Positions 1 through 39,435 of a DNA stretch of 39,435 bases are shown here, in pieces (the stretch's first letter is position 1; the number at the start of each line of letters is the position of its first letter). Both the position numbers and the translations under genes were made by a program. Source of the stretch: a virus; IMG/VR virus record IMGVR_UViG_3300044610_000341, positions 1 through 39,435 of that record. One strand, 5' to 3'. The notes beneath the pieces are model-generated. The model had not been told where the DNA came from and ran no database searches. It worked only from the letters and a program-made list of their open reading frames with translations.

Positions 1-134
1 CGGAGGGTATAGATCAGTTAATTCACCTGTCTCTTCATCCAATACAGTTATCTTTTGCTTCAGGCTTTTTAGTTGATCTTCCAAATCTTTTCTAATTGCC
101 GCTTGCTCATCCTCTTTTGACTTTAATGCCTTCC
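1..134. repeat. Left copy of the 134-bp terminal direct repeat
   Basis: Bases 1-134 equal bases 39302-39435 with one mismatch at 127/39428. This is most simply the overlap of a circular or circularly permuted genome that has been opened at an arbitrary point inside a gene. Confidence 0.9.
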
Positions 135-432
135 AGGAATCTGTGTTGTCAAAGTTATACCTAACTCCGGCTTCCTTTTGCTTGAAAGTAACTCCGTATT
201 TAACCACACCGGATTTAGCTTCCATACCATATTTTTCTATCTCATCTACAGCTTGTTTCCTTAACTCATCTTTAGCAGCATCAATAACTTGGCTCATAAA
301 CTCCAGGTGAGCTAATGCTGATAGAACATCAATGTTGCCTTCGTTAGCTTCATTGATCAGGTTTTCACTCATGGTTTTAACTAAACTTTTAGATAAAACT
401 TGTTGTTGTTGTACGTCTTTTAAAAAATTCAT
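1..432 (-). CDS. Hypothetical protein, N-terminal 144 residues (gene spans the circular join)
   Basis: This reading frame starts at the ATG complementary to 430-432 and runs off the left edge. On the circle it continues at 39301 and stops at 39257, giving 158 residues in total. The first part is helical and rich in Gln, Ala and Glu. The middle holds a V-K-Y-G-V-T-F-K segment followed by charged helix. The tail ends in I-E-I-T-L-A-K. It lies directly upstream of the Bet/RecT-like gene and overlaps that gene's possible upstream TTG start, so a role in recombination or replication is possible. I do not recognise the family. Confidence 0.75.
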   Translation of the reverse strand, partial: MNFLKDVQQQQVLSKSLVKTMSENLINEANEGNIDVLSALAHLEFMSQVIDAAKDELRKQAVDEIEKYGMEAKSGVVKYGVTFKQKEAGVRYNFDNTDSWKALKSKEDEQAAIRKDLEDQLKSLKQKITVLDEETGELTDLYPP

Positions 433-436
433 TGTT

Positions 437-754
437 TTAGATTTGATTTAATAATTTCATTTGAATAACATTTTTCACCATTGCTCCAAATTCAGCAATT
501 TTAGTTTTACTGATAAAATGAAGCATAAATTTCACTTCCATGTTCATCAGATCTTGCCGGAATACTTTCTTGCCAAAGACATTTTCCTTGTTTAAATGAT
601 TTAGCATAAACCGAATTTCGATCTCACAGAATTTATCAATGCAAGTGCTCATAAAAACACTATCTTTGTAAACGTTGTTGTTGTAGTTCTCATCGGAGTG
701 CTCAATACTTAGGACGGGGTTTTTCGCCCCGTTCTTTGTTTGTTTCTTTTGCAT
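437..754 (-). CDS. Hypothetical protein (105 aa)
   Basis: I chose the ATG at 754 because an earlier in-frame ATG at 799 would overlap the neighbouring gene, and 754 leaves a 4-bp gap after that gene's stop. The product begins M-Q-K-K-Q-T-K, is basic at the N-terminus, and then has two predicted helices rich in Met, Phe and Lys. An ACGGGG/CCCCGT hairpin (714-732) lies inside the first codons and might affect translation. The family is not recognised. It is part of the early minus-strand gene run. Confidence 0.6.
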   Translation of the reverse strand: MQKKQTKNGAKNPVLSIEHSDENYNNNVYKDSVFMSTCIDKFCEIEIRFMLNHLNKENVFGKKVFRQDLMNMEVKFMLHFISKTKIAEFGAMVKNVIQMKLLNQI

Positions 755-758
755 AGTT

Positions 759-1274
759 TTAAAATTTTTCGGTGTAAAGTAATTCATCAATAGATTCATT
801 CCAGGTGCTTACCTTGGTTGATACAGCTATATTACCTTCAGCATCTACAGCTATTAATTGATCCTGATAAATCAAAAAAGTCTGTTCTGTATCTTCATTA
901 AACCCGATCTTCCGGCATCCAGCAAGCTGTAAAGAAGATATTTTTACCTCACGATCCTTTTTAAACTCTTCGTAGTTGATCCAATGAAAATCTACCTCGT
1001 GTACACTAATTGCCCCTTCGTGCTCCTCTTTTGATCCGTTCCAATCTTCCAGGACGAACGATCCAACAAAAATATCGTTGAAAAATTGGCCACTAAAACT
1101 TTTAACTCTTGGCTTCAGAAAGTTTTCAGTCAATTCCATGAGCTCAAAATTTACTAAAACCGATAGGTTATCAGGGTTTTTCAATTGCTTGTTATGGAAT
1201 ACTGCTGCATCTATAGGACTTTCAAAATCTTGGGTTGAAATACCCTCTTGTGTGGTTATAATGACTTGATTCAT
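759..1274 (-). CDS. Hypothetical protein (171 aa)
   Basis: The start ATG at 1274 is preceded by the repeated early leader (TAAACAC at 1295-1289, 14 nt before the ATG). The protein is acidic and soluble and appears to be mixed alpha/beta. It begins M-N-Q-V-I-I-T-T and contains a single Cys near the middle. There is no transmembrane segment or known motif that I can see. Its stop is 4 bp before the next gene's start, which suggests cotranscription with 437-754. Confidence 0.7.
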   Translation of the reverse strand: MNQVIITTQEGISTQDFESPIDAAVFHNKQLKNPDNLSVLVNFELMELTENFLKPRVKSFSGQFFNDIFVGSFVLEDWNGSKEEHEGAISVHEVDFHWINYEEFKKDREVKISSLQLAGCRKIGFNEDTEQTFLIYQDQLIAVDAEGNIAVSTKVSTWNESIDELLYTEKF

Positions 1275-1296
1275 AAATTTAAGTTTTAGTGTTTAT

Positions 1297-1461
1297 TTAC
1301 ATAACTACATTCCAAAGGCTACACTGGTAAAGATCCTCTACAGACTTTACTGTACTTACTTTGTCAACTATTAAATCAAAGTCTTTGTCCTGAAATAGGA
1401 TTTTAAAAACCAAAAGATCATTTTTTCTACCGGATGGTAGTGTAACATTCATTGTCATCAT
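1297..1461 (-). CDS. Small hypothetical protein (54 aa)
   Basis: This short ORF opens with M-M-T-M-N-V-T-L-P-S-G-R and ends L-W-N-V-V-M. It fills an otherwise empty gap and carries the early leader (ATAACAC, 15 nt upstream of the ATG). A TATCTTTG promoter box lies about 50 bp further upstream. I treat it as a real small gene because leader and spacing match its neighbours. Its function is unknown. Confidence 0.55.
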   Translation of the reverse strand: MMTMNVTLPSGRKNDLLVFKILFQDKDFDLIVDKVSTVKSVEDLYQCSLWNVVM

Positions 1462-1511
1462 AAATTTAAGTTTTAAGTGTTATGCAAATGTATTGCAAAA
1501 AAGCATATTTG

Positions 1512-1519
1512 CAAAGATA
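1512..1519 (-). promoter_or_regulatory. Bacteroidota-type promoter -7 box (TATCTTTG)
   Basis: On the minus strand TATCTTTG matches the TAnnTTTG -7 consensus of Bacteroidota promoters. It lies in the gap between the gene ending at 1549 and the small gene starting at 1461. There is no clear TTG -33 box at the usual spacing. Confidence 0.4.
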
Positions 1520-1548
1520 GTAATAAAAAGTTTTAAACAGACTTGTGT

Positions 1549-1740
1549 TTAGTTGCTATTTACTTTGCTGTTATCTTTTAAGAGATGTAGAAAAATCTCG
1601 AATGTATTTTTCTCGAAATAACTCAGTAATTCATACTGATCAACCAACAATACCTTGCACAGCATAAAATTGTCGTTGAAGTTTAAAGCATTTATTCCGG
1701 AAGCATGTAAAATGGAAATAATCTCTTTTTTCGGATCCAT
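1549..1740 (-). CDS. Small hypothetical protein (63 aa)
   Basis: The start ATG at 1740 is preceded by two leader motifs (TAAACAC 15 nt upstream, and a TAAACCC before it). The protein is mostly helical, with D-P-K-K-E-I-I-S-I-L at the start and an aromatic, Leu-rich second half. The segment D-Q-Y-E-L-L is echoed by D-Q-Y-E-L-I in the 2342-2533 product, so the two may be distantly related. Function unknown. Confidence 0.65.
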   Translation of the reverse strand: MDPKKEIISILHASGINALNFNDNFMLCKVLLVDQYELLSYFEKNTFEIFLHLLKDNSKVNSN

Positions 1741-1781
1741 AGGTTTAAATTTTAAGTGTTTATAGGGTTTATTACGGTTTA

Positions 1782-2321
1782 TCAGTAAATAACAAATCCA
1801 TCTTCATTAAACTGATATTCATTCGCCTCGAAATAGTCCTGAATGTATTCTTGTGAATGCATCCAATCGTATTGTTTTACCAGGCACGCAAGGTAATACC
1901 CTTCTATGTAACCTTTGTATTCCATCTCTAATTCTTTTATGCTATCGTATAAACGATCTATTTCCAGCCATTCATTAGTTAGTTCTAACTCATTAGCAAA
2001 TGTATTGTACTTTTCAATAAACTCTTTTGTTTCTTTGTGTAGATCCAAATCTTCCTTTGCCGGTTTAAACTCACCAAGATCTATAAAGCTCAGCATCTGA
2101 TTCACTTTACAGGCTATGTTGGAATAGCTTGATAGATTTTTTACCTCAATATCTTTTCTGTAAAGATCAAAAGACTCAATTGAAATATCAATAGATTTTG
2201 CCTGATCATAAATATCAGAATACCACAATTGCTCAATATGGAAGTATTTATCCATTGCCTTTTCTTTGGCCTTTTCACTCAATTCTTTAAAAGAGTAAAC
2301 GTTTACTGTAATTTGTTTCAT
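1782..2321 (-). CDS. Conserved phage protein, 'antitoxin of toxin-antitoxin stability system'-type
   Basis: The 179-residue acidic protein opens with an F-K-E-L-S-E-K-A-K-E-K-A segment and closes with N-E-Y-Q-F-N-E-D-G. I recognise this arrangement from a widespread phage family that databases often label as an antitoxin-like protein, mainly by annotation transfer. No toxin partner is visible beside it. The centre is helical and rich in Glu, Tyr and Leu. The early leader (TAAACCC, 16 nt upstream) precedes its ATG. The molecular function is not established. Confidence 0.65.
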   Translation of the reverse strand: MKQITVNVYSFKELSEKAKEKAMDKYFHIEQLWYSDIYDQAKSIDISIESFDLYRKDIEVKNLSSYSNIACKVNQMLSFIDLGEFKPAKEDLDLHKETKEFIEKYNTFANELELTNEWLEIDRLYDSIKELEMEYKGYIEGYYLACLVKQYDWMHSQEYIQDYFEANEYQFNEDGFVIY

Positions 2322-2341
2322 TTTATTAATTTTTAAAGGGT

Positions 2342-2533
2342 TTATAGATTTAGGTTTATTGATAGACTAAACAATTCATTCCAGGTCATGTTGGATTCTT
2401 CAATCAATTCATATTGATCAGCACAGGCAATAATCTCTGACTCAAAACTTTCATAACCGGATTCTTTTATTAAGTCGATCCATTCGTTTATTGATTGTTT
2501 TTTTTGCATTAGGGTAAATTCCTTTATTGTCAT
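2342..2533 (-). CDS. Small hypothetical protein (63 aa)
   Basis: It starts M-T-I-K-E-F-T-L-M and contains D-Q-Y-E-L-I-E-E, similar to a segment of the 1549-1740 product. It is acidic and helical with no membrane segment. The leader TAAACCC is 15 nt before the ATG and overlaps the stop codon of the upstream small ORF (2553-2654). Function unknown. Confidence 0.65.
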   Translation of the reverse strand: MTIKEFTLMQKKQSINEWIDLIKESGYESFESEIIACADQYELIEESNMTWNELFSLSINLNL

Positions 2534-2552
2534 AACTTTAAAATTTAAGGGT

Positions 2553-2654
2553 TTATTTTTTAGGCTTTTTAGCAGTTGATCTTCTTTTTTTAGGCTTTAC
2601 AAAGTCTTTTGTAATTACATCGGGTAAAAAGATATTAAGCAATAATTTTAACAT
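2553..2654 (-). CDS. Very small basic protein (33 aa)
   Basis: The ORF begins M-L-K-L-L-L-N-I-F-L and ends in a strongly basic tail (K-P-K-K-R-R-S-T-A-K-K-P-K-K). Two tandem leader motifs (2662-2668 and 2672-2678) lie upstream; the distal one is at the standard 17-nt distance from the ATG. Upstream of these is a strong terminator hairpin. An amphipathic N-terminus with a polybasic tail suggests binding to nucleic acid or membrane, but this is only inference. Confidence 0.5.
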   Translation of the reverse strand: MLKLLLNIFLPDVITKDFVKPKKRRSTAKKPKK

Positions 2655-2696
2655 AGTAAAAGGGTTTATAAGGGTTTATATTTTTAAACAGAGGGT

Positions 2697-2728
2697 AAAA
2701 AAATCCGGCCTATTTTTCAAGGCCGGAT
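2697..2728 (-). terminator. Rho-independent terminator after the clamp-like gene
   Basis: On the minus strand an 8-bp G/C-rich stem (ATCCGGCC with GGCCGGAT, 10-nt loop) is followed by seven T residues. It lies 24 bp after the stop of the 2752-3813 gene. Confidence 0.85.
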
Positions 2729-2751
2729 CTAAACAATAAACAAACAATAAA

Positions 2752-3813
2752 CTAAACACAAACAAAATTTTCTTGCTTTACTGCCGGGGCGAAATAATCC
2801 GGTTGGATCAAGTCAGGGCGATTTGTGGCTATAGGCATAACAAGGCCGTTAACGCGTCGATCTATAGATGAAAAATTTAGGGCTTTATTAATTCCGTAAA
2901 AGTTTACATTGAAAAGCATATTTTCACCTGATAAAGATAATAGGCCTTTTAAGGTTGTCAATAGGTGCTCAATATCGAAAGTCAGAATAGATCCGTTAAA
3001 ATCTATACTAAAATGACGGATGTACATTTTATCGATATTTTTAAGAATATCAGCGTACATAGAAACTCGGTTGTAAAGATCAACTAATTTACCAGTGTAG
3101 GTAGATTCGGGTGTAATACCCTCATTCATGAAATTGCATACATTTTTCCATTGTTTTCTAAAACTTGGATTTGATTCTTTGCCGGTTGTAACTGAAAACG
3201 CAGTACATTCTACAGAGTTAAAAAAAGATGGTTCCAAGTATTGATTGAAAACTTCATTGACTTTATTTTGAGCTTCTGTTAATCCGATAAACTTTGCAGT
3301 ATCTTTTATAGAGATAGATCTAAACTGCTGTAGAAAATCGTAATTTTCAATAGATACATTTTCGGGTTTATAGGCTATCAACTTATAACAATCCGTTGAA
3401 ACAATAAATTGTTGATCCAAGATAATAGAATCCGTTTCACGTATACAATTCTTTTCACCTGCGAATGTTGCTATAGTATCGAAAGTAGATTTTATTTTTA
3501 CGGGTTTATGTTTGGGCTCAATACCATGAAAAGAGAATAAGTATGTACTGCAGTCGAATAAAATTTTATTTTTGAGCTTTACATTGTTTTCATACATAGA
3601 AGCTAAAAAAAGGCCGTAAAAATTAGCTTTATTCTTTTCTACCTGATCCGGATTTGTTGCACCTTCTGTAAAATCTAACTTTGTGCCGGTTGCGCAGTAA
3701 TAACTATTTTCAAGATCAGCAATTTTTTTATCAAAACTTTCATGAATTGCCGCAAGTTTTAATGGATCAATTGAGAATTGAGAAGTGAAAGAAAGGGTGT
3801 TATTTTGTTGCAT
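2752..3813 (-). CDS. Putative beta sliding clamp-like protein (353 aa)
   Basis: The length is close to bacterial DnaN (about 366 aa). Two segments align by eye with DnaN. Residues 112-150 contain S-T-D-C-Y-K-L (139-145), like the A-T-D-G-H-R-L motif of domain II. Residues 269-328 contain an F-S-I-D strand, the helix L-L-T-T-L-K-G-L-L (284-292) and a closing L-V-M-P-I (324-328), like V-V-M-P at the DnaN C-terminus. A roughly 25-residue extension follows. If correct it is a processivity factor. The window encodes no recognisable DNA polymerase, so it would have to work with the host enzyme. The start is supported by the leader TAAACCC, 17 nt upstream. This is a motif-level assignment; a structure prediction would settle it. 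Confidence 0.5.
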   Translation of the reverse strand: MQQNNTLSFTSQFSIDPLKLAAIHESFDKKIADLENSYYCATGTKLDFTEGATNPDQVEKNKANFYGLFLASMYENNVKLKNKILFDCSTYLFSFHGIEPKHKPVKIKSTFDTIATFAGEKNCIRETDSIILDQQFIVSTDCYKLIAYKPENVSIENYDFLQQFRSISIKDTAKFIGLTEAQNKVNEVFNQYLEPSFFNSVECTAFSVTTGKESNPSFRKQWKNVCNFMNEGITPESTYTGKLVDLYNRVSMYADILKNIDKMYIRHFSIDFNGSILTFDIEHLLTTLKGLLSLSGENMLFNVNFYGINKALNFSSIDRRVNGLVMPIATNRPDLIQPDYFAPAVKQENFVCV

Positions 3814-3897
3814 GTTGTGTAAGTTTAAAAGGGTTTATGATTGTTTATTGATCTTAAAATTGATTTTAAGGTAGTAAATTTTGAATGAAGAGTAAAA

Positions 3898-3924
3898 AAT
3901 AGGGCTAAGTATATCAGCCCTATT
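3898..3924 (-). terminator. Terminator hairpin after the 49-aa gene
   Basis: The 9-bp stem AATAGGGCT/AGCCCTATT with a 9-nt loop is followed on the minus strand by a T-rich run. It lies between the small gene ending at 3950 and the leader of the clamp-like gene. Confidence 0.75.
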
Positions 3925-3949
3925 TTAAATTCATTTAAGGCCGTTTAAA

Positions 3950-4099
3950 TTAGTTTTTTGAAAGGTGCCAAGCGCCCAAGATATAAGGCCTAACAAATTT
4001 AGAATCCAAGTAATTTTTACAGCTTGTTAGATCAGAGGCTAAAAAATAGCGGGTTAATAACTGATTTTCAGAGGTGAAATAAATTTTATATGTTTTCAT
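3950..4099 (-). CDS. Small hypothetical protein (49 aa)
   Basis: The ORF starts M-K-T-Y-K-I-Y-F-T-S and ends W-H-L-S-K-N. It is aromatic-rich with one Cys and has two leader motifs upstream (4115-4121 and 4125-4131). A terminator hairpin follows it. Leader and terminator together argue that it is a true single-gene unit. Function unknown. Confidence 0.55.
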   Translation of the reverse strand: MKTYKIYFTSENQLLTRYFLASDLTSCKNYLDSKFVRPYILGAWHLSKN

Positions 4100-4145
4100 C
4101 TTGTTAAAATTTAAGAGTTTATAAGGGTTTAAAATTTGCTTTATT

Positions 4146-4718
4146 TTATGCTGTAGTATATTGAGTAACTTTGAAGGGGTTAAAATCTTTTATTTTTAGA
4201 TTTTCGATCGACTCCAAATCAATTGAAAATTTCACAAAGTCATTTTCACCTGATGAAAAAATAGATTTTAAAACGCTGAGCGGGTGAACGTAAAAGGGTT
4301 TTAACTTTTCGGGATCAGCGCCACAGTAAATAACACAAGCTTGAAAATCGGCCAAAACGATATTGTAGAGGGTTTTCGCTATATCTTTTATTTGATCCTG
4401 TGTGAAGAGGTTATAATGCTCAGAAAGGAACAAACAAGCGGTTGAAACTGATTCGGCCGAATTTGGGTTTATTGCATAGAATGAAATATAGCCGGTTGAA
4501 GGATCTTCAAATAAAAGGCCGATCGTATTATAAGTTGATTTTTTCGGCTTGTTTTCACGTCCTGTTTTCGGGTTTATCGTTTGCTCAACATATCTAAAAC
4601 CGGATCCGGGTTTAAACTCTACAGAGTCTTTTTTAGTTGTACGCAGTTTAAAACCGTAAGGGTAGTTTTCAATCGTTTTAACGGTTGAAGTGTGAAAGAA
4701 AAATTTTGTTGTATTCAT
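4146..4718 (-). CDS. Hypothetical protein (190 aa), with a segment resembling the clamp-like protein
   Basis: Residues 142-167 (H-P-L-S-V-L-K-S-I-F-S-S-G-E-N then a beta strand) resemble residues 283-304 of the 2752-3813 protein (H-L-L-T-T-L-K-G-L-L-S-L-S-G-E-N). The two may share a clamp-type domain or a duplicated origin. The N-terminal half is basic and beta-rich, with a P-K-T-G-R-E-N-K-P loop. The leader TAAACCC is 17 nt before the ATG. No function can be assigned with confidence. Confidence 0.65.
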   Translation of the reverse strand: MNTTKFFFHTSTVKTIENYPYGFKLRTTKKDSVEFKPGSGFRYVEQTINPKTGRENKPKKSTYNTIGLLFEDPSTGYISFYAINPNSAESVSTACLFLSEHYNLFTQDQIKDIAKTLYNIVLADFQACVIYCGADPEKLKPFYVHPLSVLKSIFSSGENDFVKFSIDLESIENLKIKDFNPFKVTQYTTA

Positions 4719-4765
4719 TTTATTGAAGTTTAAAAGGGTTTATATTTTTATAAGGGTGAAAAGAT

Positions 4766-4969
4766 CTAAGAGTTGAAACAATAGTTTTTTAATTTCCAAC
4801 CGGATTTTGTTAGCGTTTCAACTTGGTAGTCACCGTCGAAGGCTATATTTTCAGAGTGAGTTAGCCACACGCGCTTTCTCTTTGTTTGGATCTTGAGAAA
4901 GTCACCGTTCCAAGCCTGTTCAATAGTTGGTAGGCTTTTTAATTCTGATTTGGTGTAATTCGTTTTCAT
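4766..4969 (-). CDS. Small hypothetical protein (67 aa)
   Basis: It starts M-K-T-N-Y-T-K-S-E-L-K-S-L-P-T, is basic (K-R-K-R near residue 30), and is beta-rich towards the end (Y-Q-V-E-T-L-T-K-S-G-W-K-L). Two leader copies stand upstream (4987-4993 and 4997-5003), the nearer at 17 nt. Unknown function. Confidence 0.6.
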   Translation of the reverse strand: MKTNYTKSELKSLPTIEQAWNGDFLKIQTKRKRVWLTHSENIAFDGDYQVETLTKSGWKLKNYCFNS

Positions 4970-5009
4970 TGGATTAAATTTTAAAAGGGTTTAAAAGGGT
5001 TTAAAAGGT

Positions 5010-5029
5010 GCGGGTATATTTCAACCCGC
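5010..5029 (-). terminator. Probable terminator hairpin after the small lipoprotein gene
   Basis: A 6-bp stem (GCGGGT with ACCCGC, 8-nt loop) lies just after the lipoprotein stop at 5040 and just before the leader of the 4766-4969 gene. The T-run on the minus-strand side is weak; on the plus side TTTT follows directly. Confidence 0.5.
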
Positions 5030-5039
5030 TTTTACTTTA

Positions 5040-5204
5040 TTAGTTGATTTTGTGCCAACCGCAGCCTCCGTTGTCATGTTGGCCGAAATTCTTACTATGT
5101 GAACTCTTCAAATGGTTTTGATAAGAATTTACACTCTTTGAAGTTGAGCAAGATTGCAACAGGATCAACAGAGCTGCGCAAATGATTAGAACTAACTTTG
5201 TCAT
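5040..5204 (-). CDS. Small predicted lipoprotein (54 aa)
   Basis: The ORF begins with Met-Thr-Lys, a hydrophobic stretch, and a lipobox ending L-Q-S-C at Cys19. A short Ser/Asn/His-rich mature part ends G-C-G-W-H-K-I-N. This is a lipid-anchored peptide of about 36 residues. It is the first gene of the leftward arm, next to the divergent control region, so it is probably expressed early. A superinfection-exclusion or envelope role is conceivable but not shown. Its leader contains an AACAACAAC run rather than the TAAACMC motif. Confidence 0.6.
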   Translation of the reverse strand: MTKLVLIICAALLILLQSCSTSKSVNSYQNHLKSSHSKNFGQHDNGGCGWHKIN

Positions 5205-5352
5205 AACTTTTGTTTTTTTATTGTTTGTTGTTGTTGTTTAAATACGGGGCGAAGATACAACAGACAAATAATTTGTCAAGTGTTTTTTTTAAAAAAGATA
5301 AAAATAATTTGTAACGTATTGAAAATGAATAAGAAAAAAATGTATTTTTTTT

Positions 5353-5411
5353 TTCGGTTGGCTTGATTTGGTTATCTTTTCGAGTCTCTTTTGGTTGGAT
5401 TTTGGTTGGAT
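5353..5411 (+). repeat. Iteron-like direct repeats (TTTGGTTGGAT)
   Basis: Two perfect 11-bp copies abut at 5390-5400 and 5401-5411. Two imperfect copies precede them at 5353-5363 and 5367-5377. Tandem repeats of this length between divergent arms suggest a binding array for a replication initiator or repressor. Confidence 0.55.
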
Positions 5412-5483
5412 CTTGTGAGGTAAAATGTAATTCCAAACAAAAATCCTCTTTTCCTTCCGGCTTAAAAAGGTTTAAAATCTTTT

Positions 5484-5491
5484 TATCTTTG
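5484..5491 (+). promoter_or_regulatory. Possible -7 box (TATCTTTG) for the late arm
   Basis: It matches TAnnTTTG, but the ATG of the small terminase begins only 7 nt after the box, so the transcript would be nearly leaderless. No TTG box is seen at the -33 spacing. Confidence 0.35.
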
Positions 5492-5497
5492 TGAAAT

Positions 5498-5998
5498 ATG
5501 AGAGGTAAAAAAAACGCAATTTTCGCACCTGATCGGGGCGCACAATTGGAAAAGGCCGCAGCAGCCTGCGCAGTTTATTCGCAGGGTGTTTATACCATGA
5601 CGGCAGCTTGTAAACAATGCGGGATAGAATCCGGTTTATTTCATACTCTATTAAAAGAGTCTCCCGAATTACTCAAGATCTACAAAGAGGCTAAACAATT
5701 GAGCACAGCAATTTATAAGGCTGATTTGTTGCCAAAATTGCAAACAAGCCTGGAACGTCAGATAAACGGCTACTATGTCGAAGAATCTGAGATTGTCGAG
5801 CGGTTTAATAAAATCGGTGATCCTGCAGGAAAAACGATAACCACGAAACGAAAGTATGTAAACCCTTCGACTACTGCAGTCATTTTCGGGCTCAAAAATG
5901 TAGATCCGGCACAATGGAATTTGGAAGGGGGTACACAGGCAGAAACGCAAGAGGAGCAGGTCTTCCAAATCGGTGAACAGATTATTAAATTCCAATGA
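5498..5998 (+). CDS. terS: Putative terminase small subunit
   Basis: The 166-residue protein has a basic N-terminus and a helix-turn-helix-like segment around residues 25-55 (T-M-T-A-A-C-K-Q-C-G-I then L-L-K-E-S-P-E-L). The helix L-K-I-Y-K-E-A-K follows, as in small terminases of the phBC6A51 type, where 'eL.e.Y.rAr' follows the HTH. The C-terminus is acidic and Gln-rich. It would bind the packaging site and deliver DNA to the large subunit. It is the first gene of the rightward arm and lies 485 bp before the large terminase. The assignment rests on the HTH, size and context. Confidence 0.65.
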   Translation: MRGKKNAIFAPDRGAQLEKAAAACAVYSQGVYTMTAACKQCGIESGLFHTLLKESPELLKIYKEAKQLSTAIYKADLLPKLQTSLERQINGYYVEESEIVERFNKIGDPAGKTITTKRKYVNPSTTAVIFGLKNVDPAQWNLEGGTQAETQEEQVFQIGEQIIKFQ

Positions 5999-6020
5999 TA
6001 AGCATATTCCACTTGGGCAT

Positions 6021-6227
6021 ATGAGACCTGATTATATTGATAGGGTTGCTCGGTCGTTTATTCACCGTTATGGTGGGTTAATGGGGGCTGTGAATCATTG
6101 TGAGTGTTTGGTGTCGCACATGGAGTATCAGTTGTCTGTTCATGGGATTGATAGTATTTACTTTGGCAAGTATAAGTTTTACTATGAGGTTTACCGGAAC
6201 TTGTATGATCGTATATCGTTGAATTGA
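6021..6227 (+). CDS. Small hypothetical protein (68 aa)
   Basis: I chose the ATG at 6021 (M-R-P-D-Y-I-D-R). A GTG at 5973 would add 16 residues and overlap the small terminase. The product is helical and aromatic, with an H-C-E-C segment and a Y-F-G-K-Y-K-F-Y-Y run. It is coupled to the next gene by a TGATG overlap. It sits between the terminase subunits, but a packaging role is only positional. Codons here shift abruptly to G/T endings. Confidence 0.6.
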   Translation: MRPDYIDRVARSFIHRYGGLMGAVNHCECLVSHMEYQLSVHGIDSIYFGKYKFYYEVYRNLYDRISLN

Positions 6228-6496
6228 TGAGTGAGTTGCCTAAGTACATTCGTGAGGGTATTAACTTTACTGATTCCGAGATGGAGTTGTTGATTGGTGC
6301 TTTGTGTCGTGATTTAAGGTCAATTAAGGAGGTTGAGCGGTATATCAGTAGGCGTATTGTGGAGTATGAGTTTGAGATGTCTGTAGGGCGTTTAAATGAC
6401 CTTGACAGGTGTGCTATGTTGGAATGGATTGAGATAGAGAAGTATTTTATTCGATTTAAGAATAGTTTTAACAGAGAGTATTATGGTATTATTTAA
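6227..6496 (+). CDS. Small hypothetical protein (89 aa)
   Basis: The ATG at 6227 shares bases with the previous TGA. The protein is acidic and helical, with I-N-F-T-D-S-E-M-E-L-L near the start and an E-Y-E-F-E-M helix. It overlaps the large terminase start by 14 bp, so translation is probably coupled. There is no known motif. Like its neighbours it uses GAG, AAG and TTG heavily, unlike genes after 7760. Confidence 0.6.
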   Translation: MSELPKYIREGINFTDSEMELLIGALCRDLRSIKEVERYISRRIVEYEFEMSVGRLNDLDRCAMLEWIEIEKYFIRFKNSFNREYYGII

Positions 6497-7754
6497 GCCT
6501 TTTCCTAAGCAGCAAGAGTTTATTGAATCGGCTTTAAGTGGTCGTTATAGTTATTTGATGTATGGAGGAGCTGCCGGAGGTGGAAAGACGTATGTTAGTA
6601 TGGCTATTGCTATTATGCTTGCTAAGTTTTATCCTGGTAGTAGGTCATTTGTTGTTCGTGAGAGTGTACCTAAGCTGAAAAAGACTTCCATCAAAAGTTT
6701 TTTCAAACTTTGTCCGAAGTCTTTTATTAAGAAGTATCACCAAAATGACAAGTTGATAGTTTTTAAGAATGGGAGTGAGTTGCAGTTTATATCTGAGAAC
6801 TTTGCTAATGATAAGGATTTGACTCACTTTGATGGATTGGAGGGTAACTTCTTTTTTTTGGAGGAGGGTCAGGAGTTGCAGGAGAAGACGTTTAACAAGG
6901 CTATCCTTCGTTGTGGTAGGAATATTATTGATCCAATGCCACCTAAGTTGATATTTATCACATGTAATCCGAGTCAAAATTGGACTAAGCAGAGGTTTTA
7001 TATGCCACATAAGAATGGTGAGTTGCCGGATAGGTATTATTATTTGAGGGCGACAATGGAGGATAACAGTAGTTTGCCACAGGAGTATATTGAGAGTTTG
7101 AGTAATTTGGATGATCTGACCAGGGCTGTGTTTGTCAATGGTGATTGGGATGCTTTAGATGTGAATCGTCCTTTTGCATATGCGTTTAAGCGTGAGAAGA
7201 GTATTCGGGCGGGATTAAAGTTGAATAATGAGCATCCGATTATATTGTCATTTGACTTTAACGTGGATCCTATTACATGCCTTGCTTGTCAGAGTTACGG
7301 TGAGAGTGTGCGGGTGTTGAGGGAGTTTAGGTTGCGTAACTCGGATATATTTGCCTTGTGTAGTGAGATTAAGAAGTATTATCAGGGGAAGGAGTTTATT
7401 GTAACAGGTGATGCTTCCGGTGCTAATCGCAGTGCTATGACTAAGGGTGCAATGAATTACTACATGATTATTAAGGAGGAGCTTAATGTGCCAAGAAGTA
7501 ACTTTAAGGTTCCTACTTTCAATCCATCTATTAAGAACTCACGGGTTTTGTTAAATTCAATGCTTGAGAAGTATGGTGATTTTTACATTGATTCAAGTTG
7601 TGAGTTTTTGATTAATGACTTGTTGTATGTGGAGAGTGACTGGGCGGGTAATATTGATAAGACAAAGGATTCGAGTAAAACTCACTTGCTTGATTGTTTG
7701 AGGTATTATTTGTGGACGTTTCATAGTAACTTTGTGAAATACTTAAAGAAATAA
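6483..7754 (+). CDS. terL: Terminase large subunit
   Basis: This ATP-driven packaging motor and nuclease (423 aa) has all the main motifs. Walker A is G-G-A-A-G-G-G-K-T (28-36) and Walker B is F-F-F-L-E-E (123-128). A coupling-type T-C-N-P-S follows near 160. The RNase H-like nuclease has acidic residues in S-F-D-F-N-V-D-P (D258), T-G-D-A-S-G (D310) and L-L-D-C-L-R-Y (D404). Length is normal for phage large terminases. It acts at the portal during head filling. Codon use is G/T-rich at third positions, differing from downstream genes, which points to a separately acquired cassette. Confidence 0.95.
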   Translation: MVLFKPFPKQQEFIESALSGRYSYLMYGGAAGGGKTYVSMAIAIMLAKFYPGSRSFVVRESVPKLKKTSIKSFFKLCPKSFIKKYHQNDKLIVFKNGSELQFISENFANDKDLTHFDGLEGNFFFLEEGQELQEKTFNKAILRCGRNIIDPMPPKLIFITCNPSQNWTKQRFYMPHKNGELPDRYYYLRATMEDNSSLPQEYIESLSNLDDLTRAVFVNGDWDALDVNRPFAYAFKREKSIRAGLKLNNEHPIILSFDFNVDPITCLACQSYGESVRVLREFRLRNSDIFALCSEIKKYYQGKEFIVTGDASGANRSAMTKGAMNYYMIIKEELNVPRSNFKVPTFNPSIKNSRVLLNSMLEKYGDFYIDSSCEFLINDLLYVESDWAGNIDKTKDSSKTHLLDCLRYYLWTFHSNFVKYLKK

Positions 7755-7757
7755 AAT

Positions 7758-7880
7758 ATGCCAAAAAAACTTGAAAGATGTGTTACGGATGTAATGCGCA
7801 CTGGTAAGAGTAAGAGTGCTTCATATGCTATTTGTACAGCTTCTATCATGGGTAAAAAATCTAAAACAAAGAAGAAGTAA
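7758..7880 (+). CDS. Small conserved phage-type protein (40 aa)
   Basis: The ORF reads M-P-K-K-L-E-R-C-V-T-D-V-M, then K-S-K-S-A-S-Y-A-I-C-T-A-S, and ends in a Lys-rich tail. This K-L-E-x-C-V-x-D-V...S-A-Y-A-I-C-x-A-S pattern recurs in small proteins of many phages, from memory. The TAA shares its last A with the ATG of the next gene. Function unknown; it may be a virion or packaging accessory protein. Confidence 0.7.
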   Translation: MPKKLERCVTDVMRTGKSKSASYAICTASIMGKKSKTKKK

Positions 7881-8440
7881 TGTGGCCATTTAAGAGAAAA
7901 CAACAACAGCTAAAAGAGTCAAGTTTAACGGGGAGTAAGATTGTGATCAATCACATTTTTACTGATAGTCTTGGCCGGAAATGGTATGAGTATGAAAATG
8001 CCTTGTCTATGCCTGCAAGAAGGGCTATTGCTGCTGAGGTGGCAACCAGGTTGCAGGATATGAATCTAACGAGGGATGTTTTTGCCAAATTGTTAGAGAA
8101 GATGAAGCAATATGCCAATGATGGGAACATTGTTGCTTTGTTTGGTGTTCTCAATGACATTGAGTTCAGGATGAACTTTGTTGGCGAAGAGGCTACGTTA
8201 ATTGACCTTGCATCTTGTTATTTTGTTATTGATGGAGAGGATGAAAGTAGTTTTAGTGAGGTAGAAAGGAAGAAGAAGGCTGAGTTTATCAAATCAGATG
8301 TGGAGGCTTTTAATTTTTTTGTCCAAAGGGCGTTCTCACTCACAATCAAATATTCACAAACATCGCAAACCGATATACTAAATTATTTGATACAGAACGC
8401 CCAAGAACAAGAAAAAGTGTTTCGTCATTTGATCAAATAG
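7880..8440 (+). CDS. Tail assembly chaperone, short form (G-like)
   Basis: This 186-residue protein lies just upstream of the tape measure gene, the usual position for lambda G-type chaperones. It is helical, with an acidic central part and a basic N-terminus. Near its 3' end, 8314-8320 reads T TTT TTT in frame (after codon AAT), an ideal -1 slippery heptamer. The -1 frame is open from 8314 to 8667. Ribosomes that do not slip stop at 8440. The chaperone coats the tape measure protein during tail assembly. Confidence 0.7.
   Translation: MWPFKRKQQQLKESSLTGSKIVINHIFTDSLGRKWYEYENALSMPARRAIAAEVATRLQDMNLTRDVFAKLLEKMKQYANDGNIVALFGVLNDIEFRMNFVGEEATLIDLASCYFVIDGEDESSFSEVERKKKAEFIKSDVEAFNFFVQRAFSLTIKYSQTSQTDILNYLIQNAQEQEKVFRHLIK
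8314..8320 (+). promoter_or_regulatory. Programmed -1 ribosomal frameshift site (T TTT TTT)
   Basis: The heptamer X-XXY-YYZ is met in the zero frame, with codons TTT (8315-8317) and TTT (8318-8320). A one-base slip back continues at TGT (8320-8322) and stays open to the stop at 8665-8667. I did not identify a definite downstream stimulatory structure. Confidence 0.75.
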
Positions 8441-8667
8441 CCTTTGTCAAGTACATAGATGATATAAACTATTTGAATCAGATAGTTTGTGACAATAAAG
8501 TTTCCGAGATGAAGGCGTTGGAATCTTTAAGTGTTGATGAATATTACATGACATTAAATACTTATATTCGTATCGCAGAAGAACGAAATGAAAAGGCAGA
8601 GGCTATGGGTTCCGGTGATGGTATGAGTGGCAACAACAACAGAAAAGTTACCTCACTAAGAAAATAA
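8320..8667 (+). CDS. Tail assembly chaperone, frameshift extension (T-like part)
   Basis: This frame has no good own start: the only in-frame candidate is a TTG at 8473. It is open back to 8314 and overlaps the G-like gene. A -1 shift would join 147 residues of the first gene to 115 residues here, giving a 262-residue GT-like protein. The extension is basic at first, then acidic and helical (D-E-Y-Y-M-T-L-N-T-Y-I-R), and ends with a Gly/Ser/Asn-rich tail. The tape measure ATG follows 5 bp after the stop. Confidence 0.7.
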   Translation, partial: CPKGVLTHNQIFTNIANRYTKLFDTERPRTRKSVSSFDQIAFVKYIDDINYLNQIVCDNKVSEMKALESLSVDEYYMTLNTYIRIAEERNEKAEAMGSGDGMSGNNNRKVTSLRK

Positions 8668-8671
8668 ATAG

Positions 8672-11600
8672 ATGGCCATAAAAAATGTTGTTTTTGAAGT
8701 AAGCGCAAATACAAAAGACGCTGAAACAAAACTAAATGCCTTAATAGCTACTCTTGAGAAGTTACAACAGAGTGCAAAAATCCCTGTTCAATTAGATACT
8801 ACTAAGCTAAAGGCCGATATTCAAAAGATAAAGGTTGAGCTTAGTGCTGTACAGTCAGGTCAGAATGTTAAACTGCTTGGAGATATTACAGATGTAAATA
8901 TTAAGTTGCAGCAGATTATTGATCTTATTGCAAAGACAAACAGGCAGGCTAAAATCAACATTGATGGCGATACTACGGCCTTAAAGAATAAGATAGCTGA
9001 TTTAGAGGCTCAGATTAAAAAACTCAAAGAGCAAAAGATCACACCACAGGTTGACACAAACCCTGGTGTTCTTGGTGTACTTAAACTGAGAAACGCTTTT
9101 AACAATGCCGGTCTTGCACTTGGACTTACAGGTGCTGCGGCTGTTATTGCTGAGGTTGGTAAGGAATCTATTCGTGCTGCTGCTAATTATGAGCAGTTGA
9201 CCATTGCCTTTACTACGTTCTTAGGTTCTGCCGAGAAAGGAAAGGCCTTGATTCAGGAGTTGAGGCAGATTGCTGTTGAGACTCCATTTACTCCGGAGGA
9301 GATATTGCAGTCATCAAGAATATTGCTTGGATATGGCATCCAGGCAAAAGATGTTACAGATCAGATTCGACAACTTGGTGATATTGCTGCGGGAACAGGT
9401 GCGCCACTTGAAAGACTTTCAGTTGCCTTTGGTCAGATTACTGCGGCAGGTCGTTTGTATGGACAGGACTTGCTTCAGCTTATCAACGCAGGTTTTAACC
9501 CTCTTTTGGAGATCAGTCAAGTTACCGGAAAGTCTATCGGTCAGTTGAAAGAGGAAATGGCTGATGGTGCTATTAGTGTTGATATTGTAAGAGAGGCATT
9601 TAAGAGGGCAACAAGTGAGGGTGGACGATTCTTTGGTCTTACTCAAGCACTTGCTGATTCAACTACCGGACAGCTTGCAAGACTTGAAGAAAGTTGGCAA
9701 AACATCAAGATCACCATTGGTCAGGGATTGATTCCTGTTTTTTTGGCTGTTGTGAAATCTATTGAGGCTGTATTTAAAGGATTTCAGGCTTTACCTCAGC
9801 TTATAAGAGAAAATAGGGCTGCATTTTTACTTCTATCTACTGCTGTTATTTATTATACCACTGCAAAGTTCAGACAACAACAGGTAGATGCTCTTGCAAC
9901 AGCCAAGAAATATGCAGCTATTGTAGCTGCCAAGTTGGAAGCTGCTGCTTATGCTGTTGCCAATAAAGTTTTAGATTTTAGAGATTCTTTGAACTTAAAG
10001 AATGTAAAGTCTACTTCACTTTTAACAGTCGCTACTAATGGGGCTAAAACAGCTCAGGAAGGATTAAATCTTGCGATAAAAAATAATCCAATAGGATTTT
10101 TTATTACTCTTTTAACTACCGTTATTTCATATTTGGTTTTATTTAAAAATGAAGCCAATGAAGTAAAAGAGGATTTCATTGATCTTCAAGAGGCATTTGC
10201 AAATGTTAGAGAAGAGTCTGCGGCTAATACCGAAAAGGAACTTTCTAACTTAGATAGGCTTTTCAATGCACTTAAAAAGACAACAGAAGGAAGCAAGGAA
10301 AGACAAGCTGTTATTGATGAGATTAATTCCAAGTATGGAATTACTTTAAAGAACCTTGAAAACGAAAAGAAGTTTGTTGATCAAACGGCAGAGGCTTATG
10401 AAAAGTTGCGCCAACAAATAACTCAAACAGCACGAGTAAGAGCAATTGAAAATCAGTTGACTCAGCAGTTTGAACAACAGAGTAAGCAACAAACACAATT
10501 AGTTGATAATCTTGCTAAGTTTATTTTGGCGAGAAGTAAACAAGAGCAAATTCTTGGCAAACAATTTAGTTTTGAGGAATTAAAAAAGGCATTTATCAAT
10601 GAAGCTGAAGGAATTGGTCTTTCAACTGATATTTTAAACCAGGCTATTGATAGGGCAAATGAGTTAAATGGCAAAATTGAATTGCCAAGACAATATCTTG
10701 AGTTGAATAAGTATTGGCTTGCTGTTAAAGAAGATATTGAGGAGTCCAATAATAATCTATTAGATACAAGAAAAACCATCAATGCACTTGAGGGTGAATT
10801 AGAGGGAATTGATCTTTCTTTATTGTTTGACACACCAACTACCGGTGGCGATGGAGGTAATGCAGCAAAACAACAAGCTGATCTTTATTTAGACCTTGCA
10901 AATAGAATTAAAAAGAATAATGAAGATCTAAGGAAACAACAGATTCAGTTTATTGAGCCACTCAGTCTGCAAGGACAAATAAAAGCTATTGAAGATCTTG
11001 AAGCAATCCAAAAAGAAGCTATTGATAGAGAAATTGATAGAGAGATACAAGCCGCAAGAGAAAAAGGCATTTTGACTGGACTTATTGAGACTCAATTTGA
11101 AAAAATCAGAACCCAGGAAAAGGAAAAGGTTGAAATTGAGAATCAAAAGGACATCAATGCTAAACTGCTTGCAGAAAGAAGAAAATATCTTGAAAAAACC
11201 ATTGAACAGGCAAGGTCAAGAGAGAGTATTTTAACTGATATAAACGAAACAAGGCTTGAGGCTGATATTCTTTTCTTGAATGAGCAATTTGAAGTTCTGA
11301 CGGAAGAAAGAGAAAAATTGCAAGAGGCTTATGAAAAGTCAATCAATGATAAAGAAAGAGCATTAATCAAGAGAAGGCTTGCTGCTAATTTAGCATTAGT
11401 AAAAAAGAATCTACAAGAGGAATTAGATTTAAATATTGCAAACATCAAGAAAAAAGCGGAGCAAGAAGCAAATAATCCTCCACTTGTAGTTGTCGAACAA
11501 CAAGCCTTCCGAAAATCTGTATTCCTAAAGGCCGATCTTGAAATATTAAAAGCTCGAAAAGACTTTAATGAAAAAATTAAGAAGTTAGATGAAGAAGGAA

Positions 11601-12364
11601 CCGATGTCACCATTACTGAAAGCGAAAAAAGAACAGATCAGGTATTCGCTGACATACAAAAGATAACCAATGCGATATTTGATCTTACAAGAGCTATTAT
11701 TGATTCTCAATTAATACAAACTGAGGCTCAGATTAGTGCTCAGGAAGAAAGGATAGAAGCAGCTAAATCTATAGCCGAAAAGGGTAATGCCGACATATTA
11801 GAATTGGAGCAAAAACGATTAGATGATCTTGAAAGGCAAAGAGCAAAATATGTTCGTCAAGTACAAAACCTTGCTGTTATTGAGGTTGCTGCAAATAGCG
11901 CAATAGCCATTGCACAAGCGGCAGTTGCAGGAAAAGGTTATGCTTCAGCCGTTACAATAGCTGCAACACTTATTGCTATGGCAGCCGGATTTGCCCAAGC
12001 CAGAGCACAAGCTCAAAGTGCTGTTGCAGGATTTGAAAAAGGTGGTTATACCGGTGATGGAGGCAGAAAACAAGAAGCGGGCGTAGTCCACAAGGGTGAG
12101 TTCGTTATCAATGCTGAAAAAACCAAAAAATACAGACCTTTATTGGAAGCAATCCATCTTGGAAGAAATCCAAATCTTTTGAAAGACATAAATCAGAATT
12201 TGGTTGTCATAAACAACAAAAGCACAGATGAAAAACTTTCCAAAATTGAAAAGGCAATCAGAGAGCAAAGCGGTTTAAATTTGTCTATTGATGAAAGGGG
12301 AATACATGGAATAGTTTCTACCATTCAATTCAAAGAACAAAGACTTAGAAATCGACTGAAATGA
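8672..12364 (+). CDS. Tape measure protein
   Basis: At 1230 residues this is the longest protein. It sets tail length and is threaded inside the tail tube. The N-terminus is long coiled coil with V-S-A-N-T-K-D-A-E at the start. Residues from about 169 match the TP901-type domain (Y-E-Q-L-T-I-A-F-T-T-F-L-G-S, then P-F-T-P-E-E-I-L-Q-S-S-R). Hydrophobic segments occur around 370-400, near 470 and around 1066-1115. A further coiled coil spans about 560-1060. The C-terminus has G-G-Y-T-G-D-G-G and G-E-F-V-I-N-A, common at tape measure ends. At about 1.5 angstrom per residue the tail would be near 185 nm (rule of thumb). Its stop overlaps the next ATG (ATGA). Confidence 0.95.
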   Translation: MAIKNVVFEVSANTKDAETKLNALIATLEKLQQSAKIPVQLDTTKLKADIQKIKVELSAVQSGQNVKLLGDITDVNIKLQQIIDLIAKTNRQAKINIDGDTTALKNKIADLEAQIKKLKEQKITPQVDTNPGVLGVLKLRNAFNNAGLALGLTGAAAVIAEVGKESIRAAANYEQLTIAFTTFLGSAEKGKALIQELRQIAVETPFTPEEILQSSRILLGYGIQAKDVTDQIRQLGDIAAGTGAPLERLSVAFGQITAAGRLYGQDLLQLINAGFNPLLEISQVTGKSIGQLKEEMADGAISVDIVREAFKRATSEGGRFFGLTQALADSTTGQLARLEESWQNIKITIGQGLIPVFLAVVKSIEAVFKGFQALPQLIRENRAAFLLLSTAVIYYTTAKFRQQQVDALATAKKYAAIVAAKLEAAAYAVANKVLDFRDSLNLKNVKSTSLLTVATNGAKTAQEGLNLAIKNNPIGFFITLLTTVISYLVLFKNEANEVKEDFIDLQEAFANVREESAANTEKELSNLDRLFNALKKTTEGSKERQAVIDEINSKYGITLKNLENEKKFVDQTAEAYEKLRQQITQTARVRAIENQLTQQFEQQSKQQTQLVDNLAKFILARSKQEQILGKQFSFEELKKAFINEAEGIGLSTDILNQAIDRANELNGKIELPRQYLELNKYWLAVKEDIEESNNNLLDTRKTINALEGELEGIDLSLLFDTPTTGGDGGNAAKQQADLYLDLANRIKKNNEDLRKQQIQFIEPLSLQGQIKAIEDLEAIQKEAIDREIDREIQAAREKGILTGLIETQFEKIRTQEKEKVEIENQKDINAKLLAERRKYLEKTIEQARSRESILTDINETRLEADILFLNEQFEVLTEEREKLQEAYEKSINDKERALIKRRLAANLALVKKNLQEELDLNIANIKKKAEQEANNPPLVVVEQQAFRKSVFLKADLEILKARKDFNEKIKKLDEEGTDVTITESEKRTDQVFADIQKITNAIFDLTRAIIDSQLIQTEAQISAQEERIEAAKSIAEKGNADILELEQKRLDDLERQRAKYVRQVQNLAVIEVAANSAIAIAQAAVAGKGYASAVTIAATLIAMAAGFAQARAQAQSAVAGFEKGGYTGDGGRKQEAGVVHKGEFVINAEKTKKYRPLLEAIHLGRNPNLLKDINQNLVVINNKSTDEKLSKIEKAIREQSGLNLSIDERGIHGIVSTIQFKEQRLRNRLK

Positions 12365-14019
12365 AAGCTCCGGTAAGGATATATCTAAATGGTACTCTAA
12401 TAACAGGAAGGATAGACGGGCTTGATAATTTAGATGTTACCATTACACAAAACTCAGATTCAGGATCAGTTGAAACTGCATTTACCAATGAACTTGAGTT
12501 TTATGACGACGGATATGCTATTTTAAAGGCTGTATTGATTGATGATCCAAATGCCTTTTCAAATGAGGTGGAAATCAAAATTTATGATGACTGTTGCGCT
12601 CAAAGTAATCTATTTCTTGATGCTGCTTTTATAGGTGCAATTAGAGCAGATGCAATAGATTGGTGTGAACCAATATGCTCCATAAAAGCCAATGCCGTTA
12701 AAAAGAATGCTGCTTATGACTGTATTCAGTCTAAAATGATTTGGGAGGGTGATGAATTTTTAAGCACTCAATGGATCAAACTTAGATATTGTGTAGCATT
12801 TAAACCTGATGTGCTTTTGTATTTTATGTTCATTGTTTACTTTTTTGTAAACATTATACTTTTCATCCCTGGTATTATATCATCATTAGCAGGATCTGAA
12901 TGGTGGTCTAATCTCAATGCAAGAATGATCCTTTGTAGTTGGTATCATCCAAGTGCTTTTGTAAGGTCTTATGTGCAAAATGTTTGCGATAAATGTGGCT
13001 TGAATTTCAAAAGTTCAATCTTAAATGATCCTGGATCAGAATATTACAACACGCTACTATTTGCTGCTCAGGTAAGAAAGGGATATAAACCCGGCTCAAT
13101 AGATGGTAAACTAATAGCTCAAAATCTTCCTGTTGAAACACTTGAGACATTGATGAAAAATCATTTGATGCCTCTTTTTAATGCTAAGTATTGGATTGTT
13201 GGCAATGACTTTATCTTTGAGAGAAAGGATTATTTTGATAGCTCAAATGTTTGGATTGATGCTGAGCAACTTTACAATGATGGGCTTATAATAGATAATT
13301 CAATTTGCTACAGCTATCTTGGAGATGAAAGATTTGCTTTTGCAAGTTACTCTTATGGTTTAGATGGTGTTGATATTGAATCTCATGAAGCTAAATCTCG
13401 ATTTGACAAGATTATAGAGTGGAACGATCCTCCTTCTCCAACACAGAAAGGACAAAAAGAAGTTCAGTTTCTTTCTTGTCAAGCAAGATTTAGAAATGAC
13501 TATATTGAAGATGATGCTTATTCTGAATTTGCAGAATCATCTATAATAGATACTTTTTTTGCTTTTCAGTTTAGCAACTCAGATAAAATGATGTTAATGG
13601 CTCAACATACTTGTACAAGCTATAAGTTTTTGATTTGGGATGGTGTTAGTGTCAATATGGGTAGAATAAATAGGGGTGCTCCTGCTGATTTTAGAGACTT
13701 TAGAGTTGATGGTGATAGTGGTAACTTATATCCGGTAAATCCTCCTAATGAATCCGTATTCAATTATGCGTTTGTATTTAGAGAGGAATATCCAGGCAAT
13801 CTTTACTCAGAATATCACTACATAGATAATCCAAGACTAAACGTAACCAGGAAATTCAGATTTAATTTTGAATTTAGCTTTAGCTGTGATCAATTAAATA
13901 ACTTCGACTTCTCTAAACCAGTTCGTTTGTTTAAAAATAATACAATTGTATTTGGAGAGGTTACTGAATTGAGGGTAGATTACCTAAAAAGAACTATCAG
14001 AGTTACGGGAAAAGTTTAA
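12361..14019 (+). CDS. Putative distal tail / tail tip protein
   Basis: The 552-residue protein follows the tape measure with an ATGA overlap, the position of distal tail or tail-tip proteins. The start is beta-rich (Y-L-N-G-T-L-I-T-G-R-I-D). Around residues 150-177 there is a striking hydrophobic stretch (V-L-L-Y-F-M-F-I-V-Y-F-F-V-N-I-I-L), which looks like a transmembrane helix and is odd for a tail protein. The rest is mixed alpha/beta with scattered Cys. It could form the tip complex and insert into the host envelope. Assignment is by position and size. Confidence 0.55.
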   Translation: MKAPVRIYLNGTLITGRIDGLDNLDVTITQNSDSGSVETAFTNELEFYDDGYAILKAVLIDDPNAFSNEVEIKIYDDCCAQSNLFLDAAFIGAIRADAIDWCEPICSIKANAVKKNAAYDCIQSKMIWEGDEFLSTQWIKLRYCVAFKPDVLLYFMFIVYFFVNIILFIPGIISSLAGSEWWSNLNARMILCSWYHPSAFVRSYVQNVCDKCGLNFKSSILNDPGSEYYNTLLFAAQVRKGYKPGSIDGKLIAQNLPVETLETLMKNHLMPLFNAKYWIVGNDFIFERKDYFDSSNVWIDAEQLYNDGLIIDNSICYSYLGDERFAFASYSYGLDGVDIESHEAKSRFDKIIEWNDPPSPTQKGQKEVQFLSCQARFRNDYIEDDAYSEFAESSIIDTFFAFQFSNSDKMMLMAQHTCTSYKFLIWDGVSVNMGRINRGAPADFRDFRVDGDSGNLYPVNPPNESVFNYAFVFREEYPGNLYSEYHYIDNPRLNVTRKFRFNFEFSFSCDQLNNFDFSKPVRLFKNNTIVFGEVTELRVDYLKRTIRVTGKV

Positions 14020-14032
14020 AAACAATATTTCG

Positions 14033-17000
14033 ATGTCAAGAAAAATAGAAATCATATCAGGAATAAATGTAAACGACAACGGAGGTGGTACATTAACCAA
14101 TAACATGGTTATGTGTATAGGTTGCCAAAATGTGGTAATCACAGCTCAGAACGTACATAACCAAGCTCTTGATTTAGATGGAATTTTAACGAGTTTGGAT
14201 ACTGGAAATGGAGCATTAACCCTTATAAACATAAATGGCGCACCCGTATCTTTTCCATACAACATACCCGTTGGAGGCACTTTTACGTTTACTTTACAAG
14301 TGTGTTCTGATGGCTCGTTAACTCAGATTGCTTTTAGAACACAATTTTCAACCGTTCAGCATAATGTTGAGAATGCTTATTATTATTTTGCAGACAACGT
14401 AACCTTTGAAAGTCTTTTTGATACTTCTTCAATTGACTTTGGAACCGTGTTGCCAAATTTTTCTCAGTCTCAAAACATAATCGTTATCAATAGTAGTATT
14501 GGTACTGTGAGCTATGATATAGATTATAGCTCTTGTTCTGACATGGTTCTTACCAATGCTTCGGGAGCTATACCTGCGGGTGGCTCTTCTGTGATTGGCT
14601 TTACCTGGACACCAATATCAGCACCTCAAAGTTTTTCATGTTCTTTCTCTGTTACTGAGGTTGCCTCAGGAGGTGCTTGTGCCTTTGATATTCCAGTTGT
14701 TGGAGAAGTAACTGATGAATATGATTGTGATATACAAACGGGTATTTGTTGTGTAAATATTCAAATACAGACTCCTAACGGATACTTAGATACCGTTACT
14801 GGTATTTGTGATACAACACAAGCATACGACTCAAGCGCAATACTTGACTACAAGAAAGTTATTTGTGATTTTAAGTATCGCAACGAAAACGCACCAAGCG
14901 GCATTCCCGAAGAGTTGCCAAATGGGTTGAAGATATACTTTTCACATGCCCTTTTTAGTGCCACAGGTAATGATTGGAATAGCCTTATTTCAGCTCCTCC
15001 AGGTCAGGCTTGGTATTATCCCTATAATCAAAGCATGCCGGATGGAAATCTGTATCCAATGAGTTTGATTGGAACAGGTGCTTATTCACAGAGTCAAAAA
15101 AACTACAAGGCTACTTTTGTACCCGTTGATTATGCCAATGGTTATTTCAGAATCATTTTTGAATTTTACCTTGTTGCTGATTATGAGGAAAAATTAAACA
15201 ATGTTCTTTTTGATCATCAGACAAAATACAGAAAGAACGCAAAGTCTTCTTTAAGTGAATTTACCAATACAACTCCATCAGTTTACAATAGTCTAAAAAA
15301 CTTATCTCTTTATGTTGGGGCGCAGTTTACAAGTTTAGCTTATTCAAGTTACTTTGATTTAACTAAATCAATTCCTTTTACATCACGCTTTTACAATAAA
15401 GGTCTTTACGATACTCAAAGTGAATTTACAAGTCCAACTTTTACTCTCATAAGAAACAGCAATATTGTAAGTGATTTAAGCACATTCCAACCAACACAGG
15501 CTGTTTTTAATATCACAATCAACTCAGGATTGTATAATGGATGTGAAGCAATTGTTTTTCATCTTATCGACTTAGATAAAAATAATACTAATGACGATTT
15601 GCTTTTTGGAGTTGATGCTTCAAGGGCTGAAATTATAAACTTTCCAGGAAGTAATGTTTTAAATAACAACTTAGAATCTCCATCTGTTTTTACAAATCTT
15701 GGTGGAGATGTTTGGGAAGCAAGGTGCCTTATAAATACTCAAATTACAGCAGGAGATAATTACATGCTTTTTGCCATTGTTTATGGCAATGATGGAGTTA
15801 CCGTAAACACTTTCAAGTCTCAACCTTATTCTGTAAGACGTGTTCCTGATTATGATTGTTTTTGCAAACCAACTATTGAGTCATCTTGGTCAAATTACTT
15901 TAAGACACTTGATACCAATGATTACAGACCCGTTGGAAAAGAAAGAATACAGCATAAGCTAAAATTAACTGCTGGAGATTTTCAAAATTGTCTTGAAGAT
16001 TGGGGATTGACTGAACAGGTAACAGATTGGAGGGTTGCTCTTACTTCTATAACCGTGAGAGTTTACAAGAGAGTCATGAACTTTCCTACTGCCAATAAAG
16101 TAACTTTCTTTGAGTATGCTCAAGCATCTTCAATAAGAAACGGAGGATTTTTCGGTGGATGGCAAAACCTTGGCATATTGCAGGTAACTGACTTTGGCAC
16201 AGATGAGATCACTACTGAAATAAATAACTACAGGGTTCCTTGGGAATTGACTCCATTTGGAGGTAGTGTTTTTACAGCAGATATCTCAACTTACATGAAT
16301 AAAATATCTGCCGGGGCAAATTCAACAAGCTACATAAATGCTCAAGGAGTTGTAAGTAGTTGGATTGATGAGGATATTTATTTTGAATATCAGTTTGAGT
16401 TCAACATGAGTTCTATTTTCAACTCAAACTTTGTTTACAGTATTTGCAAGGCATTTATGGTAAATGCGATTTCTTTTGAAAACATAAATTCAGGATTTCC
16501 TGATATTATTGTAAATGCTACTCTTGAAGGATTTAGTCCTGTTTCTAATACTTGGCTTGCATTAGGAAACAATATAAATATTCTCAATTATTCTGAATTA
16601 AGATTTACATTCTATTCTACACAAGATGGATGGTTTTCTTTATTCTATGAAACAGCACCTTTTGGAATAGGCACTTTGCAAGAAAGCAATGCTCCTTCAT
16701 CTCCAACGGGCATGGTTCAGTATTGGCAAGCACCAATTATCGTAGCTCAGGATGAACAATATGATCAATTATTCCCTCCTCAGATACCATCAAATGCTGC
16801 TGTAGTAAACCTTGATCCGGCACAATTTGAAAATAAGCCTTATCTATTCTGCGCTTATTACAGCGAGCTTGATGTGAATCTTTGCAGATACATGGATAGG
16901 CATTTTATTGTTGGTGGTTCTTTTTCCTTTATACAAGGATTAACGCCTCAATTTAGTGACACTTTAGCGATTGCATTTGTTGATGTTCCTGTAAATAGAT

Positions 17001-17302
17001 ATTTGTTTGTAAAATCGAATAATCCTACATTTTTACTTCCTGTAGTTGGAAACACATATTATTTTGAATACATTTTTGCTGCACCACTATCGAGAGCAAT
17101 GGATATTTACATTGGACAAAATAGCTTTATTGGTTCTCCTACATTCACTATTCCAATAGGAGAAACTATTGGTTCTGTTGCATTTGTTTGGCCTTCAGAT
17201 CCACAAGTTTCTGATGGAAGATGGAGTATGGTTCTTAGAGGAGGAACAAACTACACTTCAGCAGCCACATTCAAAATCGGAACTCAAGATTGTGGCGAAT
17301 AA
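14033..17302 (+). CDS. Large beta-rich tail protein (1089 aa), possible host-contact protein
   Basis: The N-terminal 230 residues contain repeated beta-sandwich-like segments. One reads S-I-D-F-G-T-V-L-P-N-F and ends near V-V-G-E-V, typical of HYDIN/ASH-type Ig domains. Several Cys-rich turns follow (G-I-C-C-V-N-I). The remainder is Asn-, Ser-, Thr- and aromatic-rich beta structure, as in tail fibre or tip proteins. No enzymatic motif is visible. Its place behind the tip-type gene suggests a central fibre or receptor-binding protein. No signal peptide. Confidence 0.5.
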   Translation: MSRKIEIISGINVNDNGGGTLTNNMVMCIGCQNVVITAQNVHNQALDLDGILTSLDTGNGALTLININGAPVSFPYNIPVGGTFTFTLQVCSDGSLTQIAFRTQFSTVQHNVENAYYYFADNVTFESLFDTSSIDFGTVLPNFSQSQNIIVINSSIGTVSYDIDYSSCSDMVLTNASGAIPAGGSSVIGFTWTPISAPQSFSCSFSVTEVASGGACAFDIPVVGEVTDEYDCDIQTGICCVNIQIQTPNGYLDTVTGICDTTQAYDSSAILDYKKVICDFKYRNENAPSGIPEELPNGLKIYFSHALFSATGNDWNSLISAPPGQAWYYPYNQSMPDGNLYPMSLIGTGAYSQSQKNYKATFVPVDYANGYFRIIFEFYLVADYEEKLNNVLFDHQTKYRKNAKSSLSEFTNTTPSVYNSLKNLSLYVGAQFTSLAYSSYFDLTKSIPFTSRFYNKGLYDTQSEFTSPTFTLIRNSNIVSDLSTFQPTQAVFNITINSGLYNGCEAIVFHLIDLDKNNTNDDLLFGVDASRAEIINFPGSNVLNNNLESPSVFTNLGGDVWEARCLINTQITAGDNYMLFAIVYGNDGVTVNTFKSQPYSVRRVPDYDCFCKPTIESSWSNYFKTLDTNDYRPVGKERIQHKLKLTAGDFQNCLEDWGLTEQVTDWRVALTSITVRVYKRVMNFPTANKVTFFEYAQASSIRNGGFFGGWQNLGILQVTDFGTDEITTEINNYRVPWELTPFGGSVFTADISTYMNKISAGANSTSYINAQGVVSSWIDEDIYFEYQFEFNMSSIFNSNFVYSICKAFMVNAISFENINSGFPDIIVNATLEGFSPVSNTWLALGNNINILNYSELRFTFYSTQDGWFSLFYETAPFGIGTLQESNAPSSPTGMVQYWQAPIIVAQDEQYDQLFPPQIPSNAAVVNLDPAQFENKPYLFCAYYSELDVNLCRYMDRHFIVGGSFSFIQGLTPQFSDTLAIAFVDVPVNRYLFVKSNNPTFLLPVVGNTYYFEYIFAAPLSRAMDIYIGQNSFIGSPTFTIPIGETIGSVAFVWPSDPQVSDGRWSMVLRGGTNYTSAATFKIGTQDCGE

Positions 17303-17319
17303 TTTAGTAAATTTGAAAC

Positions 17320-18426
17320 ATGGAACTATTTGATAATTATTTGACAGGTTTAAACTCAGCAAGCAATAAATATTATTGCGACATTACTGAGGAAACTGAT
17401 TATCCTGATCCAATTGCAAGAGTTTATTGCTTTGGGCTTGGAGTTGGTTTTGGAACCTATGGTTGCCCCGATTTAATTATTTCAAATGGCATTATCAGTT
17501 GTAATGAACAGCAATCATGGAATTGTAATCTTTGTGGCAATGATATGCCTTTTTGGATTCCATTTACAGATGGAGATACATTTGACTTTCAGTTTCAGCA
17601 ACTTTTTACATCTGTTCAATGTGATCATGGTTTTTATCCGGCTAACTTAATTGACGCAGGAAATACTGCTGCTATTTCTTTTGAGATCAGACTTTGTTGC
17701 GATGATAGTGTTTTTGAGATTACTGAAGAAATGGTTGAATCAATTATCGAAGAGTCTTATGTTGGTGGCTTTTTAGAACAATCTATTGGAGAAGCCTTTG
17801 TAACGCCAATACAAATAGTTCGATTCAATCTGCAAGCAATCAGAGAATTTATGGTTGCACAAGATATAGATCCTTGTTTCTATTTTGTATTTGATTTTCC
17901 TCTTATTGAAGGCTTGTGTTTCCCTGATGCCTATGGAGATAAAACAACTTTCTATAGTGAGCCTTTTAAGTATGACACATGCCCCAAGTTCCCATACATC
18001 TATACCATAGAATCCAAATACTCATTTAAGGATTGTTATGACAATTATTATGGAGATTCTTTTGTGGGATTAAATGTTGAAGGAACTTATTTGTCAATAG
18101 GAACTCCTTTTGTTTATTCAAATGCTATTCACGTTCCTGGTTCTTTTGAGCATGATGGATTTGTAATCAATAAAGAAATTATAAATTCTTCTCTCAAGGC
18201 AACATCTTCACAAATCTGTGAAAATTGGATTTTAAAAACAACTCACTTGCCATCAGGATTTGCTAAATTAGTTATGAGTGTTCTTGGTGGCAAAGAGGTT
18301 TTAGTTGATGGTGTTGAATATCAAGTTCAGGGAGAATTTAGCCGGAATAACGAAACAGGCAATCAGTTTTATCTTGAGATACCTATGCAAAACTGTAATT
18401 GTAATAAATCACTTTCTTGTCAATGA
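17320..18426 (+). CDS. Cysteine-rich tail-associated protein (368 aa)
   Basis: The protein contains 17 Cys residues, several in close sets (S-C-N-E-Q-Q-S-W-N-C-N-L-C; C-C-D-D-S; C-N-C-N near the end). It is acidic and aromatic. The part before the C-terminus (L-P-S-G-F-A-K-L-V-M-S-V-L-G-G-K-E-V-L) is more regular. It lies between the large tail protein and the portal gene, overlapping the latter by ATGA. The Cys pattern suggests bound metal or disulfides formed outside the cell. I know no matching family. Confidence 0.5.
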   Translation: MELFDNYLTGLNSASNKYYCDITEETDYPDPIARVYCFGLGVGFGTYGCPDLIISNGIISCNEQQSWNCNLCGNDMPFWIPFTDGDTFDFQFQQLFTSVQCDHGFYPANLIDAGNTAAISFEIRLCCDDSVFEITEEMVESIIEESYVGGFLEQSIGEAFVTPIQIVRFNLQAIREFMVAQDIDPCFYFVFDFPLIEGLCFPDAYGDKTTFYSEPFKYDTCPKFPYIYTIESKYSFKDCYDNYYGDSFVGLNVEGTYLSIGTPFVYSNAIHVPGSFEHDGFVINKEIINSSLKATSSQICENWILKTTHLPSGFAKLVMSVLGGKEVLVDGVEYQVQGEFSRNNETGNQFYLEIPMQNCNCNKSLSCQ

Positions 18427-20174
18427 TAACTATCGAAGAACTAAATATAAAACTTCAAGACGAAAAATACCGTCCTGATTATTACGCTGAGTGGAACAAA
18501 ATCAGAGAAACAATGTACGTTCACACTCGTGGAAAGAAACCCGGTGTGATCTTAACTGAAAGAAGGCCAAATGAAGATCCTGAAATAAAGAAATATCGCG
18601 AGATGATTTATGAGCCAATTACAAAGGGCTCAATTCAAAAAGCGATAGACAAACTTTATCGGATATTCCAAAACGCCAACTTCTCAATTCAAGTTAGCGA
18701 TGAATTAGACGCTTATTTATCTGTAAAAAAGTTTGATGAAAACTTCTTTTACGGGTTTATACAAAAGTATGTAGTTCCAAGAATGATTGAGGATCCAAAC
18801 GGATGGCTTGTTTGGTTGCCTTATGGAGAAGGACTTACAAATCCATCTGTTAAGGTAGAAGTAGAGCCTCTTATCATTTCAACTGATCAGATAAAGTATT
18901 TGGATAAGTATGCAATCACTTGGCTTGATAATAAGAATAAAAGCGTAATCAAGAAGTCTAATAAGGATGTTGAAGAAGGTCATATTTATTACACTTTGAC
19001 AACCGAAGGCTACTATCGTCACGTTCAATACGGTGATGCAAGAAAAGCACAATATAGACTTGAGCTTATCTATCTTCACAATATAGCTTCAATACCTGGA
19101 TGTGTGATGGGTGGTGACTTGACTGCAGAAAAATACTTTGAGTCTTACTTTAGCGCATTTGTACCTTTTGCAAATGAGGCAATTCGCCAATACTCTGATT
19201 GGCAAGGAGTTATGACAACATCTGCGTTCCCATATCGGGAAGAAGTGGGTGAGACTTGTGACGCGAAGGGTTGCCGAGATGGTATTGTCTATAATTCAGA
19301 CAATGAAGAACATGATGTTTGTCGCAAATGCAATGGAACAGGACGCATTGTTTCAAGATCGCCATTTGGAGTATTTATAAGAGAAAAAGGTAATTCAGCC
19401 TTTAACACAGATAATAGCAATGAGCCTTTGATTCGATTCATATCTCCTCCGGTAGATATTATTCAATATAGTGGGCAGGCATGGGAAAAGTTGCTTGAAA
19501 AAGCTGAAGACTCATTGCACCTTACCTTGATTGACGAAGCTCAAAGTGGTGTTGCAAAAGCAATCGACAGAGAGGATTCATTTGCTCAACTGACTAAGAT
19601 CAGTAACAATATTTTTGATGAGATTATCTTCCGATCATTGGTTTACATTGAGAAGTACAGAAATGTAAGTTCGCCAAAAGATCCAATCATCATCAAGCCA
19701 ATTTCATTCTCTATGAAAACGGAGAATGATTTGATCCAGGAAATTACTCAGCTTACTGATCGCAATGCTCCTGTTGCCTTTTTGATTGAAACAACAAAAG
19801 ACCTGGCGAGAAAGCGTTTTAGTGGAAACAAAGCTGTTTCAAGAATGGTTGAGGTATTGGTTAGTTACGATCCAATCTACAATCTTTCTACAAAGGATAA
19901 GGCCACAATGCTTGCATCCGGTGTAATTAAGAAAGAAGACATTATTCGTTCTTTGTATGCCTACAAGGTGATGATTTCAGTTGTGGCTAAAAATGGAACA
20001 CAGTTTTTAGAATCACCACTAAATGTGATCTTTGAAACTTTGGATCAAGAGCTTTTGCCTATAATTGAGACTTATGAGAATGAGCCTATTGTAGACATAG
20101 AATTGCCACAAGACACTGAGGATGAGATGCGTTCAAATGGAGATATTTCTGATTTAGGAAACTCGAATGGATGA
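18423..20174 (+). CDS. Portal protein with a zinc-finger-like insert
   Basis: The 583-residue acidic protein precedes a Mu F-like gene and a scaffold, the normal portal position. It has portal-like helical regions at the N- and C-termini (G-S-I-Q-K-A-I-D-K-L-Y-R-I-F; D-E-A-Q-S-G-V-A-K-A-I-D-R-E, a typical portal stretch). Residues 279-306 hold C-D-A-K-G-C and then C-R-K-C-N-G-T-G, similar to one DnaJ-type zinc module. The portal would form the dodecameric DNA gate of the head. I start at the ATG at 18423, which overlaps the previous stop. Confidence 0.75.
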   Translation: MITIEELNIKLQDEKYRPDYYAEWNKIRETMYVHTRGKKPGVILTERRPNEDPEIKKYREMIYEPITKGSIQKAIDKLYRIFQNANFSIQVSDELDAYLSVKKFDENFFYGFIQKYVVPRMIEDPNGWLVWLPYGEGLTNPSVKVEVEPLIISTDQIKYLDKYAITWLDNKNKSVIKKSNKDVEEGHIYYTLTTEGYYRHVQYGDARKAQYRLELIYLHNIASIPGCVMGGDLTAEKYFESYFSAFVPFANEAIRQYSDWQGVMTTSAFPYREEVGETCDAKGCRDGIVYNSDNEEHDVCRKCNGTGRIVSRSPFGVFIREKGNSAFNTDNSNEPLIRFISPPVDIIQYSGQAWEKLLEKAEDSLHLTLIDEAQSGVAKAIDREDSFAQLTKISNNIFDEIIFRSLVYIEKYRNVSSPKDPIIIKPISFSMKTENDLIQEITQLTDRNAPVAFLIETTKDLARKRFSGNKAVSRMVEVLVSYDPIYNLSTKDKATMLASGVIKKEDIIRSLYAYKVMISVVAKNGTQFLESPLNVIFETLDQELLPIIETYENEPIVDIELPQDTEDEMRSNGDISDLGNSNG

Positions 20175-21048
20175 GTACGGTTTTGATAATGAAGTCATTG
20201 GACTTGTTGATGAAAAGGATGCAGCAATCTTAGATGCTGAGAATAGCTTCCTTGATTCAATAAGTGCTGTTGAATTGATAGTATTTGGACTTCTTTGGGA
20301 TCGTATTTCGCGTATGAATCAAAACAATGGATTTGTTGTTTTTGATGATTACAACATTTCTATCGTAAATCAAATTCCAAGTCTCATATCACAGGGCATA
20401 AACAATTCTACTTATGCCTCAAATGTAAATAGCTATGTTTCTTCTTTTAGAGATATAAAGGACTTGAATTTAAGGGCAGTTTCCAAAGTAAACAATATTC
20501 CTATTGCCGATCTTGAACTACTTGTTCGCCCAATTCAAACACAGATAGTAAGCCAAACCATTCAAGGCTTGACTGGAGCAGGAATTGATTCTGAGTTTAT
20601 TCAGCCGATCAAAAATGCCATATTTGCCAATGTTGCATCGGGAGCAAGGATTAGGGAGCTTGAGAAAACATTAAGACAACTTATTGTTTCTGGAGCCATT
20701 GATTCCAGGTTGAAAAAGTATGTTAGTCTTGTGGCAAGAGATTCAATAAATCAATTTGACGGACAATTAAATAGTCTTGTTGCCAAGACTTATAACTTAA
20801 ACGCTTATCGGTATGTTGGATCACTTATAGTGGATTCTCGGCCACAATGCGTTAGATGGAAGGGGCTTGGTGTAATTCCTATATTTACTTTGCCACAGGA
20901 AATAGCTTGGGCTGCTAAATATGGCTCAGGGTTGATTCCAAATACAAATCCGAATAACTTCGCTGTTTATCGGGGTGGTTATAATTGTAGGCATTCCGCA
21001 ATCCCTTTTAGGCTTAGTGATGATCAACTAAAATTGTTTAAAAAGTAA
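20167..21048 (+). CDS. Mu F-like minor head protein
   Basis: The 293-residue protein overlaps the portal by 8 bp. Its C-terminal third carries the Mu F-type pattern: G-S-L-I-V-D-S-R-P-Q-C (Cys228), then G-G-Y-N-C-R-H-S (Cys274). The N-terminal part is helical. Mu F-like proteins are minor head components in morphogenesis, usually next to the portal, as here. A possible promoter for the following gene lies after its end. Confidence 0.8.
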   Translation: MDEYGFDNEVIGLVDEKDAAILDAENSFLDSISAVELIVFGLLWDRISRMNQNNGFVVFDDYNISIVNQIPSLISQGINNSTYASNVNSYVSSFRDIKDLNLRAVSKVNNIPIADLELLVRPIQTQIVSQTIQGLTGAGIDSEFIQPIKNAIFANVASGARIRELEKTLRQLIVSGAIDSRLKKYVSLVARDSINQFDGQLNSLVAKTYNLNAYRYVGSLIVDSRPQCVRWKGLGVIPIFTLPQEIAWAAKYGSGLIPNTNPNNFAVYRGGYNCRHSAIPFRLSDDQLKLFKK

Positions 21049-21064
21049 ATAATCAATATATTTG
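21034..21064 (+). promoter_or_regulatory. Bacteroidota-type promoter (TTG-N20-TATATTTG)
   Basis: A TTG at 21034-21036 and a TATATTTG at 21057-21064 are separated by 20 bp, matching the -33/-7 pattern of Bacteroidota. It stands in the 30-bp gap before the scaffold/capsid block and could raise capsid gene expression. Confidence 0.55.
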
Positions 21065-21078
21065 TAAAAAATTCAAAC

Positions 21079-21327
21079 ATGAATAAGGTAAAGGTTTTAA
21101 ACGTAAAAACAGGCAAGGTTTCCATGCTTACAAAATTTGCCGTTGATCAACTGAAAAAGGGCGGTCATTTTAAGCAATTTGAAATTCTTGAGGACAAAAG
21201 CACTAAGGCTGTTAAGCCCATTCCGGTGGTAAATGAAGAAATTGTAGAACAAGTTTATGTAGATGGTGATGAGGCTTCTTCTGATAATGACGAAGAGCCA
21301 AAGAGAACCTACCGTAAACGTAAATAA
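21079..21327 (+). CDS. Small hypothetical head-region protein (82 aa)
   Basis: It begins M-N-K-V-K-V-L-N-V-K-T-G-K and has an acidic stretch (D-G-D-E-A-S-S-D-N-D-E-E-P) followed by a basic tail (K-R-T-Y-R-K-R-K). Its place between Mu F-like and scaffold genes suggests a head accessory role. An AACAAC-rich leader separates it from the next ATG. Confidence 0.65.
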   Translation: MNKVKVLNVKTGKVSMLTKFAVDQLKKGGHFKQFEILEDKSTKAVKPIPVVNEEIVEQVYVDGDEASSDNDEEPKRTYRKRK

Positions 21328-21335
21328 ACAACAAC

Positions 21336-22148
21336 ATGAAAAATATTGAAGCATTCTTAAAGAAGATCGGTGTACCATCTTCAACCATTTCAAAACTTTC
21401 GTCAGAAGATGAAGTTGATGTTGATTCCTTTGCGACATCTTTTAAATCATCAATTACAGATGTGATTGCTAATGATCCTAATTTCATTCAGCCTATAAAG
21501 GATGAAATTCGAGGCACTGAGCTTTCAAAGATTGAGCATAAGATTAAAAAGACTTTCAATCTGAATCCTGATGAAATCAAGGACAAAAAGTTTGATGAAA
21601 TTATTTCCATTGCCTTTGAGAAAAGCAAGAATATTGGAAGTAGCGGTTCAGATGAATTGCAAAACAAACTTATTGAACTCACAAAGGAGAATAAACGCCT
21701 TTTGGAAGAAGTTATACCTCAGAAAGAAACAGAGGCCGTAAACACAATAAAATCATTCAAGAAGGCCAATGCTCTTAGAGCTACCTTGTCAAAGAAGGAT
21801 TTGATTGTAAAGGCAGATGCTATTTTACCTGCTGTGGAATCTTATCTTAATTCCCAATTTGAATATGATGTGATGGATAATGGAGATATTGATGTTAAAA
21901 CCAAAAGTGGCTTAAAACCATTAAATAATGATGGAACAAAAGCATTATCTTTTGATGAGTTAATAGATTCTCACTTATCTTCGCTGCAAGTTATTAAGCA
22001 GTCTAACGGAGGACAAACTCCTGCTCCGGCACAGACTCCTAAACCAACACAATCGGTAGATGCTCCAAAGTTCAATTTGCCGCATCTACAAAAGGCGCAA
22101 GCTAATGCCGAGAAGTTGTCAGCAATGAAAACTTTCGGTAAAGAATAA
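21336..22148 (+). CDS. Putative capsid scaffolding protein
   Basis: The 270-residue highly charged, helical protein has a probable coiled coil around residues 108-130 (L-I-E-L-T-K-E-N-K-R-L-L-E-E). A Pro/Gln-rich linker near 225-240 precedes a C-terminal helix with basic residues. It lies immediately before the major capsid gene, the usual scaffold position. It would direct procapsid assembly and then leave. There is no visible protease motif. Assignment is by composition and position. Confidence 0.65.
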   Translation: MKNIEAFLKKIGVPSSTISKLSSEDEVDVDSFATSFKSSITDVIANDPNFIQPIKDEIRGTELSKIEHKIKKTFNLNPDEIKDKKFDEIISIAFEKSKNIGSSGSDELQNKLIELTKENKRLLEEVIPQKETEAVNTIKSFKKANALRATLSKKDLIVKADAILPAVESYLNSQFEYDVMDNGDIDVKTKSGLKPLNNDGTKALSFDELIDSHLSSLQVIKQSNGGQTPAPAQTPKPTQSVDAPKFNLPHLQKAQANAEKLSAMKTFGKE

Positions 22149-22200
22149 AACGGAGCGGAGGCTCATTCACTCACCTGGGTTCGTACACCATAGTACAATT

Positions 22201-22254
22201 CGGGGCTAAGATTCAGCCCATTCAATTGAATTATATTCTCTTGGATGGGCTTTT
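22201..22254 (+). terminator. Two alternative hairpins, one terminator-like, before the capsid gene
   Basis: Stem 1 pairs GGGCT (22203-22207) with AGCCC (22215-22219). Stem 2 pairs AGCCCATTC (22215-22223) with GGATGGGCT (22243-22251) and is followed by TTTTC. They share AGCCC and exclude each other. This may be an attenuator, an mRNA stabiliser or a processing site. The 151-bp gap holds no gene. Confidence 0.55.
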
Positions 22255-22299
22255 CATTTACCCCAAAAAAACAAATTCTAATTTTTAAAAAACAAAAAA

Positions 22300-23322
22300 A
22301 TGGCTTTTACAGAAGGTTTATGTCAAAACCTGCAAGTCAACCTTAATGATGTTGCAGGAAACAATGCTCCGCTTTTGAAGCGTGATCGCGTTGGTTACTT
22401 GGATGCAATCGTTTCTCAGGAAAATACAGCCGGAATCGAATTGTTGCCAATCCCAACAAATGGTAAGTATCGTAAAGTACAGGTGAACTATGCAAATCGC
22501 GGACTTGAGTCTGAGGTTTCATTGACTTGTGCTAACAATTGTACTTCTACAAACGAGCACACACCGCTTGAAACTATTGTAGACGTAGACAATTGTCTTG
22601 AAACCTCACTTCTTTTCAATGAAGATGAGATGCGTAAATTGTGTGAGGCTGATTCTACTTGGGTTGCTCAAACAATCATGGGTCAGATGAACGCTTTGAG
22701 TGTTGCTTTGGACAAGCAAATGTTGTCACTTCAATCAACTAACTTCGGTAATTTCGCTGATGGTACTACACTGAAGAGTGTAAAGTTGTTTGATGATACA
22801 ACCAATGCTTCTCGTGCTATTGCTACTGCTCAGATCCGTCACGAATATGATATGGTTGGATCAAGTGGTGCTCCAATGATGATTGGTGGTGGTAACTTGG
22901 ACTTGTTTGCTAAAGTGAATCAAATCGCTTGCTGCAATTCAACTACCGGAACTGATCTTGCTCGTTGGACTGACTACATGTACTTCCACGATCGTTTCGC
23001 TGAGTCTGTACTTGGTGCTAACAACTTTGCTGTTTTGGCTCCTGGTGCTGCACAACTTATCACTTGGAATCGTTACGCAGGTGATTACGCTAAGCGTAAT
23101 GATGTGTTTGAACATGGTACAATCACAGATCCATTCACAGGTATCACTTATGACCTCAAGATGCACTATGATGATTGTGCTGATCGTTGGGTTATCAAAC
23201 TTCAATTGCACTGGACAATGTTCTTTATCCCTTCAAATGCTTTCGCAACAGGAGATACAAACGAAGGTGTGAATTACACGTTCAACTTTGAAGATTGCTC
23301 AACAATTGTAGGTTGCGACTAA
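22300..23322 (+). CDS. Major capsid protein
   Basis: The 340-residue protein follows the scaffold and has a strong codon bias towards CGT, GGT and ATC, typical of very highly expressed genes. This supports its role as the main shell protein. Motif evidence for the HK97 fold is limited, but size and order fit. It has 10 Cys, including C-A-N-N-C (77-81), a C-C pair and an end of D-C-S-T-I-V-G-C-D, unusual for a capsid. The leader before it is A-rich and has the paired hairpins described separately. Confidence 0.8.
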   Translation: MAFTEGLCQNLQVNLNDVAGNNAPLLKRDRVGYLDAIVSQENTAGIELLPIPTNGKYRKVQVNYANRGLESEVSLTCANNCTSTNEHTPLETIVDVDNCLETSLLFNEDEMRKLCEADSTWVAQTIMGQMNALSVALDKQMLSLQSTNFGNFADGTTLKSVKLFDDTTNASRAIATAQIRHEYDMVGSSGAPMMIGGGNLDLFAKVNQIACCNSTTGTDLARWTDYMYFHDRFAESVLGANNFAVLAPGAAQLITWNRYAGDYAKRNDVFEHGTITDPFTGITYDLKMHYDDCADRWVIKLQLHWTMFFIPSNAFATGDTNEGVNYTFNFEDCSTIVGCD

Positions 23323-23352
23323 TTAATTTAAAACTTTAAAATCTAATAGAAA

Positions 23353-23895
23353 ATGGCACTTTGTCCTTCCTCATGCGCACCCGCGCTACCACCCTCGATA
23401 ACAGGAGGATGTGGTATTACTACCCGTACAGGTGGTATTTCTAAGTTTGCTTTCATAAAATGTGACTATACATTTACCGATCTTTCAGATCGTGATGAGT
23501 GGGTTGCTGCTGTTGCCAGTAATGATGTTGTATTTACCGGACTATTGCTTGCTCAAAAGCCAAAAGGAACCTTCACTAAGAAGCGTATCTCTTCTTGTGC
23601 TCCTGAGCAGTTGGTAGGTAAAGAAAACCAAATTACCTTCCAAGATTTCAATAGCGATACACTTGATTGTAAAGATATTGAGTTTTGGAATACACTTGTA
23701 ACAGCTTCTTCTTCTTATCAATTTGGATATTACACTTGTGATGGTTATTTTTACGGCCTTGTTCCCGAGTTCTCACTTGAGGTTGACCAAGTAATTGAAG
23801 ATAACTCTACAGGTAATATCTTCTTTGACGGTACAGTCTCTTGGCTCGATCTGAACATGCTTTGTGGCGTGTCAGTAGACCTCAATGGTTTGTAA
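23353..23895 (+). CDS. Putative major tail tube protein
   Basis: This 180-residue, Cys-rich protein (8 Cys; starts M-A-L-C-P-S-S-C-A-P) is predicted to be beta-rich. Segments such as Q-I-T-F-Q-D-F-N, F-W-N-T-L and F-D-G-T-V-S-W recall tube proteins of Bacteroidota phages, from memory. It lies directly behind the capsid gene and has capsid-like codon bias, suggesting a main structural protein. A head decoration protein is the alternative. A strong terminator follows. Confidence 0.5.
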   Translation: MALCPSSCAPALPPSITGGCGITTRTGGISKFAFIKCDYTFTDLSDRDEWVAAVASNDVVFTGLLLAQKPKGTFTKKRISSCAPEQLVGKENQITFQDFNSDTLDCKDIEFWNTLVTASSSYQFGYYTCDGYFYGLVPEFSLEVDQVIEDNSTGNIFFDGTVSWLDLNMLCGVSVDLNGL

Positions 23896-23926
23896 TTTGT
23901 TTTAGTTTAAGTTTAAGTGTTTATTG

Positions 23927-23955
23927 AAAAGCGCATGTTTATTCATGCGCTTTTT
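23927..23955 (+). terminator. Strong Rho-independent terminator after the tube gene
   Basis: An 11-bp stem (AAAAGCGCATG with CATGCGCTTTT, loop TTTATT) is followed by T residues. The stem is flanked by A and T runs on both sides and may work in both directions. Confidence 0.9.
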
Positions 23956-23959
23956 ATTT

Positions 23960-23967
23960 TATCTTTG
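23960..23967 (+). promoter_or_regulatory. Promoter -7 box (TATCTTTG)
   Basis: TATCTTTG matches TAnnTTTG directly behind the terminator and 17 bp before the ATG at 23985. It probably restarts transcription for the ASH protein, connector and lysis genes. The -33 region overlaps the terminator stem and has only TTTA. Confidence 0.5.
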
Positions 23968-23984
23968 AAGTAAAATAAATTGAG

Positions 23985-24773
23985 ATGGCTGTTACTTTAT
24001 CAGATTGTTTTAGCACAAGAGTTACAAATAAGCTAATTATTGATTGTTGTTGCCAAATGACCTGTTATTTGTATAACGGCTATGAAAGCTCTGTCAGAAT
24101 AATTGATTTGGCTTATTCAGCAGGTGATTTCCCTATCACAGGTGTTTTTATCGATGGCAATCCTATAAGCTATCCGATTGATATTAGTCCGAATAGTTCG
24201 GTTGAATTTGTATTCACAATTTGCGCTCCTTCAACTGCTCAATTAGGAGATTTTGCCATTGATATTGAGGTTCAGGGCATTGGAATTGATTCATATAGCT
24301 ATGCTTTAGAGGCTGTTTTACCTACTGATGTTATTAGCCCAACATCATTGAACTTTGGCAATGTTGCTGTTGGAAATGGCTCTTTTTTATATATTAATAT
24401 ATCCGATGAATTGCTTTGTTGCAATGACTTTTTCATTAATAATTTGACAGCTCCTTTTTCAGATACTGGTGGTGTAACTGTATGTCCTGAAAGTGGTTAC
24501 CAACAGATTATGGTGATTTTTAGCCCAACCGAACTTGGAACTGTAACACAAGACTTGACAATAACTATTAACGAGTGCAATTCTTTAGTTGTTCCATTAA
24601 GCGGAACAGGTATTGAAGCACCACCGCCATCAACATCTCCTCAAAAGAATAAGGTTGACCAAACTACACGAGTTGAGGCTTGTTCTCCAAGAACGGTAAA
24701 TAACCGATGTCAAACTGCGAGAACAATGCAGAATGCAATTAAATCAACAGCAAGAAGATTGGGTAAACGATAA
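23985..24773 (+). CDS. Virion protein with HYDIN/ASH-type Ig domain
   Basis: Residues about 115-208 show the ASH / choice-of-anchor-D pattern: S-L-N-F-G-N-V-A-V-G-N-G-S, later F-S-P-T-E-L-G-T-V-T, and finally V-P-L-S-G-T-G. The N-terminal part has clusters of Cys (D-C-C-C-Q-M-T-C; 12 Cys in 262 residues). A Pro-rich linker leads to a basic, Arg/Lys-rich tail. It may decorate the capsid or tail; Ig-like domains on phages often bind surface glycans. It has its own terminator/promoter boundary upstream. Confidence 0.7.
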   Translation: MAVTLSDCFSTRVTNKLIIDCCCQMTCYLYNGYESSVRIIDLAYSAGDFPITGVFIDGNPISYPIDISPNSSVEFVFTICAPSTAQLGDFAIDIEVQGIGIDSYSYALEAVLPTDVISPTSLNFGNVAVGNGSFLYINISDELLCCNDFFINNLTAPFSDTGGVTVCPESGYQQIMVIFSPTELGTVTQDLTITINECNSLVVPLSGTGIEAPPPSTSPQKNKVDQTTRVEACSPRTVNNRCQTARTMQNAIKSTARRLGKR

Positions 24774-24784
24774 AAAACAACAAT

Positions 24785-25267
24785 ATGATTCAGTTTGAAG
24801 AAAAATTAGATGACGTAAATAGCGATATTACTTTAGCCATCAAAAAACTATGGCGCAATGTATCTCCACAAATAATTCAGATACTTGCCGGAAAATGCAA
24901 AGAGAATCAAGTAGAATATTTGATAAAGCAGGGTGGCAAGTTAGAAGATGTAAACTATGCACGAGCATTGGCTAATCTTTTTCCTATTTCAGCTAAGGCC
25001 AATCGCAAAATAGCTAAACCAAAATTCGCTGAATATCTTAAAAAGGGTGAAGGAGCATTATTTGTCATTACCTCCAATGGATTTAGACATAAAAACGATC
25101 CTAAATTCAAGGTTGTTTTAGACTGGGTACTTGAAGAAGTTCCAACAGTCTCTTTGGAAGTAGTTGAGAATGATAAATATGCTACTTTCTTTTTCTATAT
25201 TAAAAAGAAGAAAGAGAAGGAAGAAGTAATTGATGAAACGCCTAAAGAAGAAACTCCCAATGAATGA
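24785..25267 (+). CDS. Hypothetical protein (160 aa)
   Basis: The protein is basic and mixed alpha/beta, with K-L-W-R-N-V-S-P-Q-I-I near the start. It ends in an acidic/basic low-complexity tail (K-K-K-K-E-K-E-E-V-I-D-E-T-P-K-E-E). It lies between the ASH protein and the amidase and overlaps the amidase start by 8 bp. I do not recognise the family; a connector or virion accessory role fits the position only. Confidence 0.6.
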   Translation: MIQFEEKLDDVNSDITLAIKKLWRNVSPQIIQILAGKCKENQVEYLIKQGGKLEDVNYARALANLFPISAKANRKIAKPKFAEYLKKGEGALFVITSNGFRHKNDPKFKVVLDWVLEEVPTVSLEVVENDKYATFFFYIKKKKEKEEVIDETPKEETPNE

Positions 25268-25769
25268 GCTTAAATATTTAATCATTCATTGCACTGCTAC
25301 TCGTGAGGATCAGAATATAGGTGCTGAACATGTTAAAGCATGGCATACAGCACCACCACCTGCCGGACGAGGATGGACTAAGGTTGGTTATTCCGATCTT
25401 ATTTTACTTGATGGAGATAGGCATCAATTTGTGAAACATGATGGAGATAAGTTCGTAGATGCAAATGAGATAACCAACGGAGTAAAGGGCATGAACAGCA
25501 TCTCACGTCACGTTTGCTATGTTGGTGGACTTGACTCAAGTGGTAAGAAAGCTAAAAACACTTTATCAAATGAGCAAAGTCAAACACTTGAAAGCATTAT
25601 CAGAGAGGTGATAGCTTATAAGCCGGATATTTTGATTGCAGGACACAATCAATTTGACAACAAGGCTTGTCCTTCATTCTTTGTTCCAACCTATCTGAGA
25701 ATGATAGGAATACCTGAAAAAAACATTTACACTAAAGACCCATTCGGATATGATACCAAGTTGTCTTGA
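25260..25769 (+). CDS. N-acetylmuramoyl-L-alanine amidase (endolysin)
   Basis: It cleaves the peptide from muramic acid in peptidoglycan. The T7-lysozyme-like Amidase_2 residues are visible: H10 in I-I-H-C-T-A-T, Tyr44 in V-G-Y-S-D, H129 in A-G-H-N-Q-F and C137 in K-A-C-P-S-F, the usual zinc and catalytic set. At 169 residues it is a single-domain enzyme without signal peptide, so holin is needed for release. I use the ATG at 25260, which overlaps the upstream stop. Confidence 0.9.
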   Translation: MNELKYLIIHCTATREDQNIGAEHVKAWHTAPPPAGRGWTKVGYSDLILLDGDRHQFVKHDGDKFVDANEITNGVKGMNSISRHVCYVGGLDSSGKKAKNTLSNEQSQTLESIIREVIAYKPDILIAGHNQFDNKACPSFFVPTYLRMIGIPEKNIYTKDPFGYDTKLS

Positions 25770-26691
25770 AAATTTTATAGGAGTAAAATGCCTTTCTACT
25801 GATCCCAAAAGTGGACTTTGGATCAATGATCTGGAAGGAATCAATATTCGCATGGCGGCTGATATTGCCGATAGTGGATATATGAGCGGACTTCAACTGC
25901 TTGAAAAAAAGATTGAGTTTGCTACAGAGCTTGTTATGCAAGAGCTTAGTGGCTATCTGTTGCCATATTTCAGAATAAATAGCGCAATAGACGAGATGAA
26001 ACTCGGTGAATACAACTCAAACTATCTTCCTGCGGCATCTTTTGATAGAGGATTAAAGATAGTAACTAAAAACACTCGCATGATGCGCTTGTTTGTTGGT
26101 GAAGTTAAGATCCGAATCCAACAAGCTAACTTTTCTCACTCGTTTCAGATTGTAGATGGTCTTTACTCGACTTCATTTTCATTTACAACAGATGCAAATG
26201 GTGAAGCAAGTGTATTTGCTAATTACATGTCGAAAAGTAGGGAGATCTACATTCTGATGGATAATACATCTATCAATGTAGCAGATACAGATGTAAAAGC
26301 CGGATGTAGTTGTTCATCTAAATCATCCCAGTTCATTCTTGCAAATGGTTGGGGTGGATCCAATGTTTCAAGCAATGCCTTTGGAGTTATGGCTCAAATA
26401 ACAGCAGAATGCAAGACAGATGAGCTTATGTGCATTATTGCACCTCACCTTAGATTTCCAATCCTTTACAAATCAGGATTTGAGATTGTAAAAGAGGCAA
26501 AAGCAACAGACAGACTTAATTCAGTAACTTTATTGGATGAGGAGAAAATAAACTTCTTATACGATGAGTTCAAAAAGGATTATGAGAAGCACATGACTAT
26601 TATTATAAATCAGTTACCTGAGCTATTCAAGCGAATTGATGACATTTGTGTGATTTGTAATCAATCACGTTATGTATATGGTAATCCATAA
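25750..26691 (+). CDS. Hypothetical structural-region protein (313 aa)
   Basis: The N-terminus reads C-L-E-N-F-I-G-V-K-C-L-S then G-L-W-I-N-D-L-E-G-I, followed by helices. A central Gly/Ser-rich beta region includes G-C-S-C-S-S-K-S-S-Q-F. The C-terminal helix ends C-V-I-C-N-Q-S-R-Y. I recall similar proteins from Bacteroidota phage late regions without known function. Position between amidase and holin, close to neck-type genes, suggests a virion or connector protein. It overlaps the amidase end by 20 bp. Confidence 0.55.
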   Translation: MIPSCLENFIGVKCLSTDPKSGLWINDLEGINIRMAADIADSGYMSGLQLLEKKIEFATELVMQELSGYLLPYFRINSAIDEMKLGEYNSNYLPAASFDRGLKIVTKNTRMMRLFVGEVKIRIQQANFSHSFQIVDGLYSTSFSFTTDANGEASVFANYMSKSREIYILMDNTSINVADTDVKAGCSCSSKSSQFILANGWGGSNVSSNAFGVMAQITAECKTDELMCIIAPHLRFPILYKSGFEIVKEAKATDRLNSVTLLDEEKINFLYDEFKKDYEKHMTIIINQLPELFKRIDDICVICNQSRYVYGNP

Positions 26692-26788
26692 AAACAAAGC
26701 CCCACTCGTTAGCGAGGCAATGTGAAACTATAACCCTATAATCTATGATGAGAATAGGCAAATATAAACCAATAAAATAAAAAATCAA

Positions 26789-26890
26789 ATGAATAACAAC
26801 ATCAAAGCATGTGGATCTTGTGGCAAGCCATCAAGACCTGCGGTTCGACCAACATCAGCACGACCACGACCAACATCAAGACCTAAATAG
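26789..26890 (+). CDS. Tiny CxxC, Pro/Arg-rich protein (33 aa)
   Basis: The ORF reads M-N-N-N-I-K-A-C-G-S-C-G-K, then repeats of P-x-R (S-R-P, V-R-P, A-R-P-R-P). The CxxC suggests a metal site or a disulfide; the tail is like a short poly-Pro arm. Similar tiny CGSCG proteins occur before phage holins in Bacteroidota phages, from memory. The holin start follows in another frame. Confidence 0.55.
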   Translation: MNNNIKACGSCGKPSRPAVRPTSARPRPTSRPK

Positions 26891-26897
26891 AACATTT

Positions 26898-27437
26898 TTG
26901 GAACTCAAGTCGTATAAAACATCATCATTGCAAACAGAAGTGAAGTCAATTGCAATAGAAGTTTTATGCTTGAATTTCAAAAAACATGTTCTATTGATTA
27001 CACTTTTAGGAGGATTTTCAATTGGCGCAGTAACAGGTTTTGTAGAGGATTGGATATTCTCTCCGGCTGCATCATTGTTTGCCCTTCTTGCTTTGATTGC
27101 TGCTGATCACACTACAGGACTTGTTGTTGCTTGGAGAAGGGGAAGTTTTGATACACGAAAGGCATTATCTATCTTTTGGAAACTTTTGTCTCACATCGGA
27201 CTTTTGATGTTTGCCAATAACCTTTCAAAAGGAAGTGTTTTTATAGCTTGGCTTAACGAGGGGATATTTGTTCCGATTGTATTGGTAAACATGCTTTCTC
27301 TTATTAAAAACCTGTCGCTACTTGGGTATATCAAGAGAGATTTTGCTCAATGGATAAACAAAAAAGTTGATACATACAAGAATGAGTCAATACAAGCTAA
27401 TAATACTTCCGGCAGCAATAGCGATCCTGCTCAATAG
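26898..27437 (+). CDS. Holin
   Basis: The frame has no ATG before the membrane region, so I propose the TTG at 26898 (then E-L-K-S-Y-K-T-S). The 179-residue product has about four hydrophobic segments and the core A-D-H-T-T-G-L-V-V-A-W-R-R-G-S-F-D-T-R-K, the signature of the toxin-secretion/phage lysis holin family (PF05105 type). It would form inner membrane lesions that free the amidase. It is followed by, and overlaps, the spanin gene. Confidence 0.75.
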   Translation: MELKSYKTSSLQTEVKSIAIEVLCLNFKKHVLLITLLGGFSIGAVTGFVEDWIFSPAASLFALLALIAADHTTGLVVAWRRGSFDTRKALSIFWKLLSHIGLLMFANNLSKGSVFIAWLNEGIFVPIVLVNMLSLIKNLSLLGYIKRDFAQWINKKVDTYKNESIQANNTSGSNSDPAQ

Positions 27438-27825
27438 CTGCATAACAAAAGAATTGTGTGATAGCAGATTTCCTGTTGAACGGGAAGTCAAAACCTATTA
27501 CAAGGATACAGTTATTGTAACTCAAACAAGGACTTTTGACACTCTTGTTCAATACAAAAGGCTCGACACCTTAATCATCCATGACCATCAGACTGACATC
27601 AGGACTGAACTTATGTTCCTTCCTGGTGATTCTGTATTTGTGGAAACTACATGCCCTCCTGATACCGTTAGAGTAGAAAAGGTACTTGAGATCATCAAGG
27701 AAAAGGCTATTGAGCAAGTTGATGAGACTAAAAATGCTATTCGCTGGATAGCCATCTTCTGTTTTGCCTTGTTTTTGGCAATTGCTTCTGTTGCCTATCT
27801 GATTAAAACAATTAGAAACAAATGA
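27382..27825 (+). CDS. Unimolecular spanin (u-spanin) candidate
   Basis: The 147-residue protein has a lipoprotein signal with lipobox L-N-S-C (Cys20). A periplasmic linker rich in Asp, Thr and Val has a helix near residues 100-118. It ends with a transmembrane segment (A-I-R-W-I-A-I-F-C-F-A-L-F-L) and a short basic end. An outer-membrane lipid anchor plus inner-membrane helix in one chain is the u-spanin layout seen in phage T1 gp11. It would fuse the two membranes at the end of lysis. I use the ATG at 27382; it overlaps the holin by 56 bp. Confidence 0.75.
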   Translation: MSQYKLIILPAAIAILLNSCITKELCDSRFPVEREVKTYYKDTVIVTQTRTFDTLVQYKRLDTLIIHDHQTDIRTELMFLPGDSVFVETTCPPDTVRVEKVLEIIKEKAIEQVDETKNAIRWIAIFCFALFLAIASVAYLIKTIRNK

Positions 27826-28253
27826 CCATCAGAGATTTCAATAATGCTCTACGCAGGATCAATAGACTTTTGAGTTCACCTCAAAGAAGGGTTTTGGTTC
27901 CGGCAACAAAGGAACTTAATAATGATATTAAATCCCGTATATTTGTTGAGGGTAAGGATGCTGATGAAGGCAGAATAGGTAGTTACAAGAGCAAATCTTG
28001 GATTAGAAAGAGGGTTAAAAAGCAGTTGCAGGTTGGATTTGTAGATTTGAAATACACGGGCAGCCTTAGTAATTCTCTCAAAGTCATAAGTAAAAACAAA
28101 AATGTTACCATTGAGACCGATAATCCTGTTGGTCAATACCAGGAGGAAAGGAGAAAGAAGGCCATTTTTGCGGCAAGTGAGGATGAGGTTGATGACTTAA
28201 CTACTTATATTGAAATACTGTTTGAACAAGAGATTGAAAAAATATTACAATAA
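27822..28253 (+). CDS. Putative neck / tail completion protein (HK97 gp10-like)
   Basis: The 143-residue basic protein has L-K-Y-T-G-S-L-S-N-S-L-K, a stretch common to gp10 and virion-morphogenesis neck proteins, with a helical start and an acidic helical end. It overlaps the spanin by ATGA and the next gene by TAATG. It probably joins head to tail. Assignment is by motif resemblance and context. Confidence 0.55.
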   Translation: MTIRDFNNALRRINRLLSSPQRRVLVPATKELNNDIKSRIFVEGKDADEGRIGSYKSKSWIRKRVKKQLQVGFVDLKYTGSLSNSLKVISKNKNVTIETDNPVGQYQEERRKKAIFAASEDEVDDLTTYIEILFEQEIEKILQ

Positions 28254-28807
28254 TGAAAGCAATCATTGAGTCACTTGCTTCTAATTTGATGTCATCTGTT
28301 GGCTTTAAAAGAGGAATTGCCATTGCTCGAATTGATGATGAAGGCAGAGTTCTGTTGCAAGATGCCACAAGCAATGAATATGTTTATGCCGGGCTAAATG
28401 ACTATGATGACAATTACTTCTACATTCGCCATAGAGAAAGTGGTGTAATTTCATTTGGTGAATCTTCTGCTAAAAAGTTTACAGGTGCTCAGAATTTCTT
28501 TAAAACAGAATATCAGATGCGCATTGTGGCTTGCGTTAGAAATGCTTGTCCTTATGCTCTTGATGAAAAGATCAGATTTGCATTGATGAACGCTGATCTA
28601 CCATCTTCATCTACCTTTGCCAATGTATCGCTTATTCCGGTAGAATCCCAAATAGATTCAATTCAGGTACTTCGTGAGGAGACAAAAAAGAATAAGCCAT
28701 TTGATAAAAACATGATCTTCGTAGCTCACGACTTCAATGTTGTTGGGGATAGGGATTTTGCTTTAGAATTTTATTGTGAAAATCCGTGTTTTAATGCTTT
28801 TTGCTAA
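28253..28807 (+). CDS. Putative tail terminator / connector protein (184 aa)
   Basis: The ATG shares an A with the previous TAA. The protein is mixed alpha/beta with an L-L-Q-D-A-T-S-N-E-Y-V-Y segment and ends in a Cys-containing C-E-N-P-C-F-N-A-F-C. A tail terminator commonly follows the neck protein, and the size fits, but no diagnostic motif is clear. Confidence 0.45.
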   Translation: MKAIIESLASNLMSSVGFKRGIAIARIDDEGRVLLQDATSNEYVYAGLNDYDDNYFYIRHRESGVISFGESSAKKFTGAQNFFKTEYQMRIVACVRNACPYALDEKIRFALMNADLPSSSTFANVSLIPVESQIDSIQVLREETKKNKPFDKNMIFVAHDFNVVGDRDFALEFYCENPCFNAFC

Positions 28808-28832
28808 TTACATTTGCTTAAAACTATAGAAC

Positions 28833-29129
28833 ATGAACTGCGGATGCACTAAAAATATAGGTTGTTTTATTACTGGTGATGAGATCCAATTTGGAATTAA
28901 TGCTCCTTTTGCCGGTGATTACACATTTGAAATAACCACTAATGGTTCGTTTACTACTCAGGTTGTTGAATTTGAAATTGCAGATCCAATTGTCCTTGAT
29001 TTTGCATTTAATGAAAACAGCACTACGCTTATTAAGATAAAAACACCAACAGGATCAATCGTGCCTTACCTAACGTCTTCTGACGGAGCTTGCTGTTTTG
29101 AGGTAAATGGAATTATACCTGTTTGCTAA
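28833..29129 (+). CDS. Small Cys-rich beta protein (98 aa)
   Basis: It starts M-N-C-G-C-T-K-N-I-G-C, has an Ig-like beta pattern (D-Y-T-F-E-I-T-T-N-G; T-L-I-K-I-K-T-P-T-G), and ends with C-C and a final Cys (6 Cys in total). It resembles a single beta-sandwich domain. It may be a tail or head decoration protein. A weak TACATTTG box lies 17 bp upstream. Confidence 0.55.
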   Translation: MNCGCTKNIGCFITGDEIQFGINAPFAGDYTFEITTNGSFTTQVVEFEIADPIVLDFAFNENSTTLIKIKTPTGSIVPYLTSSDGACCFEVNGIIPVC

Positions 29130-29130
29130 T

Positions 29131-29529
29131 ATGAAAAAATTAGATATACCCTTATATTTTCTTTTTGGAGCGGCTATAGGCACATTTCTAACATTTGCCT
29201 TGTCTTCTCAGCCATTCTTAACCGATATCTATCTGGTCGGATTTTGTGCTATTGCAGGTTCAATAACTACAATTTTCATTGATTATCTAATAGCTCCAAA
29301 GCAAATATTTGGTTCTTGGCAAAAAGTCCTAAAGAGGCTTAGCGAAACCCGATTAAAGGAACTCGCTAAACCTCTTGGACTATGTATTTATTGCATGAAC
29401 GTCTATGTGTTTACCGCTTGCTTTTTGGTTCTTTACATGAAAACTGATATTTCATGGTGGTATTTTATACCCTCAGCAGGATTTTCACATGTAGCTCTTG
29501 CTTATATTGATAGAAAGATCAACTCTTAG
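29131..29529 (+). CDS. Membrane protein with CxxC motif (132 aa)
   Basis: The ATG at 29131 follows the previous TAA with one base between. The product has about four hydrophobic segments and a C-I-Y-C-M-N-V-Y motif, as in some small membrane proteins (DUF1360-like). It is the last gene of the late arm; its stop overlaps the stop of the convergent gene by 3 bp. A role in lysis timing or exclusion is possible but not shown. Confidence 0.6.
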   Translation: MKKLDIPLYFLFGAAIGTFLTFALSSQPFLTDIYLVGFCAIAGSITTIFIDYLIAPKQIFGSWQKVLKRLSETRLKELAKPLGLCIYCMNVYVFTACFLVLYMKTDISWWYFIPSAGFSHVALAYIDRKINS

Positions 29530-29921
29530 AATATTTCAATTTGGTTGCCGGAATACTTTCGGAACTTCATGATCTCCAAGTGTCTTTCAGCTTTTTCCCT
29601 GATATTCTTTATTGCTGCTTCTCTTTGTTTTAGGCTTTTCACCCAGGCTGCAATCTCATCAATATCTTCAGAACAATAATAGCCTTTGCTTGTTGCTATT
29701 ACATTGGGATGACCATTCATTCTAACATATTGGATCACCTTTCTAATCCTTGAATCGGGAAGTCCTCTATGGAAATTCTTTTCAATAATCCCTGATATTT
29801 GGGAGTTTTTGATCACATTATTCTTTCCCTTGTTGCTTTTAAACCACTCAATTAGAGTGTTAGCGCATACCATCTCGAAATTGTTAAGTTCGATTGTAAT
29901 TTGTTCAAATCCTTTAAGCAT
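29526..29921 (-). CDS. Putative winged-helix DNA-binding protein (131 aa)
   Basis: I use the internal ATG at 29921, which overlaps the previous stop by 8 bp; longer starts overlap the upstream gene further. The pattern I-S-G-I-I-E-K-N-F then I-R-K-V-I-Q-Y-V-R-M-N-G and S-K-G-Y-Y-C-S looks like a winged helix with wing. The basic helix at the C-terminus follows. It is the last gene of the minus arm. It could regulate transcription near the convergence point. Moderate confidence in the fold only. Confidence 0.55.
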   Translation of the reverse strand: MLKGFEQITIELNNFEMVCANTLIEWFKSNKGKNNVIKNSQISGIIEKNFHRGLPDSRIRKVIQYVRMNGHPNVIATSKGYYCSEDIDEIAAWVKSLKQREAAIKNIREKAERHLEIMKFRKYSGNQIEIF

Positions 29922-30159
29922 TGTTTTCGGTGTTTTGGTTATAAACTTGGTTGAAGTATTCTGTGGATGTAATACTTTTTTCTTTTGCCTGATGTTCTTT
30001 GCCTTCCACATAGGCAAGTCTGATCTGTTGGCTTTCTACTTCTAAAAGTGCTTCTGCCTCATCAATGGCTACTTTAAAAATTACTTTCATTGTTGGTGCT
30101 TGACAGGATTCTCTTGCATCCTTTAGTCGAGCAATAAACTGTTGCATTGCTGTTCTCAT
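29914..30159 (-). CDS. Paralogue A of the small helical family (81 aa)
   Basis: This is one of eight related minus-strand proteins. It starts M-R-T-A-M-Q-Q-F-I, has E-S-Q-Q-I-R-L-A-Y-V-E-G in the middle and Y-F-N-Q-V-Y near the end. These three marks (T-A-M-Q start, I-x-x-A-Y-x-x-G, and Y-F/Y-x-x-x-Y) define the family. I recall such proteins in many Bacteroidota phages with no known function. It overlaps the next gene by 8 bp. Confidence 0.7.
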   Translation of the reverse strand: MRTAMQQFIARLKDARESCQAPTMKVIFKVAIDEAEALLEVESQQIRLAYVEGKEHQAKEKSITSTEYFNQVYNQNTENNA

Positions 30160-30171
30160 GGGTGTTGTTGT

Positions 30172-30534
30172 TTATGATTCTAAATAATTGTGAACTGATT
30201 GAATAAACTCATCAAGTGATCGGCAAACCTTTACGCAATATCCGGAGTCCTCAAGTATTTTGTGAGTTGATTTTTGGCTATCTGATAGCACTCCCTTAGA
30301 TGTTTTCATCTCAATAAATAGGGCATGATACTTATCAGATGGAATGCAAATAATCAAATCCGGCATTCCGAGCATAGCTCCTTCTTTCTTCAGGATATTC
30401 CATCTTTTAGCTCTTTGAACAGGTGTTCCACTGATGAATACACCGTTTGGAAAAGATGCTATCACTTGTTTTGGGAAGCTATACTTAAACCACTCCACAC
30501 ACTTTTGTTGGATATTGCTTTCCTCGTGCTTCAC
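30172..30534 (-). CDS. VRR-NUC domain nuclease
   Basis: The 120-residue protein shows the VRR-NUC pattern: P-N-G near residue 30, R41-A, G-M-P-D-L-I (57-61), F-I-E-M-K-T (E75, K77 as the E-x-K of the PD-(D/E)xK core) and S-D-S-Q-K (Q87). Stand-alone VRR-NUC proteins in phages are structure-selective nucleases. Here it may be paired with the annealing protein Bet or process replication intermediates. An ATGA overlap links it to the upstream gene. Confidence 0.85.
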   Translation of the reverse strand: MKHEESNIQQKCVEWFKYSFPKQVIASFPNGVFISGTPVQRAKRWNILKKEGAMLGMPDLIICIPSDKYHALFIEMKTSKGVLSDSQKSTHKILEDSGYCVKVCRSLDEFIQSVHNYLES

Positions 30535-30812
30535 TTCTTTTTGAAATACTTGTTCTGAATGGTAATTGTTTTCCCAATTTGACTACCTTTCTTCCAATTT
30601 ATTTCATTAATCTTTTGCTTGGCAGTCTTGGGCTCTCCATGACGAGCAAGAAAGGACTTCACTTGGGCTTTGGTTTTGCCACCTTGTGTTCCCCATTTTC
30701 CTCTTTGCGTATCTTGCCCTCCTTGTATGGTTTTTGTTTTACCATCCACTGAGCATTCGGCTTTCCAAGCCTTTCCTTTGGCTGTAGCCCTTGTGATTTT
30801 ACATTTTGCCAT
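30531..30812 (-). CDS. Basic hypothetical protein (93 aa)
   Basis: The protein is rich in Lys, Gln and Gly, with K-A-W-K-A-E-C-S-V-D-G-K, R-G-K-W-G-T-Q-G-G-K-T-K-A-Q-V and F-L-A-R-H-G. The charge suggests nucleic acid binding. Its ATG shares an A with the TAA of the XRE gene, and its stop overlaps the VRR-NUC start, so the three genes are likely translated together. Confidence 0.65.
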   Translation of the reverse strand: MAKCKITRATAKGKAWKAECSVDGKTKTIQGGQDTQRGKWGTQGGKTKAQVKSFLARHGEPKTAKQKINEINWKKGSQIGKTITIQNKYFKKK

Positions 30813-31009
30813 TATTCTATAAAGTATTTAAGATCTACGTTATAAAGGTCGGCTAATTTTCTCAATAATTCAATGTCAATTCTTTTTCTTTTGCCAGTTT
30901 CAAGTTTTGAGTAATCCGGCTGTCTCATTTTAAGATGGCTTGCTACAAGATGTTGTTTGTAGTGATTTTGCAATCTTAGATCTCTCATTTTATCAGTTAT
31001 CGCACTCAT
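30812..31009 (-). CDS. XRE/Cro-type transcription regulator
   Basis: The 65-residue protein is a single HTH_3 domain: M-R-D-L-R-L-Q-N-H-Y-K-Q then H-L-K-M-R-Q-P-D-Y-S-K-L-E-T-G-K-R and L-L-R-K-L-A-D-L-Y. It lacks a cleavage or dimerisation domain, as in Cro-like proteins. It could act at the divergent region 5205-5497 or at its own operon. No integrase accompanies it, so it need not mark lysogeny. Confidence 0.85.
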   Translation of the reverse strand: MSAITDKMRDLRLQNHYKQHLVASHLKMRQPDYSKLETGKRKRIDIELLRKLADLYNVDLKYFIE

Positions 31010-31010
31010 T

Positions 31011-31490
31011 TTATTGATTTTTTATAAAGCTACCGTTGATTGTTTTTCCTTGTCGGTTTTTGATTTCACTATAGGCTGAAAATATAGCTGAGTTGTAGTT
31101 TATTTTAAGTTGAGCAGCCAATATGATAAGCACTATTTGAATATCACCTATTGCATCTTTTTGCAGATACTTATCTTCCTTGAGTATTGCGCTGCAAAGC
31201 TCTCCTACTTCTTCTGCAAGTTTAAGAGTCTGACTCTTTATATTGTCATGATCTATCAGATCTCTTTGATTAGCCCAAGCAATAACCTTTTTTTGAATAT
31301 CATTTTGGTAAAGGCTAATCTCAACATTGTCATCTTCTCCATCATCCAATAGCTCATATATTTTTTCTCTTATTTCATTTGCTGTTGCTATAGATGCTGT
31401 GTACATATCAAGTCCGGCAGGATCGAATTTGATTCTATCCTTCATTTCATCTTTCTTGTGATCAATAAAGTCTACTATCTTATTTATCAT
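31011..31490 (-). CDS. MazG-like nucleotide pyrophosphohydrolase
   Basis: The 159-residue protein has the MazG core L-A-E-E-V-G-E-L (E-E-x-x-E), then a helix and D-A-I-G-D-I-Q-I-V-L. About 80 residues precede the core, which is longer than minimal phage MazG. MazG proteins hydrolyse NTPs or alarmones; in phages they are thought to adjust host nucleotide or ppGpp pools. It sits in the early arm next to the regulator. Confidence 0.75.
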   Translation of the reverse strand: MINKIVDFIDHKKDEMKDRIKFDPAGLDMYTASIATANEIREKIYELLDDGEDDNVEISLYQNDIQKKVIAWANQRDLIDHDNIKSQTLKLAEEVGELCSAILKEDKYLQKDAIGDIQIVLIILAAQLKINYNSAIFSAYSEIKNRQGKTINGSFIKNQ

Positions 31491-31572
31491 GGTTATTTGG
31501 TTTTTTGTCCTTTGATGCTAAAATCATCATTGTTTTTGTCATCACTAATAATATTATTGATAATATGATCAT
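31480..31572 (-). CDS. Possible 30-aa hydrophobic peptide
   Basis: The ORF starts with M-I-I-L-S-I-I-L-L-V and ends with a basic/Asn tail. It overlaps the previous stop by ATGA and the MazG start by 11 bp, so it fills the gap exactly as a coupled gene would. A membrane-active small peptide is possible. Its short length keeps confidence low. Confidence 0.3.
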   Translation of the reverse strand: MIILSIILLVMTKTMMILASKDKKPNNHDK

Positions 31573-31859
31573 TTATTCAATTGATTTACATATTCCCAAA
31601 GTGATTTGATGTCTTGGCAGATAAGTTTATCTTTATCTGTTGCTTCATACTTGTTGCGGCCAAAGTCATTCTCATAACAGAACCAAGTAATCCAATCACA
31701 ACCTTCTTTTCCAAAGTAGTGGCTCATCAGCAGTTCTATCACTTTGTTATATCCATCTGAGTGACTGTAAACGTCTACATTTAGCTTGTAGAGACTGTTT
31801 TCAGTCTTTGCTTGATAGTCAAGCGTTTGAATCATGTCTTTAAAATCTTTGTACTTCAT
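31569..31859 (-). CDS. Conserved hypothetical phage protein (96 aa)
   Basis: The acidic protein contains C-D-W-I-T-W-F-C-Y-E-N-D-F-G and ends with D-I-K-S-L-W-E-Y-V. I recognise this as a frequent unannotated protein in Bacteroidota phages. It is linked to the upstream paralogue by the SD/stop-start module (TAC AAA GGA GGT GAG CAA TGA). Function unknown. Confidence 0.7.
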   Translation of the reverse strand: MKYKDFKDMIQTLDYQAKTENSLYKLNVDVYSHSDGYNKVIELLMSHYFGKEGCDWITWFCYENDFGRNKYEATDKDKLICQDIKSLWEYVNQLNK

Positions 31860-32089
31860 TGCTCACCTCCTTTGTATGTTCTGTTATAGTAGCTTATTTC
31901 CGCTCCATCATAATTATCACCATCGTGGTCATACCCTTCACAGAATGCTTCAATAATCTGCTCCTTCTCTATTGCTTTGGCATTGCTGATTATTAGTTGT
32001 ATGTACAATAGCTTTTCATAAGGCACATAGTGTCCAATTTCAGCCTCAAGCCATTCAGCCATCTTTTCTACTGCTGTTCTCTTTTTCAT
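31856..32089 (-). CDS. Paralogue B of the small helical family (77 aa)
   Basis: The start (R-T-A-V-E-K-M-A-E-W-L), middle (K-E-Q-I-I-E-A-F-C-E-G) and end (S-Y-Y-N-R-T-Y-K-G-G-E-Q) fit the family. Its C-terminal Gly-Gly codons (GGA GGT) form the Shine-Dalgarno of the next gene. A perfect SD also stands before its own ATG inside the upstream gene. Confidence 0.75.
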   Translation of the reverse strand: MKKRTAVEKMAEWLEAEIGHYVPYEKLLYIQLIISNAKAIEKEQIIEAFCEGYDHDGDNYDGAEISYYNRTYKGGEQ

Positions 32090-32322
32090 TTGCCACCTCC
32101 CTTTTTCATATCCCTTCTAAGTTGCTTGGTCAGTGTCTCATGTCGTCTTGCTCTCATGATCGCCCTTGCATTCTTGATCGGCTTCTCCGTTTCTTTGTCA
32201 ATAACCATGAAGTCCATGACGTGAACGAGTCCGCAGTCGCAACAAGCCATCTTGTATCCCTTTTCGATGGGCATCTGCCATTCGTTTTTAGGAACTTGGT
32301 AAAAGTCTACTTTCTTTTTCAT
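32086..32322 (-). CDS. Cys-containing conserved phage protein (78 aa)
   Basis: It has K-M-A-C-C-D-C-G-L-V-H-V-M-D-F and a basic, Arg-rich second half (R-A-R-R-H-E-T-L). Similar CCDCGLxH proteins are frequent in phage genomes, without known role; the Cys/His set suggests a metal site. It ends G-G-G-K-stop and so carries the SD of the next gene, although it is not itself a member of the paralogous family. Confidence 0.7.
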   Translation of the reverse strand: MKKKVDFYQVPKNEWQMPIEKGYKMACCDCGLVHVMDFMVIDKETEKPIKNARAIMRARRHETLTKQLRRDMKKGGGK

Positions 32323-32558
32323 TTGCCACCTCCGTATGTTTCTCGATAGTGATCTTCAGAAACTTTGATTATTTTGTTTTTCATAGCATTTAAACCTAAA
32401 GTATCTGTGTGTTCTAACTTAGCTTTCATATAAGCCTCAATAATCTGCTCCTTCTCCATTTTCAAAGCATGATAATACAAGTGTTGCTTTTCTAATCTAT
32501 GCTCTAATGGTAATCGCTGAATTTCAGCAATTAGCCACTCTACTGCTGTTTGCTTCAT
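32319..32558 (-). CDS. Paralogue C of the small helical family (79 aa)
   Basis: It starts M-K-Q-T-A-V-E-W-L-I, has M-E-K-E-Q-I-I-E-A-Y-M and ends H-Y-R-E-T-Y-G-G-G-K. The usual G after the A-Y helix is replaced in this copy by K-A-K. It shares the SD/stop module on both sides (Y-G-G-G-K-stop into the next ATG). Confidence 0.8.
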   Translation of the reverse strand: MKQTAVEWLIAEIQRLPLEHRLEKQHLYYHALKMEKEQIIEAYMKAKLEHTDTLGLNAMKNKIIKVSEDHYRETYGGGK

Positions 32559-32806
32559 TTGTCACCTCCGTATTTTTCGTTAAAGTAAGATTCAGCCCTA
32601 TATGGATGTGACCTGTACCCATCAAGGAATGCTTCCATAATCTGATGCTTTTCTGATTCTAATCTTTTCTTAGCCTCTTCAATTATGACCTCAATTATAC
32701 TTATTGCCGCAGAGCCTGGATATTTGTCTATATTTTTTACATTATGCTTCTTAACAAAGTCTTCAAGACTTTCGACAAATTTTTGCATTTCTGTTTTCTT
32801 TTTCAT
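32555..32806 (-). CDS. Paralogue D of the small helical family (83 aa)
   Basis: The product starts M-K-K-K-T-E-M-Q-K-F, has S-E-K-H-Q-I-M-E-A-F-L-D-G-Y and ends S-Y-F-N-E-K-Y-G-G-D-K. It is the first gene of the module-linked run after the PP-loop gene, from which it is separated by 10 bp of A/T. The end encodes GGAGGT 5 nt before the next ATG. Confidence 0.8.
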   Translation of the reverse strand: MKKKTEMQKFVESLEDFVKKHNVKNIDKYPGSAAISIIEVIIEEAKKRLESEKHQIMEAFLDGYRSHPYRAESYFNEKYGGDK

Positions 32807-32816
32807 ATTTTTTTAT

Positions 32817-33671
32817 TTAGTCTGTACAAAATCCAGCCTGGCATCCGCTTCCTGTTCCAAAGTTAAATTCGCCTTGCAATCCAATTTTCTTAATATCATC
32901 ATAATTCATAACGCTTTTATAGTTGTATTTTGATTTTCTTTCCTCTCCAGAAAACCACTCCATTTTATTTGGATGATCATCCCAATTCTTTCTTAATTGC
33001 TGAACATCTTTCCAAAAACAACCAACACAATTACTATCTTCTTGAAAATCTATATTCTTTGTTTTCCAAAATTGTTGAACATGATAATGAGTGATTTTAT
33101 CATAGATTAAAGGATAATTTACAATACCCCAAAAAACATTTTGCCATTTATTCCTTGATCCTCTTTTGCCTACAATTATTTTAGAATGCAATTCCCTATC
33201 TTCTTTGGCTCTATGTTCTTCGTCATATCTAAATCCAATATTTGAAAAAACAGGAGTCATTTCATATTGAGGCATTATATGGTGATAGACAAAAGAGGCT
33301 ATTGGAATAATTTTCATTTCAGATGTACAATATCTCATAGCCATATTTGGAACAAGGTTTCCTTTTTTTTTATTTATGGTATCAAAACTTTCTCCCCTTA
33401 CCCAAATAATTTCTTTTCCCAACATTTGCTCTAAATCAAGCATTACTTTGAGGATTTTATCATCCTCAGCAGTTGCAATAAAATCACCATATTTTTCTGT
33501 AAAACCAAACTTAGATAGTTTGTCATTTGCCATTTGTACAATTTTTTTGTCTTTTGGCGCACATGAATGATTATTAATTGTGACAAGGGAAAAAATATTA
33601 AAATCAGCAGGATAATGTACCGCTAAATAAGAGCTCGTTTTTCCTCCACTTAAACTATTAATTGATTTCAT
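32817..33671 (-). CDS. PAPS reductase / PP-loop family protein (284 aa)
   Basis: The ATP-binding PP-loop S-G-G-K-T-S (8-13) opens the protein. R-Y-C-T-S-E-M-K-I (Cys115), N-C-V-G-C-F-W-K (Cys215, Cys218) and a terminal G-C-Q-A-G-F-C follow. This is the N-type ATP pyrophosphatase layout of PAPS reductase/DndC-like phage proteins; the Cys set could hold an Fe-S cluster. Reactions in the family include sulfur transfer and nucleotide or DNA modification. Which applies here cannot be told. It interrupts the paralogue cluster. It starts in overlap with the stop of the 54-aa gene upstream. Confidence 0.75.
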   Translation of the reverse strand: MKSINSLSGGKTSSYLAVHYPADFNIFSLVTINNHSCAPKDKKIVQMANDKLSKFGFTEKYGDFIATAEDDKILKVMLDLEQMLGKEIIWVRGESFDTINKKKGNLVPNMAMRYCTSEMKIIPIASFVYHHIMPQYEMTPVFSNIGFRYDEEHRAKEDRELHSKIIVGKRGSRNKWQNVFWGIVNYPLIYDKITHYHVQQFWKTKNIDFQEDSNCVGCFWKDVQQLRKNWDDHPNKMEWFSGEERKSKYNYKSVMNYDDIKKIGLQGEFNFGTGSGCQAGFCTD

Positions 33672-33832
33672 AAATATTTTGCATCTTTTGTTAATGTAAA
33701 TAATTGCTGGTTTACTGATTTAAGTCTTTTGCTCAGATTGTTTTTGAGATACAAAGTCTTTGCATCAATAAAAGTGTTTAGAAGTTCAATCCTTTTAGAT
33801 CTCAGTTCATCAATAGATGGTTTCTTGCTCAT
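33668..33832 (-). CDS. Small hypothetical protein (54 aa)
   Basis: The ORF starts M-S-K-K-P-S-I-D-E-L-R-S-K-R and is basic and helical, ending D-A-K-Y-L. It overlaps the stop of paralogue E by ATGA-type sharing and the start of the PP-loop gene by 4 bp, so it fits tightly between two genes. Function unknown. Confidence 0.6.
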   Translation of the reverse strand: MSKKPSIDELRSKRIELLNTFIDAKTLYLKNNLSKRLKSVNQQLFTLTKDAKYL

Positions 33833-34059
33833 AGTCCGGTAAAGTATTTTTGATAATAAGTATCCCCATCAGATGAAACACCAAAAGAAACATCACTGAT
33901 TGCAGAATCATAAGCCTCAGAGATATTCCTTTCTTCTACCTCCATTGCATCATCCATCAGCTCCTCAAACAGTTTGTGATTTGTGATAATCACCCCGTTA
34001 TTTCCTTTTGGAATGATTTTGAGCAGCATTTTTACTGCAGATTGTTGTTGTTCACTCAT
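33829..34059 (-). CDS. Paralogue E of the small helical family (76 aa)
   Basis: A divergent member: S-A-V-K-M-L-L near the start, V-E-E-R-N-I-S-E-A-Y-D-S in the middle and Y-Y-Q-K-Y-F-T-G at the end. It overlaps paralogue F by 8 bp. There is no SD module. Confidence 0.65.
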   Translation of the reverse strand: MSEQQQSAVKMLLKIIPKGNNGVIITNHKLFEELMDDAMEVEERNISEAYDSAISDVSFGVSSDGDTYYQKYFTGL

Positions 34060-34312
34060 AATCGTCTTTGTATTTGTTTTTTACGAATTTGTTGTTGTAA
34101 TATATGGCTCCGGCATCTACAGGAATATTGCTGTTGAACATTCCGTGATTCTGTCCGTCATTGAAAGCTACTATGATTGTTCTCTTCTCATCCCTTTGCA
34201 AATCAATGGCCATATCAATCAAGTCATCAAGCAGCTTTTTTTCGCTTATACTTGTTGTTTTGTCTTGTGCTTCGGCCAGGCTGCAAATTAGATTTTGCAT
34301 TGGTGTTTTCAT
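34052..34312 (-). CDS. Paralogue F of the small helical family (86 aa)
   Basis: It starts M-K-T-P-M-Q-N-L-I and has R-T-I-I-V-A-F-N-D-G-Q and Y-Y-N-N-K-F. Its first 86 bases also encode the end of paralogue G in another frame, an unusually long overlap. Confidence 0.7.
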   Translation of the reverse strand: MKTPMQNLICSLAEAQDKTTSISEKKLLDDLIDMAIDLQRDEKRTIIVAFNDGQNHGMFNSNIPVDAGAIYYNNKFVKNKYKDDYE

Positions 34313-34517
34313 TTGAATCAGTGTAAAGTTGTTTATAGTAGTCGTTTCCTTCTACATCTTTCGTTTCACTTGCTGTACTGATCCCCATTTCGTATGCGCT
34401 AATTAAAGATAGCTTTTCCTCTATAAGTATATTTTTTATCTTTTCTACAATTTCACAATTAAGAAAATCAATTTTTTCTCCTGTTCGTTCAATGAATTGT
34501 TGCATTGCTGTTTTCAT
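34227..34517 (-). CDS. Paralogue G of the small helical family, with C-terminal extension (96 aa)
   Basis: It begins M-K-T-A-M-Q-Q-F-I, almost as in paralogue A, and has L-S-L-I-S-A-Y-E-M-G and Y-Y-K-Q-L-Y. Other members stop within about 12 residues of this last mark. This one continues about 25 residues into a basic tail (K-Y-K-R-K-K-A-A) that overlaps paralogue F. Loss of the original stop by frameshift is likely. It is linked to paralogue H by ATGA. Confidence 0.65.
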   Translation of the reverse strand: MKTAMQQFIERTGEKIDFLNCEIVEKIKNILIEEKLSLISAYEMGISTASETKDVEGNDYYKQLYTDSNENTNAKSNLQPGRSTRQNNKYKRKKAA

Positions 34518-34729
34518 CTTGCGTATTTGGATTTAAAGTAATCTTCAGGTTTTTGGTGTACGTTAAATAATCCATCTCTCTTACCGTGCAAAAAAGCATC
34601 TTCAATTTGTTTCCTTTCCTCCTCTATTAGATCATCAATGGCATTTTTTATCATCCGTAGTTGTAAAAAGCAGCTTTGATCTTTATGATCAAGCATGACT
34701 TGTTTCAACTGATCTAACGGAGTTTGCAT
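34514..34729 (-). CDS. Paralogue H of the small helical family (71 aa)
   Basis: It starts M-Q-T-P-L-D-Q-L-K, has E-R-K-Q-I-E-D-A-F-L-H-G-K and ends Y-F-K-S-K-Y-A-R. It is the first copy in the run, just after the membrane protein gene. Stop and next start share ATGA. Confidence 0.7.
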   Translation of the reverse strand: MQTPLDQLKQVMLDHKDQSCFLQLRMIKNAIDDLIEEERKQIEDAFLHGKRDGLFNVHQKPEDYFKSKYAR

Positions 34730-34730
34730 C

Positions 34731-34982
34731 TCATTGAGTTTTATGTATCAGCGAATCAAATTTACGCAAATCTTCGATTGTGCTGCCATCTTTTTTAATC
34801 TGTTTTTTCAATAAGAATATCCTGACTTTGTTTATTATGATTATTGCAGCTCCCAGGGTTCCGGTAAGATCCAAAAAAGCTGTTATCAAATAAGCAATCA
34901 AGGTAAATAAGGAGATAATGATCATGGCGACAATTGCAATAGGCAAAGTCCAAGTCATTGCTATTTTTTCTTTTATTTTCAT
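34731..34982 (-). CDS. Small membrane protein (83 aa)
   Basis: I use the ATG at 34982 (M-K-I-K-E-K-I-A-M-T). A longer frame to 35048 is an artefact of reading through the tRNA-like element. About two hydrophobic segments occupy residues 10-57, followed by a basic, soluble tail. It may be an early membrane effector. Unknown function. Confidence 0.6.
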   Translation of the reverse strand: MKIKEKIAMTWTLPIAIVAMIIISLFTLIAYLITAFLDLTGTLGAAIIIINKVRIFLLKKQIKKDGSTIEDLRKFDSLIHKTQ

Positions 34983-34997
34983 GTTGTTTGATTTAGA

Positions 34998-35063
34998 AAG
35001 GTGTACGGGATTTGAACCCGTATCAGCTACATCGAGCCGTTTTTCCATTTAAACTAACACCCC
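34998..35063 (-). tRNA. tRNA-like element with shortened anticodon arm
   Basis: The minus strand shows an acceptor stem (GGGGTGT with ACACCTT, two G-T pairs), D arm (GTTT/AAAC with a loop holding GG), and a perfect T arm (ACGGG, TTCAAAT loop, CCCGT). Only 17 nt lie between the D and T arms, about 6 fewer than usual. The best anticodon stem is 3-4 bp with a 6-nt loop CGATGT. The anticodon cannot be assigned. No CCA is encoded. It may be a decayed tRNA, a decoy, or a very unusual tRNA. Confidence 0.6.
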
Positions 35064-35082
35064 TGACGAGAAAAGGAACTTA

Positions 35083-35445
35083 TTAATTTTCGTAAACGTA
35101 GTTTGAAACACTTTGTACATCAATTACAACTCCATCCTTCTTGAGCATCCAATCGCAAAGCACATCAGGATCAAAGTTGTTACCAGCAACTGCTGTGATG
35201 CGAACTGGCCTTGAAAAGTCTACATCCGTAACTTCAAGTCCTGATGGATTTGTCTTTAATTGAGTTTGACCATCAACATCGGTGTAGCTGAATGTTGCAG
35301 TTTGGTATCCGGCAAGAGGATTGTATTCTTTATACAATTTAAGAGTACAAGCAACTGGTGGATCACTTGATGTGTCTTTATCAAGTTTTTCTTTTTTGCA
35401 GGAAATAAGGCTAACTGCTAAAGCCAAGAATAGTAACTTTTTCAT
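35083..35445 (-). CDS. Predicted lipoprotein (120 aa)
   Basis: The signal peptide M-K-K-L-L-F-L-A-L-A-V-S ends in lipobox L-I-S-C (Cys16), followed by K-K-E-K. The mature domain is beta-rich (A-T-F-S-Y-T-D-V-D-G) with two later Cys. It looks like a small surface or periplasmic lipoprotein of Bacteroidota type. Roles in superinfection exclusion or cell-surface change are plausible. It has a CAACAACAACAATG leader. Confidence 0.75.
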   Translation of the reverse strand: MKKLLFLALAVSLISCKKEKLDKDTSSDPPVACTLKLYKEYNPLAGYQTATFSYTDVDGQTQLKTNPSGLEVTDVDFSRPVRITAVAGNNFDPDVLCDWMLKKDGVVIDVQSVSNYVYEN

Positions 35446-35465
35446 TGTTGTTGTTGATTTTTAAA

Positions 35466-35828
35466 TTAAAAAGGTAAACCAGTAGACTCTTCAAGGCCAT
35501 TAGCTACAGCAGGTTGAGCTTCTGTTTTTGCGCTGAGCAATTCAATATTCTCAGCTATGACTGAAACAAAGAGTCTTTTAACACCTTCCTTATCTGCTAC
35601 TTCATCCATTTGGATCTTTCCTTCAACAAGGACTTTTGTTCCCTTCTTGATGTATTTGTTTGAAAATTCTGCTGTTTTACCAAAGGTGGTGATTGTAAAC
35701 CATTGTGGTGGAGCATCCTTTTTAAACTTGTCATTTACAGCTACTCTGAAGTTACAGATGTCCGTTTTAGCTGTTTTTTTAAGCTGTGGTTCATTGCCCA
35801 CATTGCCGATTAAGATTATTTTATTCAT
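35466..35828 (-). CDS. ssb: Single-stranded DNA-binding protein
   Basis: The 120-residue OB-fold protein starts M-N-K-I-I-L-I-G-N-V-G-N-E-P and has N-F-R-V-A-V-N, Q-W-F-T-I-T-T-F-G-K-T-A and K-G-T-K-V-L-V-E-G-K-I. These are the standard SSB landmarks. The tail is short and ends G-L-P-F, close to the D-I-P-F tip that recruits partners. It coats ssDNA in replication and recombination together with the Bet/RecT-like protein. Confidence 0.95.
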   Translation of the reverse strand: MNKIILIGNVGNEPQLKKTAKTDICNFRVAVNDKFKKDAPPQWFTITTFGKTAEFSNKYIKKGTKVLVEGKIQMDEVADKEGVKRLFVSVIAENIELLSAKTEAQPAVANGLEESTGLPF

Positions 35829-35839
35829 TTTTATCTATT

Positions 35840-36103
35840 TTACCAATTTGATTGATACTTAAAACATATTCTATCTCCTGGTTTATTGGCATACCATATT
35901 AACTGATCTACACAAAACTTCTTTTGGTTTCCGGTGCAATCATTTTCTACTTCAAGCCAATAACAATTTACACTTTCATCAATGCTATCATTTACAATAA
36001 TGCCACATGCACAAAGATCATCTCCCATGTCAACAGCATTCTCATCTCGGCAAGCAATAATGGATAGGGCAAATAAACAGAAAAAAAATACGTTTATTCT
36101 CAT
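35840..36103 (-). CDS. Predicted lipoprotein (87 aa)
   Basis: The signal peptide (F-F-F-C-L-F-A-L-S) ends in S-I-I-A-C (Cys18), followed by R-D-E-N. The mature part has several Cys (C-A-C-G; N-C-Y-W; N-D-C-T-G) that could form disulfides in the periplasm. It is placed directly upstream of ssb in the transcript. Unknown function. Confidence 0.7.
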   Translation of the reverse strand: MRINVFFFCLFALSIIACRDENAVDMGDDLCACGIIVNDSIDESVNCYWLEVENDCTGNQKKFCVDQLIWYANKPGDRICFKYQSNW

Positions 36104-36114
36104 TGTTAATAAAT

Positions 36115-36384
36115 TTATGCCTTTTTGAAATTTGGTGTGCCTACTCTGATAGGACGGTTGTTTGGATCAACAAGATTGCTTTGCTTCAGGATCAGATCGT
36201 GCTTTTCACACCACTGGCGAAAAGTGTAACCTCTTTCGTGAATTGCTTTTTGGATAGGCCTTCCATTTTCATCTTGTTTTTGGTTGCCTTCCTCATCAAG
36301 TTCAGGTTCAAAAGTACATTCACCGAAGTACATGTTTTTAAGGATAAACATGACTGCCTGAGGATAATTCAATGTTTCATTCAT
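36115..36384 (-). CDS. Hypothetical protein (89 aa)
   Basis: The acidic N-terminal part includes F-E-P-E-L-D-E-E-G-N-Q-K-Q-D-E-N-G. The second half (E-R-G-Y-T-F-R-Q-W-C-E-K-H-D-L-I-L) may form a helical or HTH-like fold. It overlaps the upstream replication-region gene by 8 bp and is probably part of the same unit. Unknown function. Confidence 0.6.
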   Translation of the reverse strand: MNETLNYPQAVMFILKNMYFGECTFEPELDEEGNQKQDENGRPIQKAIHERGYTFRQWCEKHDLILKQSNLVDPNNRPIRVGTPNFKKA

Positions 36385-37246
36385 ACTGCTGATGTTTAAA
36401 TTGTTCTACTAATGTTCTTAAATCTTTTTTTTCTTTGATGCAATGATCGTAAAAAGACTTCACACAAATCTCATAGCAAATCTTTTTTATTTCGGATTCA
36501 TAGGTTGCTTCATGCCCATCTGCGAGCACCTTTTCTGCTAAAATCCTAAACTGCTTTGCTTGGTCTTTGCTTGCTGCCTTTCTATTTTCAACATGCTTTT
36601 TGTGTATATCCAAGGCCAACTGATATACCTCTTTTTTCTCATCAATGCTCATGCTGATGAATCCAAGAGTCTCTTCCAATGCTTTGAAGATAGCCTGGAA
36701 TCCGTTCATGGTTCCTTCAAGTATTCCGGTGCTTTTATACTTTTCAAACTTTTGAACGATAAAAGTATCGGTAAATTGATAGAATAACATTTGCTTTTCA
36801 GCTTCATCAGGCTCATGCTCCTTTTCTTCCTTTTGATTTTGGATCTGAAATTCGAGCATTGCCTTACCCTTGTATTCAGCATAGCAATTCATGATCTTGC
36901 CAATGTAAACTGCATTGAAATTTTGAAAATGTTCAACATCACAATTCAGTTTTTTGGATGCAGCCAGTTTAAATGCCAATCTGATCTCATCCGGGGTAAA
37001 ATTGCTAAGTTCACTTTGAACGAAGTCAAGCAATACCATTTTTTGGGATTCTGAGGGCATATTTTCCGACTTTAATCCAATTAAGGTCATAACATACCGG
37101 AGAGCCTGTTTGACTTCCTCTATTGAGCTTAAATTGCGAATTTTGGTTTTATGGGCTGAAAGTACAATTTCCTTCCCGCTAAAAGTTGCGAATCGCATTC
37201 TCGAAATTTGATGCTCGATTGATGATTGTGTTTGGAGTTGATTCAT
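36377..37246 (-). CDS. Putative replication accessory protein (289 aa)
   Basis: The helical, charged protein lies after the initiator-like gene and overlaps it by 68 bp. It has F-T-P-D-E-I-R-L-A-F-K-L-A and V-Y-I-G-K-I-M-N-C-Y-A-E-Y, which I associate with Bacteroidota phage replication-region proteins (helicase-loader position). No Walker motif is present, so it is not itself an ATPase loader of the DnaC type. An internal ATG at 37198 would lessen the overlap. Confidence 0.5.
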   Translation of the reverse strand: MNQLQTQSSIEHQISRMRFATFSGKEIVLSAHKTKIRNLSSIEEVKQALRYVMTLIGLKSENMPSESQKMVLLDFVQSELSNFTPDEIRLAFKLAASKKLNCDVEHFQNFNAVYIGKIMNCYAEYKGKAMLEFQIQNQKEEKEHEPDEAEKQMLFYQFTDTFIVQKFEKYKSTGILEGTMNGFQAIFKALEETLGFISMSIDEKKEVYQLALDIHKKHVENRKAASKDQAKQFRILAEKVLADGHEATYESEIKKICYEICVKSFYDHCIKEKKDLRTLVEQFKHQQYE

Positions 37247-37943
37247 TTTTTTTGCGTCTTAACCAGTTGTTCAGCGTCAGGTAAACGCTTGTGTACTTGG
37301 TTGTTAGATTTTTGTGGTTTTCCATTTGCAGCAAGGTTTCTTCGATCTGAATCTGAGTGTAATTCTCGATCAGCTTGTCACATTGCTCCGGTGTGAGCTG
37401 AAATTTCAACTTTGTCACCTGAGGGCAATTTTGGTTCACATACCGTTCAAGCAAATGCAATTCTTTTTTTTCTATATTTTTTTTATCTTCTATGTTAATA
37501 GAAGATATATATGAAGATGAAGGGGTTGGATTTTGCTTAGAAGTTTGGTTATCCAAATTCCTAACCTTCCGTTTCAAATTAGGATTACCTCCAAGTGAAC
37601 CAGATTCGCGTCTTAAATTTCTAATCCGTTCATCCTCAACCATTCTCTTAGAATAATAGACTCCAAAATCATCTATTTTTAAGATATTATACCTACGAAG
37701 TTCATAGAACACTAAGTCGAAGTTTTTCTTTGATAAACCTAACATTTTTTTCAAGTTTTCAGAACAAATTGGTACACCTTGAATCTTCAAATATCCAGGT
37801 TCATCACTCAAAAACATCAAGCATAAGATGTCAATCCATGCTCCTCGTGTCTCCAATGCACACATGCGCAATGCAGGATCAGTAAGCCAATCAGATGGAT
37901 AAAACTGAAAAGCCGGAGCTTTAATCTTTGGTGTTTTGCTCAT
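37179..37943 (-). CDS. Replication initiation-like protein (254 aa)
   Basis: The N-terminus holds F-Q-F-Y-P-S-D-W-L and A-L-E-T-R-G-A-W-I-D-I-L-C-L-M, the pattern of phage replication proteins with an O/YdaU/DUF1376-type winged helix. A basic linker (L-R-R-E-S-G-S-L-G-G-N-P-N) and a C-terminal domain follow (Y-T-S-V-Y-L-T-L-N-N-W). It likely binds the origin and recruits the host helicase. No helicase is encoded in the window. Confidence 0.7.
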   Translation of the reverse strand: MSKTPKIKAPAFQFYPSDWLTDPALRMCALETRGAWIDILCLMFLSDEPGYLKIQGVPICSENLKKMLGLSKKNFDLVFYELRRYNILKIDDFGVYYSKRMVEDERIRNLRRESGSLGGNPNLKRKVRNLDNQTSKQNPTPSSSYISSINIEDKKNIEKKELHLLERYVNQNCPQVTKLKFQLTPEQCDKLIENYTQIQIEETLLQMENHKNLTTKYTSVYLTLNNWLRRKKNESTPNTIINRASNFENAIRNF

Positions 37944-38382
37944 CAGATATATGGATTTTTAGTAGGTTTACAAGGCTCAGAAACTTTGCATCCTTTATCC
38001 TTCTTACCCCGTTTAAAACATTACCAATGAATGTATTGCTAAATTGAGGGTATTTAGTGCTGAATGCTTTTACATTTTTGTAATGCCCAAAGATCATCTT
38101 CCTAACTTCTATGCGCTCATCATCAGAAATGTACAGTTTTTTTAAATTCACATCATTCGATAGCTTATCATTAATAGCAATAAGGGTTTTTTCCTCACTT
38201 GATGGTATAAGACGATAGGCAAAGAAATTAGTCAGTACAGAATATCGTATTCCGGTCATCTTGGAAAAGTTTACGATAGATCCATACTTCTTGCGAATTG
38301 CATCCTTCAGATAGTCGTATTTTTTTGGTCTCATGTAATCAGTTAAATTTCTTTTTACTACTTGAATTTCGTGTTGTATCAT
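37921..38382 (-). CDS. Protein with tandem HTH-like segments (153 aa)
   Basis: Two halves show a similar pattern: I-R-K-K-Y-G-S-I-V-N-F-S-K-M-T-G and I-F-G-H-Y-K-N-V-K-A-F-S-T-K-Y-P. Each is followed by a helix with T-N-F-F or I-G-N-V-L-N-G. This suggests two XRE-like HTH units from a duplication. It could bind DNA near the origin. It overlaps the initiator start by 23 bp. Confidence 0.55.
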   Translation of the reverse strand: MIQHEIQVVKRNLTDYMRPKKYDYLKDAIRKKYGSIVNFSKMTGIRYSVLTNFFAYRLIPSSEEKTLIAINDKLSNDVNLKKLYISDDERIEVRKMIFGHYKNVKAFSTKYPQFSNTFIGNVLNGVRRIKDAKFLSLVNLLKIHISDEQNTKD

Positions 38383-38385
38383 AAA

Positions 38386-39240
38386 TTATTGATTTTTATT
38401 ATTTAAAAGTTCAATTTTATTTGCTCCTGCTTCCAGGAGTTCTTTGCTTGTTTCTTCTCTGAGTAGATCGGCTACCTCGTCTACAGTATTGCAGCTATTT
38501 ATCTTTTCAATCATATTATCGTATCTATCAAATTCAGTGATAACCGCTTTACGATCAGTAACAAGTTTCTTAAACTCTTCATTGCTATGAAGATCAGGAT
38601 TTGATTTCCATATATCGGCAAGACAATCCATTTCAAGGCAAACGAGAATTTTATCATATACCTCTTGGTTAGAAACCATTAAAGGTATTTTTTCTTGTTT
38701 AGACTCAACTAAAATTTGATTTTGGCCTACTTGTTCCGGTAACTCCTCAGCAGTATAGGGCATGCCTCCAAGCTCATCCGAAAAACACAGTCTGAACCCT
38801 TGTGCAGTAGCTACTTTTTTGATCATAGTCAATGGTTTTTCACTCCAAAACTTTGTTGGCCTTCCTTCCTTAGTCCTTTGAACATATTCTTTGTATTCTA
38901 CCTCATGGATAAAAGGATGGTTAAAGTCTTTTCTATGGATGGTAATTGTGGCCTTCAGATTGTCTTCAGCAATAGATCCACTGGTAACTACATTCCAACC
39001 CGATAGCAGTCCTGATCGTTCAGCTCGTTTTATGTAAGTCTCATAACCTACAATTACACTAAATGAATTTCCATACTTGCTTGCATAGATCTCACGTTTA
39101 AACGGATTCAGGCCGAATCCTTGTGCAATTTCAATAAATTGAGTCACTTCAGCTTGGCTTAGATTGGTTGCCAAATTCATTGTACGCAAATACGTCTTAA
39201 TTTTCTCTACATCGAATGTAGGCTTCTCTAATTGATTCAT
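38386..39240 (-). CDS. bet: Bet/RecT-type single-strand annealing protein
   Basis: The 284-residue protein matches lambda Bet at several points: G-L-N-P-F-K-R-E-I-Y-A, V-G-Y-E-T-Y-I-K-R-A, T-I-H-R-K-D-F-N-H-P-F and W-S-E-K-P-L-T-M-I-K-K-V-A, followed by G-F-R-L-C-F. It would anneal ssDNA in recombination or replication. I use the ATG at 39240 rather than an upstream TTG. No lambda-type exonuclease is seen nearby; the VRR-NUC protein is a possible partner. SSB lies 2.6 kb further on. Confidence 0.85.
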   Translation of the reverse strand: MNQLEKPTFDVEKIKTYLRTMNLATNLSQAEVTQFIEIAQGFGLNPFKREIYASKYGNSFSVIVGYETYIKRAERSGLLSGWNVVTSGSIAEDNLKATITIHRKDFNHPFIHEVEYKEYVQRTKEGRPTKFWSEKPLTMIKKVATAQGFRLCFSDELGGMPYTAEELPEQVGQNQILVESKQEKIPLMVSNQEVYDKILVCLEMDCLADIWKSNPDLHSNEEFKKLVTDRKAVITEFDRYDNMIEKINSCNTVDEVADLLREETSKELLEAGANKIELLNNKNQ

Positions 39241-39256
39241 AATTTTTTGTTTTAGA

Positions 39257-39435
39257 TTATTTTGCAAGTGTTATTTCAATGGTGGTTTTACTTGTTTTCA
39301 CCGGAGGGTATAGATCAGTTAATTCACCTGTCTCTTCATCCAATACAGTTATCTTTTGCTTCAGGCTTTTTAGTTGATCTTCCAAATCTTTTCTAATTGC
39401 CGCTTGCTCATCCTCTTTTGACTTTAAGGCCTTCC
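39257..39435 (-). CDS. Hypothetical protein, C-terminal end of the join-spanning gene (plus duplicated part)
   Basis: This is the end of the protein that begins at position 432. Bases 39302-39435 duplicate 1-134, and only 39257-39301 (14 codons plus TAA) are new. The frame is continuous across the join (Tyr-Pro-Pro, then Val-Lys-Thr-Ser-Lys), which supports a true circle. The single difference between the copies (T at 127, G at 39428) changes an Ala codon from GCA to GCC and is silent. The real bet start at 39240 lies 16 bp beyond the stop. Confidence 0.75.
   Translation of the reverse strand, partial: KALKSKEDEQAAIRKDLEDQLKSLKQKITVLDEETGELTDLYPPVKTSKTTIEITLAK
39302..39435. repeat. Right copy of the 134-bp terminal direct repeat
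   Basis: This copy has the same orientation as 1-134. The first 126 bases are identical, then there is one T/G difference, then seven more identical bases. The difference is synonymous in the spanning gene. Confidence 0.9.

Follow-up and report, generated by a model that had tools for sequence, protein, structure and literature searches.

A repeated TAAACMC leader before the leftward genes of a freshwater Bacteroidetes-type phage: a candidate translation-initiation region

Positive determinants of translation in Flavobacterium johnsoniae are placed at positions -12, -13, -6, and -3 in passages of PMC6847099, and excerpts of that paper and of PMC3155529 propose a role for ribosomal protein bS1 in the Shine-Dalgarno (SD)-independent initiation of the Bacteroidota. 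The sigma-ABfr promoters of this phylum are given as TTTG or TAnnTTTG in parts of PMC6847099 and PMC9723704. Among the matches listed from the open-licence literature, neither the TAAACMC motif nor a repeated leader word in Bacteroidetes phages was described. The window, meaning the whole 39,435-nucleotide stretch that we analyzed (IMG/VR record IMGVR_UViG_3300044610_000341), belongs to a freshwater phage of the Bacteroidetes type. It contains 29 copies of TAAACMC against 10.5 expected (100 shuffles; largest count, 20), and 18 of them are minus-strand copies within 1289-5003. By the ORF table, 12 of these 18 are in leaders directly 5' of minus-strand genes. Another copy, at 1545-1551, begins at a stop codon about 85 nt 5' of the next ATG, and five within coding sequence (3364, 3502, 4465, 4570, and 4608) look incidental. 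Because the 12 exact leader copies are joined by the near-variants TAACAC (1477-1482) and TAAACTC (4115-4121), the count of about fourteen in the earlier note fits. The ten genes with the motif start at 4969, 4718, 4099, 3813, 2654, 2533, 2321, 1740, 1461, and 1274, and their leaders are as follows.

4970-5003, minus strand: leader of the gene at 4766-4969, with TAAACCC at 4997-5003 and 4987-4993, 10 nt apart; one relative has one extra 10-nt unit.
4719-4742, minus strand: leader of the gene at 4146-4718, with TAAACCC 17 nt from the ATG and TAAACTT 10 nt on.
4100-4131, minus strand: leader of the gene at 3950-4099, with TAAACCC 25 nt and the variant TAAACTC 15 nt from the ATG.
3814-3837, minus strand: leader of the gene at 2752-3813, identical in the relative L081, where a 106-amino-acid gene is inserted directly upstream of it.
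2655-2678, minus strand: leader of a 33-amino-acid ORF (2553-2654), with one TAAACCC at 17 nt and another at 7 nt from the ATG, a 10-nt interval.
2534-2555, minus strand: leader of the gene at 2342-2533; TAAACCC begins with the stop codon (TAA) of the upstream 33-amino-acid ORF.
2322-2344, minus strand: leader of the gene at 1782-2321; the stop codon of the gene at 2342-2533 supplies the TAA of TAAACCC.
1741-1771, minus strand: leader of the gene at 1549-1740, with TAAACCC and TAAACAC 9 nt apart.
1462-1482, minus strand: leader of the gene at 1297-1461, with the variant TAACAC directly 3' of a host-type promoter.
1275-1295, minus strand: leader of the gene at 759-1274, with TAAACAC 14 nt from the ATG.

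The repeated leader that the earlier note described is real: the motif is more frequent than in shuffled sequence, and its leader copies are restricted to one block and hold their spacing to the ATG. The proposed 14 to 17 nt between motif end and ATG is found with exact copies at 8 genes and at 10 of 10 when the two variants are counted, and the tandem copies that it mentioned are also seen, such as the TAAACCC pairs in the window leaders; 7 of the 10 close TAAAC pairs in the window are exactly 10 nt apart. Distances to the ATG have a sharp peak at 15 to 19 nt (23 of the 55 copies within 100 nt of an ATG). An exact TAAACMC at most 40 nt from the start codon precedes 9 of 11 genes of the leftward block and 0 of 23 and 0 of 20 phage genes outside it. 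The early proteins had no match in Pfam or PHROGs that names a function.

A motif search in related phages, which the earlier note had suggested, found the motif at 36 of 86 early-block genes against 3.9 expected. In five genomes it precedes 30 of the 58 early-block genes that have an intergenic gap of 10 nt or more, and none of 110 other ORFs. Because genes outside the window's block were ATG ORFs called by script, uncurated and some surely spurious, totals such as 86 and 110 are approximate. Of the relatives, 32 include DNA upstream of the terminase gene; minus-strand TAAACMC was above all shuffles in five of them (L001, L006, L020, L023, and, only just, L012) and not in the other 27. On the terminase tree, where the early region is largely or wholly missing in rows such as L003 and L024, the motif-bearing phages are clustered and do not form one clade (3 changes). 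Most relatives use the TAAACAC form. The terminase relatives found in genomes are at most 35% identical, and the capsid protein matched none of 50,697 phages. There was no sign that hosts use the word at large: of 296 Bacteroidota genomes sampled, 64 contain TAAACACTTAAAA, none with more than 5 copies, and its reversed control is present up to 7 times in a single genome. Across 20 host-type chromosome stretches, leader words recur three times at most.

De novo word scores vary among the genomes. In the window alone TAAACCC, with a score of 5.4, stays below the null maximum of 5.9, an effect of pooling all 31 leaders of the genome. The best word is above the null maximum in G005, G012, G013, and G019 and narrowly so in G007 (CAACAAC), and it is not above it in G006, G016, G021, and G022; in G024 and Flavobacterium phage 11b, the top word is the host promoter box. 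Of the 20 host stretches, 19 were not above the null and one, L135, was narrowly above it with a word in 2 of 8 leaders.

We interpret the repeated leader as an mRNA element for translation initiation rather than as a promoter, with a probability of roughly 0.58. Among the three options in the earlier note, a translation enhancer is the best supported, an operator acting in the mRNA is less likely, and a phage-specific promoter fares poorly. In 45 motif genes, G makes up 0 to 3% of the last 30 nt of the leader versus 17% at -60 to -40, and A stands at -13 in 96%, at -12 in 91%, and at -6 in 80%. The corresponding values for other early genes with a gap of at least 10 nt (n = 23) are 70% at -13 and 57% at -12; in the window, A is present at both positions in 11 of 11. 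SD-like strings precede 4 of 63 window ORFs, all outside the block. Of 10 window stretches that were folded, the 6 that include no upstream hairpin or promoter region all gave 0 kcal/mol, and ATG occurs in motif leaders 0.16 times per 40 nt. The leaders therefore share with SD-independent regions of the Bacteroidota the adenines at -13 and -12, the absence of an SD sequence, low structure, and few upstream AUGs. Genes 10 to 30 nt behind their neighbor have the motif in 13 of 23 cases and a host promoter box in 0 of 23, and genes closer than 10 nt or overlapping have the motif in 0 of 18, as expected for independent initiation.

Under the translation-initiation reading, the leader would be transcribed, and TAAACMC with the TTAAAA that follows would present an unstructured, nearly G-free stretch before the AUG, its adenines at -13, -12, and -6 falling at positions that Bacteroidota ribosomes favor without SD pairing. 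Protein bS1 or the 30S platform may sense this stretch, and translation would rise. Spread through the putatively early leftward block, a single word, in places repeated in tandem, could provide almost every gene there with a strong start site of its own, be it preceded by a promoter, a hairpin, or a stop codon. Several observations count against this account. The fifth and seventh motif bases are conserved C positions (39 leaders) that match no known feature of Bacteroidota initiation. The adenine grid can arise without the exact word, because early genes of G013 have A at -13 in 94% and the word in only 8 of 17, and A at -3 is not clearly raised (53%; n = 45). Finally, a class-specific role may be missing from the account because a general ribosome preference would not bar the word from late genes.

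Such a role is the substance of the closest rival, in which a phage-encoded or host RNA-binding protein recognizes UAAACMC beside the start codons of the block and switches translation of the whole class on or off. We consider this operator unlikely, though it is the alternative to take most seriously. It is modeled on T4 RegA, which acts on about 30 messages and whose sites, as described in sections of PMC3014915, overlap or adjoin the 5' side of the AUG and are unstructured and A+U rich. It would explain the restriction of the word to one block, the tandem copies, and the conserved C positions that the adenine grid does not need; however, copy spacing varies in relatives, and no RNA-binding protein family was found. 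The RegA family (PF01818) gave no match in four of four genomes, with its positive control also silent. Two genes of the window are candidates for the regulator or reader.

30812-31009, minus strand: 65-amino-acid helix-turn-helix (HTH) protein (PF01381), a candidate regulator.
30531-30812, minus strand: 93-amino-acid protein with no family assigned, a candidate reader.

Among ten contigs compared, homologs of both occur only in three other large motif-bearing ones (G006, G012, and G013), where the 93-amino-acid protein is 90 to 91% identical; no homolog of either was found in G005 (a fragment), G007, G016, G019, G021, G022, or G024. This co-occurrence rests on four genomes, and several of the comparison contigs are incomplete. 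In support of the translation-initiation reading, a distant relative, G019, has a different word, AACGCAA, at 8 of 46 starts, in the sense orientation only; all 8 have A at both -13 and -12. In 3 of these 8, a TAHHTTTG box lies 22 to 24 nt from the ATG, which puts AACGCAA in or at the start of the predicted 5' untranslated region (5'UTR). Bacteroidota phages might, in a broader and rather speculative proposal, carry private, lineage-specific leader words of this kind (TAAACMC here and AACGCAA in G019), each read by a co-evolving phage factor. If so, each phage would obtain preferential or timed translation of its own message class on ribosomes that ignore SD sequences.

It is improbable that the word before each gene is a promoter specific to the phage or a DNA operator bound by a phage transcription factor. 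The host-type boxes and hairpins that bear on this reading are these.

1485-1492, minus strand: host-type -7 box TACATTTG with TTG 19 nt upstream; its predicted transcription start falls inside the variant motif of the gene starting at 1461.
5250-5257, minus strand: near-consensus host -7 box TATCTTCG, 5' of the gene at 5040-5204, whose leader has no TAAACMC.
2697-2728, minus strand: strong terminator-like hairpin with a T run; the ATG at 2654 is about 43 nt downstream.
3896-3926, minus strand: strong terminator-like hairpin with a T run; the ATG at 3813 is about 83 nt downstream.
5010-5029, no strand assigned: hairpin GCGGGT-TGAAATAT-ACCCGC, a genuine stem with a T run on the plus strand only.

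The earlier note had named all three hairpins as terminators upstream of leader-gene units. The first two stand, with their T runs on the minus strand; the third is a poor minus-strand terminator because its T run is on the plus strand and the minus strand goes on to read ACCTTTTAAACC. Hairpins similar to this third one lie upstream of leaders in relatives L020, L023, and L083. No host-type promoter box lies between either of the two strong hairpins and the next gene, a point in favor of a promoter in the leader, as are the 10-nt tandem spacing in the window, which fits one face of the DNA, and the HTH protein that the phage encodes. However, the idea that each unit is transcribed alone is unsupported as a rule because the motif is no more frequent where a hairpin has room: 14 of 32 genes with a gap of at least 60 nt have the motif, versus the 13 of 23 at gaps of 10 to 30 nt, where no host box occurs.

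Additionally, the motif does not match the TAnnTTTG -7 box, as had been noted from the start, and real boxes lie elsewhere. Host boxes of the TAHHTTTG type were recovered de novo in the same phage genomes, 11 of 14 at 35 to 54 nt from the ATG and upstream of the motif, so that where they occur, the motif is in or at the start of the predicted 5'UTR. In 39 non-redundant leaders (relaxed motif; 8 of 47 rows dropped as near-identical; CATAAC and AATAAC rows one base off register), conservation ends at the 5' edge of the motif, and no second element was found upstream (no position from -45 to -1 exceeds about 0.3 bits). Copies are sense only (44 versus 0 antisense), and G is missing from the leaders all the way to the ATG, a feature that a DNA site would not need. 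Sigma factor regions 2 and 4 (PF04542 and PF04545) were absent from four of four genomes, with positive controls that matched. Given the missing partner box and the position downstream of real host boxes, we rejected a promoter as the first choice. A phage RNA polymerase (PF00940) gave no match, its control being silent; bS21 was absent from eight of eight phage contigs (control matched in 6 of 14 genomes), and the only match to a known structured RNA was tRNA-like and elsewhere in the sequence.

That the word is itself unselected, its leader cassettes having been copied during turnover of small early genes, is very improbable. Early genes are mostly without homologs among relatives, and both a gene insertion and the gain of a 10-nt unit are seen beside leaders. 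Against this, leaders are more conserved than flanking DNA (97% identity with L081 versus 88% just upstream), the spacing to the ATG is held, and probable orthologs of the gene at 2752-3813 in G005 and G006, 328-amino-acid genes matched by size and place at 25 to 26% protein identity, keep TAAACMC leaders. The idea that TAAACCC pairs directly with 16S rRNA, as a substitute for an SD sequence, was rejected as extremely unlikely: GGGTTTAAAGGG, its complement, occurs once in each of two Bacteroidota 16S genes, but neither match is near the 3' end, and GTGTTTA, the complement of the relatives' TAAACAC, is absent from both, so the complementarity is not kept.

Bacteroidota choose start sites without SD pairing, and phages are a natural source of strong, portable start signals, and a word reused before many unrelated genes is an object for testing determinants beyond the adenines. 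The word could be a source of strong leaders in Bacteroidota genetics; should there be a reason for its restriction to one class, it could also reveal translational control of the early-late switch.

Among the described systems, sigma-ABfr promoters, like the motif, occur upstream of block genes; unlike them, the motif is another sequence without a partner box, located between promoter and ATG. T4 RegA operators, in the parts of PMC3014915 that describe them, give many early messages a common unstructured, A+U-rich site at the start codon, and a shared unstructured site is likewise found here at the starts of many genes of a block that is probably early. The RegA sites are described there as lacking clear sequence conservation, whereas the word here is well conserved and its reader only a candidate. 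The SD-independent "Kozak-like" regions of the Bacteroidota, as characterized in passages of PMC6847099 and PMC3155529, are A rich near -14 to -11 and at -6, unstructured, with few extra AUGs and no SD sequence, as are the leaders of this phage. Unlike those regions, the phage leaders have an exact 7-base word, often in tandem, with fixed C positions and confined to one block.

The earlier note, a model's reading of the sequence alone, described a repeated TAAACMC leader, its spacing from the ATG and its tandem copies, and we confirmed all three in the window. Its count holds for leader copies, to which five more TAAACMC copies within coding sequence must be added; its hairpins are present, but the T run of the one at 5010-5029 sits on the plus strand. 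The leader belongs to a leftward block (5204 to about 437) of small genes of unknown function, which we infer from its position and gene content to be expressed early. In this block, 9 of 11 genes bear the motif, versus 0/23 and 0/20 in the remaining phage (Fisher p about 1e-8). For three copies (1545, 2338, and 2549), the stop codon TAA of the upstream gene forms the first bases.

The window is a phage contig of 39,435 bases, a virus record of the IMG/VR type. Because its terminal 134 bases (1-134 and 39302-39435) agree at 133 positions, we probably have the whole genome, with either circular permutation or terminal redundancy. Terminase relatives are plentiful among metagenomic viral contigs, and 80 loci were kept. 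Cultured-phage terminase relatives are remote (at most 27% identity among the 30 matches listed), and the capsid protein had no match among the cultured phages searched. Since terminase relatives within cellular genomes are mostly from Bacteroidota and TAnnTTTG-type host boxes were recovered de novo close to gene starts in this phage group, the host is likely one of the Bacteroidota.

Minus-strand TAAACMC upstream of the terminase was strongly enriched in the window (19 vs 1.9) and in the related contigs L006 (21 vs 2.3), L023 (15 vs 2.9), and L001 (11 vs 1.6), weakly so in L020 (5 vs 1.2) and L012 (4 vs 0.6), and did not exceed shuffles in 27 of the 32 relatives examined; G006 and G012 bear the motif as well. 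Pooling six contigs, 36 of 86 early-block ORFs had the exact motif within 37 nt of the ATG, versus a mean of 3.9 and a maximum of 10 in dinucleotide shuffles. Among early-block ORFs of five genomes that have 10 nt or more of intergenic DNA, 30/58 bear it, versus 0/110 for other ORFs. Since the genes behind the leaders mostly lack homology from phage to phage, what is shared is the word and not the genes. When 2.9 million viral contigs were scanned for exact matches to an extended form, 3 contigs matched, 2 of them already in the group. The third was L112, where TAAACACTTAAAA was looked for and not found. In 20 stretches of host-type chromosomes, each 20 kb long, no leader word occurred in more than three leaders; one stretch was slightly above the null, with a word in 2/8 leaders.

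The leaders are also well kept. Between the window and the related contig L081, they are 97% identical, versus 88% for the DNA immediately upstream. An additional 106-aa gene is inserted in L081 directly before the leader of gene 3813 (2752-3813), and the 27 nt from motif through ATG are identical despite this insertion; ahead of gene 4969 (4766-4969), L081 has one additional 10-nt repeat unit. L082 is about 99% identical to the window everywhere and so offers no leader/flank contrast. In the terminase tree, motif-bearing phages cluster, yet near relatives devoid of the word are scattered among them, so the early region is modular.

Five results point to the motif acting at the level of RNA rather than DNA. 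All 44 oriented copies are sense, with 0 antisense. The leaders have almost no G from about -30 up to the ATG, as would be expected of an unstructured message but not of a DNA site, and among 10 window stretches that were folded, all 6 without a hairpin or promoter region gave 0 kcal/mol. Distances to the ATG peak at 15-19 nt for the motif and at 35-54 nt for host boxes (TAHHTTYG). Upstream of gene 1461 (1297-1461) lies a good promoter of the host kind (TTG, 19 nt, TACATTTG), and the gene's predicted transcription start coincides with a variant motif; leaders of this size are ordinary, given the median 5'UTR of 24 nt reported for F. psychrophilum (PMC9723704). Among genes starting 10-30 nt after a neighbor, 13/23 have the motif and 0/23 a promoter box. 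The motif is absent (0/18) where the gap is below 10 nt or genes overlap, and such genes are expected to be coupled. No conservation was seen upstream of the motif.

Bacteroidota ribosomes are described as hiding the anti-Shine-Dalgarno (PMC9976891; PMC10783764). A at -12, -13, -6, and -3 is reported to raise translation in F. johnsoniae, where positions -14 to -11 are enriched for A and bS1 is the proposed sensor (PMC6847099; PMC3155529). Motif-bearing leaders have A at -13 (96%), -12 (91%), and -6 (80%), supplied by the TTAAAA 3' of TAAACMC; A occupies both -13 and -12 in 11/11 early genes of the window, versus 54% and 64% of other ORFs (n = 28). On the most direct reading, the motif would be a strong, standardized initiation leader, used again and again through the block. 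The leader is real and group-specific, and a translation-initiation element explains it best.

The main rival is an mRNA operator read by a class-specific factor. We retain it because the word is confined to one block and because its best conserved columns are the C positions, which have no known role; both suggest recognition of something besides the A grid. Two small genes, coding for a 65-aa HTH protein and a protein of 93 aa, had homologs, among the ten contigs compared, in none but the other three large contigs with the motif. Their products are leads as candidate readers, and a phage-specific reader has a modest chance. The promoter proposed in the earlier note keeps as its best argument two strong hairpins (2697-2728 and 3896-3926): between each of them and the gene that follows, no host-type promoter box was found; partial read-through, antitermination, or an unrecognized promoter may serve the genes behind them.

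Further features were observed on the minus strand:
30-35 kb, minus strand: tandem small proteins, paralog-like by eye in translation, sharing M-K/R-T-A-M-Q.., EK..I.EAF..G, and YYN near the C-terminus
31569-32558, minus strand: four successive small genes with strong Shine-Dalgarno-like GGAGGTG about 6 nt from the ATG
32817-33671, minus strand: gene resembling phosphoadenosine phosphosulfate reductase (PHROG 424, E 2e-19)
34997-35063, minus strand: tRNA by Rfam (43.9 bits), not reported by ARAGORN

The Shine-Dalgarno-like strings (4/63 window ORFs vs 0.5 in shuffles) occur although likely hosts do not use them. Because they overlap the 3' end of the preceding gene, they may reflect merely its protein sequence; a phage bS21 was looked for and not found in 8 of 8 contigs. 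ORF 34731-35048 overlaps the tRNA match, and its start is probably wrongly placed.

The related contig G019, whose terminase is about 60% identical to the window's, uses a different word, AACGCAA; A occupies -13 and -12 in 8/8 of its leaders, and -6 and -3 in 88%. AACGCAA appears to do the same as TAAACMC. In L122 (G019), at 4374-6797, a near-identical hairpin, GGCCCGGTTTCGGCCGGGCC, and then T-rich DNA lie ahead of three AACGCAA leaders, and the order of hairpin, leader, and gene in G019 is like that in the window.

Follow-up and report, generated by a model that had tools for sequence, protein, structure and literature searches.

A conserved T-run slippery site with a downstream RNA stem suggests -1 programmed frameshifting of a tail chaperone-like gene pair in an uncultured phage family

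The G and GT tail assembly chaperones of phage lambda are encoded by a short open reading frame (ORF) and an overlapping -1 extension right before the tape measure gene, an arrangement that is common to many long-tailed phages and is expected to yield many copies of the short product and few of the long one (PMC5009743). According to the lambda model, the tape measure protein carries many copies of gpG and few of gpGT, and tube subunits are recruited by the T part; the corresponding ORFs show low similarity between phages (PMC5009743). The -1 signals of E. coli dnaX and of retroviruses combine a heptamer of the form X_XXY_YYZ, a spacer between heptamer and structure that is usually 5–9 nt long, and a stem that acts as the stimulator; in E. 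coli, U_UUU_UUU is less shift-prone than A_AAA_AAG (PMC5009743). A third kind of system is transcriptional slippage at runs of nine A or T, as in Thermus dnaX and type III secretion genes.

Here we analyze a locus with the lambda layout in the window, i.e., the whole stretch of 39,435 nucleotides of viral DNA that was studied. Its G-like ORF occupies positions 7880–8440 on the plus strand, has its stop codon at 8438–8440, and encodes a 0-frame product of 186 aa whose relatives are 38–72% identical. It is overlapped by a T-like -1 frame (8314–8667, plus strand), which is closed by a TAA at 8311–8313, open from 8314, and terminated by a TAA at 8665–8667. The slippery heptamer T TTT TTT lies at 8314–8320 on the plus strand, where the 0-frame codons read aaT TTT TTT gtc, and it is therefore an X_XXY_YYZ heptamer in phase. 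A slip at this site would join G codons 1–147 to 115 residues of the new frame (from 8320) in a G-T fusion of 262 aa, which ends 4 bases upstream of the ATG of the tape measure protein gene (8672–12364, plus strand, 1230 aa; Pfam TMP_3 PF20155 at 3.8e-25, phrog_9959 at 2.1e-68). In all these respects, namely the in-frame heptamer, the extent of the open -1 frame, and the size of the fusion and its place immediately before the tape measure gene, the original prediction agrees with our results. It had also anticipated that automatic annotation would call a separate gene of 64 residues, and the mechanical ORF does begin at the TTG at 8473, which is the earliest start candidate in the -1 frame and is followed by an ATG at 8509. 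The resulting 64-aa ORF (8473–8667, plus strand) is probably just the end of the fusion, as conservation extends upstream of 8473.

The combination of a heptamer with a long open -1 frame is not due to chance, because among 31 X_XXY_YYZ heptamers that lie in phase in the plus-strand genes of the window and have an A/T slip codon, only the one at 8314–8320 opens into a long -1 frame (117 codons; the runner-up has 24), and because the -1 frame stays open in just 1.7% of recodings of the overlap that are synonymous in the 0 frame. The same synonymous recoding in five relatives left the -1 frame open in 0–0.18% of draws. The locus is unlike lambda G/GT in that its slippery site consists of Ts only, its overlap is long (about 112–196 nt across the family), a conserved stem-loop is present at 7-nt spacing, and the gene just ahead of the pair encodes the terminase large subunit and is not a recognised tail tube gene. 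The chaperone pair and the tape measure gene directly follow the terminase genes (window 5498–12364); downstream of 12364 most of the tested genes are without a PHROGs match, so that no tail tube or capsid gene could be named.

Relatives were collected by scanning viral contigs with the -1 protein (tblastn) and with the terminase, which after removal of duplicates gave 84 distinct sequences, including the window, that are readable across the slip site. All 84 carry TTTTTTT in the matching phase with TTTTTT as the slip codons (64 of 64 in a first pass); conservation of the heptamer in relatives had been proposed as a check, and no relative lacking the slippery site was found. The three synonymous positions of the heptamer are T in every sequence. 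At the slip codons TTC was seen 0 times in 168, compared to 51% of the other Phe codons in the same genes. Likewise, the codon before the two Phe codons always ends in T, though it encodes D, N, S, A, G or V, and elsewhere in the same genes T and C are about equally frequent as the third base of such codons. Because synonymous positions are fixed at the site while TTC is common elsewhere, the slip site, judged by these comparisons, is conserved for its own sake beyond what the protein needs.

The overlap is likewise constrained in two frames at once. Across 34 compared codons in 60 sequences neither frame contains a stop, and both translations have a mean identity of 55%. Upstream of the slip site the entropy maximum falls on the third position of the 0 frame and past the overlap on the third position of the -1 frame, and within the overlap entropy is reduced at all codon positions.

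Downstream of the heptamer we found a stem-loop (plus strand), an addition to the earlier reading, which had overlooked a stimulator. After a spacer of 7 nt (GTCCAAA, 8321–8327) begins an outer stem of 9 bp, in which GGGCGTTCT (8328–8336) pairs with AGAACGCCC (8394–8402), as indicated by both folding and covariation; 84% of the alignment cells of this stem are paired and 4 of its 9 pairs show two-sided changes. Inside its loop, an inner stem of 8 bp in the window pairs ATCAAATA (8345–8352) with TATTTGAT (8384–8391) and is less conserved, with 66% of cells paired. The fold energy of the stem region in the window is -21.4 kcal/mol (z -5.15), and a second run, in which the shuffle numbers differed from those of the sample, gave z -6.7, which is below the minimum (-5.5) among 201 windows sampled from the same genome. 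Covariation supports the outer stem with 23 two-sided cells compared to 7.8 in shuffles of 54 distinct rows, the significance of which is overstated by the shuffles since the rows are mutually related, and with a score of 0.197 compared to 0.03–0.09 for slid versions of the stem in the same 54 rows (slid maximum 0.089). The outer stem is missing from the RNAalifold prediction for the full set of 54 rows because some lineages are without it, and an Rfam search returned no recoding element at the slip site. The spacing of 7 nt falls within the 5–9 nt range noted above, and the heptamer, spacer and stem together resemble the dnaX and retroviral signals; the differences are a heptamer made purely of U and a long-range stem with a 57-nt loop in a region that is coding in both frames. 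The stem-loop at this spacing strengthens the ribosomal reading of the locus, and it is not universal among relatives with nine Ts.

The length of the T run is bimodal among the 84 sequences, the window included: 7 in 43, 9–10 in 41, and 8 in none. In the 0 frame the two Phe codons are followed by V, I, L or F, which would explain the absence of runs of eight. All 43 T7 sequences keep the outer stem (7–8 of 8 pairs), compared to 6 of the 41 T9–T10 sequences, and the mean fold z is -3.9 for T7, -3.3 for T9 with the stem, and -1.5 for T9 without it. Some of the T9 sequences without the outer stem carry another local hairpin (e.g., relatives L242 and L247) and some carry none (L189, L194, L196 and L182). 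On a tree built from columns outside the overlap core the run length changes five times and the stem eight times, and the independent pairs, most of which behave as expected, are not numerous enough for significance; a link between run length and stem loss, resting on about five changes on the tree, is suggestive only. With more Ts in the run the stem may be less needed, or slippage by the polymerase may come into play. As a side observation, the 36745-base contig IMGVR_UViG_3300020017_000024 (L187, L189) encodes the T domain at two separate places, possibly as a result of a duplicated chaperone gene or of an assembly that joins two phages.

Three other explanations of the locus have to be weighed. 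Homopolymer runs are prone to error, and a sequencing or assembly error could in principle have split one real gene; no tool result indicates such an error here. An identical phase in 84 distinct sequences from many metagenomes and a 0 frame that is constrained past the slip site refute this explanation, which we give a negligible probability. It is also very improbable that the -1 product is a separate gene with its own start at TTG 8473 or ATG 8509. The mechanical ORF at the TTG and the ATG that is common in relatives at +195 from the slip site would fit such a start, but all tblastn matches of relatives to the -1 protein begin at residue 1, and conservation of the -1 frame sets in at the slip codon, 53 codons ahead of the TTG. 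A separate start at 8473 is therefore unnecessary, and we reject an independent TTG start. In addition, the TTG is missing in many relatives and the ATG encodes a conserved Met within a conserved stretch. Conservation well before the TTG supports the frameshift of the original prediction over such a start.

The remaining alternative is transcriptional slippage, in which RNA polymerase would add a U to the transcript or skip one while copying the run of Ts, and the fusion would result from the changed mRNA by standard translation. The site is a homopolymer run, about half of the relatives have 9–10 Ts at the slip spot, which is the length of documented bacterial slippage (PMC5009743), and it is in these lineages that the outer stem is often absent. 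The window, in contrast to the Thermus dnaX type of slippage, has a run of only 7 Ts together with a stem, and the phase of the heptamer is fixed in all relatives. The fixed phase and the three fixed synonymous positions are stricter than polymerase slippage alone demands, and the T7 sequences without exception keep the stem at the spacing of a frameshift signal, yet stems in nascent RNA can affect the polymerase too. On balance we consider transcriptional slippage an unlikely source of the fusion, if a somewhat better candidate than an independent start.

The original prediction had described the fusion as GT-type, as in lambda. This holds for the layout, with short and -1-extended products encoded in an overlap that ends just before the TMP_3 tape measure gene. 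By sequence there is no match to a named chaperone: Pfam and PHROGs gave no family at E ≤ 0.001 for the two proteins of the window, which in contrast to lambda G/GT have no detectable similarity to named chaperone families, and the proteins of relatives gave weak PHROGs matches only, none of them named tail assembly chaperone. The AlphaFold2 model of G, built with 51 sequences, has moderate confidence (pLDDT 70.6), and fold searches with it returned no match at E ≤ 0.001, with all Z under 5. The HK97 tail assembly chaperone 2ob9 ranks near the head of the list of matches to this model at Z 3.6 (rmsd 4.2, 93 of 107 residues), tied with unrelated helical chains, and at a non-significant E of 6.2 in Foldseek; several similarly weak viral matches in BFVD are annotated as tail assembly chaperones. 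The model of the T domain (pLDDT 74, pTM 0.30) consists of three helices without firm packing. A chaperone role is thus suggested mainly by the architecture, together with the weak match to the HK97 chaperone fold, and not by sequence homology. Two cultured Bacteroides phages, C3_41T2LP and BS-TP2, have an ORF that precedes the tape measure gene and is overlapped by a -1 ORF (L251:2304–3076, L249:2827–3400), and the records of these phages show separate or missing genes with no fusion annotated. We rejected the idea that these ORFs, which occupy the chaperone position, are homologous to G, as there was no profile match.

Searches for relatives of G or T found none in the isolate-phage collection and none in bacterial genomes (as prophages). 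A Bacteroidota host is likely, because the phages whose proteins resemble the tape measure protein include those of Riemerella and Bacteroides. Two further features of the window were recorded. A strong stem, AGCCCATTCAA...TTGGATGGGCT followed by TTTTCATTT, at 22205–22270 is terminator-like, sits between a gene ending at 22148 and a gene starting at 22300, and falls within the 90-nt window that had the lowest energy among 401 sampled from 5498 to 29500. On the minus strand, 34997–35063 is called a tRNA by Rfam (43.9 bits) and not by ARAGORN, and is possibly a degenerate tRNA or the remnant of an attachment site.

Taken as a whole, we consider it very likely that -1 programmed ribosomal frameshifting yields gpG/gpGT-like tail assembly chaperones at this locus. 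The site, its phase, the overlap, the constraint in two frames, the conservation and the stem are direct observations. Ribosomes translating the G-like gene would reach the base of the strong stem-loop (8328–8402) at the mRNA entry, at which point UUU UUU would sit in the P and A sites; a minority would slip back by one base on U UUU UUU and continue in the -1 frame to 8665, so that the 262-aa G-T fusion would be made alongside the 186-aa product. We infer both the slipping agent (the ribosome rather than RNA polymerase) and the efficiency of the slip. By analogy with lambda gpG and gpGT, the tape measure protein would be covered by many short and few long chaperones, and tail tube subunits would be recruited by the T part.

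The trick itself is well known in phages, and very probably it is found here in a new virus family. An uncultured phage family thereby gains a defined recoding signal, and its annotation is corrected where automatic calling would give a gene of 64 aa that is false. Beyond expectation there is only the T7/T9 split, an unusual division among the relatives between seven Ts with a stem and nine Ts that are often stemless. We tentatively raise the possibility, which we hold to be doubtful, that one family makes one G/GT fusion with two interchangeable signals, T7 with a needed stem (ribosomal) and T9–T10 free of the stem (polymerase or structure-free slipping), with several evolutionary switches between them. 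The family is in any case a natural series, T7 plus stem and T9 without stem, on one conserved pair of products, which lets two trade-offs be measured, one of run length against RNA structure and one of slippage by the ribosome against slippage by the polymerase.

Follow-up and report, generated by a model that had tools for sequence, protein, structure and literature searches.

The window, a stretch of viral DNA of 39,435 nucleotides analysed over its full length (IMG/VR record IMGVR_UViG_3300044610_000341), carries eight small open reading frames on its minus strand, which the earlier note had described as diverged copies of one protein family. All eight were found. Five belong to what we call the fixed type: 34514–34729 (TPLDQL; 71 aa), 34227–34517 (TAMQQF; 96 aa), 34052–34312 (TPMQNL; 86 aa), 33829–34059 (SEQQQSAV; 76 aa) and 29914–30159 (TAMQQF; 81 aa). 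The 34227–34517 frame overlaps 34514–34729 by 4 bases and the next gene by 86 bases. Two copies, 32319–32558 (TAVEWL) and 31856–32089 (TAVEKM), are of the shuffling type. The eighth, 32555–32806 (KTEMQKF; 83 aa), has a Shine-Dalgarno-type joint at its end and fits neither branch cleanly. A PAPS-reductase-like gene (32817–33671, minus strand; PHROG 424, E 2.2e-19) lies between the copies and is missing at this place in the sister phage L005.

For each copy, a profile of the other seven was searched against 2,000 shuffles and all open reading frames of the window. Every copy was recovered with E between 5e-14 and 5e-5 (4.8e-10, 2e-7, 2.2e-11, 1.5e-6, 5.3e-14, 5e-5, 3e-8 and 4.4e-6, in the order given above). 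True copies scored 20.8–49.6 bits and the best shuffles 9.6–12.9 bits; no ninth copy was detected among the window's reading frames. An independently built 81-sequence profile matched exactly these eight. The other seven copies are 21–30% identical to 34227–34517. The three shared marks that had been proposed hold less strictly than the family itself: the centre glycine is absent from 32319, 33829 and some relatives, and 33829 begins with MSEQQQSAV, without the T-A/P-M/V start.

Distribution and predicted structure of the family

AlphaFold models were obtained for two diverged copies. In 31856–32089, helices are predicted at residues 6–18, 24–52 and 63–72 (pLDDT 87.7), and in 34052–34312 (AF2) at 4–18, 22–55 and 67–80 (pLDDT 86.1). 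According to these models, both copies share one plan, a short-long-short three-helix protein. The family thus stands as first described, because each copy is recovered by the profile of the others with significant similarity and the two models show the same helix plan rather than unrelated folds. No confident match was found in structure libraries, and among predicted structures of viruses all matches were uncharacterised phage proteins.

Relatives were gathered with single-protein queries and with an alignment of the TAV (shuffling) branch. The family is present in more than 400 viral contigs and in one of 395 Bacteroidota genomes; among isolates it is secure only in Flavobacterium elemoviruses. 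Searches of Pfam, PHROGs and PDB sequences returned scattered matches only, none common to more than 3 of the 81 members and the best no better than E 0.002. None of the eight window copies matched a Pfam family significantly, Methylase_S (HsdS) included. No PADLOC match was common to more than one of the 81 members; PADLOC covers defence and hardly anti-defence. A tblastn search of 29914 against phage isolates gave no match, and no earlier description was found in the open-access literature searched. These data bear out the earlier statement that the family is widespread in Bacteroidota viruses without a known role.

Conserved DNA words and gene joints

The three protein marks double as DNA words with family-specific codons (GAGAAGGAGCAGATA). 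In the shuffling branch these are the start word ACAGCAGTAGAATGG, located at the start codon, the middle word GCCAAAGAAATGGAGAAGGAGCAGATA and an end or joint word, TACTACAACGAAAC...TTTAAATCAGAATAAG-ATG or, in this lineage, GGAGGTGACAAATGA. In the window, all on the minus strand, the start word ACAGCAGTAGAA lies at 32066–32077 and the central word GCCAAAGCAATAGAGAAGGAGCAGATT at 31955–31981, directly after which the window and L005 sequences diverge; the central word of copy 32319–32558, ATGGAGAAGGAGCAGATT, lies at 32442–32459.

Codon usage was examined in 179 members with identity below 60%. The second motif E was encoded by GAG in 80% (background 26%), the motif Q by CAG in 76% (26%) and the motif K by AAG in 64% (23%). 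The conserved A preceding the motif was GCC in 61% (background 17%), and the Q just before that A was CAA in 99%. In the end word, N was AAC in 77% (background 38%) and E was GAA in 99%. The same tripeptides in other long reading frames lacked such bias (KEQ, GAG 37%; EQI, CAG 39%), which rules out codon-pair or context effects as its source. Members containing neither search pattern were also biased (GAG 32/37, CAG 42/56), so that the patterns did not produce it. The fixed branch no longer shows the bias at the first motif E (GAG 8/41), and at Q little of it remains (CAG 12/27). The words are nearly exclusive to the family, with 24–62 occurrences inside and 0–2 outside, and at least 120 viral stretches contain an exact copy of the central 27-mer. 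The possibility that translation starts internally at this word was rejected, there being no conserved start codon downstream.

The joint word TTTAAATCAGAATAAG-ATG links many unrelated small genes and is read in more than one frame. Among 171 distinct occurrences, frame A (TFKSE*) ends the upstream gene in 94 family and 15 other reading frames, and frame C (NL*) in 13 other and 4 second-family reading frames; in 113 cases the downstream frame is unrelated. Conservation of the words is thus at the level of DNA and not of the peptide, since the codon bias exceeds context effects and the joint is read in more than one frame. The joints of the window are a different dialect from the commonest one. 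On the minus strand, GGAGGTGACAAATGA (32555–32569) is the end of one gene and the Shine-Dalgarno sequence and start of the next, GGAGGTGGCAAATGA occurs at 32319–32333 and 32086–32100, and GGAGGTGAGCAATGA at 31856–31870. An unrelated 78-aa gene (32086–32322, minus strand) begins and ends with the same joint word, forming a non-family cassette. Efficient starts in Flavobacterium follow a rule of A-3, A-6, A-12 and A-13 (PMC6847099); the joint word fits this rule, so part of the joint is probably a leader.

A second small family, MTPKEKA...AKQCALIAVDEI...YWxxVKQEIEKL, adjoins the first. It has the same three-mark layout, neighbourhood and joint words, but its sequence is unrelated and its marks show weaker codon bias. 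Chimeras of both families exist; the L106 copy ends with NETFKQEIEKL. Remnants were also seen: in L154 the start word heads a 13-codon reading frame, and L129 and L134 carry out-of-frame end words.

Inherited genes and exchanged halves

Comparison with related phages shows 29914, 33829, 34052, 34227 and 34514 to be conserved and fixed within this lineage. Orthologues of 34514 are 56–97% identical in 10 related phage contigs, with dN/dS of 0.09–0.21 in the diverged ones. The ratio is about 0.1 for 34052 and 0.12–0.14 for 29914 against 6 diverged phages. The overlapping row of four fixed genes (34729–33829) is conserved in L005 and L007, where 34227 lies at the same place and 33829 has orthologues. 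Where dS is large, dN/dS of the fixed copies is mostly 0.07–0.2, which rules out positive selection on them. The earlier note had read the amplification as rapid diversification of the copies. The amplification is real, with eight copies here and nine, the maximum among 50 records, in the sister phage; rapid diversification of all eight is not supported, five being lineage orthologues under purifying selection.

The diversity of the other branch comes from half-swaps at conserved DNA words and not from fast substitution. Whole half-swaps of this kind do not call for a diversity-generating retroelement with reverse transcriptase, template and variable repeats. Copies 31856 and 32319 belong to a branch whose N- and C-halves are exchanged at the EKEQI mark in the centre. 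The comparison in this TAV branch covered 185 distinct genes, a half being counted as shared at identity of at least 70% and as unrelated at 40% or less. Of 58 pairs sharing the C-half, 42 had an unrelated N-half (fixed branch, 4 of 78); conversely, the C-half was unrelated in 10 of 23 pairs sharing the N-half (fixed branch, 0 of 65). The correlation between N-half and C-half identity was 0.11 in the TAV branch versus 0.81 in the fixed branch. The window itself provides examples. The N-half of 31856–32089 is 96% identical to that of an L005 copy with an unrelated C-half, the sequences diverging exactly after GAGAAGGAGCAGATT in this one swap, while its C-half recurs unchanged in copies of L004 and L006 whose N-halves are unrelated. 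The N-half of 32319–32558 is 80% identical to that of the L009 copy at 8213, whose C-half is unrelated (24%).

Within shared halves, pN/pS was 0.30 and 0.41. Synonymous difference was at least 25% in 10 of 20 independent swapped pairs, and codons were identical in only 2 of 48 pairs. The swaps are therefore old and the halves selected. Of 51 non-redundant changes, breakpoint mapping assigned only 12 to the central word (24%, versus 27% expected if uniform) and most of the others to the end words, which are conserved in any case. Because conserved end words attract change points, this histogram alone is not decisive, and it is the two-branch comparison of half identities that carries the argument for swapping. 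A conserved word masks the exact crossover position inside itself. The evidence consists entirely of products of recombination.

Proposed word-directed recombination and competing explanations

We consider it probable that half- and cassette-swaps in the shuffling branch arise by homologous recombination directed by the words, while fixed genes are inherited as units; the cause of the swaps is inferred from their products. The copies would be small three-helix proteins encoded in the early, DNA-metabolism part of the genomes of Bacteroidota phages. Whole genes would pass on intact in the fixed branch (29914, 33829, 34052, 34227, 34514). In the shuffling branch (31856, 32319), where the start, middle and end or joint words are conserved as DNA, recombination would occur between words of different copies and of phages co-infecting one host. 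The exchangeable N-half would consist of helix 1 with the beginning of the long helix, and the C-half, moving independently, of the remainder of the long helix together with helix 3. Whole unrelated small genes would also drop in between joints. Because the joint carries a stop codon and a translation start, any exchanged cassette would be expressed in frame.

In the window lineage, a phage RecT annealing protein and a single-strand DNA-binding protein are plausible agents. The window encodes, on the minus strand, a RecT/Bet single-strand annealing protein as candidate recombinase (38386–39267; Pfam RecT, E 1.5e-27) and an SSB (35466–35828; Pfam SSB, E 2e-28). Lambda Red and RecT enzymes perform "relaxed" recombination of short, diverged sequences (PMC2327257, PMC3945230). 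However, most family-bearing viruses have no detectable RecT or ERF in the available DNA: in searches for these two across 48 records, RecT was found in 6, essentially those of the window's lineage, and ERF in 3, many records being fragments. No single phage recombinase therefore accounts for all swaps.

Homologous recombination at short boundary sequences between phage genes has been discussed before (PMC3233612). As in that mosaicism, short DNA is conserved at module borders and different genes are exchanged between; the words found here lie at such borders, flanking segments are exchanged independently and conservation is at the DNA level. Two features differ: one word sits within a small gene, where it divides the protein into two exchangeable halves, and many unrelated genes of many different viruses have a joint word in common. 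It has long been asked whether phage mosaicism stems from homologous recombination at boundary words or from random joining followed by selection. In the present case this can be tested, as the words can be read directly in at least 100 contigs and one lies inside a gene between two selected, exchangeable halves.

In the HsdS subunit of type I restriction systems, conserved stretches flank two variable halves, and recombination makes new combinations. The exchange of halves between conserved stretches is analogous, but the present family has no sequence relation to HsdS, its proteins have 70–85 residues and three helices, neither inverted repeats nor a dedicated recombinase were seen, and exchange is between viruses instead of phase variation within one genome.

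As to function, our best guess is that the proteins are small modules for interaction or inhibition, produced early in infection. The roles put forward in the earlier note (multiple host targets, anti-defence, a mixed complex) are likewise guesses. Bacteroidota viruses might share, and we offer this tentatively, a joint grammar: DNA words doubling as stop/start leaders, by which hundreds of unrelated small early genes and gene halves are freely recombined between very different phages, homologous recombination thus building a combinatorial repertoire of small host-acting proteins. That the proteins specifically bind or inhibit host or defence proteins, as small modules with two recombined surfaces, is a slightly more speculative suggestion. 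The family is very common, uncatalogued and early, and an isolate, a Flavobacterium elemovirus whose copy is gp14 (YP_010108831.1), allows its function to be tested.

Mostly selfish cassettes, short genes spreading through matching, recombining ends with little benefit to the phage, would account for the remnants in L154, L129 and L134 and for joints common to unrelated genes. We regard this as unlikely, given that each half, like the fixed copies, is under purifying selection. It is less likely again that the words are conserved for a DNA or RNA function of their own (ribosome pausing or a start site, RNA-protein or small-RNA binding) and that recombination is merely seen where sequences are alike. 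The joint's agreement with the Flavobacterium start rule and an AAGGAG within the central word favour such a function; however, the central word lies inside the gene and is not followed by a conserved start codon, the protein motif persists in the fixed branch although the word is largely lost there, and the half-swaps are real whatever conserves the words.

The conserved overlapping row of four fixed genes, found also in L005 and L007, could point to subunits of one hetero-oligomer, and the short-long-short order resembles histone folds, suggesting DNA-binding proteins. We hold either to be quite improbable. The 31856 copy has the helix order of histones, with weak Foldseek/VIA matches (Z 2.6–3.5, about 3; rmsd about 8 Å; Foldseek E above 4), and for the 34052 model no histone was among the 50 matches listed. 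Ordinary duplication with fast divergence in a host arms race, recombination being minor, would fit eight copies of low mutual identity in one phage but is very improbable in view of the low dN/dS of the fixed copies and of the unrelated N-halves in most TAV-branch pairs sharing a C-half. Assembly chimeras, conceivable because nearly all contigs are metagenomic and repeated words of 15–27 bases, present within contigs, can mislead metagenome assembly, hardly come into question: the many synonymous differences in shared halves mean that these are not copies of one read set, reading frames are intact, and the isolate phage elemoA_7-9A has recognisable start and central words.

Homology, distribution and gene layout

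In the earlier note, eight diverged ORFs of the window (29914-30159, 31856-32089, 32319-32558, 32555-32806, 33829-34059, 34052-34312, 34227-34517 and 34514-34729, all on the minus strand) had been read as copies of one small helical protein. Leave-one-out profile searches recovered all of them (E 5e-14 to 5e-5), while no shuffled sequence and no other ORF of the window came near the scores of the true copies, and an independent 81-sequence profile retrieved exactly eight copies in the window. The models predicted for two diverged copies (pLDDT 86-88, pTM 0.71-0.72) share a helix plan, with helices of 13-29-10 and 15-34-14 residues. Together, profile recovery and matching helix plans show that this reading was right. 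No family in Pfam, PHROG or PDB fits these three-helix proteins; the family is real and uncatalogued.

A scan with a small alignment gave at least 399 confirmed viral loci, and 284 members from 154 loci were collected. Most records carry one or two copies, the highest numbers being nine in L005, a sister phage, and eight in the window. The family is rare in host genomes: a scan covering 84,980 species genomes gave three matches, two with Bacteroidota MAG titles, and in a profile search it was present in 1/395 Bacteroidota genomes, the known match used as centre. Among phage isolates, only Flavobacterium elemoviruses gave a worthwhile match (E 0.004 by single-protein tblastn, 3.9e-17 by profile).

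The early genes of the 39,435-base virus record lie on the minus strand and include RecT/Bet (38386-39267, Pfam E 1.5e-27), a replisome-organiser-like protein (37179-37943) and SSB (35466-35828). The region of the copies also encodes a MazG-like protein at 31011-31490 and, at 30172-30534, a VRR-NUC nuclease. Family genes adjoin DNA-metabolism genes (DnaA-C-type HTH, HNH, DnaB, NinG, SSB, Mom), which makes early expression probable. Between two copies stands a gene for a PAPS-reductase-like protein (32817-33671, PHROG 424); L005 lacks it at the corresponding position, so that it looks like a further cassette. The 86-base overlap of 34227-34517 with 34052-34312 (34227-34312, different frames) is unusually long and is kept in the related phages L005, L007 and L009.

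Exchange of gene halves

The copies at 34514, 34227, 34052, 33829 and 29914 form a fixed branch, with orthologues in two to ten related phage contigs and, where dS suffices for an estimate, dN/dS mostly of 0.07-0.2. Copies 32319 and 31856, which have a TAV start, behave differently. The N-half of 31856 is 96% identical to the L005 gene 8001-8264, whereas the C-halves are unrelated; conversely, genes in loci L004 and L006 match its C-half at 100% identity but have unrelated N-halves. At the nucleotide level, the window and L005 agree up to GAGAAGGAGCAGATT and diverge directly after. In the TAV branch, N-half identity was at most 40% in 42/58 pairs with a common C-half, as was C-half identity in 10/23 pairs with a common N-half, and the identities of the two halves were hardly correlated (r=0.11). 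The corresponding values in the fixed branch were 4/78, 0/65 and r=0.81. Some C-halves seem unrelated to the family at all (L133 3879-4232, L055 594-929, L147 7917-8285).

Swapped halves are under purifying selection (pN/pS 0.30 and 0.41). The common halves of swapped pairs differ synonymously, so the swaps have age, which argues against assembly chimeras as their source.

Marks and joints conserved as DNA words

The three protein motifs, or marks, of the family are words conserved as DNA. Among 179 members below 60% identity, codon choice at conserved alignment columns departed from the rest of the genes: GAG 80% vs 26% at E197, CAG 76% vs 26% at Q198, AAG 64% vs 23% at K196, GCC 61% vs 17% at A169, GCA 87% vs 52% at A105 and AAC 77% vs 38% at N276, with CAA at 99% for Q168 and GAA at 99% for E277. 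An effect of the search itself was tested and ruled out, and a context comparison ruled out neighbouring residues as the cause. In the fixed branch, where halves are not shuffled, GAG at the first motif E was at background level (8/41) and the bias to CAG at the motif Q much weaker (12/27). Mean corrected G/n over conserved columns was 0.36 for the family and 0.25 for a companion family, vs 0.02-0.09 for two ordinary protein families from the same contigs. Among 2.9 million viral contigs searched for exact matches, the central 27-base word and the 23-base joint word each occur in at least 120 viral stretches.

The companion, a second small and uncatalogued-looking family (MTPKEKA ... AKQCALIAVDEI ... 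YWxxVKQEIEKL), has the same three-mark layout and accompanies the first in 42/154 loci (for example L094 7316-7528, L154 4453-4889 and L138 989-1231). Chimeras of both exist, such as L106 3682-3921, which ends NETFKQEIEKL.

Genes are linked by the end word TTTAAATCAGAATAAG-ATG, the joint, counted in 171 distinct occurrences. Upstream, 94 family genes and 15 other ORFs end in the frame ..TFKSE*; 13 other ORFs and 4 second-family genes use another frame (..NL*), with the stop from its TTTAAA. Downstream lie 113 unrelated ORFs, 32 family genes and 8 of the second family. Some occurrences fall outside any long ORF, including a few beside apparent tRNA genes. Relative to the start codon, the joint has A at -3, -6, -12 and -13, positions at which A favours initiation in Flavobacterium johnsoniae (PMC6847099); it therefore probably doubles as a leader.

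The dialect of the window's lineage, GGAGGTGACAAATGA, occurs four times in succession (starts 32558, 32322, 32089 and 31859), and two of these joints (32322, 31859) head non-family genes. No GGAGG-type Shine-Dalgarno site in the window is convincing except at the four joints of this cassette block (31856-32569). Sites of this kind are reportedly disregarded by Bacteroidota ribosomes other than those without bS21 (PMC9976891); if the host is a Bacteroidota, translation of the cassette genes might therefore fall to a specialised subset of ribosomes. A tRNA-like sequence directly follows the swapped cassette in L005 (8270-8345) and is absent in the window (31859); such sequences seemingly adjoin the joint in L129 and L276 too.

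Proposed recombination at the words and possible function

The earlier note had stressed amplification; the main interest lies rather in word-directed gene building. We infer homologous recombination at the conserved words, by which gene halves would be exchanged. RecT and SSB would be the available agents in the window's lineage, and RecT-like proteins recombine short, diverged DNA (PMC2327257, PMC3945230). Among 48 records, RecT was found in 6 and ERF in 3; other recombinases must thus act elsewhere if the recombination model is right. Recombination at conserved boundary words is an already known principle (PMC3233612).

For a small helical protein with two exchangeable and separately selected halves, the role of a two-surfaced binding module or inhibitor would fit, though the odds for it are below even.

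Peptide modules (GAKWMQKQ-like, KLYTEFEV, SDEEIEKAA) recur, fused or joined to family genes (L016 1122-1559, L055 594-929, L123 7827-8216, L167 around 200), hinting at further exchangeable small modules.
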